This document shows positions 1 to 38,009 of a DNA stretch of 38,009 nucleotides, piece by piece. Numbering within the stretch: position 1 is the first letter of the stretch; each line of letters starts with the position of its first letter. The DNA comes from a virus. Below the pieces are notes generated by a model that was given only the letters and a program-made list of their open reading frames with translations, ran no database searches and had not been told where the DNA came from. The position numbers and the translations under genes were made by a program. The DNA lies in the IMG/VR virus record IMGVR_UViG_3300049032_000090, positions 1 through 38,009 of that record; one strand, written 5' to 3'.

Positions 1-143
1 GCATTCGAAGCGCTCACTTTGAGTTGATGAGCTTGTGCGTACCAGCCGACTGCCTTAGTTGCTTTGGCTGGCACTGCTCCGCTCTTGTTCCTCTCGGGAG
101 CCTCGCTACCACCCTCCAGTTCAACGAGGGGGATCTGATTCAC
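1..143 (-). CDS. Partial hypothetical protein, N-terminal part (runs off the left edge)
   Basis: An open frame begins with GTG at 143, overlapping the TAG stop of the upstream gene as TAGTG, and stays open for 47 codons to the window edge. A GGAG lies about 8-9 nt before the start. The visible product begins NQIPLVELEGG and is rich in Ala, Lys and Glu. No family is recognised. It continues the early minus-strand operon in which almost every gene overlaps the next by a few bases. If the window is circular it would stop after about six more codons, giving a 53-residue protein. Confidence 0.55.
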   Translation of the reverse strand, partial: MNQIPLVELEGGSEAPERNKSGAVPAKATKAVGWYAQAHQLKVSASN

Positions 144-571
144 TAGCGGCGTCTCCATACGCGGAACTTTCGCTTCGGCTTACTTGGGCTATTAGCATTC
201 CTCTCAAGCTCCAGGAAGTAGTGGAAGCGGCGACGAGTGATAGTGACCGTATCCTCATCGCCCTTCAACGTCGCCTTCAAAGCGGCGCCAACTGTCTTCA
301 TATCGACACCAGTCATCTCGGCGGGGATCACGGTTATGTTTCGTGTCTGTAATGCAGCCTTAGCTTTCTCGATTCTCTTACGGTTCGCCTCAGCCCTATT
401 GCGTTCCCACTGTGGCCATGTACCGGCTCGGCGCACCGCATTGACCGTCTCACGGCTTACGTAGTGCTTTCTTCCGATTTCAACGGCGTTGTATGTTCGT
501 GCGGCTACTGCTTCTTTGATGTCGCGATTGATCGAGTAGAACTTGATCTTGTTGACTTTTGTTCCTGGCAT
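143..571 (-). CDS. Hypothetical protein with possible helix-turn-helix, 142 aa
   Basis: The 142-residue product is strongly basic. Residues about 17-50 (AVAARTYNAVEIGRKHYVSR onward) read like a helix-turn-helix segment, followed by an Arg/Lys/Ala-rich helix and a basic tail ending FRVWRRR. It starts at ATG 571, directly after the stop of the preceding gene (572), so it is translationally coupled. DNA binding is an inference from charge and helix pattern. No named family is recognised. Confidence 0.7.
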   Translation of the reverse strand: MPGTKVNKIKFYSINRDIKEAVAARTYNAVEIGRKHYVSRETVNAVRRAGTWPQWERNRAEANRKRIEKAKAALQTRNITVIPAEMTGVDMKTVGAALKATLKGDEDTVTITRRRFHYFLELERNANSPSKPKRKFRVWRRR

Positions 572-847
572 CTATTTGGTCTCCGAGGTGTCCGTCACCT
601 CCTTAGTTGATTCGTTCTCTGCTTGCTGTCGGCTATCTATGACGGCGTAAAGCTCATACGGGACACTCACGTTGTTCTCGATGAGAAGCTGCTCTACGCA
701 CGGACCAAGGCCGACATCTACGGTGAACTCTTTGGCTGCTTCTGCTACGTCGATGGGGAGCTTCGCTGCATATCTACGGAGACTGTGAGTCTCTATACTC
801 GCTGTAGTGAATCTGATGATCTCTAGCGCTAGGTCTCGAGATTTCAT
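572..847 (-). CDS. Hypothetical protein, 91 aa, start corrected
   Basis: The frame is open from 925, but ATG 847 is chosen because GGAGGTG lies about 6 nt upstream and the ATG overlaps the TGA of the previous gene (844-847). The product begins MKSRDLALEII and has helical N-terminal and central parts, then a polar, Glu/Thr/Ser-rich tail. No motif or family is recognised. It lies in the overlapping early operon downstream of erf. Confidence 0.7.
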   Translation of the reverse strand: MKSRDLALEIIRFTTASIETHSLRRYAAKLPIDVAEAAKEFTVDVGLGPCVEQLLIENNVSVPYELYAVIDSRQQAENESTKEVTDTSETK

Positions 848-1026
848 GTGCTCACCTCCACTGGCTTGAATAGCTGGATAAGAGCGATCCTGGTGTCCTC
901 GTTGACGGGATTGCATCCTACGCAAAGGCCGGCGTTGTCTAGTTCTTCCTCGTATAGACAGGCGATACAGGTGCCTATGTCGCCGTCGTAATCACTGAGG
1001 TCTGTGGTTGTCGTGTCGTCGTTCAT
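844..1026 (-). CDS. Small acidic zinc-ribbon-like protein, 60 aa
   Basis: The 60-residue acidic product contains CIAC and CVGC separated by 12 residues, a likely zinc knuckle (residues about 20-38). Asp/Thr-rich residues precede it and a hydrophobic helix follows. Its ATG overlaps the stop of the upstream gene (ATGA at 1023-1026), and its own stop overlaps the next start. Zinc binding is inferred from the CxxC pairs. Single zinc-ribbon proteins of this size are common in phage early operons, and their roles are mostly unknown. Confidence 0.7.
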   Translation of the reverse strand: MNDDTTTTDLSDYDGDIGTCIACLYEEELDNAGLCVGCNPVNEDTRIALIQLFKPVEVST

Positions 1027-1232
1027 TCTTCTTTCTCCTTAGCAATCCACTTGACGAAATCTTCTTTGTTCACGTGCTTGCGGATTGGAAATGGGTAGTT
1101 ATAGACGTACTCGATGATCTCCTGGCCGCTAGGAAGGACATAAAGCTTACTGACTTTCACCTTATGTAGGTCCGGCATCCCTAGATTCGGGTACTCAAGC
1201 ACGCGGTACGTTTCCCCCCTTTCTACTTCCAT
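1023..1232 (-). CDS. Hypothetical protein, 69 aa
   Basis: The 69-residue product begins MEVERGETYRVLEYPNLGMP and ends in a Lys/Glu-rich helix (VKWIAKEKEE). The alternating hydrophobic pattern of the first 50 residues suggests a small beta-rich fold. ATG 1232 overlaps the last codons of the erf gene (stop at 1223), so translation is probably coupled. No family is recognised. Confidence 0.65.
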   Translation of the reverse strand: MEVERGETYRVLEYPNLGMPDLHKVKVSKLYVLPSGQEIIEYVYNYPFPIRKHVNKEDFVKWIAKEKEE

Positions 1233-1849
1233 GTCCGCTCCGCTGGCTCATTCTCTAGAGCCTGTAGCTTCTCGATGATGGTTGAGGCATCGGCTGACGA
1301 CATGATTCGACCCATTACGTTATCGATCCACTCATTATCTTTGCCTACCTTGTGAGCGAGAGCGGCAATCATGCTTTTCTGCTTCTCTGAGGCTGGCTTG
1401 TTAGCTGAGGCCTTGACTGGCGCTGTTGGGGCAGTATTACTACTTTGAGCGTCGTCGTCTTCCTCTGTAGATATTCCAAGTGCAGCGCTCAAGGCATACC
1501 GCTTGTAATAAGTAAAGAGCGACCCTGCCTCTTGCGGCGTCTTGTCCGCTGTTGGTACTTCGAGTGAGCGCGCTACATGTTGCCCAGACTTATGCCAGAT
1601 GGTCGTCTCGATGGTTGTATAACCGTCTGCGCCGCCGTTCAAGCTCTGGGTGACTGCAAGCTCGTTGTCAGCTAGGGGCTTGCGTATTGCCTCCCATATG
1701 TCGGCTAGGTCTGCGTACTTATACGAGTAGCTTCCTCCCGCCTTTGTTGGGATATTGGCCGTGTTGCTCTTGGGGATAACTGGCACTACTGACTGGAACT
1801 TGACCAGGGCAGCCGCCAGCGAATCTAACTGATTTACAGGCTCGCCCAT
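1223..1849 (-). CDS. erf: ERF-family single-strand annealing protein
   Basis: The 208-residue product matches the ERF superfamily of phage single-strand annealing recombinases. These pair complementary single strands during phage recombination and genome circularisation. Family features visible are the YKYADLADIWEAIRKPL segment (about 43-59), the LAVTQ strand and the TPQEAGSLFTYYKRYALSA block followed by an acidic EEDDDAQ (about 104-134). A Thr/Ala/Pro/Ser-rich linker leads to a C-terminal helical domain (about 155-205) that may contact partner proteins. Start ATG 1849 has AAAGG about 7 nt upstream and overlaps the end of the 56-residue gene before it. It anchors this operon as recombination/replication. 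Confidence 0.9.
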   Translation of the reverse strand: MGEPVNQLDSLAAALVKFQSVVPVIPKSNTANIPTKAGGSYSYKYADLADIWEAIRKPLADNELAVTQSLNGGADGYTTIETTIWHKSGQHVARSLEVPTADKTPQEAGSLFTYYKRYALSAALGISTEEDDDAQSSNTAPTAPVKASANKPASEKQKSMIAALAHKVGKDNEWIDNVMGRIMSSADASTIIEKLQALENEPAERTWK

Positions 1850-2004
1850 ACGAAGGCCTTTAGAACGCTCTCACGAAGAGATACGCGCTTAGATGTAAAG
1901 TTACGTCGCTGTGCTTGGTAAGGCGCGTTAGCGAGGCTGTAGCGATGCGCTACGCGTGCTCGCGTCTTAGGGCTGGCTTGTAGTGTTTGATTCTTTCGTA
2001 GCAT
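1834..2004 (-). CDS. Small Arg-rich protein, 56 aa
   Basis: A 57-codon frame starts at ATG 2004 behind a strong AAGGGAG (7-nt spacing) located inside the end of the previous gene, and ends at TAA 1834-1836, 16 nt inside erf. The product is very basic: many Arg, and a core reading RARVAHRYSLANAPYQAQRR. It fills the otherwise empty gap between its neighbours. The strong ribosome binding site and overlap at both ends argue that it is real. Nucleic-acid binding is a guess from charge only. Confidence 0.6.
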   Translation of the reverse strand: MLRKNQTLQASPKTRARVAHRYSLANAPYQAQRRNFTSKRVSLRESVLKAFVWASL

Positions 2005-2233
2005 TTCGTTTCTCCCTTTTGATTTGTCTTGCTATTTCCCTTAGTCGTTTATTGCTAAGGAGCTCGTTCTGAATGATCCTGGCTTGTGAGATCTTCACCC
2101 CTGCGAGACCGCTTTGTTCGTGGGCGTATATCTTCAGCGCTTCTACGACTTCAGGCTCTAATTTTCCGTTCCAGTAGGTCAGGCTCTTGCCTTTTTTCTT
2201 CGGGAATGGCTTGAGGATTGGTTGCATGTTCAT
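1967..2233 (-). CDS. Small basic protein, first gene of the left early operon
   Basis: The 88-residue basic protein begins at ATG 2233 with GGAG about 8 nt upstream. Residues about 27-60 (EVVEALKIYAHEQSGLAGVK, then QARIIQNELL) form helices resembling a small DNA-binding or ribbon-helix-helix-like fold. A Lys/Arg-rich helix and a Thr/Ser tail follow. It is the first gene after the promoter at 2336-2364, so it is likely expressed early. Possible roles include operon autoregulation, but no family is recognised. Confidence 0.7.
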   Translation of the reverse strand: MNMQPILKPFPKKKGKSLTYWNGKLEPEVVEALKIYAHEQSGLAGVKISQARIIQNELLSNKRLREIARQIKREKRNATKESNTTSQP

Positions 2234-2335
2234 GATTGTTTCTCCGATTAATGTGATAGCTCCTGTTTAGTAGTTTTGAGTGAACTAGTTGTCAGGTCTG
2301 GGCTATTTGCACGGTCCTGCGTTCGTCTGTCCTAG

Positions 2336-2364
2336 ACTATGAGGCTTAGGCATAAAATAGTCAA
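2336..2364 (-). promoter_or_regulatory. Promoter of the left early operon
   Basis: On the minus strand, TTGACT (2359-2364) and CATAGT (2336-2341) are separated by exactly 17 nt. The -35 hexamer lies inside the palindrome AATAGTCAACACTATT (2356-2371), so a protein bound there would cover the promoter. It faces the gene starting at 2233. Confidence 0.7.
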
Positions 2365-2407
2365 CACTATTTTTTGATAAACCTGTGGATAAATAGTGTT
2401 GACTATT
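2356..2407. repeat. 17-bp inverted repeat of an operator-like palindrome flanking a DnaA box
   Basis: AATAGTCAACACTATTT (2356-2372) and its exact reverse complement (2391-2407) flank an 18-nt spacer that holds a DnaA box. Each arm is itself a palindrome, AATAGT-CAAC-ACTATT. A third copy of the arm, within a 23-bp identical block, occurs at 36342-36357, also beside a DnaA box and also over a minus-strand -35. The arrangement fits paired binding sites for a phage repressor or replication regulator. Confidence 0.75.
2384..2392 (-). promoter_or_regulatory. DnaA box (perfect consensus)
   Basis: TGTGGATAA is the exact complement of the DnaA box TTATCCACA. It sits in the loop between the two operator-like arms. 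A second perfect copy is at 36369-36377 in the matching position beside the third arm. A host-DnaA-dependent replication start or DnaA regulation is inferred. Confidence 0.65.
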
Positions 2408-2410
2408 CTT

Positions 2411-2450
2411 GCCCCGTGGATGGCTCCGTGCGTGGACCGTGTGCCGCAGC
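2411..2450 (+). repeat. Iteron-like CCGTG repeats
   Basis: Three CCGTG units follow one another at roughly 11-12 bp spacing (CCGTGGATGG, CCGTGCGTGG, CCGTGTGCCG) just upstream of the replication-relaxation gene and downstream of the DnaA box. Spacing of about one helical turn is typical of initiator iterons. The repeats are short and imperfect, so this is tentative. Confidence 0.3.
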
Positions 2451-2509
2451 GCCCCGATTCGGCCCTGACGTGGGCAAACATTGCCCTAGGCGCGCGTGCT
2501 CCTCCCGTT

Positions 2510-2515
2510 TATACT
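2510..2515 (+). promoter_or_regulatory. -10 element of a probable leaderless promoter
   Basis: TATACT ends 6 nt before the ATG at 2522, and there is no Shine-Dalgarno sequence before that ATG. This TANNNT-N6-ATG geometry is the usual sign of a leaderless mRNA, common in actinobacteria. It also decides the start of the gene against an in-frame ATG near 2396. Confidence 0.6.
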
Positions 2516-2521
2516 GAACCC

Positions 2522-3262
2522 ATGCTCATCAACCATCGCGACCTGCACATTTTGGACACTGTTGCCAAGTTCTCAATGCTGCCCGCTGGCGCGATTCGCA
2601 AACTTATTTTTCCTGATAATCGAAGCAATACCTCATGTGATGAGGCATTGCTTCGATTGGTAGATCGTAAGTACCTGGCACGAGTTGAGCGCCGGCTGAT
2701 CGGTGGCAACGGGGGTGGTAGTGGCCAGTACGTATATAAGCTCGGTACCCAAGGCAGGAAGGTAGTCCAATCACAAAGGACAGCACGTCTCTCAGATATT
2801 CACCACACTATTGCCGTGGCTGACGCTTACGTAGACTTCAAGGAGCTAGAGCGTGCGGGAAGACTGACAATTCTTGGCTATGCCGCAGAGCCGGATAGCT
2901 GGGTCTTAGTCGGGGGAGCGGAGCTGCGGCCTGATCTTCACATAGAAGTGGGCATCAAGGGTATTGCCACTGGAAGCAAAGGCATCATCAAGAGCTACTT
3001 CATAGAAGTAGACATGGGCCATGAGCGACAGAAGCAGCTCAAAGAGAAGTTGGCCGCTTACTCTACTGCTTACAAGTACGCAACAGAAGAGGAAGTGGGC
3101 AGCTTTCCTCGAGTCCAGTTCTTGGTTACTAATGATGAGCGCGTGAAAGAACTGAAGTGGCTCATATCGAAGGAGCCTGAACCAGAGCTATTTAGTGTGG
3201 CACGGCAAGACCAGCTTGCTTCGGTGATTCTTGATGATGATGTCGCTTTAACTACAACTTAA
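2522..3262 (+). CDS. Replication-relaxation family protein (relaxase-like initiator)
   Basis: The 246-residue product fits the replication-relaxation family, found on actinobacterial and Patescibacteria plasmids and integrative elements and thought to act at replication or transfer origins. An N-terminal winged helix (about 1-75: HRDLHILDTVAKFSMLPAGA, then EALLRLVDRKYLARV) is followed by a C-terminal part with ELRPDLHIEV and FIEVDMGHER (about 138-170), which resembles an acidic nuclease-like core, then the QLKEKLAAYSTAY helix. The start at 2522 is set by the leaderless -10. The neighbouring DnaA box and iteron-like repeats support a replication role. With the coupling ATPase at 27007-29187 it suggests conjugation-like functions. 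The nicking activity is inference. Confidence 0.75.
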   Translation: MLINHRDLHILDTVAKFSMLPAGAIRKLIFPDNRSNTSCDEALLRLVDRKYLARVERRLIGGNGGGSGQYVYKLGTQGRKVVQSQRTARLSDIHHTIAVADAYVDFKELERAGRLTILGYAAEPDSWVLVGGAELRPDLHIEVGIKGIATGSKGIIKSYFIEVDMGHERQKQLKEKLAAYSTAYKYATEEEVGSFPRVQFLVTNDERVKELKWLISKEPEPELFSVARQDQLASVILDDDVALTTT

Positions 3263-3340
3263 AAGCGCGGAATGGTGTTGATGATTTACCTCTGTTAAGA
3301 GATAATATTTATAGAACAAGTCTAAACGGAAAACTTACTC

Positions 3341-3553
3341 ATGATCGTCCACACTACATACGGCCCAACAAACACTAACGCTGGAGAAATCCTCGACCTA
3401 TCTCCGCTCGCTCGCAAGCCACGAGGACGTGTAAGCCGCCCTAAGCGCAGTAACACTCGAAAACGCATTGGCACTCGTAAAGGTAACGACGCGCTGTTCT
3501 CCCTGGCTCTCGTAGCTACTGGGCTAGTTCTTTCAGTGGGACTCATGAACTAA
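3341..3553 (+). CDS. Small basic membrane protein, 70 aa
   Basis: The 70-residue product has a polar N-terminus, a strongly basic middle (about 27-48, many Arg/Lys) and one C-terminal membrane segment (DALFSLALVATGLVLSVGLM). The start is ATG 3341 with only a weak GGA upstream. A possible promoter with TAATAT lies near 3303-3310, and a clear terminator follows at 3571-3604, so it appears to be a monocistronic unit. No family is recognised. Confidence 0.6.
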   Translation: MIVHTTYGPTNTNAGEILDLSPLARKPRGRVSRPKRSNTRKRIGTRKGNDALFSLALVATGLVLSVGLMN

Positions 3554-3570
3554 GAACGACAGGCAAAGAA

Positions 3571-3604
3571 AAAGACGCTCCAAAACACAAGGGCGTCTTT
3601 TTTT
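3571..3604 (+). terminator. Rho-independent terminator
   Basis: AAAGACGC (3571-3578) pairs with GCGTCTTT (3593-3600) and runs into further T residues to 3605. It closes the gene ending at 3553 and isolates the non-coding region that follows. Confidence 0.85.
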
Positions 3605-3605
3605 G

Positions 3606-3871
3606 ATTCTGCCTGCGAAGGCATTCACGAAGGTGCGACTATCCGTGTGAGACAGTATGTCCTGCATTATGAAGGAATATCCATACTTTGCCTAGATAGA
3701 ATATTAGAAACCTCACACATAATGGTTGACTTAGATCACATATTGGCGATAATAAGGAGTACCTGACTGGCGACCTAATCATTGTCAATCGGGGGTATAA
3801 GAAACGAATAGAGCCTCTTCTTTAGAGACTCTATTATCTGGCAACCTAATCTGCTATCTATTTTAGCAGTG
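3606..3871. other. Gene-free region with promoter, hairpin and near-direct repeats
   Basis: No credible coding frame is seen. It holds a promoter (3726-3753) and a hairpin pairing AATAGAG (3807-3813) with CTCTATT (3829-3835), with inner CTCT/AGAG pairs. It also holds a 14-nt near-direct repeat, CTGGCGACCTAATC (3767-3780) and CTGGCAACCTAATC (3838-3851), that brackets the hairpin. It could be a short transcript or the leader of the structured RNA that follows. Confidence 0.5.
3726..3753 (+). promoter_or_regulatory. Promoter without an obvious gene downstream
   Basis: TTGACT (3726-3731) and GATAAT (3748-3753) are spaced by 16 nt. No open frame follows for 600 nt, so the transcript would be non-coding. 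Confidence 0.55.
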
Positions 3872-3900
3872 TTGTTTACTTATGCAAATACTTTTACAAT
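3872..3900 (+). promoter_or_regulatory. Promoter of the first structured RNA
   Basis: TTGTTT (3872-3877) and TACAAT (3895-3900) are spaced by 17 nt, with transcription predicted to begin near 3906. The sequence after the -10 (AGAATAG) resembles the start region shared by the late phage promoters. Confidence 0.65.
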
Positions 3901-3905
3901 AGAAT

Positions 3906-4366
3906 AGTTCGCAGTCTATGTTATAGGCGGTGATACGACGTTGAAAGCCCGGCTCATGTTGCACTTGAGGGAGAGGCGCCAATACTAGAGTCGCTTCTAG
4001 GTTCAACGTCGTTCTCTGTCTATAGCACTTGAAGGTAGCTGTGAGGCGAAGAGCCGCAAGTCATCGATTAGTACGTTATGGCCGTAGCGGGGTAAAGAGG
4101 TACTACTACTGCACCATTCGTTCGCCTCTCACATGCTTTCAATCAAAACTGTTGGTGCAGCCCTCACAGGCTTGGTGAACCGTGACTAAATGTTGACTCA
4201 CCTGACTTACTGAGCGCTGAACTATTGATCTCCTTGTTGGAACAGATCCCAACTGGCAAGCCGTATGAAGATACGTGAGCATTGGCAGGGAGTAGAGAAT
4301 AGCTTGTAATTGGTTTGTCCTGGTCCTGTCCCTCAAGTAGTAGGGAGTCTGGGACTATGCCCTCTG
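3906..4366 (+). ncRNA. Candidate large structured non-coding RNA (about 460 nt)
   Basis: There is no credible coding frame, but dense complementarity follows a good promoter. ACGACGTTGAA (3935-3945) pairs with 4002-4012 over 11 bp and encloses CTAGA/TCTAG. GAGGCGAA (4043-4050) pairs with TTCGCCTC (4121-4128). GCACCA (4111-4116) pairs with TGGTGC (4153-4158), crossing the previous helix as a pseudoknot. CTGTGAGG (4039-4046) can alternatively pair with CCTCACAG (4162-4169). GTTGG/CCAAC (4236-4240/4249-4253) and CGTAT-GAAG-ATACG (4262-4275) follow. Size and style resemble ornate phage RNAs such as ROOL or GOLLD, but no family identity is claimed. No terminator is seen, so it may read into the gene at 4380. 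Confidence 0.6.
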
Positions 4367-4367
4367 T

Positions 4368-4373
4368 TAGCAT
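4368..4373 (+). promoter_or_regulatory. -10-like element for a possible leaderless start at 4380
   Basis: TAGCAT lies exactly 6 nt before ATG 4380, and there is no ribosome binding site. No good -35 is seen, so the gene could instead be read from the upstream RNA transcript. Confidence 0.4.
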
Positions 4374-4379
4374 CGGTGG

Positions 4380-5330
4380 ATGGTAGATCTTGAGTCAGAG
4401 CTGCGCTCTCCGTCCGTACTACGCCAGCTCCAGCTACTCGCTCAGATTCGGGTATTTGCAGAAGCTAGTCGTCACCGTTCCGCTGACATAACAGGCCTCT
4501 ATGAGGAAGCCGAAACCTTCGGGCTAGACTGGCGTGCTTTCAATAGTGACGTGAGGGCTCTGCTTGAGAGGGACTGGATTTACTACGAAGAAGCTTCAGG
4601 TCCGGTACGGGATGTCACCATTACACAGCTTGGTATCGACACTGTAGATGAGTTCGAATCTTTCAGGACAGACCCACGTAAGCGCTCTCGTGCGGTTAGA
4701 AGTGCCGTTTTGCAGTGGCTTTATGACGAGTATCTACAGGGCAAAACCTCTCCCAACATAAGCGGTTTTTCTACCAGTAAGTACGGCATGTTCTATGGAA
4801 CCAGCTTCACCGACGGCGAGATTGCCCAGGCAACGAGATACCTACGGGAAGAGCAGCTCATACAAGGCAAAGCAGCCATGGGCGGTCCGATCGTGCGTCC
4901 TCAGATCTCTCCGCGTGGAATACAGACCATTGAGCAAGAGGACATGCCAGCAGCCGTTCTAGCCAGCGAGAGGGCATCCGTGACGCACAACTACAACTTC
5001 AATCATGCAAGCAATGTGAACTTTACTGCTAATAGTGAGAACGTAACGCAGTCGATCACGCTGACAAGCAACCAGCTCAACGACGCAAGAATGGCTACCT
5101 CTGCCTTCAGCCAAACGCTTCCTGTTCTCGGCATACCTGAGGAGCGGCAAGCTGAAGCTAAGCAGGTCATTGCAGAGCTGGAAGAGGAAACGGCAGCTGC
5201 GACTCCTCAACCAGGCAAGCTCAAGACGCTTCTCAACAAGGTCATTGAACTAGCTGTTCTTGGCACGGCCGAGGGAGCGGTTGGAGCCGTTGTGTCACTG
5301 GCTGAGAAGGCCATCGAAGGAATGCCTTGA
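4380..5330 (+). CDS. Winged-helix accessory protein with Asn-rich strand and helical C-terminus
   Basis: The 316-residue product has two winged-helix-like halves. The first (about 10-85) reads LQLLAQIRVFAEASRHRSAD, then RALLERDWIYYEE. The second (about 105-180) ends ATRYLREEQLIQGKA and SPRGIQTIEQ. An Asn-rich beta segment follows (NYNFNHASNVNFTANSENVT, about 204-223), and then a helical C-terminus rich in Ala and hydrophobics (VIELAVLGTAEGAVGAVVSL). Proteins of this plan occur in accessory regions of mobile elements. Superinfection exclusion or abortive infection is a possibility, not shown. ATG 4380 lacks a Shine-Dalgarno and sits 6 nt after TAGCAT. The small gene at 5332 follows at once. 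Confidence 0.65.
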   Translation: MVDLESELRSPSVLRQLQLLAQIRVFAEASRHRSADITGLYEEAETFGLDWRAFNSDVRALLERDWIYYEEASGPVRDVTITQLGIDTVDEFESFRTDPRKRSRAVRSAVLQWLYDEYLQGKTSPNISGFSTSKYGMFYGTSFTDGEIAQATRYLREEQLIQGKAAMGGPIVRPQISPRGIQTIEQEDMPAAVLASERASVTHNYNFNHASNVNFTANSENVTQSITLTSNQLNDARMATSAFSQTLPVLGIPEERQAEAKQVIAELEEETAAATPQPGKLKTLLNKVIELAVLGTAEGAVGAVVSLAEKAIEGMP

Positions 5331-5331
5331 G

Positions 5332-5664
5332 ATGACTGCCGCTGAGTACCGAGACTTCATCAAGCAGACAACCGCTAACAACCAGTTCAACATCCGCTTC
5401 TATTTAGACGGCAGGGTTCTAGAGTGGCCGCGGGATGGTGACATATCTGAAGCTTGGGAGGGGGAGTTCTACTCCGGCCCTGTCAAGGCTTTTGTCCCTT
5501 CCCTTACTGTGCGTATAGGCGACACGATCACTGAGTACGAAGAAGAAGACGGCTACCTACGTGGACTAGAGAAACGAAACGGCGAAGATGCTGGTGCGTC
5601 ACAGATCTTTTCCACGAGCAGCCCCACTAGTTTATTTTGGTTCCAAGGAAAAGGCGTCCACTAG
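5332..5664 (+). CDS. Hypothetical protein, 110 aa, partner of the upstream gene
   Basis: ATG 5332 lies one base after the TGA of the winged-helix gene, with AAGGA about 10 nt upstream, so the pair is co-translated. The frame is open from 5260, but the earlier part overlaps the neighbour. The 110-residue product begins MTAAEYRDFIKQTTANNQFN and contains DGRVLEWPRDGDISE. The alternating pattern suggests a small beta-rich domain with an acidic middle (EYEEEDG). No family is recognised. Its end overlaps the convergent gene at 5661 by four bases. Confidence 0.6.
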   Translation: MTAAEYRDFIKQTTANNQFNIRFYLDGRVLEWPRDGDISEAWEGEFYSGPVKAFVPSLTVRIGDTITEYEEEDGYLRGLEKRNGEDAGASQIFSTSSPTSLFWFQGKGVH

Positions 5665-5927
5665 CCCTTTGTCAGTCGCTTGATCTGGCTTCCTAAGAAC
5701 CACTGGAAGCGTGAGCCGGCCCGCTCCGTGATCTCTACAAGCCCATAGTGGCGCGTATAAGCAACGGCAGTGCCTTGTATGTTGCCGACCTGGACTAAGG
5801 GAGCCTCACCACGCGGGAAATCGATGATGGCACCGTCATCAGGGTCAGGCCGCGCAAGTTCCGCCTCTAGGCGCGCCATCATCCGGTTCATGTCTTCAGG
5901 AGAGCCGTGCTTGTTCACGGCATCCAT
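5661..5927 (-). CDS. Hypothetical protein, 88 aa
   Basis: The product begins MDAVNKHGSPEDMNRMMARL and contains an acidic DPDDGAIIDFPRGE segment followed by strands (VQVGNIQGTAVAYTRHYGLV). It has no clear Shine-Dalgarno. It lies downstream of the restriction-modification terminator and converges on the gene ending at 5664. No family is recognised. Internal Met residues (13, 16, 17) leave the start open. Confidence 0.55.
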   Translation of the reverse strand: MDAVNKHGSPEDMNRMMARLEAELARPDPDDGAIIDFPRGEAPLVQVGNIQGTAVAYTRHYGLVEITERAGSRFQWFLGSQIKRLTKG

Positions 5928-5953
5928 TAGAACAGATGTTCGTATACTTAGAG

Positions 5954-5996
5954 AACGAAAGAGCCGCCCCTATCAATCAGGAGCGGCTCTTTCGTT
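5954..5996 (-). terminator. Terminator of the restriction-modification operon
   Basis: AACGAAAGAGCCGC (5954-5967) and GCGGCTCTTTCGTT (5983-5996) form a perfect 14-bp stem with a 15-nt loop, five bases after the methyltransferase stop on the minus strand. Confidence 0.75.
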
Positions 5997-6000
5997 GGAT

Positions 6001-6744
6001 CTACTGCTTCACTAGCTCCAAGGTCTCAAGCTCAACCTCGTCTTCTAGTGGCGCATCGTCTTCGGGGTCAGGAATCACGGGCCAAATGGTGGCGTCTCCA
6101 CCTTCGTATCCCTTATGAACCTTGCCTCGTACTTCGTCTACATCAGACTCATTGCCCCACACGTGCCAGCCTTCGTGCTGGTTGCGAGCAAACATCTCTA
6201 AGTACGGACCAGGAGAGCAGTTGGTGATGAACTCATACTGCTCATCTGGCTTACGCGAGTGCTCACGCTTACGAGTCTCGATCATGTTGACCTGGCTACG
6301 TGCGTGGGGAAGTGTCCGCATAGAGCCCCGAACACCGAAGAGCAGAATCTCAGTGACGTTGCGGAAGTAGAAGCCGACGCCACGGCCATCAGGTCCACCG
6401 TCTTTACGACGCTTTGCCCAGATGACATTGGAGACATAACGGAAGCCCCAAGCCCTCATGACTTCGATGCCCTCGGGCAACAGCGCGTTAGGAACCCACA
6501 AGTAGAGGTGAGCGTTCTTGGCCAGTGCGTCTTCAACAGGAAGCGCCTTGATGTCTTCTAGAGTCATCGTGTCGTAGCGATCGAGCCGGCGGTGCTCGGG
6601 AGCAACCTTGCCCGTCCTGTTCTGGAATCGCCACGGTGGATCAGCAAGGACAGTTTGAAAGCCACCTTCTACTGAAGGAAGCGGAGTGAATGGTGTTGGC
6701 TCTACGTCAGCGCGCAACGGAGCGGGTCGAGAAGTCTTAGGCAT
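6001..6744 (-). CDS. MT-A70 family DNA adenine methyltransferase
   Basis: The product is an MT-A70 family N6-adenine methyltransferase of 247 residues. The catalytic DPPW motif stands at about residues 35-38 in LADPPWRFQNRTG. Family blocks follow in order: YDTMTLEDIKALPV, LYLWVPNALLPEG, RAWGFRYVSNVIWAKRR and the RSMRTLPHARSQ / EHSRKPDEQYEFI region, ending EMFARNQHEGWHVWGNE. An acidic tail ends the protein. ATG 6744 is preferred, with in-frame TTG 6750 as the alternative. It begins 12 nt after the endonuclease stop, so the pair is coupled. The expected role is to protect the genome against the adjacent BglII/BstYI-like enzyme. Confidence 0.9.
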   Translation of the reverse strand: MPKTSRPAPLRADVEPTPFTPLPSVEGGFQTVLADPPWRFQNRTGKVAPEHRRLDRYDTMTLEDIKALPVEDALAKNAHLYLWVPNALLPEGIEVMRAWGFRYVSNVIWAKRRKDGGPDGRGVGFYFRNVTEILLFGVRGSMRTLPHARSQVNMIETRKREHSRKPDEQYEFITNCSPGPYLEMFARNQHEGWHVWGNESDVDEVRGKVHKGYEGGDATIWPVIPDPEDDAPLEDEVELETLELVKQ

Positions 6745-6756
6745 GATCAAGCAATT

Positions 6757-7626
6757 CTAGTCGTTGTAGCGGTTCTCTTGTTCGACACGCATGACCACCA
6801 CGTCGATCTCCTCGTCAGTCAACTCGCTGGGAATCTTGGGCAGCTTTGTCTGGCGGGCAATTTCTCTCATTGCCGCCTCCTTCTCTGCTTTCGCCTTGTG
6901 GTACGCCTCAAGCAGCTCATCTGCGGTCGTGTGCTCTTCCCCAGGGCGCGGCACACCACGGCCAGCCCAGGTCGCTTGTGTTATCCCAACACCCAGGAAG
7001 GGACAGCCTCCAGAGTCGCCCCGAGTCATGCGGTCTTCGAGCTTCAACATGTTTGTGCTGGTGATGGTTCCGAGACGGCGGTACGCATCCTGACTTTGAA
7101 GGTCATCATTAGCGAGGCGTCGGATGCCTGCGTGATCTCTGGTGATCATCGTCGCAACGTCGATCAGGCCCATGTCATAAAGGGAGCGATATGCAGCGAG
7201 GTCACGGTCAAGGTTCCCATCCTTGGCATTCCACTCAACATCAATCGCCACGCGGCCCTTCATGTTGTCCACTTCGAAGCCAGGATTCACCACGCTGCTG
7301 TTCAAGTAGTCGATGTCATAGTTGGAAGCACTGAGACTTGCCTTCATCTTGCCCACGAGCTTTGATTCGGTCGTGATGCGTACTGCTCGCCATCCCAAGT
7401 CTTCGAAGTGCTTATCGAGCCTGTAAGCGATCTGACCGCGGTTGCCACCGGGGATTATGATGTCGGCGTCGTACAGTCTGAAGTCGCTGAGAACTTGAAC
7501 CAGATCGTCAAAGTGATCAGGGTTGCTAGCTTTGAAGACCGCCGCCGCGTTGCGCGTCTCGAGGAAGGTGTATCGGTCGAGTATGTCTTGAGAGAAGACG
7601 TCTTTGAATGAGTAGGTCAAGTCCAT
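6757..7626 (-). CDS. BglII/BstYI-family type II restriction endonuclease
   Basis: The 289-residue product resembles BglII and BstYI, which cut AGATCT and RGATCY. The core VDNMKGRVAIDVEWNAKDG puts D120, D129 and E131 (ATG 7626 numbering) where, from memory of BstYI, D119, E128 and Q130 stand. The segments RSLYDMGLIDVATMITRD and CPFLGVGITQATWAGRGVP also match the family order. A Lys/Glu-rich helix follows (about 230-260). ATG 7626 has AGGGG upstream. A longer GTG start at 7689, just after the previous gene's stop, is possible. With the downstream methyltransferase it forms a restriction-modification pair, possibly acting against rival phages or as an addiction module. Exact specificity cannot be read from sequence. 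Confidence 0.85.
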   Translation of the reverse strand: MDLTYSFKDVFSQDILDRYTFLETRNAAAVFKASNPDHFDDLVQVLSDFRLYDADIIIPGGNRGQIAYRLDKHFEDLGWRAVRITTESKLVGKMKASLSASNYDIDYLNSSVVNPGFEVDNMKGRVAIDVEWNAKDGNLDRDLAAYRSLYDMGLIDVATMITRDHAGIRRLANDDLQSQDAYRRLGTITSTNMLKLEDRMTRGDSGGCPFLGVGITQATWAGRGVPRPGEEHTTADELLEAYHKAKAEKEAAMREIARQTKLPKIPSELTDEEIDVVVMRVEQENRYND

Positions 7627-7697
7627 GCCCCTGACACTAGTTGAAGGCACGGACAAGATAGCGCAGTGGCTCGGCTTAGACCGTCCCACTAACTTGC

Positions 7698-8654
7698 CTA
7701 GCCTTCACTCTCTAGCCTCAGTCGATCAGCTACAGCCTGAGGCATGGTTGAACAGGCATCTTGGTTGCTCCGCTTATCCGCGTGGTCTGCGGCCGTGTCA
7801 GTGATGCCTATAGTCGCCACAGCAGCCTGCCATCCACCCATGCCTTCAATCTGCCTTGGCACCCACACGTTAGCTGCTCCGTTCACGTACTCCCATGCTT
7901 CGATGTTCGCAGTGGGTCCTAGGTAGATGCCGCCCTCTTTGGCTCGTTCGACCGCCTTAGGCTTTGGCAGGACGCCCATGAGCTGTGCCGCCTGATACTC
8001 GGTCATATGCCAGGGCGGGGTGTTGAAGTAATACCAGGACGCCGCACAGACGCCATAGAGCTTTGGGCCGAACTCGGCATAGTTCAGGTACAGCTCCATA
8101 ATGCGCTGGTCCGAAAGCGTGTAGCTAAGCTCAGTCGCTAGGCCAGCTTCTACGGCCTTCCTGAATCCGTTTTGGTCTGGGTATAGAAAGATGTTCTTAG
8201 CGAGTTGCTGGGGGATGGTTGAACCGCTGGGATCTGGCTTGCCCTCTAGGTGGGCTGTAGCTCTCGCCCATAAGTGCTCAGGATGAAACGCCCCCGCTCG
8301 CGTGCCCAGCTCCTGGTCTTCATGGGCAATAGTCGCGGCGATCATGTAGCGGCTTACGTGATCCAGCGAAACGTACTGGTAGATGATCGGCTCACCATCT
8401 CGGTACATGTAGGAGGTACGGCTCGGAGTGCTCCATATAAGGGCCACCGCGATCAGTTCAGAGCCGACCAACGACGCAGCCAGGAGAAACCCCAGGGCGG
8501 CAAAGAACTTCCGTACCCGATGCTTCCTGAGCTTTGGTCGCTGTGCAGGAGGACGAGCTGGGGGCTGATACTCGGGAGGCCGGCTGCCCGCTTCATTGTC
8601 TAGGAGTGGCTTGGGACTATCCAGTACAGCGGCATTAGGTTCCATATCTCCCAC
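7698..8654 (-). CDS. GT51 peptidoglycan glycosyltransferase (monofunctional)
   Basis: The product (318 aa) is a membrane-anchored glycosyltransferase of family GT51, which polymerises lipid II into glycan strands. A Pro-rich cytoplasmic tail (about 25-40) and basic stretch precede one membrane segment (about 50-74). The catalytic domain shows AHEDQELGTRAGAF (first Glu about 112), GSTIPQQLAKN, and ELYLNYAEFGPKLYG (second Glu). No transpeptidase domain follows. Such enzymes are rare in phages, where degradation is usual, and a role in envelope repair or host-wall change is inferred. The start is GTG 8654 or ATG 8645, with GGGAG too close to the ATG. It is the first gene of the minus operon leading into the restriction pair. 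Confidence 0.85.
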   Translation of the reverse strand: MGDMEPNAAVLDSPKPLLDNEAGSRPPEYQPPARPPAQRPKLRKHRVRKFFAALGFLLAASLVGSELIAVALIWSTPSRTSYMYRDGEPIIYQYVSLDHVSRYMIAATIAHEDQELGTRAGAFHPEHLWARATAHLEGKPDPSGSTIPQQLAKNIFLYPDQNGFRKAVEAGLATELSYTLSDQRIMELYLNYAEFGPKLYGVCAASWYYFNTPPWHMTEYQAAQLMGVLPKPKAVERAKEGGIYLGPTANIEAWEYVNGAANVWVPRQIEGMGGWQAAVATIGITDTAADHADKRSNQDACSTMPQAVADRLRLESEG

Positions 8655-8683
8655 TAAGAAATAGAAGTACTCCCGTCGAATAG

Positions 8684-8708
8684 GGAGTTAGTGGAATTAT
8701 ACGGGTGA
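8684..8708 (-). promoter_or_regulatory. Probable promoter of the GT51/restriction operon
   Basis: On the minus strand, TATAAT occurs about 45 nt upstream of the gene start at 8654, preceded by a weak -35. It lies in the divergent gap 8655-8814, opposite the promoter at 8789-8794. Confidence 0.4.
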
Positions 8709-8788
8709 TGGTATTTATTCGGCTATAGAGGGAATGTTGGTCGCCGCTTCTAGCCTCGACAGTAACTTCGTTAGAGTCCGTGACTTTG

Positions 8789-8794
8789 TATAAT
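8789..8794 (+). promoter_or_regulatory. -10 element at the start of the late/structural strand
   Basis: TATAAT, preceded by TTTG and followed by GGAACTAGGAGG, lies 20 nt before ATG 8815. The AGGAGG (8801-8806) is an excellent ribosome binding site. The -35 is poor, as at the other late-type promoters. Confidence 0.6.
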
Positions 8795-8814
8795 GGAACT
8801 AGGAGGAAACAATC

Positions 8815-9054
8815 ATGTCCTATTACATTCAGAGTTACGGTAAGGGGTTCATCCAGCGTAACGGCGACAAGTACGAACTAAACATAGACGGAGAAGTGGT
8901 CGGCAGTTATGACAGTATTCAACACCTAGTAGATGCCCACCCATTAGACGATGGCAAACAAGTATCAACCGTGGACGAAGAAGCAGCAGAAGCTACCGTG
9001 GATACAACGAGTGCTCCTAAAAGCTCGACCAAATCTAAAAAAGCCAAGAAGTAA
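8815..9054 (+). CDS. Small hypothetical protein, 79 aa
   Basis: The product has an N-terminal beta-rich half (MSYYIQSYGKGFIQRNGDKY, then GEVVGSYDSIQHLVDAH) and a disordered second half rich in Glu, Ala, Thr and Ser ending in a Lys-rich tail (STKSKKAKK). AGGAGG lies 8 nt before ATG 8815, and a TATAAT lies just upstream. The unit is strongly expressed by signals but of unknown role. A 12-bp hairpin follows the stop. Confidence 0.7.
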   Translation: MSYYIQSYGKGFIQRNGDKYELNIDGEVVGSYDSIQHLVDAHPLDDGKQVSTVDEEAAEATVDTTSAPKSSTKSKKAKK

Positions 9055-9073
9055 ATAGACTCTTGTCAGTGCG

Positions 9074-9107
9074 ATGCCACCATGCTTAACTATCTGCATG
9101 GTGGCAT
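9074..9107. repeat. 12-bp perfect hairpin
   Basis: ATGCCACCATGC (9074-9085) pairs exactly with GCATGGTGGCAT (9096-9107) around a 10-nt loop. There is no T-run after it on either strand, so it is not an ordinary terminator. It contains two candidate ATG starts of the following gene and could control that start. Confidence 0.6.
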
Positions 9108-9385
9108 TACAAAACAAAGAAATAAAGACATTCCAACAGGGCCACCTCACGTTTACGCTGAGTCCAGGTCACATCATCGTCAAGACGTCTCATCAGACGT
9201 TCTTTTTATTGCCTCGTGCAAGCTTCTGGCATAAGAGGCTTCATCTAGTCCGCGCCATGATAGAGCTAGGGGAGATACGTAATCTAAACGACCTAGCTTC
9301 ATTCTGCGGTAATGGTATCGAGTGGCGCCTAACCTCACTGTCTATTGACGCATTGATTTATAATGAGGGTAGATGGAAGAAATGA
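9098..9385 (+). CDS. Hypothetical protein upstream of terminase
   Basis: The frame is open from 9074 to 9385, and ATG 9098 gives 95 residues, but neither start has a Shine-Dalgarno and both lie in the 12-bp hairpin. The product contains HLTFTLSPGHIIVKTSH and FWHKRLHLVRAMIELGEIRN, then SLSIDALIYNEGRWKK. It overlaps the next small gene by 13 nt. No family is recognised. Confidence 0.55.
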   Translation: MVALQNKEIKTFQQGHLTFTLSPGHIIVKTSHQTFFLLPRASFWHKRLHLVRAMIELGEIRNLNDLASFCGNGIEWRLTSLSIDALIYNEGRWKK

Positions 9386-9543
9386 TTTTCAACGCAGAAG
9401 TGAAGGAGGTGAATGCTAAGAAGACAGCAAGCCTCGACGTTATGTACCGGGTGGTGCTTCTTACCTCTGACTCATCAGTACTTGCCCTGGGCGCTCTTGA
9501 AGGCGACTCCATGCTGAAGGTGCGTGTGGAGGTAGAGGAATGA
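9373..9543 (+). CDS. Small hypothetical protein, 56 aa
   Basis: ATG 9373 follows GAGGGT closely and lies within the end of the preceding gene. The stop TGA 9541-9543 overlaps the next ATG as ATGA. The product begins MEEMIFNAEVKEVNAKKTAS and has a strand-rich middle (YRVVLLTSDSSVLALG) and an acidic tail (VRVEVEE). Tight overlap with both neighbours supports it as a real gene of the pre-terminase cluster. Function is unknown. Confidence 0.6.
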   Translation: MEEMIFNAEVKEVNAKKTASLDVMYRVVLLTSDSSVLALGALEGDSMLKVRVEVEE

Positions 9544-9686
9544 AGCTTGTAACTGGCGACTGTTCCCGCTGTAAGAGTGGTGCGATCCTCTACCCGAAGT
9601 TCCATAAAGCTACAGGCAAGATTGTTCATCTTTGTTTGCGCTGCTGCGTGTTGCTGAGGAAGTCCAGGGAGGCCCGAAATGGCTAG
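9540..9686 (+). CDS. Small zinc-finger-like protein, 48 aa
   Basis: ATG 9540 overlaps the previous stop, and TAG 9684-9686 overlaps the terminase small subunit start at 9679. The 48-residue basic product has CSRC at 8-11 and CLRCC at 32-36, enough for one zinc site. A Lys/Arg-rich C-terminus follows. Similar CxxC mini-proteins sit next to terminases in several phages. HNH nuclease residues are not seen, so it is not the usual terminase-linked HNH protein. Confidence 0.6.
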   Translation: MKLVTGDCSRCKSGAILYPKFHKATGKIVHLCLRCCVLLRKSREARNG

Positions 9687-10122
9687 ACCTACCAAACTAA
9701 CCGAAGCAGTCCTAGCCAAGGCTCGTGAGTACGTTGATACGGGCTGGTCAAAGCAAAAGCATGCCGTCCCTATGATCGAAGGCTTAGCGCTTTACATTGG
9801 CACTCATCGTGTGACGGTCAGGGAATGGGTAGATAACCCGCCAAAAGATGCCAATGAGAATGAGACAGACAAGCAGTTCAAGCTGCGTATCAGCTTGCAC
9901 AAGCGGTTTTCTGACATCGTCAGGGATCTAGACACTATTCAAGCCCTGGAACTCGGCTCAGGTGCTCTCAAGAACAAGCTAAACGCAAAGACCGCGAACA
10001 TGATGCTGAGCAAGCACGGCTATGTAGAGCGCAAAGAAACTGACATAACCAGCCAGGGCCAGAGTGTTGTCCCTGTCGTGAGAATCATTGATGAGCGCCC
10101 CCGAGATACAGATACCGAGTGA
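9679..10122 (+). CDS. terS: Terminase small subunit
   Basis: The 147-residue product is a phage terminase small subunit, the DNA-recognition part of the packaging motor. It begins MARPTKLTEAVLAKAREYVD, then has a helix-turn-helix (LALYIGTHRVTVREWV, about 38-52) and the long helices and ALKNKLNAKTANMMLSKHGY block typical of Terminase_6/gp3-like small subunits. A disordered tail overlaps the large subunit start. GGGAGG lies 8-9 nt before ATG 9679. Confidence 0.88.
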   Translation: MARPTKLTEAVLAKAREYVDTGWSKQKHAVPMIEGLALYIGTHRVTVREWVDNPPKDANENETDKQFKLRISLHKRFSDIVRDLDTIQALELGSGALKNKLNAKTANMMLSKHGYVERKETDITSQGQSVVPVVRIIDERPRDTDTE

Positions 10123-11320
10123 GCTAGCTAGACTCCTCGATTCAGATTGGCGTGAGGCCGCTGTTTATGGCGGTAGGAACAGTCTCAAATCCCACACGGT
10201 AGGTCGCATCCTTCTAATCAGGGCGATGCAGCGCAAGACTCGAGTGGGCTGCTTCCGTGAGTTTCAGAACTCCATTAGCGAGAGCTCGATGCAGCTGCTC
10301 CAGGATCTCATCAGCCTTTATGGGCTAAGCGATTTTGCAGTGACCAAGAACAGCATCGTCAACCGGAAGAACGGATCTGACTTCCTCTTCAACGGGCTCA
10401 GGAACAACGTGCAAAGCGTGAAGTCCATCGAGGGTATCGACATAGCCTGGGTGGAAGAGGCCCAGACCATCAGTGAGGACAGTCTTGAGGTACTTACCCC
10501 GACTGTCCGTAAGCCAGGTTCACAGCTCATCTACACGTACAACCGTCTCAGGGATAAGGACCCGGTCCACCAACGTCTTGTGATCGATGGCCGGCCAAAC
10601 ACACTGATCCTGAACGTCAACTACGACGTGGCTCTCAAGTATGGCTGGATGTCTGAACCGCTGCGCCTAGAGATGGAAGACGACAAGGCTAAGCGTCCCG
10701 AGGTCTACAAGCACAAGTGGCTAGGTGAGCCGAGCAATCATAAGGGTCAGATTTACCCTGACTGGAAGAAGATCGACGCCGTGCCTGAAGAGGCGAAGTA
10801 CCTAGGGCCAGGACTCGACTTCGGATATACCAACGACCCAACGGCCATCATCGATGTCTACAAGTGGAACAACGCCTACATCTTGGATGAGGTCATGTAC
10901 GAGCGTGGCCAGAGCAACCTCAAGATTGCCAACCGTATCCGCGAAAACGAAGGCTTAGATCCAGTGCAGCGAGACGGCAGCTATGAAGGCAGCACCACTC
11001 ACCTGACAATCGGAGACAGCTCAGAGCCTAAGTCGATAGACGAGATAGACGGATACGGCGTCACGATCATGGGCGCTGTCAAAGGTAAGGACTCGGTCAA
11101 CAATGGCATCCAGAAGATGCAAGAGCTTGAGATCTACTACACCGCCAGTAGTCACAATATTGAGGAAGAACAGCTCAACTACGTGTGGAAGGTGAACAAG
11201 GAAGATAAGAGCCTCAACGTACCTATCGACGCCTACAATCACGCCATGGATGCTGCTAGGTACAAGATCATGGAAGCAGAAGGACCACAGGTTGAATACG
11301 GCGGCGTCATCTTCGGATAA
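10091..11320 (+). CDS. terL: Terminase large subunit
   Basis: The 409-residue product is a PBSX/Terminase_3-type large terminase, the ATPase and nuclease of DNA packaging. Walker A is GGRNSLKS (about 27-34), Walker B and catalytic Glu are IDIAWVEEA (about 116-124), and a coupling segment LIYTYNRLRDKDPVH follows. The RNase-H-like nuclease starts at LDFGYTNDPTAII (about 242), with later acidic residues in LTIGDSSEPKSIDEI and NHAMDAARYKIME. ATG 10091 is preferred over the adjacent TTG 10088. It overlaps terS by 32 nt. Confidence 0.95.
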   Translation: MSAPEIQIPSELARLLDSDWREAAVYGGRNSLKSHTVGRILLIRAMQRKTRVGCFREFQNSISESSMQLLQDLISLYGLSDFAVTKNSIVNRKNGSDFLFNGLRNNVQSVKSIEGIDIAWVEEAQTISEDSLEVLTPTVRKPGSQLIYTYNRLRDKDPVHQRLVIDGRPNTLILNVNYDVALKYGWMSEPLRLEMEDDKAKRPEVYKHKWLGEPSNHKGQIYPDWKKIDAVPEEAKYLGPGLDFGYTNDPTAIIDVYKWNNAYILDEVMYERGQSNLKIANRIRENEGLDPVQRDGSYEGSTTHLTIGDSSEPKSIDEIDGYGVTIMGAVKGKDSVNNGIQKMQELEIYYTASSHNIEEEQLNYVWKVNKEDKSLNVPIDAYNHAMDAARYKIMEAEGPQVEYGGVIFG

Positions 11321-11327
11321 GCGGACA

Positions 11328-11348
11328 TTGTTATACTAGAAATAGAAC
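11328..11348 (+). promoter_or_regulatory. Late-type promoter before the portal unit
   Basis: TTGTTATACT (extended -10, TG-T-TATACT) is followed by AGAAATAGAAC. The same -10 plus AAATAGA pattern occurs at 14195, 18399 and 24500. No -35 match is seen. Confidence 0.65.
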
Positions 11349-11367
11349 TTTAAACGAGTAAATATGA

Positions 11368-11538
11368 ATGAACTTCAAGCGATTACCTGACAACCTATAC
11401 GAAACCTTTGTGACAGCTCTAATCGTTATTGGGCTTCCAGTAGTGGCCTACATCTATATCGATTGGCGCGCTGCACTTACCGCCTTCATCCTAGTGAACA
11501 TAGTCCTAGGGGTGATGGTCCTTCGAGGTAAAGAGTAA
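11368..11538 (+). CDS. Small two-helix membrane protein, 56 aa
   Basis: ATG 11368 to TAA 11536-11538, 56 residues, stop overlapping the portal start (TAATG). Two hydrophobic segments, FVTALIVIGLPVVAYIYI and ALTAFILVNIVLGVMVL, are separated by DWRA and predict a membrane hairpin. It is the first gene after the late-type promoter. Its place between terminase and portal is unusual for a membrane protein. A holin-like or portal-assembly role is possible, and none is shown. Confidence 0.6.
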   Translation: MNFKRLPDNLYETFVTALIVIGLPVVAYIYIDWRAALTAFILVNIVLGVMVLRGKE

Positions 11539-14159
11539 TGGGGCTGCTCTCTAAAGCGATCTCCAAAAGCTCAGTCAATCCTGTTGTACGTGGATCAGGT
11601 TATGAACTCAGCAAAGGATGGAGCGGCGGTGCTCTCGATTACTACCGACGCAACGACTATGAGAACGCCTACCCAAGCATCAGAGTCATCTCTCAGCGCT
11701 TTGCACGCATTGAACCGTTCACAGTGGATAAGACCGGTAAGAGCGTTGCTAGCAACGTCCTAGACCGCCTCTACACGCCTAACAAGCAGATGAGTGCTTA
11801 CGACTTCCGTCTAGCGCTTGCCGTGATGTGCCTGGTCCACAACAAGGTCTATGTCCGTGTTCATCACCGCACCACTCGCCTCACTGCCGAGACAATCACT
11901 GGGTTTACCTTCCTAGAAGGAGTCAGTGAGCACATCGTTGATGGAGCTGTTGAATACTGGCTACCAAACGCAGAGAAGCTTACGAGTGCTCAAGTAGCAG
12001 TCTTCCGTAGCCCCAACCCTTACGACCTAAACGACGGATTCAGTCCTGCCTTCGCAGCGCGTCGATGGACCGGCCTAGACGATCTTATTGCAGATCATCA
12101 AACAGGTTACTTCAGCAATGGAGCTGTACCAAGTGGACAGTTCATCATCACCGCTAAGACGGCCACTGACTACCAGGACATCGTCAAGGGCATCAAGGAG
12201 CATCACCAGGGCGCGGGCAAGAACAACAGCGTCATGTTCGCCCACCGTCCTGTTGCAGTAGATGGCAAGCCTATGGACTCACAGATCGAGTGGATTCCAT
12301 TCAGTTCCAGCAACAAAGAGATGGCGCTCAAAGACCTGTTCGAGCAGGCCAACAAGAAGATCGATTCTACTTACGGAGTGCCGGCCTCCCTCCGCGGCGT
12401 CAATGATGCGAACACTTATGCCTCAGTACGAGTGGACACCTTGATCTTCAACGAGAACACGCTAGATCCTTTCGCCTTGAACGTGTGGCAGAAGTTCACA
12501 CACGAGCTGAACCGTATGACCGGCGGCTTAGGTGTGGCTATTACCTACGAACTAGAGACACCGCTTATCGCTGACGAAGAGAAGGTCAAGGCCGACGCCA
12601 AGAAGACCGATGCTGAAACGCTCACTCATCTCACAGATGCCGGCTACACCTTAGACAGTGCCATTGCCTACGTACAGACAGGCGACATCAATGTCCTCAA
12701 GAAGCTACCTAAGCCAGAAGAGAAGCCTGAAGTCCTCAGTAGTGATGAGGCTAAGCACACGCCAGACCAGCCAGTTGACTTGACGCACCGTACGAGCGGT
12801 AAGGGCCTGTCTAAGTCAATTTCTGCTCGAGATTACCCTGACCTGTACGAGGGAACGGGCATCAATCCGGATGACCTGGGCTGCATCATGATTGACACTG
12901 AACAGCTCGACATCACTGACCTGGTTGAGGATGGAGAAGCTGATCTAGTTGAGGCTACTGATCGCCACGAGCATGCCATGGGCGCCGTCGCAGAGTTAGA
13001 ACCGCACATCACTTTGCTCTACGGCCTACTTGAGAACGGCAACGTTTGGAAAGACAAGGTAGATACGGTCCTCAAGGGTTGGAAGATCGAGACGGCAACC
13101 ATCGACAAGGTTGACTTCTTCGATACCCCTGACAGCTACGCAGTAATTGCTCACATCAAGGTCACTCCCGAACTGATCGATGGACACGAGCGCCTAACCC
13201 TGCTGCCACACATCCAGACCTTCAGTGAGTACAAGCCGCATATGACGCTTGCCTATGTGAAGAAGGATTCAGACGTAGATAAGTGGGTCAAAGCTCTAGG
13301 AGCGGCTTACAACGGCAAGGAAATCATGGTTTCCGGTATCAACTACGGTGATGAACCAGGTATATCGAAGACAGTCTCACTCCCAAAAGCTAAAGCCCTG
13401 TCGGACGAGGACAGGGCAGACTACGAGACGCAGCTAGAACGCGTTATCCATGAGCGGATGGCTGCACAGGTTGAAGCCGCCCTGTCTCTTGTTGCATCTA
13501 AGGCCGTATCAGATGAGGAGCCTGTAGATCCTGAAGAGGACGCTCTACTTGCTGCTGCCATGCTTGGCATCCTTCTTGCACTGATCGCTTCCCAGGGCGC
13601 ACTAGAGCACGCCGATAACTTGAAGCTGGTCTTTGAAGCTGGAATCAACACTGACAACGTCACTCCATTCAAGATGACAGGGGCTCAGGAAGCCGAGTAC
13701 CGCGCATATGTGGAGAAGGTAGGCCGGAGCTACAACCAGCAGACAGCCGAACGCATCCGCAACATCCTGGTCACATCTCGTGAGCAAGGCCTGACTGCAG
13801 CCGAGATGAAGTCTCAACTCAAGGGTCTACTCAATGAAGACTGGCGCATCAAACGAATCACTACGACCGAGATAAACAAGGCTGGTAATGAAGCGAGCCA
13901 GTACAGCATGGAGAACATCGCCAAGGAAACAGGGGCGGAAGTTCGTAAGGTCTGGACCCACAGCGGCGGCGACGATCCGTGCGAGTTCTGTCAGACCATG
14001 ATTGGCACGGAGATTGGACTTGACCAGGACTTTATAGCTCTTGGCGAATCGGTCCAAGGTGCAGATGGGGGAGTCAGAGTAAATGATTTCACCACAGTTC
14101 GCACTCCTGGCTTTCATCCTCACTGCCATTGCCGACCGACTTATGTAGTCGTCCGCTAA
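11538..14159 (+). CDS. Portal / 2H-phosphoesterase-like / MuF fusion protein
   Basis: The product (873 aa) joins three parts. Residues about 1-395 are an HK97-type portal, the dodecameric DNA gate and connector (GGALDYYRRNDYENAYPSIR, VPSGQFII, STYGVPASLRGV). Residues about 455-615 carry two HxT motifs of the 2H phosphoesterase fold, HITLLYGL (H490, T492) and HMTLAYV (H568, T570), 78 residues apart. Residues about 715-873 are a MuF head-morphogenesis domain with CEFCQTM (815-821) and a final HPHCHC. Portal-MuF fusions are known, and the 2H insertion is unusual. The same fold includes 2'-5' RNA ligase-like enzymes and the anti-CBASS nuclease Acb1, so cleavage of a cyclic nucleotide or RNA is possible. 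Start ATG 11538. Confidence 0.88.
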   Translation: MGLLSKAISKSSVNPVVRGSGYELSKGWSGGALDYYRRNDYENAYPSIRVISQRFARIEPFTVDKTGKSVASNVLDRLYTPNKQMSAYDFRLALAVMCLVHNKVYVRVHHRTTRLTAETITGFTFLEGVSEHIVDGAVEYWLPNAEKLTSAQVAVFRSPNPYDLNDGFSPAFAARRWTGLDDLIADHQTGYFSNGAVPSGQFIITAKTATDYQDIVKGIKEHHQGAGKNNSVMFAHRPVAVDGKPMDSQIEWIPFSSSNKEMALKDLFEQANKKIDSTYGVPASLRGVNDANTYASVRVDTLIFNENTLDPFALNVWQKFTHELNRMTGGLGVAITYELETPLIADEEKVKADAKKTDAETLTHLTDAGYTLDSAIAYVQTGDINVLKKLPKPEEKPEVLSSDEAKHTPDQPVDLTHRTSGKGLSKSISARDYPDLYEGTGINPDDLGCIMIDTEQLDITDLVEDGEADLVEATDRHEHAMGAVAELEPHITLLYGLLENGNVWKDKVDTVLKGWKIETATIDKVDFFDTPDSYAVIAHIKVTPELIDGHERLTLLPHIQTFSEYKPHMTLAYVKKDSDVDKWVKALGAAYNGKEIMVSGINYGDEPGISKTVSLPKAKALSDEDRADYETQLERVIHERMAAQVEAALSLVASKAVSDEEPVDPEEDALLAAAMLGILLALIASQGALEHADNLKLVFEAGINTDNVTPFKMTGAQEAEYRAYVEKVGRSYNQQTAERIRNILVTSREQGLTAAEMKSQLKGLLNEDWRIKRITTTEINKAGNEASQYSMENIAKETGAEVRKVWTHSGGDDPCEFCQTMIGTEIGLDQDFIALGESVQGADGGVRVNDFTTVRTPGFHPHCHCRPTYVVVR

Positions 14160-14194
14160 TAAATTCCTATCCTCTTATCAATTGAGTGGCTAGT

Positions 14195-14212
14195 TATAAT
14201 GATAAATAGAAC
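14195..14212 (+). promoter_or_regulatory. Late-type promoter of the capsid unit
   Basis: TATAAT (14195-14200), preceded by TAGT, is followed by GATAAATAGAAC, matching the repeated late-promoter pattern. The capsid start is 70 nt downstream with AAAGGT as ribosome binding site. Confidence 0.65.
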
Positions 14213-14270
14213 AAAGCAGAGAACATAACCGTTCGCAGAGTTCGGCAACTTTAATAAAAGGTAAAGCTAC

Positions 14271-16151
14271 ATGAGTACGAAAACCATTGTTGGCAGCAAG
14301 GCTCTCAAGGCCAAAGTCGCCGTAGAAACAATGGGTGATGAACGCAAAGTGACGTTCGTTGTTTCCTCATCTGGCCTAGACCGAGACTACGAAAGAGTAG
14401 ACGTAAAGTCGCTCAGGATACCGCTCAAGGGCGGCGGGTATGTAGTAGCGAAGGACTTGAACGGCACACAATCCGTTGATGTTCCGTGGCTACTCAATCA
14501 CTCGTTCGACGTAGAAGATGTCATTGGCTCCGTCCGTGTCGGTAGATACGACGCTGAAGCGGATGAACTGATCTTCGAGTTCGGCGTATCCAAGCGAGCT
14601 AAAGCGCAGGACATGTTGCTTCTCATCGAAGAGGGCCACCTGGACAACGCCGTAAGCATCACCATGAGTGACTACATCTACGACGAATCGACCAGCAAGA
14701 TATACGACGCTGAGTTGGTAGAAGTCTCCCTAGTGTTCAGAGGGTCAAACAAAGAAGCACGTCTACTAGCGGTTAAATCGCTCATCAAAGGAGAACCAAT
14801 GGCAGAAGCCAAGACACTCGCTGAGAAAAAAGCTGACCTAGCGAAGCTCCAGAAGGAGATCGAAACGGAAGAAGCTCAGGTACAACCTGAGCCGGAGCCG
14901 GAAGTCACTCCACCTGTAGAAGAGCCAGGGACGCCAAAGGCTGAGGAGCCTAAACCAGCTGAACCCCCAGTGGAAGAAGCGCCGGAAGTGCCCGTCGTAA
15001 AGGCACCAGCACCAGAAGTAGAGGTACAACCGCCTCAAGAAAGCAAATCAATTAAAAAGGAACCAAATATGAGCAAAGAAATTGCCGTCAAACAAGTAAA
15101 AGACGCCCCAGAAGCTCCTGTAGCACCAGTTGCTAAAGAAGCGACTCTGGACAAGTACGAGTTCGCTGCTAAGCAGTTCTCAGCTTGGGTAAACAAAGAT
15201 GCGAAGACGCTTGCAGAACTAAACCAAAAAGCTCTTGAATCTTACACGAGCGACGTAAAGAGCAAATTAGGCTACATGAACACCGGCGTTGTAGCGGATG
15301 GTGGCGCTATCGTTCCAAGCAACGAGTTGCTAACTGATGTGTTCACAACCCTTAGCAATTACTCAACTGTTGCAAACGATCTTCGTCCTATCACCCTCAC
15401 TGAAGGTAACGGTCTAGACGTAGCTACGCTCGTTACCGATGTCATCATGAGCGAGGTTGGTACTGAAGGTGGCGACAAAGCTGTCACGAAGCCAATCCTT
15501 GGTGATGGAGACGTTACCCTTCGTGAGTTCGCAGGTATCGCTGTTCTTACTAAAAAGCTGGTTCGCCAAGCTGCAATCAATGTTTACGACTTGCTCCGCG
15601 AATCGTTCGCTCGTGCTATCGCTAACCAACGTGCAGTTATGGCTTTGACTGACGCTACTAGTGGTATCGCTAACAAGGCGGGCGTGGTTGAGGTAGAAAC
15701 TGCCGCTGCCATCCCAACCTACTCTGAGATTAAGAGCATGCCTTACAAGCTCCCTGTGGGCGCTGTACAGGGTGGCAAGTACTACATCAGCCGTGAAGCA
15801 CTAGAAGCATTAGATAGCGAAACAGATACGACTGGCCGTGATCTCGAAGTCCTCACGCTTGACGGTGATGGCTTGAGCGGACGCTTCAAGAACGGCTTCT
15901 CATTTGCAGTTGAAGAAGTGCTTGGTAAAGCCGGTGCTCCACACGCTGTCTTTGGTGCTATGGGCCGCTTCGGTATCTTGCTTCGCCAGGGCACCGTTGA
16001 AAGCGAAACATTCGACACAGGTACGGTCGTCGATGGTGCGACTACTCATAACCTGTTGCAGCAAAACAAGCTGGCTCAGCGCGTTGCCTTCTACGAAAAC
16101 GTAGGCTACCCACTCCCCGGTGCATTCGTCCGAACAGTAAACGAAGTCTAA
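14271..16151 (+). CDS. Prohead protease-scaffold-major capsid fusion
   Basis: One 626-codon frame holds an HK97-type prohead protease (about 1-170; catalytic His in LLNHSFD at 77, Ser in AELVEVSLV at 153), a scaffold/delta-like part with a coiled helix and a Pro/Glu-rich linker (about 180-265), and an HK97-fold capsid protein (about 300-626: GVVADGGAIVPSNELL, ATLVTDVIMSEVG, GKYYISREALEALD, NKLAQRVAFYENVG). Two in-frame ATGs, codon 177 and codon 267, have strong ribosome binding sites, so shorter scaffold-capsid (450 aa) and capsid (360 aa) chains are probably made too, giving a protease:capsid ratio by translation. Self-cleavage by the protease would mature the shell. Confidence 0.92.
   Translation: MSTKTIVGSKALKAKVAVETMGDERKVTFVVSSSGLDRDYERVDVKSLRIPLKGGGYVVAKDLNGTQSVDVPWLLNHSFDVEDVIGSVRVGRYDAEADELIFEFGVSKRAKAQDMLLLIEEGHLDNAVSITMSDYIYDESTSKIYDAELVEVSLVFRGSNKEARLLAVKSLIKGEPMAEAKTLAEKKADLAKLQKEIETEEAQVQPEPEPEVTPPVEEPGTPKAEEPKPAEPPVEEAPEVPVVKAPAPEVEVQPPQESKSIKKEPNMSKEIAVKQVKDAPEAPVAPVAKEATLDKYEFAAKQFSAWVNKDAKTLAELNQKALESYTSDVKSKLGYMNTGVVADGGAIVPSNELLTDVFTTLSNYSTVANDLRPITLTEGNGLDVATLVTDVIMSEVGTEGGDKAVTKPILGDGDVTLREFAGIAVLTKKLVRQAAINVYDLLRESFARAIANQRAVMALTDATSGIANKAGVVEVETAAAIPTYSEIKSMPYKLPVGAVQGGKYYISREALEALDSETDTTGRDLEVLTLDGDGLSGRFKNGFSFAVEEVLGKAGAPHAVFGAMGRFGILLRQGTVESETFDTGTVVDGATTHNLLQQNKLAQRVAFYENVGYPLPGAFVRTVNEV
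14787..14801 (+). promoter_or_regulatory. Internal ribosome binding site and start (scaffold-capsid)
   Basis: AAAGGAG (14787-14793), 5 nt before in-frame ATG 14799 (codon 177), lies exactly where the protease domain ends. It would yield a 450-residue scaffold-capsid chain. Confidence 0.7.
15056..15071 (+). promoter_or_regulatory. Internal ribosome binding site and start (capsid)
   Basis: AAAGGA, 7 nt before in-frame ATG 15069 (codon 267), lies at the end of the Pro/Glu-rich linker. It would yield a 360-residue chain beginning MSKEIAVKQVK, a normal size for a capsid protein with a delta domain. Confidence 0.7.
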
Positions 16152-16172
16152 ACAGAAAGGGGGATCAATTAG

Positions 16173-16751
16173 ATGCTGACTAAAGAACAAGTTGCAGTTT
16201 ACCTAAGGCGTCCCCTCACCGCTTCCGAGGATGCGAACTTCGATACGTACCTTGACATCGCAACACACCGGCTCTCAAACCTAGTTTGCTTCAGCTTCGA
16301 TAAGACGACTGGCACGAGGACATTCAACTCTCGTGCCGGATACCGGACACTCTTTATAGACCCCTTCACTGCGGTATCGCTCGTGAAGATAGACGGTCGC
16401 GAGTTCTCCACCTACGTCAAGAAGCAGAACGACTCCTATCAAGGCACTTGGTTCAACAGCCTTGAGTTCGATGAAGACCTGTGCGGCCACCGAGTAGAAG
16501 TGACGGCGACCTGGGGGCTTGGCGAGGATCTGCCTAGTGACCTCGCTGAACTGCTAGCCGGCCTCTTCGGCATCCACGAGACGGAAGTCAACATGGTCAA
16601 GTCCAAGAAGATCGAGGACTTCTCCGTTACCTACAAGGACGGATCTGAGCTCGACACCTTGGTAGCAGCCCATCTAGGCACGATTCAAAAGTACGCGCTT
16701 TGCGCAGGGGCAGTCTCACATGGACTTTCGCGACCTGTTTACCACTACTAG
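16173..16751 (+). CDS. Head-tail connector (adaptor-like)
   Basis: The 192-residue product follows the capsid gene, behind AAAGGGGG. It begins MLTKEQVAVYLRRPLTASED and has helical N-terminal and C-terminal parts around a beta region, the plan of gp6/gp15-type adaptor proteins that dock on the portal. The assignment rests on position, size and fold pattern rather than a diagnostic motif. Its end overlaps the next gene by 32 nt. Confidence 0.7.
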   Translation: MLTKEQVAVYLRRPLTASEDANFDTYLDIATHRLSNLVCFSFDKTTGTRTFNSRAGYRTLFIDPFTAVSLVKIDGREFSTYVKKQNDSYQGTWFNSLEFDEDLCGHRVEVTATWGLGEDLPSDLAELLAGLFGIHETEVNMVKSKKIEDFSVTYKDGSELDTLVAAHLGTIQKYALCAGAVSHGLSRPVYHY

Positions 16752-17091
16752 CTACACCTTCCTCCAGCTCCAGAGTGGAGCCGGGGGTAGCAAGGTAGTC
16801 GCGGAGACAGAGGCAGTCGGCGTCATCAAGTACAGAGACGGCATGGTCCAAGAGGGCAACCGTGAGGCTCATACATCACAGACGACGCTGCACATGGCAA
16901 GTGACGAACCGTTCATAAATGTCGTAGGAGGCCATTTAGAGCTCGTAGGACACGGCATACGCGCTGAAGGCGAAGATTATCGCATTCAAGGCGTGAAGGT
17001 CGGTAGAGACTTCGAGAACGGCTCAACTGCCTTCTACCTATGCACGTTAGAAAAGGTCTCCCTATGGGCGTCAAGTTTACCTCTCGAATAA
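16720..17091 (+). CDS. Head-tail stopper-like protein
   Basis: The 123-residue product is beta-rich (SGAGGSKVVAETEAVGVIKY, TTLHMASDEPFINVVG, EDYRIQGVKVGRDFENG). Size and position match head-tail joining or stopper proteins that close the head after packaging. ATG 16720 lies inside the adaptor gene, and its end overlaps the next gene. Assignment is by synteny. Confidence 0.65.
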   Translation: MDFRDLFTTTSYTFLQLQSGAGGSKVVAETEAVGVIKYRDGMVQEGNREAHTSQTTLHMASDEPFINVVGGHLELVGHGIRAEGEDYRIQGVKVGRDFENGSTAFYLCTLEKVSLWASSLPLE

Positions 17092-17387
17092 ATCAGTGGA
17101 GTAAACGGAAGGCCCAGGATCTGGATGCAGCCATGTTTGAGCTGGCAACCACGATACATAGGGATGCGGGCAACCTGGCTCCGGTAGACACCGCTGCACT
17201 GGTGAAGTCAGGGAAGGTCAAACGGAACGGTGAAGGAAACTACTCAATCATCTTCGGAGGCGGAGCAGTCCGGTACGCCAAGATGCGACACTACCAAAAC
17301 AAAAAGAACCCTCAAACACTTCTCTATTTGAAGCGAGCGGGGGACTCAAACAGTAAAAACTTCAAAAGATACATAAAGGGGTTATAG
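17064..17387 (+). CDS. Neck / tail-completion protein (HK97 gp10-like)
   Basis: The 107-residue product has RDAGNLAPVDTAALVKSGKV and AVRYAKMRHYQN, the pattern of HK97-gp10-like proteins (LAPVDTGxLRxS then YAxxxE/H). They join head and tail. ATG 17064 is chosen because AAAAGG lies 7 nt upstream; an in-frame ATG at 17040 has none. The C-terminus is basic (NFKRYIKGL). Confidence 0.78.
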   Translation: MGVKFTSRINQWSKRKAQDLDAAMFELATTIHRDAGNLAPVDTAALVKSGKVKRNGEGNYSIIFGGGAVRYAKMRHYQNKKNPQTLLYLKRAGDSNSKNFKRYIKGL

Positions 17388-17792
17388 ATGGTCACACTTC
17401 ACCTATTGGAATACTTGAAACAGAAAGGCTTTGGCACTGCCATAGATGCTGATCTGTTCTTTGAGTCATTGCCATTAGGAAAGAACGGTGTAGCGATCTA
17501 TTCAGTCGGTGGGGAACGTCCCTACGGTGCACGCGGTAAGTCGCAGATGTTCGAGCTTGAGTCAAGAGGTGACTCAAACCTGACGGGGATGAACAGCCTA
17601 GAGAAGATTGCCGAACACTTCGCAACCGGGTTTGCCTTGGGGGACTTACCTATCATCCCTGAAGTAAGCAACAGAAAATATACCAACTGCCGCATCTTGG
17701 ATATGAGCAACATTCAGAACATTGGCAAGGATGCCAACGACCGAGTGATATTCAAGATAACGGCTCGAATAATTTACAGTAAGGAAGGATAA
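17388..17792 (+). CDS. Tail terminator / minor capsid-like protein
   Basis: The 134-residue product directly follows the gp10-like gene and precedes the major tail protein, the usual place of the tail terminator. It begins MVTLHLLEYLKQKGFGTAID and contains GVAIYSVGGERPYGARGKSQ and later RVIFKITARIIY, an alpha/beta pattern consistent with that family. Assignment is mainly by synteny. Confidence 0.65.
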   Translation: MVTLHLLEYLKQKGFGTAIDADLFFESLPLGKNGVAIYSVGGERPYGARGKSQMFELESRGDSNLTGMNSLEKIAEHFATGFALGDLPIIPEVSNRKYTNCRILDMSNIQNIGKDANDRVIFKITARIIYSKEG

Positions 17793-17796
17793 TAGT

Positions 17797-18336
17797 ATGT
17801 CCCAAACACTAGAAGGACCAGCTGAAGTAGCAATCAATGGTCAAAAGATACCACCATCGATGCTTAGTGAGATCGTCGCTGAGTTCGTAGAAGGCGTACG
17901 TGAGCGTACAACTCTCGGAGGCAAGTTTTCACGTCCTAGCGGCATTCTCGACACGGCAGAAGCACGGTTTACGCTCTACTTGCCGAGCATGGACTACGTG
18001 AAGCACTTCTTCCCTAGCCGCTACAACGCTCCTACAGCGCCGCAGCTAACAGGAAACGTCATCCTCAACGCAAACAGTTCAGTCACCACTGAGGCTGGAC
18101 CAGTGAACATCCACTGGACCAATGAAGAGAATGACAATAACGACATCCACATCTATCAAGGCGAAGCAGTACTGAACTTCAGTGCGACCATCAACCCTGA
18201 TGATGCGGTTTCGATTGAAGTACGCATTCTTGCCCAGCCAGACGATGACGGAAACGTTGCTCGACTAGGTACAGGTGATCTAACTGCTGATTCGAAATAC
18301 GATGCAACCACAGGCACTACGGTCCCTGTCGTCTAA
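17797..18336 (+). CDS. Major tail protein
   Basis: The 179-residue product is beta-rich with an N-terminal segment EVAINGQKIPPSMLSEIVAE, a loop around TTLGGKFSRPSGILDTAEAR and an acidic, Thr/Gly-rich end (ADSKYDATTGTTVPVV). Position between terminator and chaperones, size, and the strong terminator that follows all fit the siphovirus tail-tube protein, needed in many copies. Start ATG 17797 has AAGGA 7-8 nt upstream. Confidence 0.8.
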   Translation: MSQTLEGPAEVAINGQKIPPSMLSEIVAEFVEGVRERTTLGGKFSRPSGILDTAEARFTLYLPSMDYVKHFFPSRYNAPTAPQLTGNVILNANSSVTTEAGPVNIHWTNEENDNNDIHIYQGEAVLNFSATINPDDAVSIEVRILAQPDDDGNVARLGTGDLTADSKYDATTGTTVPVV

Positions 18337-18355
18337 CCGGATAGACACACAACTT

Positions 18356-18376
18356 AGCCCTTCGGGGCTTTTTTGT
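18356..18376 (+). terminator. Rho-independent terminator after the major tail gene
   Basis: AGCCC-TTCG-GGGCT (18356-18369) is a compact UUCG-loop hairpin followed by six T. It separates the head/tail-tube unit from the tail-assembly unit, and partial read-through would lower expression of the latter. Confidence 0.9.
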
Positions 18377-18398
18377 TTTACAGAGGTAAAATAGCGCC

Positions 18399-18420
18399 TT
18401 TGTTACAATGAGAATAGATA
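18399..18420 (+). promoter_or_regulatory. Late-type promoter of the tail-assembly unit
   Basis: TTGTTACAAT (TG-T-TACAAT, -10 at 18404-18409) followed by GAGAATAGATAA is almost identical to the element at 24500. It lies between the terminator and the first chaperone gene. Confidence 0.7.
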
Positions 18421-18434
18421 ATTTAGGAGCTATT

Positions 18435-18821
18435 ATGATTGAAATCGCTACAAAGAAACTAACAACCCGGAAAAGGGTACTCATCGATGACCATGAGTAC
18501 ACGGTGCGTAAGCTTGGTGCAGGTGACGAGTTAGCCATTTCTCAGATACTTAGGCAGCTTGAGAAGCTTCAAGAGCGCGCAAAGAAGGGCACTCTCACTG
18601 CCAAGGATGAGGATCTATTCACGTCCCTTCAGGAGAAGTCGCTCAAAATCTACGCTGATACCTTCGATGATGGGGGAGACGGCTCTAAATCACTGGCCCT
18701 AATCTCTGGTTTGTCTTACGACGAACGAACTGAGGTGTACGACCTCATTTTCAACGCTGACAAGTTGGCTAAAGCTGAAGAGCTGAAAGAGACAGGTGGT
18801 GAAGCCGAACCAACCAACTAA
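18435..18821 (+). CDS. Tail assembly chaperone, first frame (gpG-like)
   Basis: ATG 18435 has TAGGAG 5 nt upstream. An ATG at 18408 lies in the promoter and is rejected. The 128-residue product begins MIEIATKKLTTRKRVLIDDH and is helical and charged, with a Lys/Glu-rich end. Position after the major tail protein and before a second overlapping frame and the tape measure is that of the gpG/gpGT chaperone pair, which coats the tape measure during tail assembly. Confidence 0.75.
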   Translation: MIEIATKKLTTRKRVLIDDHEYTVRKLGAGDELAISQILRQLEKLQERAKKGTLTAKDEDLFTSLQEKSLKIYADTFDDGGDGSKSLALISGLSYDERTEVYDLIFNADKLAKAEELKETGGEAEPTN

Positions 18822-19167
18822 CAGCCTGCTTCAACTCTCGCCGGAAGACCTTAAGAAGATCACCAAGGCGCGTGAGAAGGCAGAGGGCACGAGAAATGCC
18901 ATCGATGTAGACCCTGAGACTTACTTCATTGCAGAGTTCGGGTTCTACTTCGGGTTCGAAGGCATGATGGCCATTATCAACAACGAGATCGACCTAGAGT
19001 TAGCCAGTGCTCTTCTAGCTGGTGCACATAAGGTTTGGTACGCCAACCTAAGCGATCTTGGCTACGTCCAGTTCATGGCCGCTCATTCGGCTGCATCTAC
19101 TAAGCCAAGTGAGAACTTCAAGAAGGCCATGAAGGTCTTCCACAAGGCCGCTGAGGTGTCCTCATGA
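18796..19167 (+). CDS. Tail assembly chaperone, second frame (gpT-like)
   Basis: The frame opens before 18796 (GTG) and overlaps the first chaperone by 26 nt in the +1 frame. The product (about 123 aa) has a helical region DPETYFIAEFGFYFGFEGMM, then LASALLAGAHKVWYANLSDL. It overlaps the tape measure start by 4 nt. It may be made by a programmed frameshift (+1 or -2) near 18805-18821, or start at GTG 18796 by coupling. The sequence shows no classic -1 slippery heptamer there. Confidence 0.7.
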   Translation: MVKPNQPTNSLLQLSPEDLKKITKAREKAEGTRNAIDVDPETYFIAEFGFYFGFEGMMAIINNEIDLELASALLAGAHKVWYANLSDLGYVQFMAAHSAASTKPSENFKKAMKVFHKAAEVSS

Positions 19168-21479
19168 ACAATGAGGTAGTAGGCGCGGTCCAGTACGACG
19201 CCAAGATCAATACCAGCCAGCTAAAGTCTTCGGCTACTCAGGCTGACTCTATCGTCCGTGACTCCGTGAACAAGACGGACGGGGCGATAAAGAAGTCCAC
19301 GCAGAGCATGAAGAACAGTCTTGATTCTGTTCCTGGCAGCATCGCGGCCATCGGTGGAGCGTATCTGTCCATACAGGGACTCAAGACCTTCCTTACTGAA
19401 TCAGTCAACGAGGCCAACCGCTTCCAAGCTTCAATGCTGGGGCTCACGACAGTAGCCAATGCCTTCGGACAGAGTTCAGGTGGAGCGCGTGAAGCAGCTC
19501 GACAGCTTGCAGCAGATGGACTCATGCCACTTGCGGATGCAGCGACGAGCCTAAAGAACCTCTTAGCTACTGGTTTCAGCCTTGATGAGGCGATCACCCT
19601 TATTACCCGATTCAAAGACACCGCGGCCTTCGGTCGTCAGAGTGCACTTGCCTTCGGTGAATCTATCCGTGGAGCAACAGAAGGTATCAAGAACGGCAAC
19701 TCAATCCTGGTGGACAACGCGGGTGTAACCAAGAACCTATCTGTGATCCTTCAGGAAGCCGGCAAGAGCCAGCAAGACGTCATGAACATAACGTCAGATG
19801 CTTCCGTGCGCCAAGCGCTTTATACAGGCCTGCTCAGAGAGACGAACGCTCAACTCGGTGATGCTTCACGGCTAGCGCAGACTGCGGCCGGATCTGATTC
19901 ACGATTGGCAACTGAGACCCAATACCTCATGGCACGCGTCGGTGAATTAGCCAATACAATTCGCCAGCCACTAGTGAATGGTCTGACCGAATTTATAGCT
20001 ACCAACCAACAGGCAATCATCACTATCGGTTCAGGCGTCGTAGCCTTCGCTGGGTTTGCTGGTGGCGCGTACCTGGGCGTGAAGGCCATCGGAGTACTGA
20101 AGCTAGCTCTCACCTCCCTTATCAAGCATCCTGCCATCGCCATCCTGGGAGCTGTTTTCGGCCTGTTCGCTGGAGCAGTCATCGACAACATGATCAGCGG
20201 ACTAGAAGAGTCAGGCGACAAGATGTTCGACTTCGGAGATGCCACAGGTGGAGCAGCGGAAAACGTCAAGGGCCTCACGAAAGAGAGCGGCAAACTCGAG
20301 AAGCAGCTCAGCAAGATTGACGATCAGATAGCCAAGACCAACCGGGACTTCAACGAGTCCTTAGCTGAGATGGTCAGGGGACATCAGGACACGATCAAGT
20401 CGATTACGAAGCAGCTCAAAGATGAGAATGCTGACTACAAGAAGGCGTACGACGATAGGTTGTCCAAGTTCTCCAAGGAGCAGTCTGAAGAAGCGAAGAC
20501 CCACCAGTCCAAGGTGAGCAAGCTTCAAGCTCAAATCGACTTCCTACGCCGCTACAGCAACGCATCTAACCGAACGCAGCTATCAGAGCTTGAGTTTGCC
20601 TTGGCTAAAGAGAACAACGAGTACGCGACTAAGTTTGCCGAGCGACAGGCTAAGTACGACGAAGATGCAGCGTACGAAAAGTCCAAGCATGACGAACGCA
20701 CTTTGGATCTGCAGACGCGCCTCAACGCTGAGACTGCGTTACTAGACAAGCACGCGGTTGATGTTGCCTCTATACGTGACGTGATTTTGCTCGATGAGAT
20801 CGAGAAGCTCAAACGAAGCCGTAATGAACAGCTAGCATCCCTCAAACAGCAGCGCCTCGATGCGATAGAGGGCAACGCCAGGACGGGTGCGGCTGGTGGA
20901 CAGGCTTTCTCAGATGCCTATCTCTCGAAGCTCAACAACATGAATACGAAGGCCATTGGCAAGACAAAAAGCGTGGACTTCATGCAGAGCCTCGTTGACG
21001 AGGTGAGCAAGGTTGATTGGATCAGAAAAGCCCAAGACAACTTTGCGCGTAACTGGGAAGCCAACGGCGGTGACTTTTTCAAGCCGATGAAAGATTCTCT
21101 CAAGAGGACTATGGACTTCTCTATAGAGGTCGGTAAACATTCGAACCCAACCAAGGGACTGTTCAAGGTCTTCGGTTTTTCAAGTGGCGGCTTCACAGGA
21201 CGGGGCGGAGTAGACGAGCCAGCGGGCATCGTGCACCGTGGCGAGTATGTCCTACCGCAAAGGTTGGTCAATCAATCAACTGGCTTGCCTGATCTCGATG
21301 CGTTGGTGGGTTCAAGTAGTAGCCCTGCATCATCGACCAGCACAGTCGTCAACGTAAATCTGTCGGGCATCATGACCAGCTCTGCCGCAGATGAACGAGC
21401 CATCGCGAAACGCCTCATCGAAAGGGTGAATGAAGAACTAAGGGCTAAGGGCCGCCAAGAAATAGGAGTCGCCGCATGA
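19164..21479 (+). CDS. Tape measure protein
   Basis: The 771-residue tail-length and DNA-ejection protein has an N-terminal helical part with the repeated AREAARQLAADGLMPLADAA block (about 105-130), hydrophobic membrane-like segments (about 290-345: VVAFAGFAGGAYLGV and AIAILGAVFGLFAGAVI), and a long coiled coil (about 370-580, Lys/Glu/Gln-rich). The conserved C-terminal signature is GGFTGRGGVDEPAGIVHRGE (about 674-693). At roughly 1.5 angstrom per residue it implies a tail of about 110-120 nm. It starts at ATG 19164 inside the chaperone stop. Confidence 0.93.
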   Translation: MNNEVVGAVQYDAKINTSQLKSSATQADSIVRDSVNKTDGAIKKSTQSMKNSLDSVPGSIAAIGGAYLSIQGLKTFLTESVNEANRFQASMLGLTTVANAFGQSSGGAREAARQLAADGLMPLADAATSLKNLLATGFSLDEAITLITRFKDTAAFGRQSALAFGESIRGATEGIKNGNSILVDNAGVTKNLSVILQEAGKSQQDVMNITSDASVRQALYTGLLRETNAQLGDASRLAQTAAGSDSRLATETQYLMARVGELANTIRQPLVNGLTEFIATNQQAIITIGSGVVAFAGFAGGAYLGVKAIGVLKLALTSLIKHPAIAILGAVFGLFAGAVIDNMISGLEESGDKMFDFGDATGGAAENVKGLTKESGKLEKQLSKIDDQIAKTNRDFNESLAEMVRGHQDTIKSITKQLKDENADYKKAYDDRLSKFSKEQSEEAKTHQSKVSKLQAQIDFLRRYSNASNRTQLSELEFALAKENNEYATKFAERQAKYDEDAAYEKSKHDERTLDLQTRLNAETALLDKHAVDVASIRDVILLDEIEKLKRSRNEQLASLKQQRLDAIEGNARTGAAGGQAFSDAYLSKLNNMNTKAIGKTKSVDFMQSLVDEVSKVDWIRKAQDNFARNWEANGGDFFKPMKDSLKRTMDFSIEVGKHSNPTKGLFKVFGFSSGGFTGRGGVDEPAGIVHRGEYVLPQRLVNQSTGLPDLDALVGSSSSPASSTSTVVNVNLSGIMTSSAADERAIAKRLIERVNEELRAKGRQEIGVAA

Positions 21480-21859
21480 TAACCATCCAACTAACCGACG
21501 ATACGACCAGCCTGACGCTTCCATTACTTGAGGTTCCAGTCAGTGAGCAAACAATTGAGAATGCCACGGACGTTCAGACGCTGGATTACAACGTATACAC
21601 CGATTTCATCGCTCGTAAGCGTCTTTGGTCGCACACATGGGCAACTTTGTCTGAGAGCGACTACAACGCGTTACGCGGCTTCTACGACCGTCAGTTCACT
21701 ACGTTCAAGTACCCGCGCATAACCATCGACCATTACGCGGTGACGGATGTCCCAGTAAGGATGACTCTCAACACCAAGGAGATCATCAGTCATGGCGGTG
21801 AGGTATCCAATGTTCAGGTGGGCCTACGAGAGACAGCGCAGCTACCAGGAGCGGGTTGA
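21476..21859 (+). CDS. Distal tail-like protein
   Basis: ATG 21476 overlaps the tape measure stop (ATGA). The 127-residue product is beta-rich and contains RKRLWSHTWATLSESDYNAL and FYDRQFTTFKYP, a pattern common in short proteins just after the tape measure that link the tube to the baseplate. Its stop overlaps the next start (TGATG). Assignment is by position and pattern. Confidence 0.65.
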   Translation: MITIQLTDDTTSLTLPLLEVPVSEQTIENATDVQTLDYNVYTDFIARKRLWSHTWATLSESDYNALRGFYDRQFTTFKYPRITIDHYAVTDVPVRMTLNTKEIISHGGEVSNVQVGLRETAQLPGAG

Positions 21860-23406
21860 TGCAGGTTGTCCCTCCGTCCTTCACCGACCATGCACAAGGG
21901 CAGCTAAGGAAACTTAGCTGGGGCCTTCGTATGTCCTTTGACAAGGCGTTCAACGAAGACACCGTGTTCTTCAAGCTGGACAGTTCACTACTTGACGGTC
22001 CAGACATCTTGCAGCCGTCATCCGATAACCCAATCCAGCAGTGGGATCGCTACGATTACCAAGCCTTCACTGATCGAGTGATCATGATGGAGTGGAGCCG
22101 CGAGCTTGAGTTTCCTGACTCAGTCATTTCCGCAATGGCCGACTTCTCGGTGGATAACCACGATGACTACTTCAGCCCTAACTCGGGCTCTCCAATAGAT
22201 CAGTTCATCTTGCCTAAGCGTCCGGTGAGGTTGCTATCAGGGTTCAACAACATCAACATCCCGCAGTTCGTCGGCCTGACAGAAAAGATGCCAGTTCTTG
22301 ACGACGCGAGTAAGACTGCTTCGTTTCACGCCATCGACTTCCTGTCTCAGATGTTCAAGATGCCCGTCACCAGTACAGTAGCGATGCAAAATGCCCGAAC
22401 AGATCAGGTTCTAGTAAAGATCTTCGATCAGTTTGGACTGGCGCCTGAGCAATACAACCTACCTGTATGTCGCAACATCATCCCCTTTGTATTCTTCGAG
22501 AAGGGTGCACTTGCAGGCGATGTGATCCGACAGCTTATGCAGGCCGAGATGGGGAATCTATGGCTAGACGAGCAAGGCATCATCCAGCTAGATCCTCGTG
22601 TAACGCCTGTCCTAGACCCCGTCTACACATTCGATGAGTCCAACGTCATCGACATCAAGACCAACGGCGATAGCAAGATCATCAACACGGTGAAGATCTA
22701 CGCGGATATACGAGAGGTGCAGGACTACCAAGTTGTCTTCAGTAAGACGGCTTCTGACAGCAATCTCTTCGTCATCGCCCCTGGGGAATCTCGAGAGTTT
22801 GAAGCGGATCTACAAGACCCATGCCTGTCTATAGCGACTCCCACATTCGGCATTGGTTCGGGAGCCTCGTGGTTCACAGGAGAGACGACATTAGGAGCCT
22901 CTGTAGGTACTGGACTAACAGTGACAGCGCACGAGCTTAGAACCAACTCTTACGTCTTCACGATCGCCAACGCCAATGCTTTTGCCGTGAACATAGATCA
23001 AGTCGAGTTGTGGGGAGAGCCAGCCAAAGTAGTTGACTCGATCTCCTACGTCGAAAGAGATGAAGGCAGCATCATCAAGTTTGAGGAGAACGTGATCGAG
23101 TTCGATAACCCGTTCATACAAAGCGTCGAGCAGTGCGACTCGCTGGCCTTTTCCATTATTGAACAGTTCTCTAGGTACGCGAACGAGGTTGAGATGACAG
23201 TGAAGGGCCACCCCGCCCTACAACTGGGGGACATCATCGATCTTGACGTGAAGACCTACGTGGGCTTGTACAAGATCATCAAGACGTACAACCGACTCCA
23301 GGACGGCTGCTATACGCAGATCATCACGGCCCGCAAGGTGCTTGAAAGCCCATGGTTCGTACTAGATAAATCACTGCTAGACGGCGACGACTTACTAACA
23401 ATCTAA
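21859..23406 (+). CDS. Baseplate hub / minor tail protein
   Basis: The 515-residue product follows the distal tail protein and has the size and mixed beta pattern of siphovirus hub or tail-associated proteins (FSVDNHDDYFSPNSGSPIDQ, YKIIKTYNRLQDGCYTQIIT). The two ends carry the same short motif, FKLDSSLLDGPDIL near residue 38 and FVLDKSLLDGDDLL at the C-terminus. This suggests strand exchange or an interaction tag. ATG 21859 is chosen over the TTG just before it. No peptidase motif is seen. Confidence 0.7.
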   Translation: MQVVPPSFTDHAQGQLRKLSWGLRMSFDKAFNEDTVFFKLDSSLLDGPDILQPSSDNPIQQWDRYDYQAFTDRVIMMEWSRELEFPDSVISAMADFSVDNHDDYFSPNSGSPIDQFILPKRPVRLLSGFNNINIPQFVGLTEKMPVLDDASKTASFHAIDFLSQMFKMPVTSTVAMQNARTDQVLVKIFDQFGLAPEQYNLPVCRNIIPFVFFEKGALAGDVIRQLMQAEMGNLWLDEQGIIQLDPRVTPVLDPVYTFDESNVIDIKTNGDSKIINTVKIYADIREVQDYQVVFSKTASDSNLFVIAPGESREFEADLQDPCLSIATPTFGIGSGASWFTGETTLGASVGTGLTVTAHELRTNSYVFTIANANAFAVNIDQVELWGEPAKVVDSISYVERDEGSIIKFEENVIEFDNPFIQSVEQCDSLAFSIIEQFSRYANEVEMTVKGHPALQLGDIIDLDVKTYVGLYKIIKTYNRLQDGCYTQIITARKVLESPWFVLDKSLLDGDDLLTI

Positions 23407-23416
23407 AGGAGGTGAT

Positions 23417-24196
23417 ATGGCAGATATTCAATACAAAGGACAAAAAGCAATAAGCAGCTCCAATGGCCGGCTTCGCATAGAAGAGGGAAACAACCGCCTC
23501 ATCAGTAATGACGGCAATTCGGACATCCTACTCATAGGTGATCGAGGCGACGGCGCGGGCATTGTCGTGGATCTTGCGAGGCCAGGAGTAGACGTGAAGA
23601 CAGCTACCGTCAACGACCTGGTCTTTTCCAGCCGCTTCAACCTCTACAAAATCATCCACCTTGGTCGTGTCATCGCACCGACGCCGAGGAATGCCACTGT
23701 GACGCTCAGCGGCAACAACATAGGCTACGTCTTTGAGTTCTTCATCGATTTGTTTGCAGGGGACACGTCTCAGCAGCTCTACGGAGAGCTCCTAATCAAC
23801 TTCTGTTGGGACACGACGAAGCGACCTTTCTCTGGCTCGGGTGTCTTCTACGACGACGGGACCAATAAGGTCAACTACCAATGGTCTTGCGGCAACAAAT
23901 CAAACACGCCCTATCTGTTCGTTAGGTATGAGCTGCGTCTGATGGCCGGAACATTTTCCTTTAATCCGTTCACCAGTACACGGTTCCCGTTTAGGACTGA
24001 CGTCTACTACCAAGTGGCCAATATGACGCAAGGATTCGTATTCGGCATGGGAGGCGGCGGTGTGGGAGATGGCAAGTTCTACTTCCTTGACCGCATCTAC
24101 TACAACCCAGATGGAAGCGTCAAAACCGCCCTAGCGTCGTCAACTGTTGAGTTCGTTAATGGAGACTGGGCCTATTTCCCAGCAAATAAGGGTTAA
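23417..24196 (+). CDS. Tail fibre / receptor-binding candidate
   Basis: AAAGGAGGTGAT precedes ATG 23417 closely. The 259-residue product begins with a short charged head (YKGQKAISSSNGRLRIEEGN) and continues as a beta-rich domain with many aromatic residues (YVFEFFIDLF, RTDVYYQVANMTQGFVFGMG, GKFYFLDRIYYNPDG). A small N-terminal attachment part plus an aromatic beta domain fits a receptor-binding protein. It is proposed from position and composition. Confidence 0.6.
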   Translation: MADIQYKGQKAISSSNGRLRIEEGNNRLISNDGNSDILLIGDRGDGAGIVVDLARPGVDVKTATVNDLVFSSRFNLYKIIHLGRVIAPTPRNATVTLSGNNIGYVFEFFIDLFAGDTSQQLYGELLINFCWDTTKRPFSGSGVFYDDGTNKVNYQWSCGNKSNTPYLFVRYELRLMAGTFSFNPFTSTRFPFRTDVYYQVANMTQGFVFGMGGGGVGDGKFYFLDRIYYNPDGSVKTALASSTVEFVNGDWAYFPANKG

Positions 24197-24206
24197 AGGA
24201 GGCGAT

Positions 24207-24512
24207 ATGGATCAAACACGCGCATTTTACTACTGGGCAATAATCAATCACTCGGAGTTCGAGTTCATAGGTGACAAATACAGGATCGCCCGTCAGCAGC
24301 TTCAGGACTTCCATGCCCTGGTCACTGAACTGCTAGAAAGTCGAGATCCCTCTTTAGCTGGTCAGGAGCTTCCCCCATACCCTCTAGGTGAGATCGATGA
24401 CGCTTATTGGAGCGATCTAGAAACAACTAGAGACTGCCTGAAAGAGACGCTTGATAACGTTCCAGATGGAGGCTCCCTCTACTACGTCGGAAATACGCAT
24501 TTGTTACAATAG
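24207..24512 (+). CDS. Small tail-region protein, 101 aa
   Basis: ATG 24207 has AAAGGAGG 5 nt upstream; the longer in-frame start at 24147 lies inside the previous gene and is rejected. The helical product begins MDQTRAFYYWAIINHSEFEF and ends GGSLYYVGNTHLLQ, with acidic middle residues. A fibre chaperone or accessory role is possible from its place between two fibre-like genes. No family is recognised. The next promoter overlaps its last codons. Confidence 0.6.
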   Translation: MDQTRAFYYWAIINHSEFEFIGDKYRIARQQLQDFHALVTELLESRDPSLAGQELPPYPLGEIDDAYWSDLETTRDCLKETLDNVPDGGSLYYVGNTHLLQ

Positions 24513-24521
24513 AAATAGATA
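24500..24521 (+). promoter_or_regulatory. Late-type promoter of the distal tail/lysis unit
   Basis: TTGTTACAATAGAAATAGAT has the extended -10 TG-T-TACAAT (24505-24510) and the conserved AAATAGA start region. It overlaps the end of the upstream gene and drives the genes from 24540. Confidence 0.7.
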
Positions 24522-24539
24522 AACAAGGAACAACTGAAT

Positions 24540-25055
24540 ATGTCATTACCCAACCCAGGAATGGATTTCGATCCGCTTACCACGCTACCAGCCGCAATGT
24601 TGGACCAAATGGTTGAAAACATTGAGGCTTTGGCGGATGGAACTGGACTTGATGACTTAGCAGTAACCAAGGATAAGATCGACTTCTCTAGTTTCGATAT
24701 TGCAGCCGCCTCGGGAGTAGTTACCACAACAACGAGCGGTCCTTTCGTATCAGCGGGTATCTCTGTAACTCTGACTGTCAGAACTCGAGTCAAGGTTCAC
24801 ATCAGCGGTGGTATGTACAATTCCGTTTCTGGGAATGACACTCGTTTGAGCTTCGCACTGTCGGGTGCTAACACCCTTGCCGCTAATATCTCCCGCGCAA
24901 TACAGACCTCTGGCTCGACGGGCTGGGTTATTGGACGAACCATTGTTCTTACTGGACTCACACCCGGCGTTACAACATTTACTTTGATGAAATCAGTGTC
25001 AGCTGGTACAGGCACGTATTTCGCTGATCCTGCCATCATCGTGGAACCATATTAG
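24540..25055 (+). CDS. Tail fibre-like structural protein
   Basis: The 171-residue product opens MSLPNPGMDFDPLTTLPAAM and MVENIEALADGTGLDD, a tail-fibre head pattern seen in environmental phages. The rest is a Thr/Ser/Gly-rich beta domain (VVTTTTSGPFVSAGISVTLT, GNDTRLSFALSGANTLAANI). ATG 24540 has AAGGAA upstream. A carbohydrate- or envelope-binding tip is inferred from fold pattern only. Confidence 0.65.
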   Translation: MSLPNPGMDFDPLTTLPAAMLDQMVENIEALADGTGLDDLAVTKDKIDFSSFDIAAASGVVTTTTSGPFVSAGISVTLTVRTRVKVHISGGMYNSVSGNDTRLSFALSGANTLAANISRAIQTSGSTGWVIGRTIVLTGLTPGVTTFTLMKSVSAGTGTYFADPAIIVEPY

Positions 25056-25066
25056 GTCGGATTGCT

Positions 25067-25111
25067 ATGAACCAAAGACAAAATCAACAGTCAAAGGAGA
25101 CGATGGTATGA
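25067..25111 (+). CDS. 14-codon mini-frame overlapping the next start
   Basis: ATG 25067 to TGA 25109-25111 encodes MNQRQNQQSKETMV, and its stop overlaps the ATG of the next gene (ATGA at 25108). It could be a coupling leader. It has no clear ribosome binding site, and its length makes it weak. Confidence 0.25.
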   Translation: MNQRQNQQSKETMV

Positions 25112-25524
25112 GCGATAGCACTGTTCTTATCGCCGTTCTCAGCGTCCTAGGCTCGGTCATCGCAATCGTGGCATCTGTTGTCGGCGTCATGATCTGGATT
25201 GTTAAGCGTATGGATAAGCGTCAAGACACGACAATAGATAAGAACACAAACGCCATCGAAAAGAGCAACGACGCCTTTCTGACACTGGCGCAATCGATCA
25301 ATAACAGTTCCGCTGCTTCACGTTCACTCGAGGAATCGATCAAGAAGCGTGATGAGCAAGACCGTGAGTTCCAGAAGCATGTTATCGAGAGCTTCACCTC
25401 TCAAAGCAAGCTGTTGCGGAGCATCGTCGAGAAAGCTGATCGAAACCACGATGCCATCGTGAAGAAGCAAACCGTCAAAGTTCAGAACGTCGAGCATCAG
25501 ACTGTCGTGGAGACACTTAGCTGA
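25108..25524 (+). CDS. Membrane-anchored coiled-coil protein of the lysis region
   Basis: The 138-residue product has one N-terminal membrane helix (about 5-30, IAVLSVLGSVIAIVASVVGV) and a long charged helix (about 35-130) predicted as coiled coil. AAAGGAGACGATGGT precedes ATG 25108. Its stop overlaps the endolysin start. Size and plan recall XhlA-type lysis partners or spanin-like proteins of Gram-positive phages. The role is inferred from place and topology. Confidence 0.65.
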   Translation: MSDSTVLIAVLSVLGSVIAIVASVVGVMIWIVKRMDKRQDTTIDKNTNAIEKSNDAFLTLAQSINNSSAASRSLEESIKKRDEQDREFQKHVIESFTSQSKLLRSIVEKADRNHDAIVKKQTVKVQNVEHQTVVETLS

Positions 25525-26273
25525 TGCGCTGGCCTCTTGACTCATTCATCATCACCCAGGGATTCCACGGCATCAACAAGGACTTCGGCTACGAGCATTG
25601 GGGAACCGATCTAGCAGCCAATGAAGGTGTAGAGATCAAGGCTCCTGAAAGTGGCGTAATCACTGCTGTCAACAGTGGATGGAAGCCAGGAGGATACTTC
25701 GGCGGCAATTACGTCAAGTTGAGCGGCGACAGCGGCCACAGCTACTACATGGGACATATGAGTGCTGTCTTGGTGAATGGCGGCAACCGCGTCAGCGAAG
25801 GCCAAGTAATCGGCAAGGTTGGATCGACCGGGCAAGCTACTGGCCCTCATGTGCATTTCGAGATGTATAAGGGTGGCGTAGCCGTAAACGCAGAAAACAT
25901 AATCAAGGGGAAAACTATGGTGAAAGTGAATATAGATGTAGCTCGCTGTATGGCGTACTGGGCAGGACGTGATGGCCGTGATGGTCGCGCAAACGCCCGA
26001 AAAGGTGAGACCGACGCTGACTTAGTGAAAATTCACGTGGGACAAGACCTGACATGGGACTACATCTTTGGATGGATGAACAGCGGTGAAATGACGGCGA
26101 ATATCAAGCGGCTCGATGCTGTGTATGCCGAGCGAGATAGTCTCAGGAAGCAAGTAGCTGATCTGAAGGCTCAACTCGCAGTCAAACCTGCACCCACCAC
26201 CGACGCAGAGCAAAAGCTACAAACCATTAAAGACACTGCCAGGAATCTCTTCGCAGAGTTAGGCATTAAGTAA
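25524..26273 (+). CDS. M23-family endolysin
   Basis: The 249-residue product has an N-terminal M23 (LytM-type) metallopeptidase, which cuts peptidoglycan cross-links. Zinc ligands H25 and D29 lie in EHWGTDLA and H111 in GPHVHFE, with H109 catalytic. A linker with GRDGRDGRANARKG leads to a coiled-coil C-terminal part (about 185-249) that may bind the wall or oligomerise. There is no signal peptide, so it needs the holin at 26282. A strong internal ribosome binding site before codon 132 may give the C-terminal part as a separate 118-residue chain. ATG 25524 overlaps the previous stop. Confidence 0.9.
   Translation: MRWPLDSFIITQGFHGINKDFGYEHWGTDLAANEGVEIKAPESGVITAVNSGWKPGGYFGGNYVKLSGDSGHSYYMGHMSAVLVNGGNRVSEGQVIGKVGSTGQATGPHVHFEMYKGGVAVNAENIIKGKTMVKVNIDVARCMAYWAGRDGRDGRANARKGETDADLVKIHVGQDLTWDYIFGWMNSGEMTANIKRLDAVYAERDSLRKQVADLKAQLAVKPAPTTDAEQKLQTIKDTARNLFAELGIK
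25905..25919 (+). promoter_or_regulatory. Internal ribosome binding site and start in the endolysin
   Basis: AAGGGG (25905-25910), 6 nt before in-frame ATG 25917, lies at the boundary between the M23 domain and the C-terminal region. Confidence 0.55.
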
Positions 26274-26281
26274 GGAGGCGT

Positions 26282-26518
26282 ATGACACCAATTACTAAAT
26301 CTCAAGCAATCAAAATCCTAAAAGCACTGGGCTACTCATTTGCGGCGGGCTTCCTAGGAACCCTTACCCTTGTGAGCTTAGATTTCATTCATGCCGCTTC
26401 TCAGGGTACGGCCAGCATTGTCAACCTAACGGTAGCTCTCATCGGCGCAGGGCTCGTCGGCGGCATCAACGCATCCTTCGTAACTATCAAGCAACTGTTC
26501 ACCGACGGCTCTAAATAG
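26282..26518 (+). CDS. Holin
   Basis: The 78-residue product has two membrane segments, YSFAAGFLGTLTLVSLDFI (about 19-37) and LTVALIGAGLVGGINASFV (about 49-67), with a short charged C-terminus. AAGGAGG lies just before ATG 26282, 8 nt after the endolysin gene. Size, topology and position are those of a two-helix holin, which times lysis by opening the membrane to the endolysin. Confidence 0.8.
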   Translation: MTPITKSQAIKILKALGYSFAAGFLGTLTLVSLDFIHAASQGTASIVNLTVALIGAGLVGGINASFVTIKQLFTDGSK

Positions 26519-26585
26519 CTCGCTATTGCCTGCTAGCAGGCTCCAAGAGCTTTCCTAAGCCAAAACATGACTATAGACCCATCTA

Positions 26586-26614
26586 AGACCTACCGCGTTG
26601 CTGTAGGTCTTTTT
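26586..26614 (+). terminator. Terminator of the late operon
   Basis: AGACCTAC and GTAGGTCT (26586-26610) form an 8-bp stem followed by five T. It ends the structural/lysis transcript before lsr2. Confidence 0.85.
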
Positions 26615-26626
26615 AGCGCGTAGTCT
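26598..26626 (+). promoter_or_regulatory. Leaderless promoter of the lsr2-like gene
   Basis: TTGCTG (26598-26603) and TAGTCT (26621-26626) are spaced 17 nt, and the -10 ends 7 nt before ATG 26634, which has no Shine-Dalgarno. The -35 lies in the loop of the upstream terminator. Confidence 0.6.
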
Positions 26627-26633
26627 TCTATCC

Positions 26634-26963
26634 ATGGCAATCAAAACTATTCGCATGGATGACATCGACGGTACGCCCGATGCAGAGTCTTACTCGTTCG
26701 CTCTGAACGGTGAGCAGTACGACATTGATCTTTCAAAAGACAACTTTGAAAAGCTACAAGCTGCTCTTGCTCCTTATGTGAAGGTTGCCGCTAAAGCCAC
26801 TTCACGAGTACCGCGTGAAGCCAGCGCCTCAACGAGCCGCAACTCTAGCAATAAAGAAGAGCTTCAGAAGATCCGCCAGTGGGCTAAGGACAACGGCTAC
26901 GAGGTTTCGGAACGTGGCCGCGTGGCGCAGTCCATCCAGGATGCCTACCACGCAGCTAACTAG
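26634..26963 (+). CDS. lsr2: Lsr2-family nucleoid-associated protein
   Basis: The 109-residue product resembles actinobacterial Lsr2, an H-NS-like silencer of AT-rich foreign DNA. The N-terminal dimerisation domain begins MAIKTIRMDDIDGTPDAESY and includes NGEQYDIDLSKDNFEKLQAA. A Ser/Arg-rich linker leads to the C-terminal domain IRQWAKDNGYEVSERGRVAQ followed by SIQDAYHAAN. The canonical AT-hook motif RGR is present. Actinophages carry such genes, probably to manage host silencing or lysogeny. The leaderless start and its own promoter set it apart from the lysis operon. It is the strongest single pointer to an actinobacterial-type host. Confidence 0.9.
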   Translation: MAIKTIRMDDIDGTPDAESYSFALNGEQYDIDLSKDNFEKLQAALAPYVKVAAKATSRVPREASASTSRNSSNKEELQKIRQWAKDNGYEVSERGRVAQSIQDAYHAAN

Positions 26964-26965
26964 CG

Positions 26966-27005
26966 CATAGAAAAGCCCCGCCAATATGGACGGGGCTTTT
27001 CTATG
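26966..27005. terminator. Bidirectional terminator
   Basis: CATAGAAAAGCCCCG (26966-26980) and CGGGGCTTTTCTATG (26991-27005) form a perfect 15-bp stem with T/A flanks on both sides, between the convergent lsr2 and ATPase genes. Confidence 0.88.
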
Positions 27006-27006
27006 T

Positions 27007-29187
27007 CTACTCCCACTCTCGTATGAAGAGTTTCGGCTTATGCTGTGGCTTTGTAGGCTCCGCTGTGCGACGGGCTTGGATCTCAGCCGCGATGTCTTCA
27101 GGTGAGCGCCCATAGTTCTTGTGACTAGCTTGGCGAACCATCCATCCAAGGTTCTGTCGTTGGGCGGGTACTGCCGCGTTGAATGTTACTGGCGGACTGA
27201 CGCCGGCACTCGTGGCGATCCTGGCTACACCTTCATACTGACCGAGGTTCATCAGGTCGTTCTCAGTTACCGAGCTTCCGAACTGCCCTGCCATCTTAGA
27301 GGCATCCCTGCTCTCGAGTTGGAATACCAACTTGGTCCTAGCGTTGTTATGGGCGGCGTCTTGGATGTTTTGAGGGAGCTGGCTATATGACTGGTTGGCC
27401 ATGATGATCGGCAAGTTATAACTGCGCGCCTGGGCGAGCATCTCATCGAGGCTGATAGGAAGACTCATAAGATTTTGCACCTCATCCGCCATGAAGAAGA
27501 ACGGTTTGTCTGGCCGCTTCTTTCGTACAGCGTTGTACGCTGAGCTGATCAACATTGAAGCGATGAACTTAGTCGTGCTCTTATCAATATTGCTGACGTT
27601 GACCAAGACGATTTTCCCCTGGGCAACGGCATCAGTCATGGAGAAGCTGCTCGTGCTCTGGCCAAAGATGTTGCGTACAGCCTTCCTTGAGTTGAAGTGC
27701 CAGAATCGGTCGATAACTGGCTGCACTACTTGGGCCGCTTTCTGTTCGCCCATCTTGTCCAGGTCCTTCCAGAACTGAATGAGCTCCGGTTCCCTCAGGT
27801 TCTTGATGATCTCTTTTCGCCATGGCATTTGCTCGTCAGTCGGCTGCAGTAGAGGTACGAGATCAGAGAGGGTAGCACCCGGCCTAGTCATCAGTGTTCG
27901 TAGCGAGTGGTAGACCACCTTCTTGAACCAGACGCCATCCTTGTCGCCGTGAATGTTCGAAACGATATTCTCTATGTTTTCAATGGTCTGATACTGATCG
28001 CCGTCTTCTAGTGGGTTGTAACCGACCGGCGCCGTAGGGTCGTTCAAGTCGATCATCACGACTTCGTCGATGCGGTCAAAAGGTATGTCTTCGAGCAGCC
28101 GATCAAATAGATCATCCTTGGTCTCAATCATGAGCATGCCCATGTCTTTAGCGATGATCTGACGCCCGACATTTCGCATGGTCTCCGTCTTACCAGTTCC
28201 CGTAGGTGCCACGATGTGCATGTGCTTGGTGATGTCCTCCCAACTGATAGCCACTGGACGTTCGCCGCCTGGGAAGTTGGCCATGCCAATGTTGATGCCA
28301 TCCGAGGGAATTGAAGCATCAGCAGGAAGATGGCGGCTGGCAGATCGGGGGAGTCCAGCCACCATAGGGGAACCGATTGGATAGGCGATCAGCGGTATCA
28401 GTTCGGATATAGAGAGCGTCATAGGGAAGCGGATAAGCGAGGCCGCTCTGTTTATCCGGTCCTGAAGCTTCACCCTAGGTACTCGCATCTCAATGAATCG
28501 GTTATCAGGAGAGTTGACCGCAGTGAAGGATGAGCGCACGTTGGAAACAAGCTTCTGTGCACGCACTGGGCCACTAGCCTTAGCTGCCACTCTCAGTACT
28601 GCACCATAGTTAGATTCGCTGAGCTTCTTTCGCCGATCCGCCAGTTCATCACGGCTTGCTGGCTGAACCCCCAGTATTGATTTGAAGGTGAACCTGGCTG
28701 ATGCAGCCCCGTCTTCCGGAAGTCGTTCAGGTCGAACAGGAGTAACAACCCACTGCATCAAGACTGCTTCGCCCTCTTTGAGCTGGCCTATAGAAGTAAG
28801 GATTGAGGCGGCAGTGTCATTGGAGTTGACGATTCGAAGTGATCGCTCTGGGTTACTCTCACCGATTTCTACCGCGTAGGTCCATTCGTGCTGAGGGAAC
28901 GTGGTGGCCGGCTCGTACCTAAGACCTCGTAGGTGGGTGCGTATCTGGCTCATGATGGCGTCGGCTTGTTGCTTCGGAACTTTGATGCGATGTTCGATGC
29001 CCTTAGGTGTAGACCAAGTTTCAAACACGATGGTTCGAACGCCTGCAAACGGAGAGGGCTTTGATTGGAGGGTTCCGCTGAGCGCTCGAAGCAACGCCTG
29101 CACTTGGTCTTCAACAAGATTCTGAGAGAAGGTTAAAACGTAGGTCAAGCGCTGGCTGTCTAGTTCAGCTTGGGACTGTAGCTTCAT
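27007..29187 (-). CDS. HerA/TraD-like DNA-translocating ATPase (coupling-type)
   Basis: The product (726 aa from ATG 29187) is a hexameric-motor type ATPase of the TraG/TraD-HerA class. Walker A is APTGTGKT (about 327-334) after NIGMANFPGGERPVAISWED. Next comes DLFDRLLEDIPFDRIDEVVM, then IDLNDPTAPVGYNPLEDGD; Walker B is FFFMADEVQNL, and AQARSYNLPIIMANQS and the arginine-rich ARTKLVFQLES follow. These proteins pump DNA to a secretion channel in conjugation. No membrane helix remains with this start; ATG 29244/29247 would add one, but lies in the terminator stem. Upstream small membrane proteins could be the anchor. It is unusual in a tailed phage. The frame is open to 29451, but the extra part overlaps another gene. 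Confidence 0.82.
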   Translation of the reverse strand: MKLQSQAELDSQRLTYVLTFSQNLVEDQVQALLRALSGTLQSKPSPFAGVRTIVFETWSTPKGIEHRIKVPKQQADAIMSQIRTHLRGLRYEPATTFPQHEWTYAVEIGESNPERSLRIVNSNDTAASILTSIGQLKEGEAVLMQWVVTPVRPERLPEDGAASARFTFKSILGVQPASRDELADRRKKLSESNYGAVLRVAAKASGPVRAQKLVSNVRSSFTAVNSPDNRFIEMRVPRVKLQDRINRAASLIRFPMTLSISELIPLIAYPIGSPMVAGLPRSASRHLPADASIPSDGINIGMANFPGGERPVAISWEDITKHMHIVAPTGTGKTETMRNVGRQIIAKDMGMLMIETKDDLFDRLLEDIPFDRIDEVVMIDLNDPTAPVGYNPLEDGDQYQTIENIENIVSNIHGDKDGVWFKKVVYHSLRTLMTRPGATLSDLVPLLQPTDEQMPWRKEIIKNLREPELIQFWKDLDKMGEQKAAQVVQPVIDRFWHFNSRKAVRNIFGQSTSSFSMTDAVAQGKIVLVNVSNIDKSTTKFIASMLISSAYNAVRKKRPDKPFFFMADEVQNLMSLPISLDEMLAQARSYNLPIIMANQSYSQLPQNIQDAAHNNARTKLVFQLESRDASKMAGQFGSSVTENDLMNLGQYEGVARIATSAGVSPPVTFNAAVPAQRQNLGWMVRQASHKNYGRSPEDIAAEIQARRTAEPTKPQHKPKLFIREWE

Positions 29188-29230
29188 CTTTAGTACTCCG
29201 ATAAACAGTGTCGGGGTGAGTGTGAGATAA

Positions 29231-29281
29231 AGAAAAAGCCACATCATGCCGTCCTTACTTTGACATAACGTGGCTTTTTCT
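29231..29281 (-). terminator. Terminator/attenuator inside the ATPase operon
   Basis: AGAAAAAGCCAC (29231-29242) pairs with GTGGCTTTTTCT (29270-29281), a perfect 12-bp stem with a T-rich 3' side on the minus strand. It falls between the small membrane genes and the ATPase, so it probably reduces ATPase expression. Confidence 0.7.
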
Positions 29282-29462
29282 ACCAGAAGCGCTTGGTGCG
29301 AACTGAGATTATTCGCCAAGCGGCCCAGGCTGTAGCTAGGACTACGATGATGGCAATTGATATGCCGATCAGGGGCATAAAGGGCTCTATAGCGGCAACG
29401 GCGATGTTGATGATGAAAACGATGGCAAAAACTGTGAAGACCAGTCCCCAAAGCTTCTTCAC
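29280..29462 (-). CDS. Small two-helix membrane protein, 60 aa
   Basis: The 60-residue product has two membrane segments (about 4-24 GLVFTVFAIVFIINIAVAA and about 29-49 PLIGISIAIIVVLATAWAAW) and a basic end ISVRTKRFW. ATG 29462 overlaps the stop of the gene before it. Likely an inner-membrane partner of the downstream ATPase. The family is not recognised. Confidence 0.65.
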   Translation of the reverse strand: MKKLWGLVFTVFAIVFIINIAVAAIEPFMPLIGISIAIIVVLATAWAAWRIISVRTKRFW

Positions 29463-29692
29463 CGTCGCAGGTCCTTGAGTCGCTGACTCACCATCTCTTC
29501 AACGATCTCTTCCTGGAGATGAGCGTCAACCATGCCCATCCGGATGGCAGTTTCGATCTGCATCTTTCGTTGGTGCCGAGCCATCCTGCCGCCAAAGGTC
29601 TTGATGGCCCAGATGCTTCCACCCAACATGAGAGCGATGAGTCCAAAGAAGATAATGCCGCCCCACATCACGCTGACCTCGTTTGCAGTCAT
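29459..29692 (-). CDS. Small single-span membrane protein, 77 aa
   Basis: The 77-residue product has one membrane helix (GGIIFFGLIALMLGGSIWAI, about 11-30) followed by a cytoplasmic helix rich in Arg, Glu and Met (AIRMGMVDAHLQEEIVEEMV) and a basic end. It lies between two small genes of the same operon with a one-base gap. A scaffold linking membrane and ATPase is conceivable; no family is recognised. Confidence 0.65.
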   Translation of the reverse strand: MTANEVSVMWGGIIFFGLIALMLGGSIWAIKTFGGRMARHQRKMQIETAIRMGMVDAHLQEEIVEEMVSQRLKDLRR

Positions 29693-29693
29693 T

Positions 29694-29924
29694 TCAGTTC
29701 TCCCATTCCTCGTAGATGACTTCGTTGATTACCGTCTGATCGATGAACTCGACGCGTCCGTCTGGATGGCGGATTTCGCGGCGCTGGTTTTTTACCTCTC
29801 GTTGTTCCTGTCGCTTGCCACGCCGACTCATGCCTACCGCGTCGCGACCGTAGAGCAGGTGATACAGCTGGGCTCCTACTGCGTAACTTGATTCGCTGCC
29901 TAAGCCTTCGATCTCTTTCGCCAC
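29694..29924 (-). CDS. First gene of the ATPase operon, 76 aa, start corrected to GTG
   Basis: Start GTG 29924 has AGGAGG (29931-29936) with ideal 6-nt spacing. The longer frame from 29972 would begin upstream of the promoter's predicted start and is rejected. The product begins with VAKEIEGLGSESSYAVGAQL and has a very basic middle (MSRRGKRQEQREVKNQRREI) and an acidic C-terminal strand/helix (FIDQTVINEVIYEEWEN). Function is unknown. Confidence 0.65.
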   Translation of the reverse strand: MAKEIEGLGSESSYAVGAQLYHLLYGRDAVGMSRRGKRQEQREVKNQRREIRHPDGRVEFIDQTVINEVIYEEWEN

Positions 29925-29958
29925 TTGAAGCCTCCTATTAGATGGTCTAGGTGACATG

Positions 29959-29988
29959 ACAATATGTGGCATGTAGAGTGGGTGTCAA
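29959..29988 (-). promoter_or_regulatory. Promoter of the ATPase operon
   Basis: On the minus strand TTGACA (29983-29988) and TATTGT (29959-29964) are spaced 18 nt. Predicted transcription starts near 29952, about 28 nt before the GTG at 29924. GACATG repeats flank the region, which is shared with the divergent gene at 30012. Confidence 0.65.
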
Positions 29989-30011
29989 TAACTGACATGC
30001 AAGGAGGAAGA

Positions 30012-30503
30012 GTGGAAATCACAGAAGAACAGCGGTCCATCCGTGATGAGAACATCCAGAAGACGAAGGAGTGGGCCGAGGCGCTACGGCTTCTGTTTCA
30101 GGGGTCGGGCATCCTTGGATCGACAGAGGATGTGGTGGTACACGACGGCATGATCGAGCTGTTCCAAGTCGAGGACCGGAAGCAACTGGTGAAGTTGATC
30201 TACCGTGGCCTCGTTCGCTTGCCACCCGACAGTAAGTACAAGGAGACGTTGCGCAATGCCCTGGGTCTTGGTGGCGACGGACTAAACCTGACGGAACGAC
30301 GCAACCGGTTCTGTAAGCAGAAAAAAGTCAGCTATCGAACACTGATCCGGCATGAAGAAGTCGGTGCGCAGATATTAGCGGGCTCGTTGTTCATCAACCA
30401 CGACGAGCTACTGGATAAGAAGGAGTCTTTAGAGCAGCGCGTAGAGCGGCTTGAAAAGCTGGTTGAAGAGCTTCAGGAGCAGGTGACTAGGCTTTCCACC
30501 TGA
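30012..30503 (+). CDS. Regulator-like protein with C-terminal coiled coil
   Basis: GTG 30012 has AAGGAGG 4-5 nt upstream; the longer frame from 29964 lies in the divergent promoter. The 163-residue product has helical halves (LRLLFQGSGILGSTEDVVVH, then KQLVKLIYRGLVRLP, LRNALGLGGDGLNLTERRNR, YRTLIRHEEVGAQILA) and a strong coiled coil at the end (LEQRVERLEKLVEELQEQV). The RRNRF...YRTLIRHEE pattern resembles domains in actinobacterial accessory proteins. It converges on the integrase with a 17-nt overlap. Regulation of the divergent operon or of integration is a guess. Confidence 0.6.
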   Translation: MEITEEQRSIRDENIQKTKEWAEALRLLFQGSGILGSTEDVVVHDGMIELFQVEDRKQLVKLIYRGLVRLPPDSKYKETLRNALGLGGDGLNLTERRNRFCKQKKVSYRTLIRHEEVGAQILAGSLFINHDELLDKKESLEQRVERLEKLVEELQEQVTRLST

Positions 30504-31950
30504 TCTCCACCCGATCAGGATTGAAGTTCCACTGCTTATACTTAGCCTTGCCGTCACCGGGTTGCTTGGGATAGATCAGAATCTTGTCGATCACAGCATC
30601 TACAAGTTGTTTCCTCCACATGAGATCAGACTTATCCCAGGCCTCTCGCAGCGTCTGACCCACTGGTATTTTGGCGATAGTTGTCCTGCTCGACATACGG
30701 TCTAGCTCACGTCCTAGAGCCTCTAAACGTGCTTGTGCGGTGGTTTTAGCGGTGTCGTACTCGTTGAAGTCCATGTCTCCGGTTGCGAAGCGCTGCAGAA
30801 TTTCTTGCAGACGATGGCGCTGTGCTTCCTGGTCACGCATGAGCTGCTTCAGTTCTGGAGTTGCCGATTTATCACCTTCGATCATCGAGCCAAGATCAGG
30901 GGTATCAAGCCGGTACATGAGGCAATCGATAACCAGATCCTCTACTGGGTCTTTGCGTCGTTTCACTTTGCCACATCCAAGTTTTTGTCCGCGGTGGTCT
31001 GCCGTCCGACAGCTAAAGGCGGGGGAGTAACTACCGTCTCGGTTCTGAGCATTGATGATGTTCATACGCGTGCCACATAGGCCGCAGTGAACAAAGCCCT
31101 TCAGCAGATGCTTTCGACTGTAGGTTCGGGAGCCGTAGAGAGCCTGCCCCTTCTTGATAGCTAGGTGAAGGTCTTCCCAAGTTTCTTTGCTGATGAGCGA
31201 AGGCCATATGGCCGGGTATTCATTGTCATTGTGGACTCGAACTGAGATGTTGCGCGGCCTGACGGCTACATTGCGCACGTTGATTGCCGCCCACATCTTC
31301 CCCTTGGCAGTAGGAATGCCTCTGGCGTTGAAATCAAGAGCTATCGAGTTCCAGGAATCTCCGGCGATAAAGCGATCGATAGCCTCGCGGACTACGGCAG
31401 CTTCGCTCTCGATAATGACCATGCCGTTCTGTTCGTAACCATAGGCGCGGTTACCGCCAGAAGGTTTCCCTGCTTGAGCTGCCTGTAGCTTGGCGGCTTT
31501 CATGCGTTCTATGCCATGCTCAACCTCGTGTCGAGCTACTGCTCCGTATATACGTGCACCCATCCGGCCCGTTGCTGTAGTCAGATCAATGACGCCGGCC
31601 TGAACCGTTCTAACGTCGATGCCATTGTCATCACAGACTGAGATGAAGGACTCGAGTTCAGTAGGGGAGCGGTGGAGTCGATCAGTATGGAGTGCGATAA
31701 CTCCGGCTATCTGTCGTTGTCTCATGAGCTCTAGAAGCTGCTCATATCCAGGGCGAGATTTTCCAGAGTATGCAGACCGATCATTGTCGGTAAGGATGAC
31801 TCCGACATCCCACCCAAGCTGCTCTGCGAGGGCTCTACAGGCCTCTTCCTGGCGCTGCACACCTAGGCTCTGCTTGCGGCGATCCTTGCTGATTCTGAGG
31901 TAGAGGGCGCACTTGATACGCCCGCTGGATGAGGGTTCTGGGTACTGCAT
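30487..31950 (-). CDS. int: Large serine recombinase (phage integrase)
   Basis: The 487-residue product is a large serine integrase. The N-terminal catalytic domain has ALYLRISKDRRKQSLGVQRQ with nucleophile Ser about 21, DNDRSAYSGKSRPGYEQLLE and GVIALHTDRLHRSPTELE. The recombinase domain follows (RAYGYE, AIDRFIAGDSWNSIALDFNA, GIPTAKGKMWAAINVRNV). A zinc ribbon has CGLCGTRM and later Cys residues, and a coiled-coil region (about 365-425) comes before the end. It would integrate the circular genome at a host attB without host factors and need a directionality factor to excise. Start ATG 31950 has GGAAG about 11 nt upstream. Confidence 0.95.
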   Translation of the reverse strand: MQYPEPSSSGRIKCALYLRISKDRRKQSLGVQRQEEACRALAEQLGWDVGVILTDNDRSAYSGKSRPGYEQLLELMRQRQIAGVIALHTDRLHRSPTELESFISVCDDNGIDVRTVQAGVIDLTTATGRMGARIYGAVARHEVEHGIERMKAAKLQAAQAGKPSGGNRAYGYEQNGMVIIESEAAVVREAIDRFIAGDSWNSIALDFNARGIPTAKGKMWAAINVRNVAVRPRNISVRVHNDNEYPAIWPSLISKETWEDLHLAIKKGQALYGSRTYSRKHLLKGFVHCGLCGTRMNIINAQNRDGSYSPAFSCRTADHRGQKLGCGKVKRRKDPVEDLVIDCLMYRLDTPDLGSMIEGDKSATPELKQLMRDQEAQRHRLQEILQRFATGDMDFNEYDTAKTTAQARLEALGRELDRMSSRTTIAKIPVGQTLREAWDKSDLMWRKQLVDAVIDKILIYPKQPGDGKAKYKQWNFNPDRVEIRWKA

Positions 31951-31967
31951 AATGGGGTTACTTCCTA

Positions 31968-32001
31968 TGCATACTTATACATGAGTGTGGTGTATTATGC
32001 A
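31968..32001. other. Candidate attP / integrase operator
   Basis: An imperfect inverted repeat, TGCATAcTTATACA (31968-31981) and TGTATTATGCA (31991-32001), lies just upstream of the integrase gene, where attP of serine integrases is usual. It also covers the integrase -10, so it may be an operator instead. Confidence 0.35.
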
Positions 32002-32021
32002 ATGTTTTGACGACTTGTCAA
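31993..32021 (-). promoter_or_regulatory. Integrase promoter
   Basis: On the minus strand TTGACA (32016-32021) and ATAATA (31993-31998) are spaced 17 nt, with an upstream TGC giving an extended -10. Predicted start is near 31986. Confidence 0.7.
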
Positions 32022-32041
32022 TGACTAAAGCACCCCACAAG

Positions 32042-32070
32042 AATAGCGCCATAATTCGATAGGCGCTATT
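32042..32070 (-). terminator. Possible terminator of the 39-residue gene
   Basis: AATAGCGCC (32042-32050) and GGCGCTATT (32062-32070) form a perfect 9-bp stem downstream of the small minus gene. The following T-run (TTCTTG) is poor. Confidence 0.5.
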
Positions 32071-32092
32071 GGCGTTTCCGGTGTTGTTTCGC

Positions 32093-32212
32093 TTATTTCT
32101 TGCCGATGAGAGCAACGACAGTTGAGAGAGTATCTTTGTTCTGAACCCGCAAAGGAACCGAACTAGAGTCGGTGGATTTCTTTACATAGTGGGCGAGGTT
32201 AAAGCCGTTCAT
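32093..32212 (-). CDS. Small protein, 39 aa
   Basis: ATG 32212 to TAA 32093-32095. The product begins MNGFNLAHYVKKSTDSSSVP and ends TVVALIGKK. It lies behind an extended -10 (TGC-TATAAT, 32224-32232) with a short leader and is followed by a hairpin, a complete minimal unit. It lies near the integrase and in the gap that would otherwise be empty. A small regulator or directionality-type factor is conceivable but unsupported. Confidence 0.5.
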   Translation of the reverse strand: MNGFNLAHYVKKSTDSSSVPLRVQNKDTLSTVVALIGKK

Positions 32213-32223
32213 TACTTGCTTCT

Positions 32224-32232
32224 ATTATAGCA
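32224..32232 (-). promoter_or_regulatory. Extended -10 promoter of the 39-residue gene
   Basis: TGC-TATAAT on the minus strand lies 11 nt before ATG 32212. It is back to back with the plus-strand promoter at 32242-32269. Confidence 0.6.
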
Positions 32233-32241
32233 ATTATTGTA

Positions 32242-32269
32242 TTGACAATAAATAGCAATCCTTCATAAT
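32242..32269 (+). promoter_or_regulatory. Consensus promoter of the gene at 32318
   Basis: TTGACA (32242-32247) and CATAAT (32264-32269) are spaced 16 nt. The leader can form a small hairpin between AGCAAT and ATTGCT (about 32274-32310). Confidence 0.7.
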
Positions 32270-32317
32270 GCACAGCAATGGTGATCGTAAAGCGCGATTG
32301 CTAGTACATGAAAGAAG

Positions 32318-32623
32318 GTGATTAAGATCGGGTACAAAAATATCCGGACATCGGACATCAGCGGGAAAGTTCTCGACGATGACCAGGTGATCACGGTGGT
32401 TGTGCGTGCGCACGGCAAGCTCTTCGACGCAATGGCTTCCGAACTGGAAGGTCTGAAGCGCATGAACAACGTCGTGGAGATCGAGCTGCGCCACCCTGAC
32501 GGGAAGACTGAAGAGTTCATCGTCAGCAAGGCCGACTTCGACAAGGTTGTTACCCCTGAGGTGTTGGCAAACGCTGACAATATCAGAGGGAGACGAAACG
32601 GCTTCAAGCCCAACGGCGACTAA
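32318..32623 (+). CDS. Hypothetical protein, 101 aa
   Basis: The frame starts at GTG 32318 and has only AAAGAAG directly before it. The product begins IKIGYKNIRTSDISGKVLDD and has strand-rich segments (VITVVVRAHGKLFDAMASEL, VEIELRHPDGKTEEFIVS) and a polar end. The alternating pattern predicts an alpha/beta domain. A consensus promoter and a strong terminator make a monocistronic, probably lysogeny-expressed gene. No family is recognised. Confidence 0.65.
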   Translation: MIKIGYKNIRTSDISGKVLDDDQVITVVVRAHGKLFDAMASELEGLKRMNNVVEIELRHPDGKTEEFIVSKADFDKVVTPEVLANADNIRGRRNGFKPNGD

Positions 32624-32656
32624 CAAGAAGGGATCGTGATCCATTCATCTAAAACC

Positions 32657-32702
32657 GGGACAGGTAGAGATTCGAGCATTGCTCTCTCTACCTGTCCCTT
32701 TT
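32657..32702 (+). terminator. Rho-independent terminator
   Basis: GGGACAGGTAGAGA (32657-32670) and TCTCTACCTGTCCC (32685-32698) form a perfect 14-bp stem followed by TTTT. Confidence 0.88.
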
Positions 32703-32713
32703 AAATTGAAAGA

Positions 32714-32734
32714 GGCTCGCCATATAGACGAGCC
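32714..32734 (-). terminator. Terminator of the ArdC-like operon
   Basis: GGCTCG (32714-32719) and CGAGCC (32729-32734) form a hairpin that on the minus strand is followed by TCTTTC. It lies just after the gene ending at 32746. Confidence 0.65.
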
Positions 32735-32745
32735 TTCTTCCACGA

Positions 32746-33240
32746 TCATGAAGCTGGAACCACTCTGACATGCGCCACCATAGCGTTACGCTCGGCGTGC
32801 AGTAGAACGGACGTGTATGCCTGCTGCCAGTCATCAAATACCCGTTCGTGCTCTCGCCATGCCATGTCCTCAAGACGCTGTGCATGTACCTTGAAACGAT
32901 CAGTCCCAAGAAACAGCGTCTCGTACCACTGAGGTACGTCCTGTAGGTCGCATTGCTCAGTGAGCGGTCCAAGTAGAACTGAGTCACCCGCCACAGCCTG
33001 CTTTCCCCTTAGAGATGTTGCATGGCACCAAAGGGCCAGCGTTGCTCGTCGGTTAGTCGGCAGATCAAGGTACGGAGCGCTCTCGCTTTGAAACAGCACT
33101 GCATCCGGACGATTCATGGTGAATCTTTCAGCAGTACCACCCAGCACGTCCTCTAGCGTTTTGATGTCCGCGAAATCACGAACCTCAAGCGGCTTGGAGT
33201 TGTCCGCTGGTATCAACAGCCCTTTGGTCAACTGGCTCAT
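32746..33240 (-). CDS. DUF3846-like protein, copy 1
   Basis: With ATG 33240 the product is 164 residues, equal in length to the other copy (34020-34514). The DUF3846-type block reads GLLIPADNSKPLEVRDFADI, a Phe-rich strand with SESAPYLDLP, then NRRATLALW. The C-terminal half ends AMVAHVRVVPAS, matching the RCRVVPAEN end of the second copy. GGAAGGAG touches the ATG, and GTG 33267 is an alternative. It overlaps the ArdC-like gene. DUF3846 proteins occur with ArdC in mobile elements; the role is unknown. Confidence 0.65.
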   Translation of the reverse strand: MSQLTKGLLIPADNSKPLEVRDFADIKTLEDVLGGTAERFTMNRPDAVLFQSESAPYLDLPTNRRATLALWCHATSLRGKQAVAGDSVLLGPLTEQCDLQDVPQWYETLFLGTDRFKVHAQRLEDMAWREHERVFDDWQQAYTSVLLHAERNAMVAHVRVVPAS

Positions 33241-34015
33241 CTCCTTCCGGTTCTTCCAGTCCCGCACGGTAGATTTTGTCCGCCGTACTAAAGACTCGCT
33301 TTACGGATGACTCAGGTGGTTCTTCACCCTGGAGCCATGTCTGGATATAGGAGCGGCTTTCGGCTGCGTCGAACTGGTCTGTTGAACCAAGCTCATTCAT
33401 CAGCAGGTAGGCCGATCCTTCCGCCTCGAACTCACAGAGTCCGCGGTGGGTCCGGTACTCGTCCATCTGGTCAGGCACGGTATGCCCAGCCACGATGTGC
33501 GAGAACTCGTGCAGCGTTGTCTTGAACGGATAGACCGCAACCGGGTTGATCGCGAACTGCCGGGCAGTCGAGTAACCCTGGGAGTTGCCTTCCAGCGACT
33601 CGTAGGGAACTTGGATCAGCGAGAGCTTGCGCATCGCTAGTTCCTTGCTCCAATGAGGAGGCTGGTACTCGGGTAGATCCTCACCTTCAGTTTCAGAGAC
33701 GCCGAAGATCGACGGCACCAGCTTGAAGCCGGATAGCCGTTTCTCTTCTTCGCCCTTATCTGTCAGCTCCTTTCGGAACATGGGGACGTAGATAACCTTG
33801 GCCTTGCTGCCCTTCTTTACCTGTCGGTCCAGTGCCAGCCAGCCCTTGTAGGTGTTCACCGGTTCCATAAGCCCCTGCATCATCAGGAGCGCCTGGTTGC
33901 CCAGTGAGAAGCGCCTGAAGCGGTTGTACGTGCTTCCAGCTTGTCCAGGGAGTTCCAGTGCCGTCTTGAGCAGATCAGACCAGTGAGGGGGCGTTGTAAG
34001 CCGTTCGCCGGTCAT
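33185..34015 (-). CDS. ArdC-like antirestriction protein with zinc-peptidase motif
   Basis: The product (276 aa) has an ArdC N-terminal-like single-strand-binding domain (HWSDLLKTALELPGQAGSTY, then NRFRRFSLGNQALLMMQGL, WLALDRQVKKGSKAKVIYVP) and a C-terminal metallopeptidase-like domain with TLHEFSHIVAGHT (HEFSH zinc motif, about 168-172) and a later Glu in CEFEAEGSAYLLM. ArdC of plasmids protects incoming single-stranded DNA from restriction. It begins at ATG 34015, directly after the TAG of the upstream DUF3846-like gene, so the three are one unit. In this genome it fits an entry or transfer role alongside the relaxase-like protein. Confidence 0.82.
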   Translation of the reverse strand: MTGERLTTPPHWSDLLKTALELPGQAGSTYNRFRRFSLGNQALLMMQGLMEPVNTYKGWLALDRQVKKGSKAKVIYVPMFRKELTDKGEEEKRLSGFKLVPSIFGVSETEGEDLPEYQPPHWSKELAMRKLSLIQVPYESLEGNSQGYSTARQFAINPVAVYPFKTTLHEFSHIVAGHTVPDQMDEYRTHRGLCEFEAEGSAYLLMNELGSTDQFDAAESRSYIQTWLQGEEPPESSVKRVFSTADKIYRAGLEEPEGDEPVDQRAVDTSGQLQAA

Positions 34016-34019
34016 TGCT

Positions 34020-34514
34020 CTAGTTCTCAGCCGGAACGACTCGGCAGCGTTGTACCGCTGACCAAGACTCGGCCTTGCCCAGTGCATAGTTCGCGGCTAC
34101 AAAGTAGTCCTCGAACCGCATTCTGTTGCCGTTGAACTTGTTGGCGTCGTCGTACGTTTGAAACTCAGCCTTGTAAGACTTCGTTTCAAACAGGAGCTTG
34201 GTGACGGCTTCCGGAACATCGGTGGAGTTGCCCTGTTCGTCGGGGTGTCCGACCATTAGAGCTTCGCCAACGATGACATCCATATGCCGTGCGCTTGGGA
34301 AGAGCAACCACCACATGAGCGTTGCCCTGCGGTTGATTGGCTGCTGCTCAAGCTTGCCTTCCTCGTTCACGAAGAACGTGGCGTGCAATGGCCCGAGGTC
34401 GATGGCCTGAATGAGGCCACCAACTGCGGCCTGCATGCTGGAGAGGCCGTTGACTTCTACTTTGTAAAGGGGTCGATCCTCATCGTGCGGGATTTGGATG
34501 GCGTGAATCACCAC
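34020..34514 (-). CDS. DUF3846-like protein, copy 2
   Basis: The start GTG 34514 (or 34511) follows AAGGAAG at about 8 nt; the longer frame to 34694 overlaps the nuclease gene. The 164-residue product has the DUF3846 pattern: VIHAIQIPHDEDRPLYKVEV, GLSSMQAAVGGLIQAIDLGP, ATFFVNEEGKLEQQPINRRA. The second half ends ALGKAESWSAVQRCRVVPAE. The equal length and matching ends show that copy 1 is a paralog. It sits before the ArdC-like gene with a 4-nt gap. Confidence 0.7.
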   Translation of the reverse strand: MVIHAIQIPHDEDRPLYKVEVNGLSSMQAAVGGLIQAIDLGPLHATFFVNEEGKLEQQPINRRATLMWWLLFPSARHMDVIVGEALMVGHPDEQGNSTDVPEAVTKLLFETKSYKAEFQTYDDANKFNGNRMRFEDYFVAANYALGKAESWSAVQRCRVVPAEN

Positions 34515-34585
34515 GTCAATCACTTCCTTAATCGTGGAATGTACTTGAAGCCGGTTAGCTCCAAGATTCAGCCCACGATCAGGGC

Positions 34586-35122
34586 CTACTTCTTCTCTTT
34601 CTTGACCTTCTTGTTCGAGCAATAGGTGCAGTTCTTCACGAGACACTTCTTCTCGCCAGGGCTCACCATGTTGCCGCCGCGACACTCGCTCCACGTTGAG
34701 CGGATGGCACCGGGTTTGATATCGGCCGGATCAACAACTGTTCCGCTACCTGTCATGAGTACTGGTTCTTTGAGGCGCTTGATCTCTGTTCGGTGCTGCT
34801 GCGTCTCCGCTACGAGGTCTACAAGATCACTGAAACGCACTGTGGCTAAGACTTCATCGTCTGCCTGAAACACCAAGGTAGGGATGCGGCTGAAGCTTGC
34901 GCCTGAGACTGTCTGCTTCCACCACTCGCGTATCTTGATCGTCTTATGGTTCTTGCACTCGATGTCTAGGGGAGTGTCTTGGAAGTAGTCGTTCAAGTCC
35001 ATCTTCTGGTGAGTGCCGGCCCCGCTGCGTTTATCCCTGGACACACGAGCTCCTAGCTTCTTCTGCAAGAGCTTGGCTACTTGCTTCTCTAGCGAGACTC
35101 CCTTGTCTGAAGATACGCTCAC
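34586..35122 (-). CDS. PD-(D/E)XK nuclease, Holliday-resolvase-like, with zinc tail
   Basis: The 178-residue product carries GVSLEKQVAKLLQKKLGARV, SRDKRSGAGTHQKMDLNDYF and LDIECKNHKTIKI, the E...D...ExK core of PD-(D/E)XK nucleases related to archaeal-type Holliday junction resolvases. A coiled segment follows (LVDLVAETQQHRTEIKRLKE), then a Cys-rich tail (C-x12-C-x4-C-x2-C: ECRGGNMVSPGEKKCLVKN and CTYCSNKK) that may bind zinc. It would resolve replication or recombination branches before packaging. GTG 35122 overlaps the stop of the preceding 57-residue gene as GTGA. Confidence 0.78.
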   Translation of the reverse strand: MSVSSDKGVSLEKQVAKLLQKKLGARVSRDKRSGAGTHQKMDLNDYFQDTPLDIECKNHKTIKIREWWKQTVSGASFSRIPTLVFQADDEVLATVRFSDLVDLVAETQQHRTEIKRLKEPVLMTGSGTVVDPADIKPGAIRSTWSECRGGNMVSPGEKKCLVKNCTYCSNKKVKKEKK

Positions 35123-35292
35123 CCCTGAATCTCTTCTGGTGAGTGTCTCAGAAGTAGTACAGGCCTACCCATCGTTCGATGTAATCGCCACTTCCAGAAC
35201 TGGACTCGGAGCTTCAAGTAAGTCCAATAGCTTACGTTCAATAGCTCGCTGTCTAAATCTGTTACGCGAGATGAGTATTTGATTAGTCTCAT
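35119..35292 (-). CDS. Small protein coupled to the nuclease, 57 aa
   Basis: ATG 35292 has AAGGAGG with 6-nt spacing, and TGA 35119-35121 overlaps the GTG start of the nuclease. The 57-residue basic product begins MRLIKYSSRVTDLDSELLNV and contains TYLKLRVQFWKWRLHRTMGR. A longer frame in another register (35165-35371) lacks this signal and is rejected. Role unknown; it may be the leader gene for the operon. Confidence 0.6.
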   Translation of the reverse strand: MRLIKYSSRVTDLDSELLNVSYWTYLKLRVQFWKWRLHRTMGRPVLLLRHSPEEIQG

Positions 35293-35309
35293 CGTTCACC
35301 TCCTTATAA

Positions 35310-36008
35310 TTTCTAGGTTTGCTCGCCGCCGTCGGGTCTCGCGGCTCCCTCATACACAAGGGGAGAGCCACTACGAAAGGGTTTCTACGCTGCCAACCTC
35401 AACCTTTTATGTGGCAGTAGCGACGAGCTGTTGAACGTACGAGTCTTCCGGTGAGGGCAACTCCTACGTCCAGTTCCGCCTAGGTAAGGGTGGGCATCAC
35501 CTAAGCGGAACTGGTAAAGAGCGCGCCAGGGTAGTTTTAAATAAAAGAACCTTTCGAAAAGATTAGTTATTTGTCCTGGTGCGCCCATCAAGCCCAACGA
35601 GTTGTCTCGTGAGGCTTGATGGATATTGTGCAGTTACATGGCTGCTAGTAGTCAGGTACAGAGCCATCAAGGACTTACCCATCGGAGCCGACTACTAGCT
35701 GGTCTATGTAAGCCGAGCGGGGCGGGCATGACGTGTACGTTTCCCCGAACTGTCCGCTCTACCCTCTTGCAAGTACACTCACTCAGGTTTCATTACATAG
35801 CCATGTTGAACATATAAGGCAGAGAGCCGACTCACCTATTCGCGGTCAGCAGTCATCTGTTACCGCGAACCCTCTGCAACAGGGTATCCGTCTGTGCACG
35901 ACGCTTATATGTCCATGTAACTGCACAACTGATTGTCAAAGTTCAATGGAGAATAGTTGCCGTAGTTGGTTCTACGCGGTCTGCCGCCGAAGCGGTTTGC
36001 GGGCAACG
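35310..36008. ncRNA. Second large structured RNA candidate (about 600-700 nt), strand undecided
   Basis: No convincing gene lies in about 720 nt. A 16-bp perfect helix (35626-35641/35913-35928) encloses 271 nt with a 10-bp hairpin 35644-35653/35690-35699, 8 bp 35704-35711/35793-35800, 6 bp 35715-35720/35754-35759, 9 bp 35810-35818/35904-35912 and 8 bp 35839-35846/35862-35869. GTGTAC (35733-35738) can pair with 35773-35778, crossing the 6-bp helix as a pseudoknot. Before it are 10-bp hairpins at 35521-35530/35575-35584 and 35585-35594/35613-35622, and a 9-bp arm, CAGTTCCGC (35470-35478), pairing with a perfect complement near 35504-35512. After it a three-way unit spans 35957-36008. Wobble pairs give conflicting strand hints. 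Size and complexity recall GOLLD/ROOL phage RNAs. Confidence 0.6.
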
Positions 36009-36014
36009 CTCCCT

Positions 36015-36122
36015 CTATCGGAGGTCCTGATCCATCTCGTCTGGGACGAACTTGATCATGAGTGCCAACAGGGCGACTGCAACGGCTAGTGCCCCGATGA
36101 TCATGTACGCTAGGTAGTCCAT
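36015..36122 (-). CDS. Small single-span membrane protein, 35 aa
   Basis: ATG 36122 has AGGAGG with 6-nt spacing; TAG at 36015-36017. The product begins MDYLAYMIIGALAVAVALLA, a membrane helix of about 20 residues, then KFVPDEMDQDLR. It overlaps the end of the preceding gene by 13 nt. Tiny one-helix proteins such as this are often missed. A lysis or envelope role is possible. Confidence 0.6.
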   Translation of the reverse strand: MDYLAYMIIGALAVAVALLALMIKFVPDEMDQDLR

Positions 36123-36304
36123 TTCAATCCTCCTGTTCCTATTAGCGTTATTACTAGTGTGACTGCTTCTTGTGAGATCTTCTTGATCCTCTTTTCTTCA
36201 GTGAGGCGGCGGCTTCTATTTCGCTGCGCTATGCCTTTGAAAAAGTTCGGGTCTTCGGTCTTATAGAAGTATATTTTGATTCCGTAAATGTTCGAATGGT
36301 TCAC
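36110..36304 (-). CDS. Small basic protein, first gene of the right early unit
   Basis: GTG 36304 has AGGAG with 6-nt spacing and lies just behind the promoter 36323-36350. The 64-residue product is basic in the middle (RNRSRRLTEEKRIKKISQEA) and hydrophobic at the end (VTLVITLIGTGG). No family is recognised. It is governed by the same palindrome found at the left early promoter. Confidence 0.6.
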   Translation of the reverse strand: MNHSNIYGIKIYFYKTEDPNFFKGIAQRNRSRRLTEEKRIKKISQEAVTLVITLIGTGGLKWTT

Positions 36305-36322
36305 TTGTATCTCCTGCCTTTG

Positions 36323-36350
36323 ACTATAAAGAATTGTTCAAAATAGTCAA
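36323..36350 (-). promoter_or_regulatory. Promoter of the right early unit
   Basis: On the minus strand TTGACT (36345-36350) and TATAGT (36323-36328) are spaced 16 nt. The -35 is inside the operator-like palindrome, as at 2336-2364. Confidence 0.72.
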
Positions 36351-36362
36351 CACTATTTTTTG
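36340..36362. repeat. 23-bp copy of the left operator block
   Basis: This is identical over 23 bp to 2354-2376 and contains AATAGTCAACACTATT (36342-36357). Here only one arm is present, and it is followed at the same side by a perfect DnaA box. Confidence 0.8.
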
Positions 36363-36368
36363 GGCAGG

Positions 36369-36377
36369 TGTGGATAA
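36369..36377 (-). promoter_or_regulatory. DnaA box (perfect consensus)
   Basis: TGTGGATAA, 6 nt after the 23-bp repeat; the left copy is 7 nt after its repeat. Together with the hairpin region that follows it makes a second origin-like locus. Confidence 0.6.
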
Positions 36378-36387
36378 CTACATCAAG

Positions 36388-36456
36388 GGCGGGGCGCTTC
36401 AAGGTGGGAGACCTACCGCTTATTGGCCCGGCTTATTAGGCGGACGCCCCAGGCCC
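36388..36456. other. GC-rich branched inverted repeat beside the DnaA box
   Basis: GGGGCG (36391-36396) pairs with CGCCCC (36445-36450), extended by GGGC/GCCC outside. Inside are a 6-bp hairpin GGTGGG-AGA-CCTACC (36403-36417) and CCGC/GCGG (36416-36419/36440-36443). There is no T-run, so it is not a standard terminator. A single-strand origin, oriT-like site or structured RNA are options. Confidence 0.45.
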
Positions 36457-36460
36457 TGAG

Positions 36461-36805
36461 CTACTTCGTCAGGACACCTCGTTTGAAGAGTTCGATAGCT
36501 ACCTTGGCCACAGCGTCTTCAGGTGCGTCGTAAGATCCACCGCTATCTGCGTAGGGGCTGACACCTCTGAAATACCAACCATCGGAGTCATGTATGAACT
36601 CGTAGTCATCGTCTGGCAGCCTCCTAATGAGATAGCCAAGGTCGTAGGCCTGAATTTGGCCTGGATGAACGCCGTGATAGGCAGTCTCTACCATCCACTC
36701 GCCAATACCGTTGCGACACCAGACCTTGGCGGCTAACGACTTTGACTCTCGCCAATCACTAAGCTCTGAAAGCTCCTCACATAGTTCTAGTGAAGCTACG
36801 TTCAT
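36461..36805 (-). CDS. Conserved-phage-type hypothetical protein, 114 aa
   Basis: The 114-residue product opens MNVASLELCEELSELSDW and contains IQAYDLGYLIRRLPDDDYEF and DAPEDAVAKVAIELFKRGVL, a pattern familiar from small hypothetical proteins in phages of diverse bacteria whose function is unknown. ATG 36805 overlaps the stop of the YopX-like gene (ATGA), so the two are co-translated. Confidence 0.75.
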   Translation of the reverse strand: MNVASLELCEELSELSDWRESKSLAAKVWCRNGIGEWMVETAYHGVHPGQIQAYDLGYLIRRLPDDDYEFIHDSDGWYFRGVSPYADSGGSYDAPEDAVAKVAIELFKRGVLTK

Positions 36806-37197
36806 GAGGTAGTCCGTAGAAGCAGCAGCGCAGGGTTCTCATAGATGTTGCCGATTACCTTGCCGTGCGAAACACAAGCAGACAGAGACTTCCTTGGCTG
36901 CCCAGGATTTACCGGTTCGACGATGTATCTCGCGGCGGTGGGGACCCAAACGACCTTGTACTTGTATGTAGCTCGCAGGATGTCACCCTCATATACCTCC
37001 ACGCCGTTCTTGTCCTTGAGGCCGGTGTACTGCATCAGGACCAAAGCACCACTATCGATGTCCTCTTGGTTCCACATGTAGTGATGAGCAAAGGAGGCCA
37101 GTGTTTCAATATCAGGCTGACCTTGAACCGCTATCGTGAACTCTGGATCATTTTTCGGCCAGCGAGTATCCCATGCTCTAAACTTGATGTCTCTCAT
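36802..37197 (-). CDS. YopX-family phage protein
   Basis: The 131-residue product matches the YopX family: MRDIKFRAWDTRWPKNDPEF at the start, LVLMQYTGLKDKNGVEVYEG and DILRATYKYKVVW in the middle, and HGKVIGNIYENPALL at the end. YopX proteins are widespread in phages and prophages, form a beta-rich fold, and have no established function. ATG 37197 has AGGAG about 9 nt upstream. It heads a two-gene unit. Confidence 0.9.
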   Translation of the reverse strand: MRDIKFRAWDTRWPKNDPEFTIAVQGQPDIETLASFAHHYMWNQEDIDSGALVLMQYTGLKDKNGVEVYEGDILRATYKYKVVWVPTAARYIVEPVNPGQPRKSLSACVSHGKVIGNIYENPALLLLRTTS

Positions 37198-37239
37198 CCA
37201 TGTGTTCTCCTATTTAGTTATTGATGGGCCGTAACCCAG

Positions 37240-37310
37240 GCTCAGCATCGCTTGTAAGAACAAACACTTAGTGCGCTTTGCGCATGTAAGTTATTTGAAC
37301 GATGCTGAGC
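37240..37310. repeat. 11-bp inverted repeat with inner hairpin
   Basis: GCTCAGCATCG (37240-37250) pairs with CGATGCTGAGC (37300-37310). Inside, ACTTA-GT-GCGC pairs with GCGC-ATG-TAAGT. The 71-nt structure lies in the intergenic region 37198-37570 upstream of the YopX gene, either as a leader structure or a small RNA. Confidence 0.55.
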
Positions 37311-37338
37311 GTGAACGGCGGCTGTGGAAAAGTACGAA

Positions 37339-37369
37339 TGGTTGTCAACCCTCGCATAGTTGACAACCA
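37339..37369. promoter_or_regulatory. 31-bp palindrome, operator candidate
   Basis: TGGTTGTCAAC (37339-37349) and GTTGACAACCA (37359-37369) are perfect 11-bp arms around a 9-nt spacer. Both arms contain an outward TTGACA, but no matching -10 is clear. It is likely a dimer-binding site in the control gap between the YopX unit and the gene at 37571. Confidence 0.55.
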
Positions 37370-37570
37370 GGAACTTTGATAGCTGAAACAAGCCTTTTAT
37401 GAAATAGACTAGTCTGCTTGTCGAGTAGCGAACTGCCTTCAAAAATGGTTTGACATAGTTTTTTACGTGCTGACCTCTGTTAGAGGCTCGAAAACATGCG
37501 ACGCAAAATGCCCATTGTAGGAAGTGCGGTCTTTACGCGACGCGCAGACTCTGCTTAAGTAGCTACACGT

Positions 37571-37915
37571 ATGTACGACGACGAAGCCGAACGAATCATA
37601 GAACTAGCAAGTCAGGTGCCTTACAAGCCAGCCTGGATGATTCAGGAAGAGCTTGGCTCTGAACGCTCCGTTCGTCGTATCCAGGAGATCATCAACGCTC
37701 GTCTAGGTCGTCGCCCTACAAAGGCGACGATAGAGCGAGGTGACTTCCTTCGCGATGGTGTAGCCGCTTACATGGTTAGCCAGGGGCTTGATGAGCGCTA
37801 TTGCTCAAACTGCATGAAGCGGTCTCTATTGAAATGTGCTATTCACAGACTGGGTCCCGACATAGACTCTTGGGTCTTCGTGTGCCGGCACTGTGCGGCG
37901 CCTGGGGACCGTTAG
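37571..37915 (+). CDS. Zinc-ribbon/helix-turn-helix regulator-like protein
   Basis: The 114-residue product has a helix-turn-helix-like N-terminal half (AERIIELASQVPYKPAWMIQ, then EELGSERSVRRIQEIINARL) and a zinc-ribbon C-terminal half with CSNC, one further Cys, and CRHC (about 78-107). It lies alone after a 370-nt control region with palindromes and no Shine-Dalgarno. A transcription regulator, perhaps of the early operons, is inferred. It overlaps the convergent minus frame at 37912 by four bases. Confidence 0.65.
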   Translation: MYDDEAERIIELASQVPYKPAWMIQEELGSERSVRRIQEIINARLGRRPTKATIERGDFLRDGVAAYMVSQGLDERYCSNCMKRSLLKCAIHRLGPDIDSWVFVCRHCAAPGDR

Positions 37916-38009
37916 TTAGCGTTGTTTCTGTTCCGGTCCTTGTACTCAGTAAATATGTCGCTTATGTGTAGGTTGATCTCACTGCCATCCGCATTATGGA
38001 AGGAATAGA
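37912..38009 (-). CDS. Partial small protein at the right edge
   Basis: An open minus frame enters from the right edge and ends at TAA 37912-37914. The visible part reads HNADGSEINLHISDIFTEYK and then a polar Asn/Arg-rich end. If the ends of the window are joined it would begin at an ATG formed by bases 4-2, giving a 34-residue protein that overlaps the gene at 1-143. Function is unknown. Confidence 0.45.
   Translation of the reverse strand, partial: YSFHNADGSEINLHISDIFTEYKDRNRNNAN

Follow-up and report, generated by a model that had tools for sequence, protein, structure and literature searches.

Two small genes of an actinobacterial phage are separated by some 700-720 noncoding bases that make up a genuine structured RNA, unnamed until now, whose base pairs persist through matched substitutions in phage-like relatives. 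Its family is absent from Rfam and has the support of compensatory changes. The RNA most likely serves as a switch ahead of a nuclease/anti-restriction operon rather than as a free RNA cage. Our preferred reading, which is drawn from sequence comparison and to which we assign a probability of about one half, is that it forms the long, modular, structured 5' leader of this operon, on the minus strand, and acts in cis.

RESULTS

Fold and coding content of the region

The DNA analyzed (the window, which here means the whole stretch) is a 38,009-base virus record with genes for terminase, portal, capsid, tape-measure protein and serine integrase. Positions 35310-36012 cover the exact span from a 35-aa open reading frame (ORF) to the ribosome-binding site (RBS) of the next gene, both codirectional on the minus strand (Table 1). 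The minus-strand fold of this span is large and branched, with z-scores against dinucleotide shuffles of -8.5 (minus) and -6.0 (plus) and none of 20 shuffles equally stable; a repeat of the folding gave -7.6 and -5.2. The original prediction had described an area without a credible gene, crowded with long helices and inverted repeats, among them a perfect 16-bp helix. These helices and repeats are present in the sequence, the 16-bp helix included, and neither of the two longest ORFs inside 35310-36012 has a Pfam match. The broader claim of a large, nested, structured phage RNA is borne out by the shuffle z-scores together with the compensatory changes described below. Two further claims fared less well. 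A crossing pair had been proposed between 35733-35738 and 35773-35778; the words GTGTAC and GTACAC are there, but they are absent from relatives that keep the surrounding helix, and the pair was rejected as part of the structure. Two separate structured regions had also been expected, but the other long noncoding folded stretch that we looked at (3880-4379, with long stems, possibly the region then meant) did not exceed dinucleotide shuffles in stability (z = -0.6 and +0.8).

Known families offered no match. Covariance models of Rfam 15, run over both strands of the window, gave nothing at the gathering threshold or at an E value of ≤10, and no tRNA or tmRNA in the window was recognized by ARAGORN or Rfam. 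The best blastn match of the region to cultured phages was at chance level (E = 0.8), and the window genome holds no second copy of the structured RNA that we could find. Inside the folded region there are no terminator-like sites (2.1 expected), and promoter-like sites lie solely outside it, with no sigma-70-like promoter on either strand of 35310-36012.

Table 1. Features of the structured RNA and its surroundings in the window, in order of transcription on the minus strand
Feature	Position	Strand	Remark
Promoter-like TTGACT-16-TATAGT	36320-36350	minus	the sequence itself at 36350-36323; 10 of 12 matches; relatives promoter-like at the same place
Dyad TTGACTAT...ATAGTCAA, overlapped by the promoter-like sequence	within 36320-36350	minus	possible operator
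Short leader ORF, 64 aa	36110-36304	minus	GTG start, basic stretch
35-aa membrane-like ORF	36015-36122	minus	stop 7 nt ahead of helix P1
5' domain D5, three-way junction	35956-36007	minus	covariance model R1, 56 bits
Linker CATTGAACTTTGACA	35934-35948	minus	common to window and L110
16-bp helix, 5' strand	35913-35928	minus	pairs with 35626-35641
Domain closed by ACAUAUAAG/CUUAUAUGU	35807-35915	minus	two double changes
Helix CUAUGUAA/UUACAUAG with conserved GGCUUACAUAGACCAG	35699-35802	minus	counterparts in relatives
Hairpin GCUAGUAGUC/GACUACUAGC	35644-35699	minus	same hairpin in L232, 2195-2341
16-bp helix, 3' strand	35626-35641	minus	pairs with 35913-35928
Module M1, hairpin CCAUCAAG/CUUGAUGG	35585-35622	minus	5 of 8 pairs double-changed, six elements
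Module M2, hairpin GCGCACCAGG/CCUGGCGCGC	35521-35584	minus	5 of 9 pairs double-changed
Hairpin with near-perfect 16-nt arms (CCAGUUCCGC...)	35470-35514	minus	no counterpart matched so far
3' module, closing helix CUCGUCGC/GCGGCGAG around CUGCC...GGCAG	35321-35428	minus	
Strong RBS	35296-35307	minus	immediately after the 3' module; same layout in relatives
57-aa ORF	35119-35292	minus	first gene after the RNA; no Pfam match
PDDEXK_15/RusA-like nuclease gene	34586-35122	minus	RNA upstream in all ten elements
DUF3846 gene	34020-34694	minus	
ArdC-N anti-restriction-like gene	33185-34087	minus	

Relatives of the RNA

Because DNA searches had found nothing, the downstream PDDEXK nuclease gene was used as a hook to find relatives. 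Nine actinobacterial prophages or phage contigs carry a noncoding region of 200-950 nt on the same strand upstream of this gene: L082 (IMG/VR 3300049136_000037), L101, L102, L105 (Arthrobacter sp. AL12), L110, L111, L112, L113 and L232. L112 and L113 are from the genus of L105, and L110 and L111 are from another genus of the same family. The region is shortest, at about 200 nt, in L082 and L105 and longest, at about 950 nt, in L232. Each of the seven long members tested exceeds its shuffles in fold stability; the two short members, taken whole, do not. The relatives have in common a 5' three-way junction (GUUGCC/GGCAAC with a conserved AGACCGN), which is absent from L111, and a set of exchangeable hairpin modules.

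Beyond these elements, no PDDEXK homologues were found in phage and plasmid collections, no match to cultured phages was obtained by blastn with the L082, L110 and L102 versions of the RNA, and the nuclease homologues L097 and L233, which are more distant, have no such RNA upstream. The nuclease of L112 is 92% identical to that of the window, yet its RNA is of the L102 type, and for this reason RNA modules and nuclease genes appear to recombine. In another record, L083 (IMG/VR 3300013772_000066), the sequence passes abruptly from capsid genes to an internal point of the nuclease gene at 1950-1990; this record is probably a chimeric assembly.

The 5' domain

D5 consists, in order, of helix P1, CG, an optional P2 hairpin, AGACCGN and helix P3, which abuts the 3' strand of P1. 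In the window these are GUUGCC/GGCAAC for P1, a cUUCGg loop on P2, AGACCGC, and GUAG/CUAC for P3; the UUCG loop of P2 recurs in L082 and L105. Double changes number two in P1, four in P2 and three in P3. A covariance model of this domain, R1, was built from six sequences, with L082 and L232 outside the seed. All cells of the seed alignment pair, and none of 500 shuffles had as many cells with changes in both partners. R1 retrieved both non-seed members, L082 with an E value of 0.006 over 353 kb and L232 with 18.7 bits and an E value of 0.014; D5 of L105 was the top score in its locus, and in the window 35956-36007 is the sole copy. A search of 395 genomes with R1 gave no convincing copy without a PDDEXK gene, although the genome of L105, which does carry the RNA, was also missed. 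False positives were obtained in G430 and G223, where the matches fall within aminotransferase-like and oxidoreductase-like genes. In pattern scans of IMG/VR for D5, L084 and L200 alone were genuine and the other 25 matches look like chance; the 78 loci from a scan for GGCTTACATRGACCAG were taken as chance en bloc rather than one by one.

Middle and 3' modules

The helices and modules were aligned by hand over the sample of ten elements, and this comparison with related phages revealed conserved pairing with compensatory changes. Of 251 cells in eight helices so aligned, 246 pair (98%); exchanging strands among relatives lowers the figure to 634 of 892 (71%). Double changes occur at 27 of the 64 pair positions. 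Counterparts of the 16-bp helix, of the ACAUAUAAG/CUUAUAUGU helix, of the CUAUGUAA/UUACAUAG helix with GGCUUACAUAGACCAG, and of M1 and M2 occur in L232, L110, L101 and the L102 group. The orthologue of the 16-bp helix in L232 (1811-1827 with 2342-2358) has three double changes and one A.C mismatch. The 3' module is common to the window, L082 and L105, with three double changes with respect to the other two.

In L232 and L110 the helix homologous to ACAUAUAAG/CUUAUAUGU encloses a tRNA-Leu-like sequence, GCATACAAGTGGCGGAATAGGTAAACGCGC...TCGAATCCCTGCCTTGTATGC (1892-2114 in L232; about 1085-1230, degenerate, in L110). The window retains the enclosing helix (35807-35818 with 35904-35915) without the tRNA-like interior. 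Neither ARAGORN nor Rfam accepts these stretches as tRNA, and Rfam gave chance-level matches alone for the L232 and L110 RNAs. We regard the tRNA-Leu-like sequence inside long members as a lead, not as a claim.

Strand, gene context and leader ORFs

It had been suggested that the strand of the RNA could not be fixed. This is true of wobble pairs alone, since deviations in the helix alignments number 7 G.U against 5 A.C on the sense strand, but the minus strand can be chosen, chiefly on the basis of gene context together with the stronger fold. In all 10 elements the region precedes the PDDEXK gene on its coding strand, an association that arises partly by construction because the relatives were found through that gene, and the coding strand folds better relative to shuffles in six of the seven long members. 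The region ends some 15-30 nt ahead of an RBS. The first gene behind it varies, being a 57-aa ORF, an 86-aa ORF, another ORF or the nuclease itself, and in L232 a transposase gene separates the RNA from the nuclease.

Short ORFs precede the RNA in seven relatives; none is present in L082. They are mostly basic and weakly conserved in sequence (15-24% identical to that of the window), with a weakly conserved N-terminal motif. The upstream ORF stops close to the RNA: in eight of the nine elements with D5 the stop lies between -13 and +21 nt from P1 (7 nt in the window; -13, 10, 15, 5, 5, 5 and 21 nt elsewhere). In L101 (about 3463), L102 (3299), L112 and L113 the ORF apparently starts with AUU, and L110 has AUG at the same place; AUU is a rare start codon, known from infC autoregulation.

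Other features of the element

The window encodes a Replic_Relax protein (PF13814; 2396-3262, plus strand) and a TraG/VirD4-like coupling protein (PF10412; 27007-29451, minus strand), and such conjugation-type genes in a phage-like element merit separate study. An MT-A70 methyltransferase adjoins a BglII-like restriction endonuclease at 6001-7689 (minus strand), a restriction-modification pair in a phage. An 873-aa ORF at 11538-14159 (plus strand) matches portal, RNA-ligase/phosphoesterase and head-morphogenesis families in succession; its product appears to be a portal fusion that has a ligase-like domain at its center.

DISCUSSION

Our results suggest that the RNA is a cis-acting leader switch, because an upstream stop lies near P1, the 3' end lies at an RBS and no terminator-like site intervenes. 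As the 3' end always precedes an RBS while the gene behind it varies, the target would be the operon and not one gene. From this arrangement we infer that the region is transcribed and acts in cis, in the following way. A promoter overlapping a dyad would drive transcription of the short ORF, and a stop codon (in the window, that of the second small ORF) would fall at the base of P1. The folded RNA would comprise the 5' three-way junction, the variable hairpin modules and the 3' module that ends before the RBS of the operon. In the default state this fold may restrict transcriptional read-through or the access of ribosomes. The leader would then refold and release the operon when the upstream ORF is translated or its basic product binds the 5' domain, possibly on entry of the element into a cell or on induction; a ribosome at the stop of the upstream ORF would cover one strand of P1. 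To our knowledge, known attenuators are far shorter than a 700-nt leader, which counts against a switch of this kind. If the reading is correct, it may represent a general way for mobile elements to hold establishment and anti-defense operons silent until needed. We propose more tentatively, and at clearly less than even odds, a new class of very large modular leader RNA (200-950 nt) with exchangeable hairpin and tRNA-like modules. Such an RNA would be gated by a ribosome terminating, or a short basic peptide made, just upstream, and would so control an anti-defense-type operon in phage-like elements carrying conjugation-type genes.

Several other explanations need to be weighed. The size, ornate branching and phage location of the RNA would suit a free RNA that is processed from the leader and acts in trans, forming a particle or binding a protein as GOLLD, ROOL or OLE does. 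The tRNA-Leu-like sequence in the long members L232 and L110 points the same way, as GOLLD is often near or contains tRNAs. We nevertheless consider a free RNA unlikely: no Rfam family matched beyond chance, the region abuts an RBS and has no terminator-like site, and the members of about 200 nt, L082 and L105, lack the entire middle. The free multimeric RNA implied by the original prediction is thus not supported, and a modular leader fits better than a fixed cage because of the placement from ORF stop to RBS, the missing terminator and the variation in size from about 200 to 950 nt. The RNA might instead be a partner of the PDDEXK nuclease, as a guide, a scaffold or the autoregulatory site of a junction-binding enzyme; the nuclease lies downstream in all ten elements, D5 is a branched junction and PHROGs labels the enzyme RusA-like. 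This is very improbable in our view, as the 178-aa nuclease shows no sign of an RNA-binding domain, the closely similar nuclease of L112 goes with a different RNA type, that of L233 (55% identity) goes with none and other genes intervene in some elements.

It is also conceivable that the folded strand functions as single-stranded DNA, as a promoter of the Frpo type or as a priming site during DNA entry or single-stranded DNA replication. Of nine records tested, seven have a Replic_Relax homologue, divergent from the RNA and at a distance of 4-9 kb, and six have the coupling protein; both are encoded in the window. ArdC and DUF3846 would suit an entry region, and the G.U and A.C deviations are nearly balanced. 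Such an element is nonetheless improbable, given that the folded region has no sigma-70-like promoter on either strand and is much longer than known single-stranded promoters (an argument made also for EGeRS1 [PMC8708921]), and that the element, for which conjugation is hypothetical, has tailed-phage structural genes. The strongly variable number of modules and the transposase gene of L232 could suggest mobile hairpins or decaying repeats without RNA function. Junction motifs are conserved at fixed places, however, helices covary at orthologous positions and the genome has no second copy; the covariation contradicts this reading, and we give it hardly any weight.

Comparison of the leader with known systems shows likenesses of several kinds. 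The put RNA of phage HK022 is an antiterminator of about 70 nt, located near an early promoter, that acts in cis on RNA polymerase. The RNA described here likewise lies near a possible early promoter and may act in cis; it has no match to put in sequence or size, and its host is actinobacterial. GOLLD (RF02032) and ROOL (RF03087), with which kinship had been suggested, are similarly large and ornate RNAs from phages and bacteria, and some members here contain tRNA-like sequence. In contrast to them, the present RNA has no Rfam match even at an E value of ≤10, varies fourfold in size and is built into an operon leader; nothing beyond size and style is common to it and GOLLD, ROOL and OLE (PMC12286853). 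Frpo and ssi single-stranded DNA promoters are likewise folded noncoding DNA before anti-defense genes, and Frpo candidates are defined partly by a -35/-10 promoter within the folded strand (PMC11541004), whereas the fold in the window has no inner -35/-10 sequence and is much longer.

The closest analogue is EGeRS1 of the Bacillus plasmid pLS20, inverted repeats of 420-750 bp found directly 5' of the ardC RBS and of the RBSs heading four further operons (PMC8708921). In the native orientation alone, EGeRS1 halts read-through coming from a promoter 5' of it; a constitutive promoter was not found for it, and its authors argue against a single-stranded DNA promoter, with length among their arguments (PMC8708921). 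Like the RNA described here, it consists of nested inverted repeats of 400-750 nt immediately upstream of an RBS and heads ardC-containing operons; the region in the window likewise heads an establishment-type operon. Both are modular in length, one EGeRS1 copy being without the 5' part, and their fold strength is of the same order (z = -10.2 for the 613-nt EGeRS1-B of pLS20, folded here). The two differ in that EGeRS1 is present in five copies per plasmid (PMC8708921), while here each element has one copy of the RNA, preceded by promoter-like sequence and a short ORF, and the hosts of the RNA are actinobacterial phages. There is no recognizable sequence kinship: R1, the 5'-domain model and the sole model tested, gave no match to EGeRS1-B (best score, 6.3 bits; E = 1.5). 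The two look alike and may work alike, and the unexplained folded leader of the EGeRS1 type gains a parallel in an unrelated phylum.
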